Virus record (IMG/VR): IMGVR_UViG_3300025131_000250
Location: 1 to 31,179 of that record
Strand: one strand, 5' to 3'
DNA length: 31,179 nucleotides
Source of the DNA: a virus
The position numbers and the translations under genes were made by a program. Below, in pieces: positions 1-31,179 of this stretch (positions are counted from its first letter, which is position 1; each line of letters begins with the position of its first letter). The notes beneath the pieces are model-generated. The model was not told where the DNA came from, did not search any database, and was given only the letters and a program-made list of their open reading frames with translations.

Positions 1-349
1 CAGGAAGCATCCTTTCATCTGCGGTAACCGGATCATCATCGTACGCTTCAACGAAATCAAAATCATCAAAATCACCCTCATCTACTACAGGTGATTCATA
101 TTGAGAATGTTCAGGTTCTTCTTGAACATTATGACCTTCATTTATCTGTGTGTCTGTATCTTGGTTACTCATTTGGGGCTCCTGTATTTCTTGTGGAGGC
201 TGTCGTTGATCTTTTAACTCATTCGCAACATCCTTTAATGTCTCCTTGGCTGCTTGCTGGTAAAAGCTATCATTTACATCTGACATTATCTTATTATCCT
301 CTTGTTGTTCATCTGCATAGAAAAAACTCGTCTTTATAGAGCTTGTCAT
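1..349 (-). CDS. Acidic hypothetical protein, N-terminal part (runs off the left edge)
   Basis: An open minus-strand frame starts at an ATG (347-349) and stays open to base 1, giving about 116 residues with the C-terminus missing. The visible part is hydrophilic and rich in Asp, Glu and Gln, with no hydrophobic segment. It contains a Pro/Gln-rich stretch and then an acidic patch with repeated Asp-Phe (around DFDDFDFVEAYDDD). It looks disordered, and I recognise no family. It is the first gene after the terminator behind the major capsid gene and has its own late-promoter-like box at 373-380. A second in-frame ATG at residue 22 also follows a GAGG-type ribosome site, so the true start could be 63 bases further in. 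T4 has the vertex protein gp24 after gp23, but nothing here resembles gp24. Confidence 0.75.
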   Translation of the reverse strand, partial: MTSSIKTSFFYADEQQEDNKIMSDVNDSFYQQAAKETLKDVANELKDQRQPPQEIQEPQMSNQDTDTQINEGHNVQEEPEHSQYESPVVDEGDFDDFDFVEAYDDDPVTADERMLP

Positions 350-372
350 GACATATATTACTCATTATTCCA

Positions 373-380
373 CATTTATA
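373..380 (-). promoter_or_regulatory. Candidate T4-type late promoter box
   Basis: Read on the minus strand, the bases are TATAAATG, one mismatch from the T4 late-promoter consensus TATAAATA. The box lies 24 bases upstream of the ATG at 349 and just past the intrinsic terminator at 411-442, where a new transcript would be expected to start. A similar box (GATAAATA) sits 23 bases upstream of the ATG at 31010. The match is short and the region AT-rich, so chance is not excluded. Confidence 0.45.
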
Positions 381-410
381 AATATCTAGCTGACAAACAT
401 CTATCACAAA

Positions 411-442
411 TAAAAAAGGGGCGCCTCTATGAGGCGCCCCTT
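411..442 (-). terminator. Strong rho-independent terminator after the major capsid gene
   Basis: A perfect 12-bp inverted repeat (416-427 pairs with 431-442, 3-base loop 428-430) has a GC-rich core of GGGGCGCC type. On the minus strand it is followed directly by six T residues (412-417) and an A. It begins 24 bases past the TAA stop of the major capsid gene and ends the head operon transcribed from the right. I found no comparable hairpin with a T tract in the other intergenic gaps, so transcription probably runs through most of the window. Confidence 0.93.
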
Positions 443-465
443 AGTAGCTCATCTCTAAGGATATC

Positions 466-2439
466 TTAGATTATGTTAAGATCAAGAACCGTTACTGTTC
501 CGTAGAAGTCAGCACGAACCATCTTCTTACCATACCGAGTCATCACGCCCTTGCGAGGTGTGAAGTCTTCGGGGGCGAAGATAGTAGGAGTGACGATCAA
601 CGGCACGTAAGGTGCGTAGACATATCCTGTCTCAAGGTAGCTTCCACCCTTGTATCCAACTAGGACCTTATTCCGTGGGAAATAGGGATCCTTGTAAACC
701 GTGAAACGGTTACTTAGGGAACCAATGGGTGTCGCACCAAGCGAGAATGGATTACTTGTCTGACCAGATCCATCAATAGTGATGTTGGGCTTGTAGAGCA
801 CCGAAGCCTCAAAGATCGTTGCGACCTCCGGGGAGCAAACCACGAAGTTAGCAGAACCTCTAAGGGTCTTACGGTGAATCTCATTAGCAACATCGATGAT
901 GGTCTCAACAAGAGTCTCATACCACTCACGAACTGTACCAGTGAACTGAGGACCTGAAGCTAATGTGCTAGCCTTTGTTGCCTCAGCTGCAGTCTTCTTG
1001 TTAACGAACTTACCAGGCATACGTGACCAGTAGTAGTTAGCACCTCTCGCCTCTGTGAGAAGATCATTGAGAATCTCACGATCAATCTCTAGTGCGATCT
1101 GCTCGGAAAGGATCTGAGTTAACTCAACCTCAGCGTCAAGGCTGTGGTATGCGTTAAGATCCTGTGCGAGTTCCGGTGACCAACGAGCACGTAGCTTACG
1201 AGTCGCGGCTGTAACTGCGATTGACTCAATCTTGATGTCAATCTCAGGAATGACCGGACTTGGTGTAGCTGCGAAGTTAGACTCAAAGGTCGGAATCGTC
1301 AACACATCACCATCTGTACTATTAACACCAAGGTTAGGTGCCAGTGCATATGATGCAGTGAGGTCGGTAGACCCGTTCGCCGCTGTAGAGGGACCTGCAT
1401 ACGTTCCTGATACGACCATTAACAGTGCCGCATTGGCTGTTGCTGTCGTAACCAATGGTTGGGACGTGAACTGTCCGCCCGAGTACGTTCCAAGCTGGTT
1501 GAGACGTCTAAGGTTAAGCACGTTCTTTCCACCCTGCCACTCATCAGACAGAGCTGCAATAGAGTCTGCCAAGTTTGTGGGAGAGCTTTGGTTACTAGTA
1601 CCTGTGTTAGTTCTACTTGCTGAGAACAATGTGATGTCCTTTGCATTAGTAAGATCAAGACCAGAAACACCACTAAGATCTGTGAGATCAAAGATTAAGA
1701 ACTGGAATCGACCACTGCCAACACCTGAGGTATCTCCCTCGATCTTCGTAGTGACCTGTGGATCAAACTGAAGGTGACGTCCATCACTTCCTGTTGCAGC
1801 AGCAAGACGACCACTCTGTAACGAGGCATTACCCTGCCACGCACCAGATGCTAGAAGTGTTAGTCTACTATTAGCAGAGGTTCCACTGATTGTCTTGTGA
1901 ACCTTAGAGTAGGTAGCACCAACTAGATCATACTGACCACCGGTTGCGAGTGATCCTGATCGGACACCTTTACCTGTGGGGTTGTTATAGATTGATGTTC
2001 CCTTCTGATAGGTCTCAGCAGCAGCAGTGCCCTCAGTTCCGTCTGTGAGACTTGCATCACCACCGACGTTATCACCGTAGGTGTAATCCAGATAGAAGAG
2101 CAGACCAGAAGGAAGGCTCATTGGCTGAATAGAAACAAGCTCGTTGGATACGAGACCACCGAAGACACGACGAACGATCGGGAATGCGATATTTGTGAAG
2201 CCTCTGACGTCGCCAGAGGAGGCGAGGTTACCGCCACCTGTTGATAGAGAGTTTTGCTCTCTCAGGAGCTGAGCAGCCTGATTTTCAAGAAGTCGAGACA
2301 TGGTCTCCCGACCATGATCATGCAGGCCTCGAAGAAGTCCTGTTCGGGACCACTTTTCGACCAGTCGCATACCTTCAGCACCAATATTTCTATCTCTGAT
2401 GCCTTCAGTAAGCTGATTTAGTGTGAATGACTTTGCCAT
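466..2439 (-). CDS. 23: Major capsid protein, T4 gp23-like, with a large insertion
   Basis: This is the main shell subunit of the phage head, 657 residues against 521 for T4 gp23. Residues about 80-125 match the gp23 segment that contains V-x-I-Q-P-M and P-S-G-L-L-F. Residues about 398-460 (PEIDIKIESIAVTA, ELAQDL, LDAEVELTQIL) and 578-645 (KVLVGYKGG, YVYAPYVPL, GVMTRYGKKMV) match the conserved gp23 core. The N-terminal 60 or so residues look like the helical, scaffold-contacting propeptide that a gp21 protease removes. LLE (50-52) and LRE (59-61) fit the protease preference for Glu at P1. Residues about 125-397 are Gly/Ser/Thr/Ala-rich and have no visible gp23 counterpart. The gene is visibly richer in G+C than most neighbours, as expected for the most highly expressed protein. 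An AGGAGA ribosome site (2449-2454) lies 9 bases before the ATG. It follows the scaffold gene and precedes the terminator. Confidence 0.96.
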   Translation of the reverse strand: MAKSFTLNQLTEGIRDRNIGAEGMRLVEKWSRTGLLRGLHDHGRETMSRLLENQAAQLLREQNSLSTGGGNLASSGDVRGFTNIAFPIVRRVFGGLVSNELVSIQPMSLPSGLLFYLDYTYGDNVGGDASLTDGTEGTAAAETYQKGTSIYNNPTGKGVRSGSLATGGQYDLVGATYSKVHKTISGTSANSRLTLLASGAWQGNASLQSGRLAAATGSDGRHLQFDPQVTTKIEGDTSGVGSGRFQFLIFDLTDLSGVSGLDLTNAKDITLFSASRTNTGTSNQSSPTNLADSIAALSDEWQGGKNVLNLRRLNQLGTYSGGQFTSQPLVTTATANAALLMVVSGTYAGPSTAANGSTDLTASYALAPNLGVNSTDGDVLTIPTFESNFAATPSPVIPEIDIKIESIAVTAATRKLRARWSPELAQDLNAYHSLDAEVELTQILSEQIALEIDREILNDLLTEARGANYYWSRMPGKFVNKKTAAEATKASTLASGPQFTGTVREWYETLVETIIDVANEIHRKTLRGSANFVVCSPEVATIFEASVLYKPNITIDGSGQTSNPFSLGATPIGSLSNRFTVYKDPYFPRNKVLVGYKGGSYLETGYVYAPYVPLIVTPTIFAPEDFTPRKGVMTRYGKKMVRADFYGTVTVLDLNII

Positions 2440-2476
2440 TTTTATTTTTCTCCTATAATGCAGTTAATGATAAAAT

Positions 2477-3916
2477 TCACTTGATTCCGGCTAGCGTCGC
2501 CCATCTATTCACCTGATCGTCAGCTGAGTTGGCCGAAGACCGCCCAGTGACCTTAGAAGATGATCCGATAGCTCTGCGAACCGAAGATTCATTCATTGAT
2601 CCTGACTTGCCCTTATCAAAGGATTCCGTCAGGCTCCTGTAAAGTAGCTTTACTTCTCTCAAGCTTCTAGCATTGTCAATGGACTCAACAACCGACTTTC
2701 TCTGAGCCGGTGTTATTTCCTTGCTTTGCAGAAGCTTATTTACATAAAGAAGCTTAGCATTAAACAGGTTTAGATCTGTCAACTGCTCACGAAGTGTTTC
2801 AACAGCACCTCTGTATTCCTTGAGCCTCACCGAGAGAGATCGATTATTACGTCTCTCATTTCTAAGTTGTTCTGAAAGAACATTTAACTTAACTTGTAGA
2901 GGATCCTTTCCAGGTTTTCCTCCTCCGAAATCTGCGCCTCTTGGCATCTTACCACCAGAGCCGCCATAAGAATTCTTTACACCAGACTTTCCAGAGCCTT
3001 TTCCGCCCCAGCTATCTTGCATGTCGCTCTTTATTCCCTTAATCTTTGTGAGATCCTTGGCTTCAGAAAGATGCTGTCTGAGACGAACTAGCTCGCTACG
3101 AAGAATCTTTTCGTCGATCTCAAATACTTCATCAAGACCTTCAAAATCCTCCAGCTCAATATCCACCTCTTCTTCTTCTTCAGGAGCCTCTGCAGCCTCA
3201 AGATCTTCTTCAGACTCCTCTTCCTCTTCTTCGACTACTCGAATAGTAGGCATGAGGTCCTCTGGAATCTCGAGATCACCTAAGTCTATCTCTAGCCTTG
3301 CCTCATCAAGACTATTAAGTCCTAGCATTGACATAATTTCCTTGATTTCTTGTGCCTCTGCTTTATCAATTGCATCCATGTTATCTCCAGATTTGAGCGT
3401 CTCTAGCTCAGAAAGATCAATTTCGTAAAGATTGTCATCATTCTTAGACGACAAATCATTGTTTGGATTATCATCCATATGACTACTTATTCTCTGTGAA
3501 TCAAAAAGATCATCACTTTCACTAAGTTTATCAGCCATTTTTAAAAGTTTTTCTCGACTGTCGCCGTCGAGTTCAGATATTGATTCTTTAATTGCATCCC
3601 TAACTACGTCCTTGTCAGACACGCTCTTGAAATCATCAGCTCCAAAAAGATTCAATAATGCAGACATTGCACTATCATCTAAAATAACTTCACTATTAGA
3701 TTCTGAAAGATCTGATCCAACTATCTCAGAGGCAACGTCCTGTAATACATCTTCATTTGAACCATCATCAGAGGACTCTCCAATTAACTGCTCTTCTATA
3801 AACTCTCTTATCTTTGGAGTAACTGCTTCAATAATAGCATTTTTGGCATTCTTTTCCGCTGTATCTCTTAACAGCTTCGCCTCTGCTATCGCTTCCTCAT
3901 AAAGAGATTTTGACAT
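2477..3916 (-). CDS. 22: Prohead core scaffold protein, T4 gp22-like
   Basis: This is the internal scaffold around which the prohead forms and which the gp21-type protease later degrades. It has about 479 residues, longer than T4 gp22 (269). The N-terminal half is acidic and helical, peaking in a Glu-run region at about 3106-3240. A Gly-rich linker follows (about 2900-3010), then a helical C-terminal domain carrying LFNAKLLYVNKLL and ARSLREVKLLY, which I associate with gp22-type cores of many myoviruses. It ends in NRWATLAGIK. Many Leu/Ile-x-Glu tripeptides would serve as protease sites. The frame opens at a TTG (3934), but the ATG at 3914-3916 is preferred because AGAGGA (3923-3928) sits 6 bases before it. 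It lies directly upstream of the capsid gene, the T4 order. Confidence 0.9.
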   Translation of the reverse strand: MSKSLYEEAIAEAKLLRDTAEKNAKNAIIEAVTPKIREFIEEQLIGESSDDGSNEDVLQDVASEIVGSDLSESNSEVILDDSAMSALLNLFGADDFKSVSDKDVVRDAIKESISELDGDSREKLLKMADKLSESDDLFDSQRISSHMDDNPNNDLSSKNDDNLYEIDLSELETLKSGDNMDAIDKAEAQEIKEIMSMLGLNSLDEARLEIDLGDLEIPEDLMPTIRVVEEEEEESEEDLEAAEAPEEEEEVDIELEDFEGLDEVFEIDEKILRSELVRLRQHLSEAKDLTKIKGIKSDMQDSWGGKGSGKSGVKNSYGGSGGKMPRGADFGGGKPGKDPLQVKLNVLSEQLRNERRNNRSLSVRLKEYRGAVETLREQLTDLNLFNAKLLYVNKLLQSKEITPAQRKSVVESIDNARSLREVKLLYRSLTESFDKGKSGSMNESSVRRAIGSSSKVTGRSSANSADDQVNRWATLAGIK

Positions 3917-3922
3917 TATTGA

Positions 3923-3928
3923 TCCTCT
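3923..3928 (-). promoter_or_regulatory. Ribosome binding site fixing the scaffold start
   Basis: On the minus strand AGAGGA stands 6 bases before the ATG at 3916. The in-frame TTG at 3934 lies upstream of this site and has no comparable one, so the shorter scaffold reading is preferred. Confidence 0.7.
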
Positions 3929-3938
3929 TCTCAATTAA

Positions 3939-3948
3939 ATATTATGTA
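3939..3948 (-). promoter_or_regulatory. Candidate promoter element upstream of the scaffold gene
   Basis: The minus-strand decamer TACATAATAT lies 23 bases upstream of the scaffold ATG and overlaps the TAA stop of the preceding gene. The same decamer recurs upstream of the small head gene at 5375 (5407-5416), and in both places ATTGAGA follows within a few bases. The distance to the start codon matches that of the two late-promoter-like boxes elsewhere in the window. It could be an AT-rich -10 element or a chance repeat. Confidence 0.3.
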
Positions 3949-4625
3949 TTTTGTGAATTTGCATGTAGCGTTTCATCAATTTTATTGAAAAGCCTAAGCA
4001 ATCTAATTCTCTGCCTTAAAATAGATCTCTCTGTGGGATCGAGATTAAAAATATCGTCCCATCCCATATTCTCTAAATCTTCATCTTCTAAATAGTCAAT
4101 GGGTGCTCTAGAACTACCATACTGTGTTCCGGCACCGCCCACTTTTCCTGGACCAGTTGTATTAAATGCTTGACCTGCACCTCCAGTTCCAAGCGGAGGA
4201 CCATCAAATCCATTTGGATACAATGTTCTATGAGAAAATGGAGCTATTCCACTCATCACAGCCGGCATATTATCAGACTCAGAAAGGTTTCCTATATCCC
4301 ATCTCTGGAGACCAACCATGCTCCCCCTGTCTGCAGATCCTCTTCTTCCGACCTGTGGGTCTATTGCAAGGCGATCTCTACCAGTAACTGCGCTAACCTT
4401 TGATATTAATTCCATCTCATCTTCATCGATATCCTCAATAAAATCATCCTCATATTCTTCATATGAAGTTGGCATCTTATATATTCCTGTTTCTGCCCAG
4501 CCCATAGATGTCTCTGACCCTAGACCTGTCCCAAAGCTAGGAATTTTTTGTCCCTTTCCATAGCCATGACCTATCCTTTGATCAGAATTTGCAGTTGAAG
4601 GATTATAGTAAAGTCTGGTTGCCAA
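3942..4625 (-). CDS. Hypothetical head-region protein (227 aa)
   Basis: I do not recognise a family. The N-terminal half is Gly/Ser/Tyr-rich. A strongly acidic stretch follows at about residues 55-72 (EEYEDDF and EDIDEDEMEL). A Gly-rich middle leads to a helical C-terminus of about 45 residues with an acidic lead-in (DYLEDEDLENMGWDD) and then an Arg/Leu-rich amphipathic helix (RQRIRLLRLF). The best start is a TTG (4623-4625), with GGGG about 9 bases before it. The next in-frame ATG would remove some 40 residues. It lies 5 bases downstream of the 163-residue gene and runs up to the scaffold gene. Its place among protease, scaffold and capsid genes suggests a minor core or internal head protein. 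That is inference from position only. Confidence 0.75.
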   Translation of the reverse strand: MATRLYYNPSTANSDQRIGHGYGKGQKIPSFGTGLGSETSMGWAETGIYKMPTSYEEYEDDFIEDIDEDEMELISKVSAVTGRDRLAIDPQVGRRGSADRGSMVGLQRWDIGNLSESDNMPAVMSGIAPFSHRTLYPNGFDGPPLGTGGAGQAFNTTGPGKVGGAGTQYGSSRAPIDYLEDEDLENMGWDDIFNLDPTERSILRQRIRLLRLFNKIDETLHANSQNT

Positions 4626-4630
4626 AGAAA

Positions 4631-5122
4631 TTATCCCCTACCGTCAGATCCCTGATACGACCTTCCAGAAATATAATCACCCAACTTTTGGTCTGCTATA
4701 TTTTCTGAAGTCTTAGAGGGAGATACTGTTCCTCCTAGTCCAGACCCGAACTCTGGAGCAGATCCATCCGGTAGTTCTCCTGTATATTCTGGTTGATCAG
4801 CAGGAAATACGCTTCCTGGACCGGGAGATGAAAGATTTGGAACGTATGGAGAGGCAGGCTTTCCTCCGCCTCCTGTTTCAACATCTGATAGATCAGGTGC
4901 ATTAGAAAAATCTCTATTAAATGAATTTAATCCCAGACCTCCCACAACCGTTCCATCTAGTGCTAGTTCTTGAAAAACTTCTTTTCTTTCATCGTCATTT
5001 ACATCACCAGCGTAAATTGGAGATGCTGAAAATGATGCTCGTAAATTTATACCGTTTCTAGATCCGTATGGCTTATCATCAGATGCAGCCGGTTCAACTA
5101 TTGTCTGTGGTTGGTCAGCCAT
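4631..5122 (-). CDS. Gly/Ser/Pro-rich hypothetical head-region protein (163 aa)
   Basis: No family is recognised. The protein is low-complexity, with Gly/Pro/Ser-rich segments and a GGGG run near residue 85. It has no Cys, no hydrophobic segment and one possible short helix around DDERKEVFQELAL. It ends in a Gly-rich, Tyr-containing tail. The ATG at 5120-5122 starts one base after the stop of the upstream 83-residue gene, so the two are probably translationally coupled. It looks like a disordered minor prohead or internal protein of the kind that sits between protease and scaffold in large T4-like phages, but nothing in the sequence proves this. Confidence 0.75.
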   Translation of the reverse strand: MADQPQTIVEPAASDDKPYGSRNGINLRASFSASPIYAGDVNDDERKEVFQELALDGTVVGGLGLNSFNRDFSNAPDLSDVETGGGGKPASPYVPNLSSPGPGSVFPADQPEYTGELPDGSAPEFGSGLGGTVSPSKTSENIADQKLGDYISGRSYQGSDGRG

Positions 5123-5123
5123 T

Positions 5124-5375
5124 CTATAATTCCTTTAAAAGTCTTATTTTGAGAATATTTCTAGCTTTTGTAATTCTGTTTGCTCTTCTACGAAGCGTAG
5201 ATTCTCTTAGGCCAAGAGCTTTAACATAATCAATTTTATTAACTAGGTTGTCACCACCCGCCCACGCATCATCAACAGTGTCAGAGGATAACAATCCCTC
5301 TTTTTCTAATTTCTTCTTTTCTTCGATAACTATTTTTCTAAGAACAGCCGGTGTTAATGTAGTGTGTCTTGACAT
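5124..5375 (-). CDS. Small basic helical hypothetical protein (83 aa)
   Basis: A short, Lys/Arg-rich, mostly helical protein. The N-terminal helix is PAVLRKIVIEEKKKLEKEG. The C-terminal half (ESTLRRRANRITKARNILK) is highly basic and could contact DNA or the acidic scaffold. The frame opens at a TTG (5390), but the ATG at 5373-5375 is preferred because GGAGAG (5381-5386) lies just before it. The 63 bases between the upstream gene and this start hold a decamer (5407-5416) that recurs before the scaffold gene. Function unknown. Its position suggests a prohead core component. Confidence 0.75.
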   Translation of the reverse strand: MSRHTTLTPAVLRKIVIEEKKKLEKEGLLSSDTVDDAWAGGDNLVNKIDYVKALGLRESTLRRRANRITKARNILKIRLLKEL

Positions 5376-5380
5376 ATGAT

Positions 5381-5386
5381 CTCTCC
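5381..5386 (-). promoter_or_regulatory. Ribosome binding site fixing the start of the 83-aa gene
   Basis: On the minus strand GGAGAG stands 5 bases before the ATG at 5375. The in-frame TTG at 5390 lies upstream of it, which makes the longer reading unlikely. Confidence 0.7.
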
Positions 5387-5406
5387 ACAAAGTGTCTCAA
5401 TCATAC

Positions 5407-5416
5407 ATATTATGTA
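5407..5416 (-). promoter_or_regulatory. Second copy of the TACATAATAT element
   Basis: The minus-strand decamer TACATAATAT lies 32 bases before the ATG at 5375 in one of the few real intergenic gaps of the head cluster. Together with flanking bases it forms a short palindrome, TACATA-T-TATGTA (5404-5416). ATTGAGA follows, as at the copy upstream of the scaffold gene. It may be a promoter or regulator site; the support is two copies and their location. Confidence 0.3.
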
Positions 5417-5438
5417 ATGAAAGAATTAGCTACTCACA

Positions 5439-5912
5439 TTAAGATCTTTTTGCTGTCGTAGCGAACGCTAAATCTGCCCATTTTTGTGCAGACTCACCGA
5501 ATAATTCCTGCGGGTCTGATTTAGATGCTACCACAGCTGCTACATCTCCGGATGCAGCAGTTGGTAGAGATGATCCCCCGGGTCCTGGCCTCTCAGCTCC
5601 TGCCTGTTCTTGCAGTGTCGTCATTGCAGTATCAGCCAGTATCGACGATAAGACTGGATCGGCTGTCATACTTCTTGTCGTTTCTCTTATATTTTTTTCA
5701 AAATTAGGATTTGGAATTTCATCTTTTTGTGAAGTCTTATTATAAACTATATTATCAAGCCCAGCTCTTCTATTCACGCTCTGGCTTCTAGATTCGGATC
5801 TTACTGATTCTGATATCTGTACCTCTCTATGCTCTCCGATTCCTTCGCTTAATATCTCTATTAGGCATTCCTTTACTATTCCCTTTAATTTACTTCTAGC
5901 AGCTCTAGACAT
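5439..5912 (-). CDS. Hypothetical prohead-region protein with scaffold-like C-terminus (157 aa)
   Basis: The N-terminus is a basic amphipathic helix (RSKLKGIVKECLIEILSEG) followed by a polar, probably disordered middle and an Ala/Gly/Pro-rich segment. The C-terminal KWADLAFA is similar to the NRWATLAG end of the scaffold protein, which suggests a shared docking signal on the shell, portal or protease. The frame opens with TTG (5915) followed directly by ATG (5912). The ATG has a GGTAGG ribosome site (5921-5926) 8 bases away and is taken as the start. It begins 9 bases after the protease stop. Likely a minor core protein; no family assigned. Confidence 0.75.
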   Translation of the reverse strand: MSRAARSKLKGIVKECLIEILSEGIGEHREVQISESVRSESRSQSVNRRAGLDNIVYNKTSQKDEIPNPNFEKNIRETTRSMTADPVLSSILADTAMTTLQEQAGAERPGPGGSSLPTAASGDVAAVVASKSDPQELFGESAQKWADLAFATTAKRS

Positions 5913-5921
5913 CAAATTTAC

Positions 5922-6530
5922 CTACCACGACAATATATCATTAAAAATTCTATCTATTTTATCTGTTTTGGTAAAATTTTTATCAACATCACCGGGGTTT
6001 ATAGTCTTTCCTTCACTTATCATAAATGCTCCAGGTGTAGAGGGTTCACTAACCATATCAAAACAAATCAATTGAAAATCTTCCTGGACAACCTGCCTAT
6101 CTCCGTCGTTTCTAGTAGAGCCCACACCTCTAGAAGAAATTCCAAGTGTTACACCAGATTCAACGAGACTTTGAAGTATTTGTCCAGCGGGTGTATTAAG
6201 TAGCTCAACATGCCCAACAACAGAATCACCCTCTATGTGTGCTTCTCGGACTATATGTGAAACATTTTTCAGTTCTACCACCGAGGAATCCGGATGATCA
6301 CATTCACCGAGCGCTCGATTCTCTTTAATAAATTTTTGATAATTTAGCATCTCTCGCTCTAATATAGATCTGGGATAAACCCTTCCATTCTGATTTAAAG
6401 TGTCACATTTTTGTAATACACCTCTTAGAACTATCTTTCCATCGTTTTTTTCACGAGACTCTTTAATCATATTAGATGTATAAGATAGAGGAGTCCACTC
6501 AGTCAAAAGTTTTAATTTAAAATCACTCAT
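5922..6530 (-). CDS. 21: Prohead maturation protease, T4 gp21-like
   Basis: This serine protease is packaged in the prohead and cleaves scaffold, capsid propeptide and itself after Glu before DNA packaging. It has 202 residues against 212 for T4 gp21. Family marks are visible: RGVLQKCDTLNQNGRVYPRS (residues 36-55), the His motif GECDHPDS (H79), and the nucleophile region GVTLGISSRGVGS (S132/S133), followed by FDMVSEPS (D158). By family analogy His79 and one of the two adjacent serines are catalytic. The ATG overlaps the end of the upstream 285-residue gene by 8 bases. The order portal, intervening protein, protease, scaffold, capsid is the T4 order. Confidence 0.94.
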   Translation of the reverse strand: MSDFKLKLLTEWTPLSYTSNMIKESREKNDGKIVLRGVLQKCDTLNQNGRVYPRSILEREMLNYQKFIKENRALGECDHPDSSVVELKNVSHIVREAHIEGDSVVGHVELLNTPAGQILQSLVESGVTLGISSRGVGSTRNDGDRQVVQEDFQLICFDMVSEPSTPGAFMISEGKTINPGDVDKNFTKTDKIDRIFNDILSW

Positions 6531-7380
6531 ATATCGCCTCCCTTAATTCTCTCTTTAGTTGAATTAATGTTAAGAACCTGGCTATAGACTCATCATTCAT
6601 TTCATTTATTGATTCATCATTAATTCTCTGTCTAACTGAATCAATTTTCTCTAATAAGAAGCCATTATCTGTCTTTTTCTCAAATTCATTTAAACTATTA
6701 AGTGTCTGATCTTTAATATTTTGAACTTTTTCTAATATAGATGTTCCACCGTCATGTGACATTGAAAAGACATATGACCGTATAATATCTCTCTGTTCTG
6801 AACAGAAATTATTTTTATACTTTTCATTAATTTTTTCTGTCATTATTTTTACAACAAGCGAATCAACGTCATGATCTATATTCTCTTCTATTGTTTGACA
6901 TTTATCTTTTTCAGATAACATTCTTTCTATAACTTTTGATTCATACTGTACAGTTCTTGAAAGATCTGATCTATCGTTTGATCTCCAGTCATTGAGCAGC
7001 GTCTGGATTGTCGCATAAACTTGGTATTCTGGAACTCTCCTATGATAGAACATCTTGTCGCCTAGAGTGTGATTTATTTCTTTAATAAGAAGAGATTTTT
7101 CCCTATCTAGTTTTCTAGAATCACACCTTCTCGCTGCTGATTTTGCCTCTGTTAAAATTGCAGCTGCAACAGCAGAATCACTTACAGTTGACTTAATTAG
7201 TGCATTAAAAAGCCGGAACTCTCTATAGAGCTCGCTGTCCTTGTTAAATCTAGATTCAATAATTTTAAGCGTTCTCTTGGCTGACTTCTTATCTCCCTGA
7301 ATTAACAGGTTTGAAATGTTTCTAAGAAGCAGCTCATAGATTATTCCAACATTTCTTTTTTTATTATGATTCCTCGGCAT
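6523..7380 (-). CDS. Helical hypothetical protein in the T4 gp67/gp68 position (285 aa)
   Basis: The protein is charged and almost entirely helical in appearance, with a basic N-terminus (MPRNHNKKRN). A conserved-looking segment (LLRNISNLLIQGDKKSAKRTL, then FRLFNALIKS) suggests a helical repeat bundle. It overlaps the portal gene by 17 bases and the protease gene by 8, so the three are tightly coupled. In T4 the small prohead core proteins gp67 and gp68 lie between portal and protease, and this protein occupies that place although it is about twice as long as gp68. A role as a prohead core or portal-proximal initiator component is inferred from position. Confidence 0.85.
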   Translation of the reverse strand: MPRNHNKKRNVGIIYELLLRNISNLLIQGDKKSAKRTLKIIESRFNKDSELYREFRLFNALIKSTVSDSAVAAAILTEAKSAARRCDSRKLDREKSLLIKEINHTLGDKMFYHRRVPEYQVYATIQTLLNDWRSNDRSDLSRTVQYESKVIERMLSEKDKCQTIEENIDHDVDSLVVKIMTEKINEKYKNNFCSEQRDIIRSYVFSMSHDGGTSILEKVQNIKDQTLNSLNEFEKKTDNGFLLEKIDSVRQRINDESINEMNDESIARFLTLIQLKRELREAIYE

Positions 7381-9394
7381 CGGGTATGCTTCCCTCCTCT
7401 GATGAATTTATCTCAGAGATTATAATCCCTTTATTACTTATCCTGCTCTCAAGTGATTTTAATGTAGATCTTATCTGTGATGTCATTTGTGTGTGATTTT
7501 TTATCTTTTCATTAAAGAAATTTGATAAAAATTCATCTTCTGTCAATTTTGGAATTTTTGCTACATTTCTAAGCGGGTTTTTAGAGTCACTGTTTCTTTG
7601 ATATTGGGCATTTTTTCTTCCAAATGGATGAAAAAGAGAGTCTGATGCATCCTTTCTATCATGACTATGATCTGGTGCCATTTGTGGAGATCTTCTTCTT
7701 CTAGGTGAGTTCCATATCACCTCTTTCTCTGCCGGCGTTAACTCTTTATCCTCCTCATCATCGTCGTCGTCTTCATCATCGACTATGACCTCAGATAATC
7801 TATCAACAGTATTTTGAGCCCTTATGGGTGCATTAACATCTGATATGGATAGGCCCGATATATCTATGCTTTCATCTCCTGTTAAAAGGCCTAGCTGATC
7901 CTTATTTCTTGTGTCACCTGCCAGTTCCATTTCTGCTGGTACGGGTTCCTCAACTGCTGCGTCTGCGATTGCCTCTTCTTCTGCACCCGGTAGTCGAACT
8001 GCTTCAATTTCCAGATCTTGTTCTTTATCTACAATTCTCTGATCAAGAATCTGATCAAGAACCTCATCTGTCATATTAAAGATATTCTTTCTTATCCAGT
8101 CTCTACTAACAAGCCCCTCAACACCCACGGCAGATGTAGCTATTTCGAATCTTGTTCTATATAATTCCAGCTTCTGCTGTTGTGCAATTGTAGAAGGATT
8201 TGATAATTGAAGAGTAAAATCAAGAATATCCTCTCCCTCAAATCCATTACAATATAAGTGTATTATTGCCAGCTTATTTAACTCAGCTACAACAGTTCTT
8301 TGAATCCTTGCGATCGTCCTAGAAAATCTAATATCCTCTTGAGATAGTGTTGCTTTTGCTCCCAGACCTTCATCATATCCAAGATATGCTTTTGGAATTT
8401 TTAATGCTGCAAATAGCTTTTTCTGTATATATTCAACATCTTCTATGGCAGTAGCATTTGCTCCTCCAGCAAGAGTGTCAATCTTAGTTCCTGAAGAATC
8501 ACCTCTCACAGGAAGGTAATAATCTTCATCAACAGAAAGTGGATTATATCTAAGATCAACTCTTCCTGTATCTTTATCTACGACCTGTGCTTTCTTTAAT
8601 GTGGCTTGTACCTGCTCCATATAGTTTGGAATATCCTCTGGCGGAACATTTCCAACATCTATATAGAAAACTCTTCTTTCAGGAGACCTAACTACCCTGT
8701 AAACAAGCATTGCGTCCTCTACAAGAATAAGCTGTCTCCAGATTCTTCTTGCTGCCTCGAGAACAGATGACCCATAAGGTAAAAATGCATCATTGCCCAG
8801 AATTCTCATATGACAAACTTGCCAATTTTCAAGAACCTGATTCCCCTGAGTAACCCACCTGAACCTCACTGCCATGGGATCTAGTGGATCAAACCCCTCT
8901 TCTCTCTCTACCTCATTTACAGGAATTGGAAACGCATTAATTACGCCGTGGTCTGGAGATACATCATTGAATAAAAAGAAATCTCCGTACTTACAAAGAT
9001 TTCTAACCCATGCTGTCAAATTAAATTCCACATTTAAAGTATCATAAAATAATTCATCAAGTAATCTTTGAATCGTTGGATTTTCTGAATATATGTGAAG
9101 GACTGATCCTTTTTCATCTGCAGAAACTGTCTCCTCAGCGTATATGTCTAGAGCTGAACTTATCTCTGGTGTATATTCCATCTCAGAGAAGTCTGAATAT
9201 CTAGCCATCCTATCATATGTTCCATATGCACTCATTGCTGTGCTATAGACATGGCTCTGGGTCTTTCTAAAGACCTCGAATGCAGACGTTTGCTTGGATG
9301 ACTTGCTAAAGTCACGTACCTTTCTCTTTATGACAGGCCCGCTTCTAAACAGCTGTGTTAGACGTCTAAATAATGTTTGGCTTTCCTGTGCCAC
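7364..9394 (-). CDS. 20: Portal protein, T4 gp20-like, with long acidic C-terminal extension
   Basis: This is the dodecameric vertex ring through which DNA enters and the neck attaches. It has 676 residues against 524 in T4. Typical gp20 features are the N-terminal wing around YSDFSEMEYTPEISSALDIY, a middle with VVRSPERRVFYIDVGN, and the stem/crown region DVEYIQKKLFAALKIPKAYLG followed by LSQEDIRFSRTIARIQR. Beyond about residue 500 comes an extension absent from T4, with an Asp/Glu run at about residues 535-549 (bases 7748-7790) and a basic RRRRSPQ patch with His and Ser. The start is GTG (9392-9394) with AGGA just upstream. It follows the terminase stop by 8 bases and overlaps the next gene by 17. 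Confidence 0.94.
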   Translation of the reverse strand: MAQESQTLFRRLTQLFRSGPVIKRKVRDFSKSSKQTSAFEVFRKTQSHVYSTAMSAYGTYDRMARYSDFSEMEYTPEISSALDIYAEETVSADEKGSVLHIYSENPTIQRLLDELFYDTLNVEFNLTAWVRNLCKYGDFFLFNDVSPDHGVINAFPIPVNEVEREEGFDPLDPMAVRFRWVTQGNQVLENWQVCHMRILGNDAFLPYGSSVLEAARRIWRQLILVEDAMLVYRVVRSPERRVFYIDVGNVPPEDIPNYMEQVQATLKKAQVVDKDTGRVDLRYNPLSVDEDYYLPVRGDSSGTKIDTLAGGANATAIEDVEYIQKKLFAALKIPKAYLGYDEGLGAKATLSQEDIRFSRTIARIQRTVVAELNKLAIIHLYCNGFEGEDILDFTLQLSNPSTIAQQQKLELYRTRFEIATSAVGVEGLVSRDWIRKNIFNMTDEVLDQILDQRIVDKEQDLEIEAVRLPGAEEEAIADAAVEEPVPAEMELAGDTRNKDQLGLLTGDESIDISGLSISDVNAPIRAQNTVDRLSEVIVDDEDDDDDEEDKELTPAEKEVIWNSPRRRRSPQMAPDHSHDRKDASDSLFHPFGRKNAQYQRNSDSKNPLRNVAKIPKLTEDEFLSNFFNEKIKNHTQMTSQIRSTLKSLESRISNKGIIISEINSSEEGSIPDAEES

Positions 9395-9402
9395 CTAAAT
9401 CC

Positions 9403-11028
9403 TCACTTATAAATCCAGTCAAATTCTTTTGCTAGCCTCATCTTGCTATTCCACCCTGCAGATAAAGAATTTTTTCTCTTATTTTCAGATCCTTCCTTAG
9501 GATTTCTAGATGGAGCACTATGAGGTCTTCCCTCTGTTATCGCACCAGGCATATCATCATACGAATTTCTTGTCATTTTCATACTTTTAAGCATAGCATC
9601 ATTTAGCTCCTTTGAATGCTTGCTATGATCAGATGAGCTATCAAATAGCCACATTCCAATTGCAAAGCTTATTACAAGATCGTCGTTATACCCTTTCATT
9701 GCCTTCGCTTTGTTTCCAGCCCACGTGAAAGTCTTTAGTTCCTCATAAAATCTACTTGAATATATCTTAACATTTTTATTTCTAATTGTCTCTTCTAATT
9801 TAGATAATATTAAATTTCTAGTCTTTCCGCTCGTTGTAAAACCTGCTATATCACTATCTTTTGTTGGAACATAGTTTCCTATAAATACAGACTTTCTTTT
9901 CTTATGATACAGGTTTGGATAATCAAGATCCTTTAGCTTAATAATTGTAGCGAATCCATAGCTATTATTTTCAGGACAAAGAAGCGCATCGTTATATTTT
10001 TTTCCAAATTCAAATAATAATTCTCCAAATCTATCGGGAGGAATTTTTCCTCTATACTCTGCAACACACTCTCCTTCTCCGACATCAATGACGTGAAAAG
10101 TTGAAAAATCCTTAGAATCTCCCCTTGCAACATCAGCAGATATAATATAGGAATGTTCTGACAGTGCATGCTTCCATACCCACACATTCATATCATGCCC
10201 TGCTCTTTCTATAGGAGATTTACACATTTCTCTTACCCACTCTATATCTCCGGGTGTTAGAAATGTTTCTCCTGATGAGGCAAAGTCACACAGATACTCT
10301 TGAGAAATCTGTCTATGTGATAAATTTTTGGTCGTCTTATCAAACCAGTCCTGACCTCTCTCAGGATGAACATCCCATTGAAGCTTAACTGAGATAAATT
10401 CATTAGATCGCTTCTCTGCGTCTGTGTAGAGTTTATAATACTGTCCGCCCACACCATTTGGAGTTGAAAGAAGTATTACGCGCCCACCTGTGGAAACTGT
10501 GGGGTATAGCCCAGTCCACAGCGTATCAAAATCTCTAACAAATGCTGCTTCATCAACAATTAATAGAGATAGTGCTTCTGATCGACCTGCGTCATCAGAT
10601 GTAGGAATCGCCTTTATAGATGATCCATGGCTAAACTCTATAAGCTGCTTATTATTTGTGACTATTTCTGGAAGAACTATCCACTTTGGAAGACTTCTAA
10701 TCATAGTCTTAACCTTGGTAATAAAGTTTTGTGCGACGCTTAGCTTTGTTGCAATAATAAGAATATTCTTGTCTTTTTGAAATAGGGCCATCCATACCGC
10801 ATATGCTGCAACAAGTGTAGACATTCCAAGCTGTCGTGACTTTAATATAATTGTAAATCTATTTTCCAAGAATGTCTCAACACAATCATCTTGAAAATCA
10901 TAAGTATCAAATCCTATTAGACCCCTAACTGGGTGCTGTATCTTAAGATAGGAATTGAAAAAATACACAGGATCCTTACCAGATTTGATAATCTCCGATA
11001 CCTGCCTAGATTTATTGACCCTTGACAT
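9403..11028 (-). CDS. terL: Terminase large subunit, T4 gp17-like
   Basis: This is the packaging motor ATPase and headful nuclease that docks on the portal, 541 residues against 610 for T4 gp17. ATPase motifs: Walker A-like KSRQLGMST (residues 63-71), Walker B LLIVDE (D159, E160) and coupling motif LLSTPNG (187-193). The RNase H-fold nuclease shows SADVARGD (D299), CPENNSYG (E353) and GYNDDLV (D449/D450), as in the D-E-D triad of gp17. The Walker A position usually held by Lys before S/T is Met. A Lys at the start of the motif (K63) may replace it, as in other terminases with deviant Walker A motifs. The ATG overlaps the stop of the upstream 126-residue gene in a TAATG arrangement. No small terminase was recognised in the window. 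Confidence 0.96.
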   Translation of the reverse strand: MSRVNKSRQVSEIIKSGKDPVYFFNSYLKIQHPVRGLIGFDTYDFQDDCVETFLENRFTIILKSRQLGMSTLVAAYAVWMALFQKDKNILIIATKLSVAQNFITKVKTMIRSLPKWIVLPEIVTNNKQLIEFSHGSSIKAIPTSDDAGRSEALSLLIVDEAAFVRDFDTLWTGLYPTVSTGGRVILLSTPNGVGGQYYKLYTDAEKRSNEFISVKLQWDVHPERGQDWFDKTTKNLSHRQISQEYLCDFASSGETFLTPGDIEWVREMCKSPIERAGHDMNVWVWKHALSEHSYIISADVARGDSKDFSTFHVIDVGEGECVAEYRGKIPPDRFGELLFEFGKKYNDALLCPENNSYGFATIIKLKDLDYPNLYHKKRKSVFIGNYVPTKDSDIAGFTTSGKTRNLILSKLEETIRNKNVKIYSSRFYEELKTFTWAGNKAKAMKGYNDDLVISFAIGMWLFDSSSDHSKHSKELNDAMLKSMKMTRNSYDDMPGAITEGRPHSAPSRNPKEGSENKRKNSLSAGWNSKMRLAKEFDWIYK

Positions 11029-11408
11029 TATTCACATTTAAAATTGGTAAATCTTCTATAGTATGCAGTTTTTCTTGGTGTGAAGGGTGAAGATGTTATC
11101 ATCTCAACACTATCACTTGTTCCTAAGCTTTTAGCGCTTAATGATCTTCCCGATCCCTCTTTAAACTGCCTTTTTACATTCTTCATAAATTCATTTGTAA
11201 TTTTTATAGATTCATCTTCAAACACTCTTACCTGATCTCTTAGGTTTCTTTCTGATGCTAGGTGAACAACTGTGACATACGAAACAGAAAGTGTGTCACC
11301 AGAAAGTGAAGCCTTAACAGACATTGTTGGAGATGAAATTGTTGAACTTTTTCCCCATGTTGAATCTAAAATTTGACCAAGAACGTTAACTTCTTCAGTA
11401 CTAAACAT
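11028..11408 (-). CDS. Hypothetical protein immediately upstream of terminase (126 aa)
   Basis: Unrecognised family. The N-terminal part (EEVNVLGQILDSTWG) is helical, then comes a beta-looking region (VKASLSGDTLSVSYVTVVHL), a helix with charged residues, and a C-terminal TPRKTAYYRR motif. An AGGAG ribosome site lies just before the ATG. Its stop overlaps the terminase start by one base, so the two are translationally coupled. That position is where a small terminase subunit is often found, but I see no clear helix-turn-helix or coiled coil to support this. A packaging, neck or tail-completion function is equally possible. Confidence 0.85.
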   Translation of the reverse strand: MFSTEEVNVLGQILDSTWGKSSTISSPTMSVKASLSGDTLSVSYVTVVHLASERNLRDQVRVFEDESIKITNEFMKNVKRQFKEGSGRSLSAKSLGTSDSVEMITSSPFTPRKTAYYRRFTNFKCE

Positions 11409-11435
11409 AATAACTCCTGTTACTAATTATTGTGA

Positions 11436-11753
11436 TCATTCAAAAATAAAAAATGAAGATGCCTGTTTTATTATTTCTTTATGAGATAAAACTTCCTCAT
11501 CTGACGGTCTCCAGCCTGATAACCACTTTTCTCTCATAGGTTCAGCCCATTTCATTCCACATTCAGAACAACACTTGAATCTTCTAATATAACTATAATC
11601 ATCCGCTGTATTCATTGTAATTTGGCATACTGGACAAAATAGATAAGATTTTTCTTCTCTATCTTCTGTTATTATCACAAACTTATCTCTATACTCATAT
11701 TTCTTTCCCGAGCTTGATTCTTTAAGGATGGGAAACTTTTGTATTTTTTTCAT
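11436..11753 (-). CDS. Small zinc-ribbon protein overlapping the Rad50-like gene (105 aa)
   Basis: Two CxxC knuckles are visible, C40-P-V-C43 and C62-S-E-C65, about 18 residues apart. They fit a four-Cys zinc ribbon or rubredoxin-like fold, followed by a Trp-rich stretch (MKWAEPMREKWLSGW). The first 10 or so codons overlap the end of the Mre11-Rad50 fusion gene by 32 bases in another frame. Both sequences are coherent there, and the overlap suggests coupled translation. The protein could bind DNA, RNA polymerase or a partner of the recombination complex. None of these can be chosen from sequence alone. Confidence 0.8.
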   Translation of the reverse strand: MKKIQKFPILKESSSGKKYEYRDKFVIITEDREEKSYLFCPVCQITMNTADDYSYIRRFKCCSECGMKWAEPMREKWLSGWRPSDEEVLSHKEIIKQASSFFIFE

Positions 11754-14700
11754 TCTTAATTATCTCCAAAGAGTTGTCTACTATATCTTTAATTTCATCC
11801 ACATGAGATATTATTATAATATTTCTAAACCATTTTTTAAGAGACTCTAATAGTCTACTGCATGCAGCGATATTTGTCTCATCAAGTGCACCAAATCCCT
11901 CATCAATAATTAGCATGTTCGTCTTAGTTAATGATGATACATTAATGAGAGCAACTCTTATTGCAAGAGAAGACATCATCTTCTCCATTCCAGAGGCTAG
12001 TTCAATAACCCTTCTACTATCTCCGTAATCTATAAAAACATCCATCGCATTTGTATCTATGTCTGCCTCTAGCTCAACAGTAAACCCCACAACACCTTGT
12101 AAAATTCTTGAAATTTCAGCATTAATTAAGGGAAGCTGTGACATCATTATCTGAAGAGGTATACCTTTCTTAGACACAGCTTGCATAAAAAGATCATATG
12201 TTCTTAAATCTATCTTGACTTTTTCAAATTCTTTTCTCTTATTTTCCATATCAGAGACCTGGACTCTAAGGCTTGCCACATCTTCAAATAGACCTAATCT
12301 TTTCTTATCAATTCTTTGTATCTCATCTTCTAGAAGTATTATATTTGATCTAATAACTGATGCTGGATTTTCTTCATCCCTAACTAGCCTAGATGACATG
12401 CCATCTAAAATAGAAGATTCTCTTGACAGGCTTGATTCTAGCTGGCCCATCTCATTTTCAATATTATTATGTCTAACTATCAATGATGAGATTTGAACAG
12501 ATAAATCTGACTGTTTTTTAATCATTGCGTTGTATTTTTTAATTTTTTTCTCAACATTCTCACTTAAAATTGATTCAAAGGATATCTTTGCATCTCTTAA
12601 GGATGAAATAGATCTTTGTACTACCTCTCTCTGATCATTTATTATCTTCTTATCTCTATGTGAATCTTTAATAAATTTACAAGTTGGAAACTTGTCTCCA
12701 CAAGGAACCTCTCCTAATTTTTTGATGGAGCCCACTTGGCGATCAAGCTCTCTTTTATTTTTTTCAAGCTGATGATCTAAATCAATAACTGCTCTATCAA
12801 GTTCTTTTTGAATCTCAATCTTCATCTGTAGATCTTTTATAGAAAAGTCTGACTTTACCTGTTCTATTTTTGAATATCTTTTTTGCCTTAAAGCCACCTC
12901 ACTGGTGATCTCTTCTTCCTTGTCTTTTAAGCTTTCTATATCTTTTTTATATCTTGAAACTATTTTTTTCTGGGCTTTGAGTTCTGACACTGTTATGATA
13001 TCCGGATTGTCGGATGTAGCTAATTGAATATTGAGATCCTTTAGTGTGGTTCTTTTTTCAAATATATCTTTTTCAAGCAGCTCTATCTTCTCATCATTTT
13101 CAATTAAATAAAACTTAATATTATCAATTTCCTCATCCCAGTCTATATCTGGATATGATTTTACTTTATTTCTTATATCATATGACTCTATCTTTGCTAT
13201 TTCGTGCATCTTTTCAAACACACCCAGGTCGAGAAATTTTGTTAAAATCATTTTTCTTGATGTGGCGCCTTCTTTAACAAAAGTGCTCATCTCCCCTTGA
13301 GATGCTAGCGATGTCATTAAGAAATCATCAGCTGTCCCAATAAGCTTTCTTAGAATCTTTTCTGTTTCTCTTCTTTGCTCCTCAGTGATATCCTCCTCGA
13401 TATCTCCCAAATTATTTAATTTGTATAGATTTAAAGAAGTTGATGCATAAATCTCTCCCTTTCTTGTCTGGTGTTTTATTGTTGATCTTATGATCCTATA
13501 GGGGTCACCATTTAAATTTATATCAACTACAGCCCTGGCGCTATTTTTTCTATTATTGATTATGTGAATATTTTTAATAGATCCTCTATCTGTTGTATTA
13601 AATAGACCATACATCAATGATCCAATTATAGATGACTTTCCTTTTGCATTTTTTCCAAAAATACCTGTTATCCCAGGAAGATTTTCAAAATTAACAATAT
13701 TTTCATTTCCATACGAGAATAAGTTATCAAATCCCAGTGAATTAATTTCCCACCTGGTGTTTCTTAGAGTATCTTCTTCCCTCGTCACCTGTGACATGTA
13801 TTTTTCTATTAGCTCATCAAATTTTTCAAAATATTTTTCATTTAATTTTCCATCTCTGTAGTACTCTCTAATTAATTTTTTATGAGTCTTTCCATCTCTA
13901 AGATTCTCCTTATTAAATGTTCCAGAGGCTGTCTTTATCTTGGACGCATCAAATGTTGACTCTGACTTGAAGACTACCTCTGTGGCCTCTTTGACTCTCA
14001 TTAGCTCATATTGTAATTGCTTACTATCTGCCTGAGCTATAACACTATCTGATTTTACTCTAAACCTTGAACAATTGGGATATTTGTCAGCTTCATCTAG
14101 TGTCTTTTCAACAGATCCCTTCCAGCATATTGTTATAAATGGATTCAAATGTTGTATTTCATAAAATTTGCTATTAAATGAGTTTTTATTTTCAATATCC
14201 CAGAATAAAAATCCTTTTCCTGTATCTTCACCATAATTTTGCTGTATAGATGATCCGCAGTATGCTATAGTTTTTTTATTGTCTAAATACTGTCTTTTGT
14301 GTATGTCTCCTAGAAGTGTGAAATCAAAATCACTAAAAAAATCAACAGTTATATCTCCATCTATCTCCCAGTTAATATCAGTTGTTGAACCCCACACAGC
14401 ACCATGAAATAATGCAATATTTATTTCGCCTTCAATAGGTTTAACATTCTGCCATCCTTCCTCATCAAAACATGAAAAAACACACCAATTATATCCAGGA
14501 ATACCTGTCGGATATGTTCCTGACCTTTTATAAAGAAAGATATTTGGATCATCTAATGCAGAGAGTATGGGAGATATCGCATCTTGTCTATCTGTATTGT
14601 GTTGTAATCCATCGTGGTTACCAAGAATGACATGCACAGGTGCTATCCTAGACATCTCTGTAAACCACCAACAGAGACTGTCTATCAGCTCTGGAGATAT

Positions 14701-14856
14701 CCCTTGGGTCTTACTGTGTACAATATCACCCCCAAGATAAATTACATCTGGAGACAACTCTCTTATCTTTTCAAAGGCGTCAGAAAATGACTCTTTATAC
14801 TCACTATGACGAGACAGCCCCCTCCAGTGAATATCAGCTAAATGAACAATTTTCAT
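11722..14856 (-). CDS. Single-chain Mre11-Rad50 (SbcD-SbcC; T4 gp47-gp46) fusion
   Basis: One 1044-residue frame joins a nuclease and an SMC-like ATPase that are separate in T4 (gp47, 339; gp46, 560). Residues 1 to about 350 carry the metallophosphoesterase motifs D8-I-H10, GGD (D44), GNHD (N80-H81), H151 and GDIHKR (D184, H186). Residues about 368-1044 carry Rad50 motifs: Walker A GKNAKGKS (401-408), Q-loop ASQGE (Q520), long coiled coils (about 560-900) with a central CGDKFPTC hook (C719, C726), signature ASGMEKMM (954-961), Walker B MLIIDEGFGALDE (981-993) and switch His in ISHVDE (H1018). All catalytic residues appear intact, so both activities are predicted. The complex processes DNA ends and feeds recombination-dependent replication. 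The ATG overlaps the primase stop (ATGA). Confidence 0.95.
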   Translation of the reverse strand: MKIVHLADIHWRGLSRHSEYKESFSDAFEKIRELSPDVIYLGGDIVHSKTQGISPELIDSLCWWFTEMSRIAPVHVILGNHDGLQHNTDRQDAISPILSALDDPNIFLYKRSGTYPTGIPGYNWCVFSCFDEEGWQNVKPIEGEINIALFHGAVWGSTTDINWEIDGDITVDFFSDFDFTLLGDIHKRQYLDNKKTIAYCGSSIQQNYGEDTGKGFLFWDIENKNSFNSKFYEIQHLNPFITICWKGSVEKTLDEADKYPNCSRFRVKSDSVIAQADSKQLQYELMRVKEATEVVFKSESTFDASKIKTASGTFNKENLRDGKTHKKLIREYYRDGKLNEKYFEKFDELIEKYMSQVTREEDTLRNTRWEINSLGFDNLFSYGNENIVNFENLPGITGIFGKNAKGKSSIIGSLMYGLFNTTDRGSIKNIHIINNRKNSARAVVDINLNGDPYRIIRSTIKHQTRKGEIYASTSLNLYKLNNLGDIEEDITEEQRRETEKILRKLIGTADDFLMTSLASQGEMSTFVKEGATSRKMILTKFLDLGVFEKMHEIAKIESYDIRNKVKSYPDIDWDEEIDNIKFYLIENDEKIELLEKDIFEKRTTLKDLNIQLATSDNPDIITVSELKAQKKIVSRYKKDIESLKDKEEEITSEVALRQKRYSKIEQVKSDFSIKDLQMKIEIQKELDRAVIDLDHQLEKNKRELDRQVGSIKKLGEVPCGDKFPTCKFIKDSHRDKKIINDQREVVQRSISSLRDAKISFESILSENVEKKIKKYNAMIKKQSDLSVQISSLIVRHNNIENEMGQLESSLSRESSILDGMSSRLVRDEENPASVIRSNIILLEDEIQRIDKKRLGLFEDVASLRVQVSDMENKRKEFEKVKIDLRTYDLFMQAVSKKGIPLQIMMSQLPLINAEISRILQGVVGFTVELEADIDTNAMDVFIDYGDSRRVIELASGMEKMMSSLAIRVALINVSSLTKTNMLIIDEGFGALDETNIAACSRLLESLKKWFRNIIIISHVDEIKDIVDNSLEIIKNEKNTKVSHP

Positions 14857-15806
14857 ACCAGCGTCCCTATCTTACCGACAAGAGATAAATCTCTAGACCA
14901 GAATATTGAATTTTTTCTTCTTTCTTTAAACTCATCTTTTGTCATTTCTCCTACATCTTGAAAATCACCCAGATCTATCACCCGTACATCACAGCAATAT
15001 GAGCTTAAAAGATCTGCATATTTTCTAGTTTTCTTTTTCATATCAGAGTCAAGTGATAATAGAACTGGCGTTCTATTTGAAATAATTTTTTTAAAAATAT
15101 ATGATTCCTCTCTAAGCGATGATCCAAGAAGACATGTAGAATTCTGGTTACAAGAAAAAAGATCAAATGGACCCTCTACAATGGTTAATTCCTTTTTCCA
15201 GTTTAAATTAACCTCATTAAATACTATGTTCATCTTATCGGATTTTGAATTTATATATTTTGGCTTCCTATCTGGGTCTATTGACCTGGATACAAGATAA
15301 TTTAATTTGCCATCTGAATCAAATGATGGAATTATTATTCTTCTCCTATGCACACCTGTTGAAGATGTTCCTAGCCTAAAGTACCAAAAATCCTTTTTTG
15401 TGAGTCCTCTTCTAAGAAGATACCTTATGCAATCTTTAATATCTGGATCATTACTTTCAAAACTTTTACAAAGAAGAGTGAATTTTTCCGGAAGAAGCAC
15501 GTTAAAGCTATCATCTTCTCTCTCTAGATTATTGCATCCCTGATCATCCTTTAAAAATCTCTCCCTATACCTGTGTGCTACATCGTGACTAAAACTTTTC
15601 TTTAATATTAGAAATAGATTTCTACCTTTTGCGTCACAAACCCAGCAGTGACAGTTCCAAGTTTCCACATTAATAGAAAACTTCTTTTTTCCACTTTTAT
15701 TTTCACATACCGGACAATAGACAGCTACATTTACACCATCTCTTGCTATCTCGACTTCTCCAAAGACATGTCTTAAAAAGTCAATCTTATTTGTAAAGGT
15801 TTCCAA
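14853..15806 (-). CDS. DnaG/T4 gp61-type DNA primase
   Basis: This enzyme makes RNA primers for lagging-strand synthesis. The 317 residues are close to the 342 of T4 gp61. The N-terminal zinc-binding domain has C31-P-V-C34 and C54-W-V-C57 with K-x-F-S-I-N-x-x-x-x-x-W-x-C between. Residues about 140-200 form the RNA polymerase-like part (RRRIIIPSFDSDGKLNYLVSR). The TOPRIM motifs are IVEGPFD (E211) and LSLDSD (D253, D255). The start is TTG (15804-15806) with AAGGG just before it; no nearby in-frame ATG fits the family better. The stop overlaps the ATG of the Mre11-Rad50 fusion, so the two are coupled. No replicative helicase (gp41-like) is visible in the window. Confidence 0.92.
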   Translation of the reverse strand: METFTNKIDFLRHVFGEVEIARDGVNVAVYCPVCENKSGKKKFSINVETWNCHCWVCDAKGRNLFLILKKSFSHDVAHRYRERFLKDDQGCNNLEREDDSFNVLLPEKFTLLCKSFESNDPDIKDCIRYLLRRGLTKKDFWYFRLGTSSTGVHRRRIIIPSFDSDGKLNYLVSRSIDPDRKPKYINSKSDKMNIVFNEVNLNWKKELTIVEGPFDLFSCNQNSTCLLGSSLREESYIFKKIISNRTPVLLSLDSDMKKKTRKYADLLSSYCCDVRVIDLGDFQDVGEMTKDEFKERRKNSIFWSRDLSLVGKIGTLV

Positions 15807-15836
15807 TGTACCCTTTTAAAATATAATTCAAAAAAT

Positions 15837-16382
15837 CTAACTGTTCAATTTAATTCCAGAGGAAGCTATTACATACGCGTCGGCGGCATCGTAGCATCCT
15901 GGCTCTAATATTATATTTCCTTTTCTTGGGCCAGATTTTAATTTTTTTGTCGGCCATTTAAAATTTATCTGGTTAGAGACCCATTGATGTACTTGTTCTT
16001 TAGTGGGTGCTCCTCCTTTTGATTTTCTTATGATTTTTAATCCTACAGACTTTCTAGCTATATTGACATTAATATATGATGGCTCACAAAAAAACTCTTG
16101 CTGTGATAGATACCCAACTATTCCATTAAATCGCGCCAGAGTCAGTAGCGTCTTTGCAGAAGAGAGGCCTGGTCGAAAAGCCTGTAAGTTCTCTTCTATA
16201 AACACGTCTGTGATATCATAGCTTATGTTAAGTGATGATAGAGATTCTTGAACTATTTGGGCCTTTTCAAATAAATTTTTTTCCTTAGATAGCGAAATAT
16301 AACCTAGATTTACAAACGATCCATCTTCATCTAATATACACCATCCCGTGCATGCTGTGGAAACATCTAATCCAAGAATCAA
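15837..16382 (-). CDS. RuvC-like Holliday junction resolvase
   Basis: The protein has the RuvC/RNase H fold and is predicted to cut four-way DNA junctions. In 181 residues it shows the acidic metal-binding set: D6 in LGLDVS, E63/E64 in VFIEEN, and D165 and D168 in YDAADAYVIA near the C-terminus. A basic, Gly/Pro-rich segment (RKSKGGAPT and WPTKKLKSGPRKG) may contact DNA. The start is TTG (16380-16382), preceded by AGGA at 8 bases. It directly abuts the stop of the LamG-like structural gene. T4 uses an unrelated enzyme, endonuclease VII (gp49), to debranch DNA for packaging. A RuvC-like enzyme in the same array as terminase could do the same job here, by inference. Confidence 0.93.
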   Translation of the reverse strand: MILGLDVSTACTGWCILDEDGSFVNLGYISLSKEKNLFEKAQIVQESLSSLNISYDITDVFIEENLQAFRPGLSSAKTLLTLARFNGIVGYLSQQEFFCEPSYINVNIARKSVGLKIIRKSKGGAPTKEQVHQWVSNQINFKWPTKKLKSGPRKGNIILEPGCYDAADAYVIASSGIKLNS

Positions 16383-16383
16383 T

Positions 16384-18771
16384 TTAAAAATCCTTTTTAA
16401 ATTTAATCAAAAACTCATCACTTCTTCGCTTCTTGATGGGTTGTGCTAGGTTAGATCTCATTATAACATTTAAATTATCATCATGTAGGTTTAATCCGGT
16501 GATGTACACAAAATCAGGATCATATTCATTTGGATCAAGAGATGCTGATATAGGCTTAAACACTGGATTAGATGAAGAATTAAACATTCCTACACCCGCC
16601 GGAATATTAACTGTTAACATGTGAATATTTTGCTCGCCCTTACATTTTAATTCAAATTCATCCTTTCCAAAAAATGGAATATTTGGAGACTTGATAACAG
16701 CCACACCCTCATTGTAAAGAACAGTTCCCACATTTGCCCAAGTCGGGTGTGTTGTCAATGCATCTGCTCTAAACAGGCCACCCCTCCCATTATCTTTAAG
16801 TGATATTCTAACTTTTCCTCCGGATCCGGTTACATTAGGGTCTGTTATAAAAAGTGATCCAGGAAGTATTCTATTTCCATAGAATAAATTAGACATATCA
16901 AAGACAGTCACCTCATTTGAGCTTGGGTCTAATGTTCTATCATAAATAGTTAAGACTGGACCGACTGAGGTTTCTATTCCACCAAGATCTGTAGGTGTGC
17001 ATCCCGCTACAGCTTCTGAAATTTCTTGAGGAAGGAGCGGAAGAGCTGCAGAATCAGGGACCATATCATTAATATTGATTACAGAGAGGTCAATTCCACC
17101 CAATATATTTGTAAATTGTGACATATTTGTGCTGACTGATCCGCTTGTGAGAAGATCAAAGTCTGGAACAAACCTTCCATTGTCATTTGGAAGAACTGTT
17201 AGGTTTCTTTTTCTTGTTGATCCTGATGCATACACATACCCATTTGCTGTTATATCCAGCACTGTATGATCTAACGTAGATGCCGTTAAATTATAAAGTC
17301 TAGGATAATACCCTTTAACAAATTCTCTACTAAAGTTTTCTAAATTAAGAAGTCTTCCTCCCACACCAAAAGAAAAATTAACATTGAACGGATCAGTAGG
17401 TGCCTTTCTCTCAGTCTGAAAAGGTGTTATTAAAACATTTCTCTCTCTAGACTCTTTGGCAAAAAAAGGCGGCACATAAAATAATAGGTCTTTTGTATCT
17501 GATCTTCCTGATGATATATTCTGCTTTATCTCATCACCATTTAAATCTCTATCGAATATTTTAATATCATGAATCTCTGCATTTAGTGGATGATCAAGAT
17601 CAAAAGATATGGGATCGTTAGTAAGGCCCGCTGTTTTTGGAAAAAATCCTTCTCGGGAAGCTGCTGTAGTATTAAAAAACTTAGCCTCATTGTCCCATCC
17701 TTCATAATAATTTCCCAAAACTAACGCCTCTGAAGATACATGCTTCGGAGGAAGTATTGAGGAAGATGGCACAGAAAATGGATAATGATCATTATCTATC
17801 CAGATACTTCCTGTTCCATCACTTACACTCTTTCCTCCCCACGCTATGGAGACATGATGCCAATTATTTTTACTTAAAGAATTATCAGCTGTTACAAAAA
17901 TCAAATCTTCAGGATACGATCTTGTATTGTTTTTTGTATTTAAATTTACCCTAGATGGTCGTCTATCTGCACTATGACTAAGTTGAAGTAATATTCTATA
18001 TCCACTTACATTCCCATCTCCATCTCTGCCGCTTCCCGAAACTAATGATACAGCAAATGCTGAAGAAAGATGCATAATCGTTCCGGCTTTGAAGTCTTTT
18101 CCGGGATCGTTTGTATATCTTGGGTTTATATAAAAATCTATTGTAAAAGATCCAGTCGGGTAATACGGCCTTGTCTCTCCTGCCTTTCTTTGAGCATTTG
18201 AGTATATTAGTGCTGAATCAGATGGAACTAGTGAAGAAGTAAAAAAGTTAAGAGTATGATAGTTTGTATACACAAATTGACAATTATCATAACTAGAAGC
18301 ATAGTATGGCATCAAAATATTTCTTACTATACTTTTTGCTGCTGTGTTCAGATTAAATAAGTATGGTGGGTCGAATCTTACAACATTAAATCGTTTTGAG
18401 TTTCTAGCGATTTGAGATGATGAATTAACTATCTCCATATAGTCAGACATGCTTGACCTAAGATCATAGCCTGTTCCAGCTTCAATTGCCTCAATTGCCG
18501 TTCTAGAAATATTTTCTAAATCAATTGCTGCCGCATAATCTTCCTCATTAAACCCTGGAACACCAGAGCTTTCTGCATCATACGAATTCTCTCCCCATTG
18601 AGAAGGATCTATTAGATTTTTAAAACACTTGCTAGGCCTAGCAGAAAGATGTGCAGAGCCTGTAGTTAATGCTGTTGCAGGTTGAAGAGATGAGCTAACA
18701 AAATCTATCTCTGGATGAAGCGTTAAAGAAAAGTGCTCTATGTATTCAGGAAGTATCTTTATAAGAGACAT
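16384..18771 (-). CDS. Virion protein with LamG-like domain (probable tail fibre/appendage)
   Basis: The 795-residue protein has an internal concanavalin/LamG-like domain at about residues 205-415. Its marks are GSFTIDFYINPR, NNWHHVSIAWGG, GSIWIDND, VLGNYYEGWD and AEIHDIKIFDRDL, the usual pattern of a glycan-binding jelly-roll. The last 270 residues (NGRFVPDF, NVGTVLYNEGVAV, FNSSSNPVF, FVYITGLNLHD, QPIKK, final KDF) match in order the C-terminal module of the adjacent 425-residue protein. The start is ATG with a GGAG-type site; the gap to the upstream gene is 13 bases. A role in adsorption or in a tail decoration is inferred from the LamG fold and the setting. There is no match to a named T4 fibre gene. 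Confidence 0.88.
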   Translation of the reverse strand: MSLIKILPEYIEHFSLTLHPEIDFVSSSLQPATALTTGSAHLSARPSKCFKNLIDPSQWGENSYDAESSGVPGFNEEDYAAAIDLENISRTAIEAIEAGTGYDLRSSMSDYMEIVNSSSQIARNSKRFNVVRFDPPYLFNLNTAAKSIVRNILMPYYASSYDNCQFVYTNYHTLNFFTSSLVPSDSALIYSNAQRKAGETRPYYPTGSFTIDFYINPRYTNDPGKDFKAGTIMHLSSAFAVSLVSGSGRDGDGNVSGYRILLQLSHSADRRPSRVNLNTKNNTRSYPEDLIFVTADNSLSKNNWHHVSIAWGGKSVSDGTGSIWIDNDHYPFSVPSSSILPPKHVSSEALVLGNYYEGWDNEAKFFNTTAASREGFFPKTAGLTNDPISFDLDHPLNAEIHDIKIFDRDLNGDEIKQNISSGRSDTKDLLFYVPPFFAKESRERNVLITPFQTERKAPTDPFNVNFSFGVGGRLLNLENFSREFVKGYYPRLYNLTASTLDHTVLDITANGYVYASGSTRKRNLTVLPNDNGRFVPDFDLLTSGSVSTNMSQFTNILGGIDLSVININDMVPDSAALPLLPQEISEAVAGCTPTDLGGIETSVGPVLTIYDRTLDPSSNEVTVFDMSNLFYGNRILPGSLFITDPNVTGSGGKVRISLKDNGRGGLFRADALTTHPTWANVGTVLYNEGVAVIKSPNIPFFGKDEFELKCKGEQNIHMLTVNIPAGVGMFNSSSNPVFKPISASLDPNEYDPDFVYITGLNLHDDNLNVIMRSNLAQPIKKRRSDEFLIKFKKDF

Positions 18772-18784
18772 TCAGCCCTCTCCG

Positions 18785-20062
18785 CTAGAAGTCTAGACGA
18801 ACTCTTATTGTAAGGTCCTTCTCATCATTCTTTTCAATGGGTCTTGAGAGTTTGGCAACTGCTAAGAGATTATCTTTTGCATCATAAAGGCCTACTGTAG
18901 TTATGAAGCTAAAGGCTTTTTGAGTTGCCTCCTGGCCCGTTTCAATAACCCTTATCTTGTTGTCTGAGTCTGTGTAGGTTGGATTAGATGAATAATTAAA
19001 TTCATCTGCTGTAGCCCTGCAGAAAATCAATGTTGAGTTTATATTTGTTAGATTTTGAAATGTCATCGCAGTATTAGATCCAGAGCTAAACCTACAACTT
19101 GCAAAGTGATCCACTATATTATCAATCGATGCAGAAACCATAAAGTCTGGTATAAATCTAGCATTTGGATTTGCACCATTGCCGCCGCCTATTACCATTC
19201 TTCCTCTCGAACCGTCTATCAAACTATTATTTAATGCAGATACAGTTCCAGAAACTGCCTCAGAACCAGATATAACCTTGTTTAAATTCATTATAGCTAT
19301 ACCTTGATCATAAAACATTAGTCCCACATTCTCTAGCGTATTTTCTGAGTTAACTATATTTCCGACATTTCCTCCATATGACATCTCTAGATTTAATGAT
19401 GATCCCACATCTGTAAAGATCGCTGATCCTGACTCAGATGTCTGAAATAGATTGGGCTTTCTCGTTCCAGTTCCTGCGTCTGTATCTCTAGTTAGCTCTT
19501 CATAGGCATGTGATGCACTTCTATAGAGCTTCATTGCAAAAGTCTCTCTCTTTATCTTGTCCCTTGCAAATAATCTTTTGAACGTTATAAATAGTGCCTC
19601 ATCTATTACATCGGTTGCTGCTCTATCGTCTGTAGCTGATGTTGCCGCCACATAATTTGAAAAAGGAGAATAAAAAGTAGAATTTGCATCTCCTAGCAGC
19701 AATTGAGCAAACTGTCTATAATTGCTTACTTTCTCACGCATCATCATGGAGGTTGAGGGAAATAACACCTTCCCAGCTGAATCTACTCCGGTAGATGATC
19801 CAGTAACAGCTGAGCTACCTGAAAACAATCCTACAGTTAGGTCTAGAACAGAATTTGCTGTCTGTAATGTAAAATCTTGATCAAATATTGTTTGAAATAA
19901 TGAGGATGTTACTCCTGGACCGACTCCTCCTGTAACATATACCTGATATTTTTTTCTAGTTGTAGAACCAGATATATCCTCTTGAATTACATCAACAAGC
20001 TGATTAAGAAATGATTTTGTTGTTGAGATATCTCTACTACTTAGTTGTTTAAATGTGGGCAC
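18785..20062 (-). CDS. Virion structural protein with shared C-terminal module (425 aa)
   Basis: A structural protein of a type I associate with T4-like phages with large appendage sets. The N-terminal region (QLSSRDISTTKSFLNQLVDV) is helical; the middle is Ser/Thr/Gly-rich. The C-terminal module runs NARFIPDF (299-306), NVGLMFYDQGIAI earlier (245-257), EFNYSSNPTY (354-363), FSFITTVGLYD (384-394), KLSRPIEK (404-411) and a final RVRLDF. The neighbouring LamG-like protein has the same elements. The start is GTG (20060-20062), with GGAG (20070-20073) before it. Likely a baseplate or tail-appendage component; the exact role is unknown. Confidence 0.87.
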   Translation of the reverse strand: MPTFKQLSSRDISTTKSFLNQLVDVIQEDISGSTTRKKYQVYVTGGVGPGVTSSLFQTIFDQDFTLQTANSVLDLTVGLFSGSSAVTGSSTGVDSAGKVLFPSTSMMMREKVSNYRQFAQLLLGDANSTFYSPFSNYVAATSATDDRAATDVIDEALFITFKRLFARDKIKRETFAMKLYRSASHAYEELTRDTDAGTGTRKPNLFQTSESGSAIFTDVGSSLNLEMSYGGNVGNIVNSENTLENVGLMFYDQGIAIMNLNKVISGSEAVSGTVSALNNSLIDGSRGRMVIGGGNGANPNARFIPDFMVSASIDNIVDHFASCRFSSGSNTAMTFQNLTNINSTLIFCRATADEFNYSSNPTYTDSDNKIRVIETGQEATQKAFSFITTVGLYDAKDNLLAVAKLSRPIEKNDEKDLTIRVRLDF

Positions 20063-20093
20063 TTAAAAACTCCAATTTTAAATTATTACGCCG

Positions 20094-20789
20094 TTATGTT
20101 ATTTGAATTCTAAAGTTTATCGTCGCGCCTGAATTCATTCCAGAAACACTGACAATTCTTTCTACGACTGATGCACCCTTCTGCTGATACGTCTCAAATG
20201 TGGCATCTGAGACTGCCTTTGCGACAACAGTGAATGATAGCTTAGAAAGACCTCTTGGTCCTATCGTTGGATCTGAATTGACAACGTAGGTGGCAACATT
20301 ATCTTGATCTATTGATATAGGCGTGCTAGACTGATATTTTAGAAATAGGTTATCCATTGTAACTCTGTATGAGTAATCTGTTAGATCTGGGTCCAGTGTT
20401 CCACCTCCAGCCAGCGTCTGATCGAGTATCATATTTCCAAAATTAGTTGTGGAAGAGGTTCTAGTTAGACTAAGAATACTATCAGTGAGGCCTGTTAAGG
20501 TTAGTGATGGAAGACGTGTTAAACTGGGATTATTAATTGATATGCATCTATTTTTTAATCCAAGATTTCCATGAGTTGAAGCCTCTAAAACAGGAGAATT
20601 TTTTTCAATTTTTTCCCTTCCGACAGTCCTTCCAAAAGACTTAATGTGACCATAATCTACCTCATCATCACCAAAAGCAAATTTAAAAATATTAAAGCTG
20701 CCATCGTTTCTTGCTAGAGACTCTCTTCCCTTATCTGTAAGAACTGCGTCTAGTATAATATTATTTGTACTCTGGTCTAAAAAACCCAT
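20094..20789 (-). CDS. Virion structural protein with LTDKGRE N-terminal module (231 aa)
   Basis: The N-terminal 45 residues (GFLDQSTNNIILDAVLTDKGRE, then FKFAFGDDEVDY) form a module that recurs, more diverged, at the start of the 385-residue protein at 29853-31010. The rest is beta-rich, with Ser/Thr-rich loops, and the C-terminus (VSGMNSGATINFRIQIT) looks like a final strand. AGGAGA lies close before the ATG. A 65-base gap with no hairpin separates it from the upstream gene and may hold a promoter (an AT-rich TATATTTA at 806-813 past 20000). Probably a baseplate or tail component; function not established. Confidence 0.86.
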   Translation of the reverse strand: MGFLDQSTNNIILDAVLTDKGRESLARNDGSFNIFKFAFGDDEVDYGHIKSFGRTVGREKIEKNSPVLEASTHGNLGLKNRCISINNPSLTRLPSLTLTGLTDSILSLTRTSSTTNFGNMILDQTLAGGGTLDPDLTDYSYRVTMDNLFLKYQSSTPISIDQDNVATYVVNSDPTIGPRGLSKLSFTVVAKAVSDATFETYQQKGASVVERIVSVSGMNSGATINFRIQIT

Positions 20790-20854
20790 TTTTATCTCCT
20801 TATCTTAAATATACACCTTTTGAGTATTCTAAGTAAATATTCATCATTTCTATA

Positions 20855-22873
20855 TCATTCACCTTCTACAACGGCATTTTCTAACCCGAGCGTAACTACT
20901 GTTGCTCTATTAACACCAATCTGTAGTGGTGGACCCGATTGATCGTCAATATTTATATTAACGATACTACTCATCTGATCATCGACGTTAATTATCTGTA
21001 ACTTATACTGAGCTCCATCTGGAAGAAAATTTAAATCAACTGATTTAGATACTAATTTACTCTTCTCTTCAGCTGAGTCGTATACCTCTACTAGTTGATT
21101 TTTAAATACCTTATAGTACTCAGGATCAAAAAATACTCTTAGCCTTGAATGTCCGGAATCTCTCATTGTATCCACAAAAAGATCAGTATTTAAATATAGA
21201 TTAGGATAGGGTTTTGGTGCTCCTGAAGATGATATAAGATCTAGCTCAACCTTATTTTTAAATTTATCAAATGAAACCATAAACTGTGCTGAATAGTTTG
21301 ATGTTAATCCTCTTGCATCTACTGCGCATACCGAGTAAATATATTTTGACTCCTTTGTAAATTCTAAATCTCTAAATGTCTTTGCAGCTGAAGTTAATTT
21401 AACTATCTTATCCTCTGGAGCCTCTTCTTTTGTGGGCTGAATAGATGTCGACTGGTCAAAGTCTAGCATAGCTATTAGCGTAAATGGCACATCAATTGAT
21501 GCCCTTCTAAAAACCTGGTATCTAGTGACATCTCTCTGCGGATTCATTGGTGCATCCCACAGTATCATTAAATTATCATTGCCATAATCCCAGATAAATT
21601 TAATATCTGTGGGAACTCCTGGTGGGACATTTTCAACACATTCAACTGTATCAGTCCTTCCATCAGATGCAACCATGACTACAGCTGTAACAACCTGATC
21701 CTCGACCTCTCCGAAGTCATCCCTATCAACTGCTTCAAACCTTGTCAAACAAACAGTTTTAACATTGTATATATAAGACCCGCCGTATCTAACTGCAGTA
21801 TCAAGAAGCTGAATATCTCCATATTTATCAACTATTAATGGCGGATGTTCGATTCTGCTTCCGTCCGGTGCTATCTCTAATTTTTCCACATAAAACCCAA
21901 TGGGATAAGATCCCTCATTAAATTTTCCCGAATCTTCCACAGCTGTGGCATCAACGGCAGACTCCCAGACTGGCTCTATTGTTATTTCATATTCATCAGC
22001 AGATATCGCACCAGGTATTGTAGTTGAAACGGACGCTAACTGTGCAGTCTCAGCGTGTTTTACCATTGATCTCATCTCATCTTCGTATATATTAGTTTTA
22101 TCCTCTATCGATCCTCTCACCATATTATTAAAAACAAGATTATTAATATTAATATCCCAGTCAAGAAATCTCACAGTCCTAAATGCATCAGATGTTACCT
22201 CTTGTCTAACATCTGCTTCTGCATATGTTACTCCCTGTGACTGAATATTAGATAGCGCATCTCTTATAGCAGAGCCGTCTGATGACCAAGCAGAAGATGC
22301 ATCTGTATATTCAATTAGCTCCTCTGACTCTGTATTACCATTTACATCAGTATCGAGACCAAAAAAATTAACAGAACCCTCTATCATTGTATAAAAACTT
22401 GAATCTATTTGATCATCTTTTAGGTTAATTCCGCTAAAGTATGCTGATGCCACTGCACCTTCAAACATCAGCTGGTCTCTCATTTCTGATATTGTTAGTG
22501 TGCTGGCTATTCCTTCCAGAAATTCATCAGGATCAGTAAATTCTGCAGCTGATATATTAATAAGAGAATATCTAGGATATTTGTCTAATTTTGCTAATTG
22601 TATATTTTCCTGAGAGGTGTCATTTAAATTTACTACATCTAGAACCCCTGCAGAGTTTGTCCTCTCATCCTTTGTATAAAAATTATAGACAAACTCTGTT
22701 GTTACAGATATTGGCTCTGGTATATTGATGAGTGTTACAGGTCTAGAAGGATATGTTGTAAAATTCCACTCGGTGGATACGGGCTCAGATTCACTTTGCA
22801 CTATTTCAGTTGCATCAAATCCGGCTCGCTTTGTAACAGATGATGCTGCATCGTTGGCAAATGGTTGTGCCAT
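20855..22873 (-). CDS. Virion structural protein with fibronectin-III-like domain (672 aa)
   Basis: Residues about 415-535 form a fibronectin type III-like domain: PPGVPTDIKFIWDY, LMILWDAPMN, VTRYQVFRRA, then YIYSVCAVDARGLTSNYS, the usual strand order. The upstream half has no motif I know. Its segments (EFVYNFYTKDERTNSAG, DWDININNLVFNN) look like a beta/alpha virion protein, and a short domain after the FN3 unit ends in VEGE. GGAGG lies before the ATG. A 57-base gap separates it from the 1391-residue gene, and no terminator is seen there. Position among giant structural genes suggests a baseplate, tail-fibre connector or neck whisker-like protein. This is inference. Confidence 0.87.
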   Translation of the reverse strand: MAQPFANDAASSVTKRAGFDATEIVQSESEPVSTEWNFTTYPSRPVTLINIPEPISVTTEFVYNFYTKDERTNSAGVLDVVNLNDTSQENIQLAKLDKYPRYSLINISAAEFTDPDEFLEGIASTLTISEMRDQLMFEGAVASAYFSGINLKDDQIDSSFYTMIEGSVNFFGLDTDVNGNTESEELIEYTDASSAWSSDGSAIRDALSNIQSQGVTYAEADVRQEVTSDAFRTVRFLDWDININNLVFNNMVRGSIEDKTNIYEDEMRSMVKHAETAQLASVSTTIPGAISADEYEITIEPVWESAVDATAVEDSGKFNEGSYPIGFYVEKLEIAPDGSRIEHPPLIVDKYGDIQLLDTAVRYGGSYIYNVKTVCLTRFEAVDRDDFGEVEDQVVTAVVMVASDGRTDTVECVENVPPGVPTDIKFIWDYGNDNLMILWDAPMNPQRDVTRYQVFRRASIDVPFTLIAMLDFDQSTSIQPTKEEAPEDKIVKLTSAAKTFRDLEFTKESKYIYSVCAVDARGLTSNYSAQFMVSFDKFKNKVELDLISSSGAPKPYPNLYLNTDLFVDTMRDSGHSRLRVFFDPEYYKVFKNQLVEVYDSAEEKSKLVSKSVDLNFLPDGAQYKLQIINVDDQMSSIVNINIDDQSGPPLQIGVNRATVVTLGLENAVVEGE

Positions 22874-22930
22874 ATCTCATATCCTCCCTTTAATAAATAG
22901 TATAGTCATAGCTTATTCACTTATGCAATG

Positions 22931-25900
22931 TCACCGGTCCAGATACGACTGCTTCCCTTCAGCGCCGCCCTGAGGCTCTGATAAGATATCATCTGCGGCC
23001 TGCTCCTCTGATGCAGTGCTTGTTTCTCGTGCCATATTCAGCGGACCACCTCGATTTGCCTGTTGCTTTGCATCAGCACCGGTGACCCAGTCATCTGATC
23101 CTGCCATAGTTAATGTTGCATCAGTTGCTGCTTCGTCGAGCTCTACAGGCATACTGGCAGGAAGCATTAAAGTCATGTCAGCAAAAAACTGATAATATGT
23201 TGGCTTTATGACATCTGCCGCAAGTGAAGACTGCTCATCGGGAAATGCCATAGATTCGTAGTCGGGCAATCCGGTGGATCCGTCAACTGCAAGATCAAGG
23301 GCGCTGTCTGCTGAAGCGTCATTCCAGTCGCTCTCATCAATCAATATACAAAAAACCCTATCAAAGATCTTTGGGTATAGTATTCTATTCCTATACTTTT
23401 TACCACTGAATACTATTGATCGCTGCAACTCTCCTACAAGTCTACTGTAGTTGATGCTACTCACTGCATCTCTTGTAGGAAACCTCTCTCCAAGCTCAAG
23501 CTTGAGCCTATCAAACTCCTGCTCCAGGCCAGGATCTGGTCCATCAAAAAATATCTCCTGTTCTAAAAAGGGAAAAATATCCTCATTGACATCTATACCA
23601 AGTGTTAGCATCATGTATAGCTTGAGATAAAAATCATTGACATGATTTCTAAAAATTGTTTTATATACACTGTCTCTAAGATAATTCTTATCGTATGAAT
23701 TATAGACATCTCCTTGTGTATCACCAGTAATTCCATCTACTCCGTAGCTGTAGACTGTAGTATTATCAAGAAGATCATTTACTGTCCACCCGTCTAAAAA
23801 CACCTGAGCTGCATCTATATTATCTGCTTCAGACACCTGAACAATACCGGGTGTCGCTGAAGGCTTTGAGGATCTTCCCTCTATTATAAACTTTGATGTG
23901 TCAAAGATGTATTCTTTTGGAATCATCACCTCTGAATCGTCTATGAGATTTCTTCTATAGATCCTGAGCTTTATAACCGTTGTCTCCCAATACTCTAGAT
24001 TAGCTGTTGAATCTACGGCTGCATTTCTTAATCTCTCGATTGCTCCTGCTGGAATTCCAACAACAAGTATTCTTCTTCTACCTGACCTGTATGTTGTCAT
24101 GAATTCACCATCCAGTGAGATGGTTGCAAGATCATTCATCTGATTAATCATAGTTGCCTTTGTGGCCGGCAGATATGGATACTCTCTATTTGCCTGGTTA
24201 AGAGAGTCCTTTAATGCATAGTTTAAAGACAGCGAATCTCTTGAAAGTGATGTAAGTGCTAGTCTTCCAAACTCTGGATCAGATTTGATCATCGCGAGGA
24301 CCTCGTTTACATCAGAGCTTTCAATGTCTGTATCCTTTAAAAAGCTTGTTAGTGCATCAAGATCACCGCTTAACCTATCAAATGCTGCGACAAGGTAATA
24401 AACATTATTAACAATATTTACATCCTGTTCTAATATCCTCGTGTATGCAAACTGTGCTATATCGTATGCTGTTCTTATCTGTTCAAGTTCACCATACCTG
24501 TTATTTCCGGACCAGTCATAATGGCAGCCGCCGTCGTATCTAAGCATTCCATTACCTTCCAGTGTTGCCTGATAGTCCCAGTTTACTTGACCACCTTCTC
24601 TTAAAAATGTTATTGCGTCAAAGAGGCCTGCTCCTGCCCTTTTACTGTACCATATCTCTGCTCCTACATCAGCTTCTCCGCCGCGATAGGACAAGCCAGT
24701 TTCTGAAGACATGGGTCCTCCAAACCACCCAGTCTTCACAGGGCCTGGGTCCGCCGGCTCCGGCTCCGGAGGGGGAGGTGTAACTCTTGCCCACATTGAT
24801 CCAAGTAACATAGACTCTATGAACATGTAAGCGGTTGCCACCCTTGTGTAATATGTCGCCGGTAGGTAGTCAGAGATGACATTATCAAAGGCCTTGGTGG
24901 AGCCTCCATGTATAAGTCCCATATGTGTCTGGAAGTCAAGGACTGCCCTCCAGCAGAGAGAAAGCGGAGATCGATTACCAGTTCCAGAAAGTGCCTCTGC
25001 AATTTGGTCCTGTGTTAATGAATCAGTTGTGTTTATACATAGTTTTCTAATATCAGAATCTTCTGCATCACCTCGAAAACCAGCTCCACTTTGCACACTC
25101 ACTCTATCAACATATTCTCCTGTTCCCGCGTGATTTCCTACAGAGATGCCATCTGAATTTGTGCACCAGCTATATATTGCGGCAGATGCTTCGTAAATAT
25201 ATTGGTCTCGTACCTCACTCATGTCTTCAGACTCATCTTGTCTATCTGCTGCGTGAGTCATTGCTATCTTGAATAGTAAAAATGAAATCTCCTCATCCGC
25301 AGCACCGATAAGCATGCACCACAGCTGAACAGCCTCCTGCCAGTCTAGATTTGTTCCATGGCCAGCCACATCACTACCGTAGCGCTGTAGCTCATCCAAT
25401 ATTATATCTAAAAATGATGCCGCTGATGTTTTTCCATTCAGGCCTATGGGAGCGGATACTTCGAGGGTGCTATTAAGGTCCGCAAGGCCGTCGCTTACCG
25501 CAGTTGTATCGTGAAGGACAAGAAGATTTAACATATTTATCAACTGAGATTTCATGACTTTAAGCTTGCCGCTAAATGCATCCATCCTGATAAGTGATTC
25601 GTCTATATTTGCGCTGAGTAGCTCTCCTAAAAGATATCTTTTTCCAGACTCCTGATTAAATGTTCCATCGGGAACATTGGTACCGATATTGAATGATAGG
25701 ACCTTTCCGTCATCTCCGATTGGTGTAAGAAGCTCTAGTATAAGTGAGCCAGGCTCTCCTTTTGGGCTTATATTATTAATATTTGATTGCGAAGATGTAG
25801 GATCTAGACCAAGCATCGCATACAATGCACCGGCTACATTTATAACTGTAGGTGAATCCGACGGTGCGACTACCCCTGTCAGCAAGCTGCTTCCGGGAAC

Positions 25901-27106
25901 CCAGCTACTAAGCTTTGTAGTAGATGTCGCACTAAAGATATTATCAAATCCTAAATCTTCTAATGTGTATCTAGAAAAAGAATTTAATAAAATGTAATGT
26001 GACCCAATGATCCTGCATAAATATGCGATTAGTGCACCCGTCTCATCATCAAATATGAGATCTCTCATGGCCACATAATCACCGAGCGTAAAGGAAGCCG
26101 CGTCGGTAGTAGACGTGTTGGTTGAATTTGAAAATCCAACTGTTTTAAATCCGAAGCTATCTGAGCTTACGGTCCAAAATTCTGACGAAAATTGCCACGC
26201 TTGTAATATTGAAATCATACTCTGAGCTGTGTCAGCATTGATTCCTATGATCTCACCACCGTCTGAAGATGATTTATTATTATATTGATTTCCACTAATT
26301 GGAAATAGTATTCTATTAATTGTGTCACAAAGTATCTGAACGAGCACAGCTGTATCAGTTGAATCCATTATGAAGCCGCTTCTAAAGAATAGATTTGTCG
26401 TGAGATGCTCTACTAGGCTTAGTACACCCTTTGACTTGTTTGTTACAATGTCATCATCAAATGAATCATATATCCCATCAATGGTGCTATTAGAATTATC
26501 TAAATACGAATTTGCCCTAACCTGCATAGAATATAGAATGGCAGTTATCAGTTTATAAAGTTTGCTCAACCACTCAAGAACTGTCTGAGCCTCTTCCATA
26601 TAGGAATTGTATTGATTTATCAATGCTTCAGAGTCGACCAAAAGAGACTCACTAGACTCTGTAGCTTCGAATTGTAAGGTTCCATCTACTGCGTGGAGGC
26701 CCATCTCCTGAGATAAAAACTCTAGGGCCTCTGAATATCTTAGCTGTTTTAATTGACCCTGCATATCCATTAATTCTGCTGCTGCTGATGAATACGTTGT
26801 TTCATTTATTCCTGTCTCAACTGCATCTAAGACACTTTCAACAGGAGCCTTGTACTCTACAGATGACAAGATATCTAATCTTGTTTGAGAAAATCCTCTT
26901 TCAACCAATACTGCCTCTAGATCATCATTTTTGAAATCATTTCCATAATCATATCCAGATACAGCGGCTTGATCACTTGTTAGATCACTATCTACTTCAA
27001 AATTTGAAGAAATAATAGACGTGGGACTAAAGTTATAATCTGCCAGGTCTATGGGAACAATTGTCATGTCAGCATGACCCATAGAAAACTTTGATGGAAT
27101 TGGCAT
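22931..27106 (-). CDS. Very large virion protein of unknown family (1391 aa)
   Basis: This is the largest gene in the window. The N-terminal 700 residues look mostly helical and acidic (for example EALEFLSQEMGLHAVDG and MQVRANSYLDNSN), with no signal peptide. A Pro-rich linker (TPPPPEPEPADPGP, about residues 778-791) separates them from a second half with mixed helices and strands (RRRILVVGIPAGAIERLRN, FIEGRSSKP). The C-terminal 70 residues are polar and probably disordered. The DNA around the linker is locally G+C-rich. The ATG follows GGGG from the upstream gene end; the gap is 5 bases. It does not resemble a T4 baseplate or fibre protein that I can name. Candidates are a baseplate wedge, a tail-associated scaffold or an injected internal protein. 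Confidence 0.85.
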   Translation of the reverse strand: MPIPSKFSMGHADMTIVPIDLADYNFSPTSIISSNFEVDSDLTSDQAAVSGYDYGNDFKNDDLEAVLVERGFSQTRLDILSSVEYKAPVESVLDAVETGINETTYSSAAAELMDMQGQLKQLRYSEALEFLSQEMGLHAVDGTLQFEATESSESLLVDSEALINQYNSYMEEAQTVLEWLSKLYKLITAILYSMQVRANSYLDNSNSTIDGIYDSFDDDIVTNKSKGVLSLVEHLTTNLFFRSGFIMDSTDTAVLVQILCDTINRILFPISGNQYNNKSSSDGGEIIGINADTAQSMISILQAWQFSSEFWTVSSDSFGFKTVGFSNSTNTSTTDAASFTLGDYVAMRDLIFDDETGALIAYLCRIIGSHYILLNSFSRYTLEDLGFDNIFSATSTTKLSSWVPGSSLLTGVVAPSDSPTVINVAGALYAMLGLDPTSSQSNINNISPKGEPGSLILELLTPIGDDGKVLSFNIGTNVPDGTFNQESGKRYLLGELLSANIDESLIRMDAFSGKLKVMKSQLINMLNLLVLHDTTAVSDGLADLNSTLEVSAPIGLNGKTSAASFLDIILDELQRYGSDVAGHGTNLDWQEAVQLWCMLIGAADEEISFLLFKIAMTHAADRQDESEDMSEVRDQYIYEASAAIYSWCTNSDGISVGNHAGTGEYVDRVSVQSGAGFRGDAEDSDIRKLCINTTDSLTQDQIAEALSGTGNRSPLSLCWRAVLDFQTHMGLIHGGSTKAFDNVISDYLPATYYTRVATAYMFIESMLLGSMWARVTPPPPEPEPADPGPVKTGWFGGPMSSETGLSYRGGEADVGAEIWYSKRAGAGLFDAITFLREGGQVNWDYQATLEGNGMLRYDGGCHYDWSGNNRYGELEQIRTAYDIAQFAYTRILEQDVNIVNNVYYLVAAFDRLSGDLDALTSFLKDTDIESSDVNEVLAMIKSDPEFGRLALTSLSRDSLSLNYALKDSLNQANREYPYLPATKATMINQMNDLATISLDGEFMTTYRSGRRRILVVGIPAGAIERLRNAAVDSTANLEYWETTVIKLRIYRRNLIDDSEVMIPKEYIFDTSKFIIEGRSSKPSATPGIVQVSEADNIDAAQVFLDGWTVNDLLDNTTVYSYGVDGITGDTQGDVYNSYDKNYLRDSVYKTIFRNHVNDFYLKLYMMLTLGIDVNEDIFPFLEQEIFFDGPDPGLEQEFDRLKLELGERFPTRDAVSSINYSRLVGELQRSIVFSGKKYRNRILYPKIFDRVFCILIDESDWNDASADSALDLAVDGSTGLPDYESMAFPDEQSSLAADVIKPTYYQFFADMTLMLPASMPVELDEAATDATLTMAGSDDWVTGADAKQQANRGGPLNMARETSTASEEQAADDILSEPQGGAEGKQSYLDR

Positions 27107-27111
27107 GTTCT

Positions 27112-29853
27112 TTATCCCCTGTATCCTAGAGCTTCAGTCTCTTTTTCTTGAATTATTGTTCCCAGTTTTGTAGTGGGTCCAATATCACCATCATAAAACA
27201 CAGGCTGAATAAGATATTCTATTTTTCCAATAAATTTTTTATTGGATGAATCAATAAATCTATACCCATCCTGAACTGATTCTCCAAATGATGTTCCTGC
27301 ACAATATATTCTTTCATTCTTTTTTGCTTTTATGATAAAATAGTCAACTAGCCCATAGCTTGAAGAACCTGTTTTTCTAATAGACCACTTTATAAGATTT
27401 GATCCGCTACCAGTTCTTGAAATTCCTATTGGAGAAATTTCTATTTCTCCTATGCCAGTATTCACCTTAAAATCAACAAAATCTCCGGTAATATTAACAC
27501 CAAGAAGAGAAGATCTATGATTTTCCTGTAGTGCTAAACCCGTGCTTAGTGTTCCAGTTCCAAGTGAAATAGAGGAATATGACTTGTCTAGTGACATAAC
27601 AGATAGTGAAGCCGCAGCGTTTTCTCCGCCAGAAGTTATATCTTGATTTAATGCAACTGTAGACTTTATTGATGCCAATGCCATTGGATCTCTTAAAAGT
27701 GCTGTTGAAGCTATAACGGGTTCTGATTGTGCAGCACCATATGTAAGCTCATTTATAGCATCTTCAGGTGACACTAGAGCTGACATAACTCTATATGAGT
27801 ATTTTCTTCCCAATTTTGGAGGAGATATGTTTGTTCCGTCATCGTTTATTGTTCCTCCGGCGAAAACACCCATATACTCCATTTCACCTGATATCAAATC
27901 ATCTCTATACACAGTATACGATATCAAATTTTGAAAATCAGAAGATATAGATTCAAGACCTTTATCATAATATCCCTGTAGCCCTGCGTCGTTTAAAAGG
28001 GCTACTAGCTTATCTGCATCTGTCTCTTTTATTTTTCCTTCTACATCAAAGGATACAGATCCAACATTTTCATGTGATCTTGATGAGTTTTGAGACGCCT
28101 TATCAGAAAATGATATATTTGAAACTAATATTTCAACAATACCTTGCGGCTCTATAAAATTATGAATTCTGGATACTGATGAGATCATATTTATTCCACT
28201 CTGCGTTACCAGTCCTACAGTATATTGATAAATCCTTCCCTCCATGACATTTCTATCTACTACCGTGTAGTTCTTAATTAGTGATCCCACACCTGCATAT
28301 CTTGACAGCTTATCTCCTCCTTCATTTTCATCTCTCGTAATAGTTTTTGTAACAACCTCATACGTTCGTTGATGACATGTAAGATCTTTTCTCATTATAT
28401 ACGCTGCAGCAAATACTCCGGGAACATTTTTTATCACTACCTCGACTCCACGCGTTATTGATCTTGTGGAAAGCGTAACATGTCGAGATATATGATTTCC
28501 TGCGACAATAGATGATGTATTGAAATTTCCGTATCTTTTTCCTGATGTTCCAATTCCTATGACTCTAAATATATAAATTGATCCATCTTCAGGATTTGTA
28601 ATCGTATTATCTACTTCCTTAATCAACGATCCGGGAGATGAAAAATTAATTCCTCTAGACTGAATTTTATTACGAGAAGGTGGTGAACTGAGCACAGTTG
28701 TGACTGGAAAAGTACCAACTTTATAAAATCTTGAATCTAATAATGCGTGTGTATCTCTTATGACTCTAACATATACATCCCAGCCGGTTATTCTTGGATC
28801 ATTTTTTTCACTAAACCTAAAGACGGTATTATTAGAAGGAAATTCACCCTTTTCACATGAAATTTTTGGAAATGAATCCGGAGAAAGAAAATCTGATAGC
28901 ATTGCTTGATGATCTACATCAAATCTAATTGTTTGCCCTATTATTCCTCTCTCTCCCACTATGTCTACACTCACAGAAAATGTTGAATTTTTTATATCAT
29001 TTGGAATTAATTTGCATACGACTTCCATCTCCCTTATAATAGCGGGCTCATCTACCATAAAGGCTATCAAGTCGCTTGATTTAAATTCACCTACAGAATT
29101 ATTAGGCGGATTTGAGATATTTTGTGAAACAGAATCTCTCATAGCATTCATGATATTGTCTTCATGCTTAGTTCCTCTTGATATGTCTGGTGTTACAAAT
29201 GTTCCAACTTCGTCTATTGGAGTTTCATCGCTTGTGGCAAAGAAAAATGTTGAAGAATCTACTCCAGCTCTTAATGCCTCAACATAGTTTTCCCTAAAGT
29301 CATTTTGACTTACTCCATCACTTTTAAACTGTATTGCTCTCTGATGAACAATAGCATCTGCATCTCTATTTTGAAGACTTCCTGCTCGAACAAGTACGGT
29401 CTTTTTTTGTGTTCCAAACATATCTTTATCTGGAATCTTTCCAAAACTATTAATCTTAAAGCTATCAATGTACTTTCTAAGATCTATAAATTCTCTATAG
29501 ATTATTCCTTTTTTGTCAGAAATAGATATCTGCCTCTTGTTGTCATCTGTCTTTCTTAAAACAGCTGCTGTTACACCCAAAGGAGTTGTCTTTTTCATAT
29601 CACCAAACATTGTATACTTTCTTTTTTTAGCCTTTGACCTTAGCGTAATTCTGGCCTGGACACTATTTGACTTTAATGCCTTTTTTAAATTTGCATTAAA
29701 TTTAAACTTATAAACGTAGTATGTTTTGGAATATGAATTAATTTGATCATTTACAATATTGAAGTCTTCCTCTTTTATTATATCAATCAGCTTAGCATCT
29801 TCAAATGTAGCTCTAGATAGGATTCCAATATTTCTTTTCTTTTTAACAAACAT
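27112..29853 (-). CDS. Virion protein with several fibronectin-III-like segments (913 aa)
   Basis: The N-terminal 150 residues are basic (KKKRNIGIL, RSKAKKRKYTMFG). From about residue 400 onward come repeated beta-sandwich-like segments: GSIYIFRVIGIGTSG, GRIYQYTVGLVTQSG, YTVYRDDLISGEMEYMGVFAG with KYSYRVMSALVS, and near the end LVDYFIIKAKKNERIY with KIEYLIQPVFYDG. Each resembles the second half of a fibronectin type III domain, so three or four diverged units are likely. The ATG overlaps the upstream stop in TAATG, and the next gene begins 5 bases after this stop, so the 385-, 913- and 1391-residue genes form one translational series. Probably a tail or baseplate-appendage protein; function unknown. 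Confidence 0.86.
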   Translation of the reverse strand: MFVKKKRNIGILSRATFEDAKLIDIIKEEDFNIVNDQINSYSKTYYVYKFKFNANLKKALKSNSVQARITLRSKAKKRKYTMFGDMKKTTPLGVTAAVLRKTDDNKRQISISDKKGIIYREFIDLRKYIDSFKINSFGKIPDKDMFGTQKKTVLVRAGSLQNRDADAIVHQRAIQFKSDGVSQNDFRENYVEALRAGVDSSTFFFATSDETPIDEVGTFVTPDISRGTKHEDNIMNAMRDSVSQNISNPPNNSVGEFKSSDLIAFMVDEPAIIREMEVVCKLIPNDIKNSTFSVSVDIVGERGIIGQTIRFDVDHQAMLSDFLSPDSFPKISCEKGEFPSNNTVFRFSEKNDPRITGWDVYVRVIRDTHALLDSRFYKVGTFPVTTVLSSPPSRNKIQSRGINFSSPGSLIKEVDNTITNPEDGSIYIFRVIGIGTSGKRYGNFNTSSIVAGNHISRHVTLSTRSITRGVEVVIKNVPGVFAAAYIMRKDLTCHQRTYEVVTKTITRDENEGGDKLSRYAGVGSLIKNYTVVDRNVMEGRIYQYTVGLVTQSGINMISSVSRIHNFIEPQGIVEILVSNISFSDKASQNSSRSHENVGSVSFDVEGKIKETDADKLVALLNDAGLQGYYDKGLESISSDFQNLISYTVYRDDLISGEMEYMGVFAGGTINDDGTNISPPKLGRKYSYRVMSALVSPEDAINELTYGAAQSEPVIASTALLRDPMALASIKSTVALNQDITSGGENAAASLSVMSLDKSYSSISLGTGTLSTGLALQENHRSSLLGVNITGDFVDFKVNTGIGEIEISPIGISRTGSGSNLIKWSIRKTGSSSYGLVDYFIIKAKKNERIYCAGTSFGESVQDGYRFIDSSNKKFIGKIEYLIQPVFYDGDIGPTTKLGTIIQEKETEALGYRG

Positions 29854-31010
29854 TAGTCTAAAATTATCGTGAATAGGTTAACAAATGTAGGGATTCCCTG
29901 AGCATCTAAGAATATCTTTCCTGCAAAAAATATATGTTTATTAGGCCTAATATCATCGCTTATAGAAAATTCTCCATAGTCTATGACATCAAGTTTTGTA
30001 AAATTAAGCTGATTATTATTTATTTCAAATAGCTGCATAACAATATTATTTCCAACAGAGGTCTCTGTGAAATATAGGTTAAATCTTTCTCTTGCTACCT
30101 CTAGAGTTGAAAGGTTGATGACCCCTGTTTGTTGACCAAATGCCTCTGGGAGAGGATCTCCGGCCTGGATTGCGCCGGCGCGCACTCCAGATGTCCACGG
30201 AGTTAATGTACTTGAATCGGTATCTGTAAAAGAGTCAGGATCTAGACCCTCAGATCCCTCTCCATTTAAATGAATCATAAGGTCTTCATATGTTAACTCT
30301 GTAGGCCTATTGAGCATTACATAATCGTCGGGTGGCTTTGCAAGAAGACTTCCTGTGGGCTCTGTGTATATATCAAAAGGATTTGTTACAGGCTCATTTC
30401 CTAGAGGTGGAAGAAATTTAAAATTAGGAATGTGAGTTAATCTATCATCTGTAAAAAGCGGAGATATAGAATCGATATTTGTGACCATCTCACTTGGTCC
30501 CTGAATCCACGGAAAGGTATTTATTATTGTGTATGTTGTATCATTCTGGCTTAAAGAAAAATTTCTTTTCGTATCGTCTCCAGCAAGAGTTCCTATCATG
30601 TATAGATTCTTAAAATTATCAATAGATGATGTTAATAATCCACTTGAAAGACTTGCAAAGTCTCCGGACCCAGAGACAAACTTAAATGAATTGACATCTG
30701 CGCTTTCTCCATCTTTCTTGAATAGTTCTCCTCCCATTAATGTCAAAGAAGGGTCTATATTGTAGCCTAAAAGCTGACCAGAATCATCTGTCTCAAATGT
30801 TATAAAATCCTGTGGCCGGCTTGTGGCCTCAAAATATATTCTATCTGTTGCATCTGTAGATCCGCTTACTGCATCAGCCTCATAATATGTCGCTCCATCT
30901 GTTAGAGATACATACTCAATTCTTAGCCTTCCGCTTGCTATTTGAGACTTTCCCTGATCTGTTACAACAGAATCAAAAATTCTAGTCTTGCTATCAAGTA
31001 TACCTGCCAT
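29853..31010 (-). CDS. Virion structural protein with LTDKG-type N-terminal module (385 aa)
   Basis: The N-terminus (ILDSKTRIFDSVVTDQGK, then IASGRLRIEYVSLTDG) is a diverged copy of the module at the start of the 231-residue protein. The pattern is L-D-x-[ST]-x(2,3)-I-x-D-[AS]-V-x-T-D-x-G-[KR]. The rest is beta-rich with a Pro-rich part around FLPPLGNEPVTNPFDIY and a C-terminal strand region (HIFFAGKIFLDAQGIP). GGAAG lies about 6 bases before the ATG, and a late-promoter-like box lies at 31033-31040, so a transcript may begin here. The last base of its stop overlaps the next gene. Likely a baseplate or tail-appendage component. Confidence 0.88.
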   Translation of the reverse strand: MAGILDSKTRIFDSVVTDQGKSQIASGRLRIEYVSLTDGATYYEADAVSGSTDATDRIYFEATSRPQDFITFETDDSGQLLGYNIDPSLTLMGGELFKKDGESADVNSFKFVSGSGDFASLSSGLLTSSIDNFKNLYMIGTLAGDDTKRNFSLSQNDTTYTIINTFPWIQGPSEMVTNIDSISPLFTDDRLTHIPNFKFLPPLGNEPVTNPFDIYTEPTGSLLAKPPDDYVMLNRPTELTYEDLMIHLNGEGSEGLDPDSFTDTDSSTLTPWTSGVRAGAIQAGDPLPEAFGQQTGVINLSTLEVARERFNLYFTETSVGNNIVMQLFEINNNQLNFTKLDVIDYGEFSISDDIRPNKHIFFAGKIFLDAQGIPTFVNLFTIILD

Positions 31011-31032
31011 ATATCTTCCGCCTGATTATACG

Positions 31033-31040
31033 TATTTATC
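31033..31040 (-). promoter_or_regulatory. Candidate T4-type late promoter box
   Basis: On the minus strand the bases are GATAAATA, one mismatch from TATAAATA, 23 bases upstream of the ATG at 31010 and within the 48-base gap after the upstream gene. An ATAATCAG follows 4-5 bases later, resembling ATAATGAG after the box at 373-380. Two such boxes at the same spacing, both in rare true intergenic gaps, support a late promoter, but the motif is short and AT-rich. Confidence 0.42.
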
Positions 31041-31058
31041 TGATAAAAGTAACAACAC

Positions 31059-31179
31059 CTAAAAGTTTGATCCAAAGAAAATAGAGCCACCTTCTTGTCC
31101 CGCATCCTCTGCTATATTTCCCATATCAATGCTTTGTGCTCTTCCATTCCACTCTTGACCGCTTTGGAACCTCTCTACT
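31059..31179 (-). CDS. C-terminal end of an upstream gene (enters from the right edge)
   Basis: On the minus strand a frame is open from the right edge to a TAG at 31059-31061, giving about 39 residues ending in GGSIFFGSNF. The sequence (RFQSGQEWNGRAQSIDMGN) is polar with Gly/Gln and is coherent with no internal stop. The gene lies 48 bases before the next start, in the same orientation, and is presumably another structural gene of the same array. Too little is visible to name it. Confidence 0.65.
   Translation of the reverse strand, partial: VERFQSGQEWNGRAQSIDMGNIAEDAGQEGGSIFFGSNF

Follow-up and report, generated by a model that had tools for sequence, protein, structure and literature searches.

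Fused Mre11/Rad50 proteins are not new; they have been described since 2011, when Yoshida, Claverie and Ogata reported Mimivirus R555 and twelve others, from Mimivirus, Bacillus phage, bacteria, plasmids and eukaryotes (PMC3175470). The same paper named phages as the suspected source of the abundant R555-like marine sequences (PMC3175470). In T4-like and SPO1-like phages separate, adjacent Mre11 and Rad50 genes are the rule, and the T4 products, Gp46 and Gp47, are thought to resect ends ahead of UvsX loading (PMC3016280). CXXC has been described as highly conserved in Rad50 hooks (PMC9569753). The sequence-only reading from which this work started held that in T4, bacteria and eukaryotes Mre11 and Rad50 are normally two proteins, and any novelty that this implies is overstated in view of the 2011 report (PMC3175470).

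The window analysed here is the whole of a 31-kb virus record (31,179 nucleotides), and the gene under study lies on its minus strand (11722..14856), running from 14856 to 11722 with 1044 codons from the ATG and no stop among them. The product of 1044 residues has a Mre11-like half followed by a Rad50-like half in one frame. The single uninterrupted frame and its coordinates had been given correctly before, although the strand had been left unstated, and both domains were matched in our searches. Pfam Metallophos (PF00149) covered residues 1-187 (E 8e-13), SMC_N covered residues 372-1039 (E 6e-8, just short of the curated cut-off), and PHROG 77, an SbcC-like subunit, covered residues 285-1042 (E 1e-47). 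When the two halves were compared by sequence with solved structures, Rad50 and Mre11 chains were matched.

The first 240 residues (14137..14856, minus strand) form an Mre11/SbcD-type calcineurin-like nuclease domain, assigned by PF00149, the GNHD and GDIH motifs and a set of invariant residues; in a structural comparison the domain matched S. aureus SbcD (7dog). D8, H10, D44, N80, H81, H151, D184 and H186 were found at the residues where they had been placed earlier, and all are invariant in the 62 distinct aligned sequences. The Mre11/SbcD metal-ligand motifs (D-x-H, GDxxD/H, GNHD/E, H and GHxH) are all present, motif V having the variant form GDIH, with D184 at the canonical His position of GHxH. 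Given that GDIH replaces GHxH throughout the window clade, one could envisage that the protein is mainly a structural or end-tethering component whose nuclease has been weakened by the His-to-Asp change. We consider this unlikely, because Asp is a possible metal ligand too and does not vary in the alignment, and the remaining ligands are likewise invariant. Furthermore, R555 of Mimivirus also carries this change, an Asp replacing His206 of Pf Mre11 (PMC3175470), and GDIH is also found in Microcystis phage Mel-JY01, in Tenacibaculum phage pT24 and in the majority of the other phage fusions examined, whereas GHYH was read in three phages whose genes are separate. That R555 and most of these phage fusions share the substitution points to a trait of the class and not to decay.

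The Rad50 half (all features on the minus strand) carries the Walker A motif GKNAKGKS at residues 401-408 (13633..13656), the ABC signature ASGMEKMM at residues 954-961 (11974..11997), and Walker B residues D985 and E986 (11899..11904), which are followed by the D-loop LD at 991-992. The Walker A, signature and Walker B motifs were at the positions previously assigned to them and are mostly invariant in the alignment. Together with the D-loop they surround a long coiled coil, the arrangement that defines the Rad50/SbcC ATPase; in the structural model the arms appear as long antiparallel helices (residues 545-894; 12175..13224). Judged by these motifs, the protein is a single-chain Mre11-Rad50 with an intact set of nuclease and ATPase residues.

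The adjacency of Mre11 and Rad50 genes in T4-like and SPO1-like phages raises the possibility that the join arose when two neighbouring genes were merged by an assembly or sequencing error. When IMG/VR was scanned for peptide patterns taken from the two halves, 80 loci were found; apart from those truncated by a contig end, each has the complete gene, with all domains in one frame. This search for the same domain order, which had been proposed in the sequence-only reading, gave 66 other full-length in-frame fused copies, ranging in identity from 100% to approximately 38%. Copies occurred at every identity level, including three at 100% on other contigs. Because these 66 copies exist, and on independent contigs, we exclude chance and reject the assembly error. 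Fused frames are also present in the isolate phages Mel-JY01 and pT24. In addition, in a comparison with an 83% identical relative the region containing the join (residues 301-371) has 28 codons that differ synonymously and 9 that differ nonsynonymously, a pattern indicating that the join is under purifying selection, as expected of one translated, selected chain. The probability of an artefact is therefore negligible, and the comparisons confirm the fusion as real and common to a large phage clade. No full-length fused match was found among plasmid homologues, and the matches in genome collections sit in MAG contigs of uncertain binning.

An AlphaFold2 model built with a 51-sequence alignment (mean pLDDT 82.5, pTM 0.57) showed the domains of both halves in order, with the nuclease followed by the helix-loop-helix and then by the ATPase head with its coiled coil. 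With a pTM of 0.57, the position of the Mre11 half relative to the Rad50 half is uncertain. Residues 240-298 alternate between strands and helices, and we assign the capping domain to approximately residues 241-320 (13897..14136, minus strand) from the model and the Mre11 fold, the boundary being a probable one. Helices were predicted at 322-332 and 340-360, and the first Rad50 strand starts at 368. In the model, the helix-loop-helix (residues 322-360; 13777..13893, minus strand) occupies the place of the Rad50-binding domain of Mre11, and the C-termini of separate phage Mre11 proteins have a sequence pattern resembling it. This region is thus predicted to be retained despite the fusion, contrary to the earlier suggestion that a single chain removes the need for it. 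As a consequence the linker, which had been put at roughly residues 320-368, would consist of only about seven residues (361-367; 13756..13776, minus strand); by an estimate in the 2011 paper, nine to twelve residues would bridge the Mre11-Rad50 gap (PMC3175470). R555-type fusions share the domain order, a region of helix-loop-helix length, the short linker and the Asp in motif V with the window clade.

Mre11-Rad50 complexes ranked at the top of a Foldseek comparison of the model with the PDB. Among viral models the best matches were full-length repair exonucleases of the giant viruses Tupanvirus, Harvfovirus and Yasminevirus and of Tenacibaculum phage pT24; the first three are taken to be fusions from length and coverage alone, and in pT24 the fused frame was read. 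The pT24 protein (BPT24_019) resembles that of the window in its fusion, its GDIH motif and its fold over the whole length, but it is longer (1310 aa), only about 23% identical and has a CHKC hook. The Mel-JY01 protein (WWT39521.1, 1066 aa, annotated as "AAA domain containing protein") is 30% identical to the window protein over its full length and is likewise fused, with GDIH and with a primase gene just upstream, but its hook is of the CXXC type (CKHC). R555, which is known here from the paper, has 1351 aa and a coiled coil of cellular length, whereas proteins of the window clade have approximately 1040 aa. The description of the protein as a minimal MR complex is thus fair in relation to cellular complexes, but not in relation to T4-like phages, since Rad50 of S-RIM4 has only 573 aa.

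The hook is the less expected detail, albeit an apparently small variation. At the coiled-coil apex (residues 719-726; 12679..12702, minus strand) the window protein has C-G-D-K-F-P-T-C, that is, C-x6-C instead of CXXC, and in the model C719-x6-C726 (VPCGDKFPTCKFI) lies where helix 673-716 turns back into helix 730-764. In the alignment C726 is invariant and C719 is at least 90% conserved; nearly the whole clade has C-x6-C, and two members have C-x-C. CXXC is typical of Rad50 but nonessential to the assignment, and with the ATPase features in place C-x6-C marks what is by sequence a Rad50 variant. CXXC hooks were found in Mel-JY01 and its relatives, in a huge-phage group and in the three phages with split genes. 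In a quick maximum-likelihood tree (simple model, no bootstrap, with a long-branch warning) the C-x6-C sequences, with the two C-x-C sequences nested inside, formed one clade with an SH-aLRT of 100, and the hook labels required the minimum possible number of changes; the tree is supportive rather than final with regard to a single origin of C-x6-C. A search of the open-access literature for non-CXXC hooks gave nothing, which is weak evidence. We tentatively propose, as a possibility somewhat short of even, that this marine clade, with Mre11 covalently attached, swapped the near-universal CXXC for C-x6-C (C-x-C in two members) and so acquired a joint with a different zinc geometry or affinity, or one formed by disulphides or another metal. 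The C-x6-C hook may still bind zinc.

The source of the window is an uncultured, T4-related marine phage clade. The major head protein is similar to gp23 of T4-like phages and the terminase to gp17; judged by these two proteins, Flavobacterium phage Immuto and Microcystis phage Mel-JY01 are the isolates that come closest. T4 gp47/gp46 and their homologues in S-RIM4, ECP3 and KKP_4050, T4-like or SPO1-like phages, have the same domains and presumed role as the window protein, and T4-like phages have the same type of capsid and terminase; however, S-RIM4, ECP3 and KKP_4050 have two genes, GHYH in motif V and CXXC hooks, whereas the two subunits that are separate in T4 lie here in one frame. Three neighbours on the minus strand are conserved: a DnaG-like primase (14853..15806; PHROG 47, E 3e-40), which overlaps the start of the fusion by 4 bases, a RuvC-like Holliday junction resolvase (15837..16382; PHROG 159 and 827), and downstream a T4-type, gp17-like large terminase (9403..11028; PHROG 2, with matches to gp17 of T4-like cyanophages). 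Where window-clade loci were sufficiently long, the order RuvC, primase, fusion, two small genes and large terminase was usually kept, and in some loci the primase lies several kilobases upstream. No Rfam match was found in the window. Two stretches of the window (16384-18771 and 20855-22873) encode large proteins that weakly match laminin-G-like and fibronectin type III domains and are probably involved in tail structure or adsorption.

Several relatives differ at the corresponding gene. In L083 (LR756508.1, a 484-kb phage) it is broken just after GDIHKRQ by approximately 1 kb (about 2570-3635). This stretch contains an ORF of 305 aa that has pairs of Cys and weakly matches a TnsA-like endonuclease (E 6e-6); it looks like an insertion of the homing-endonuclease type, and no Rfam intron was found in it. 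In L132 some 100 bases that bring a stop and a change of frame split the gene at this same position, after GDIHKMQ (about 3865-4000); they could be a small insertion or remnant at a shared hot spot, or else a fault of the assembly. The huge phage LR756501.1 (735 kb) seems to have a fused Mre11-Rad50 gene and, in addition, a second, separate Rad50-like gene (278537-282124 and 670999-672753). In Immuto (L147), which is close by capsid and terminase, a split fusion gene had been suspected beside the primase, but the neighbour proved to be a PD-(D/E)XK-type nuclease (14447-16151), possibly a non-homologous replacement. PHROG-77 Rad50 was not detected in the Immuto genome by a search that also missed the divergent pT24 fusion.

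SbcCD-like nucleases can cleave hairpins and protein-blocked ends, and the protein might accordingly act in defence or counter-defence, for example in host DNA breakdown or against host defences, rather than in phage recombination. The PDB fold list includes the SMC-like Lamassu and JetABCD complexes, as expected of any SMC-type head. We regard such a role as very unlikely, given the conserved position beside primase and RuvC. Moreover, in 12 long relatives, which are probably incomplete, the fusion was the only strong Rad50-like match; no strong second Mre11/Rad50 pair was detected in them, only weak PHROG-77 matches (E 1e-5 or worse), and their other phosphoesterases are small, single-domain proteins of 224-298 aa. 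A RecA/UvsX-type gene, the expected partner in recombination, was present in seven of the nine long viral relatives tested (a count that leaves out two further RecA-positive records, which are bacterial MAGs), and a divergent family-A polymerase domain in eight of the nine.

We conclude that the gene very probably encodes a working single-chain Mre11-Rad50 of a T4-related marine phage clade, which would act as an M2R2 assembly and resect ends for recombination-dependent replication. Two such chains would probably be joined at their Rad50 heads, at the dimer face of Mre11 and, at the apex of the coiled coil, by the hook. The result would be the usual M2R2 complex, in which a tether of about seven residues connects the subunits. 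By analogy, the job of T4 gp46/gp47 is the most likely one for the fusion: it would resect the double-strand ends of the linear phage genome, and a recombinase of the UvsX/RecA type may then use these ends for recombination-dependent replication and for repair. It is from conserved anatomy and neighbours that we infer the dimeric form, the nuclease activity and the resection role.

The abundant R555-like sequences of marine viral metagenomes lie beside phage-like primases, as do the genes of the window clade. These whole genes back the view put forward in 2011 that phages are the main source of the marine "Mimivirus R555-like" sequences, R555 itself being compared through the published description. 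The clade supplies compact single-chain Mre11-Rad50 proteins of fixed 1:1 stoichiometry for structural work, together with a natural zinc-hook variant for comparison with related fusions that have CXXC, such as those of the Mel-JY01 clade.
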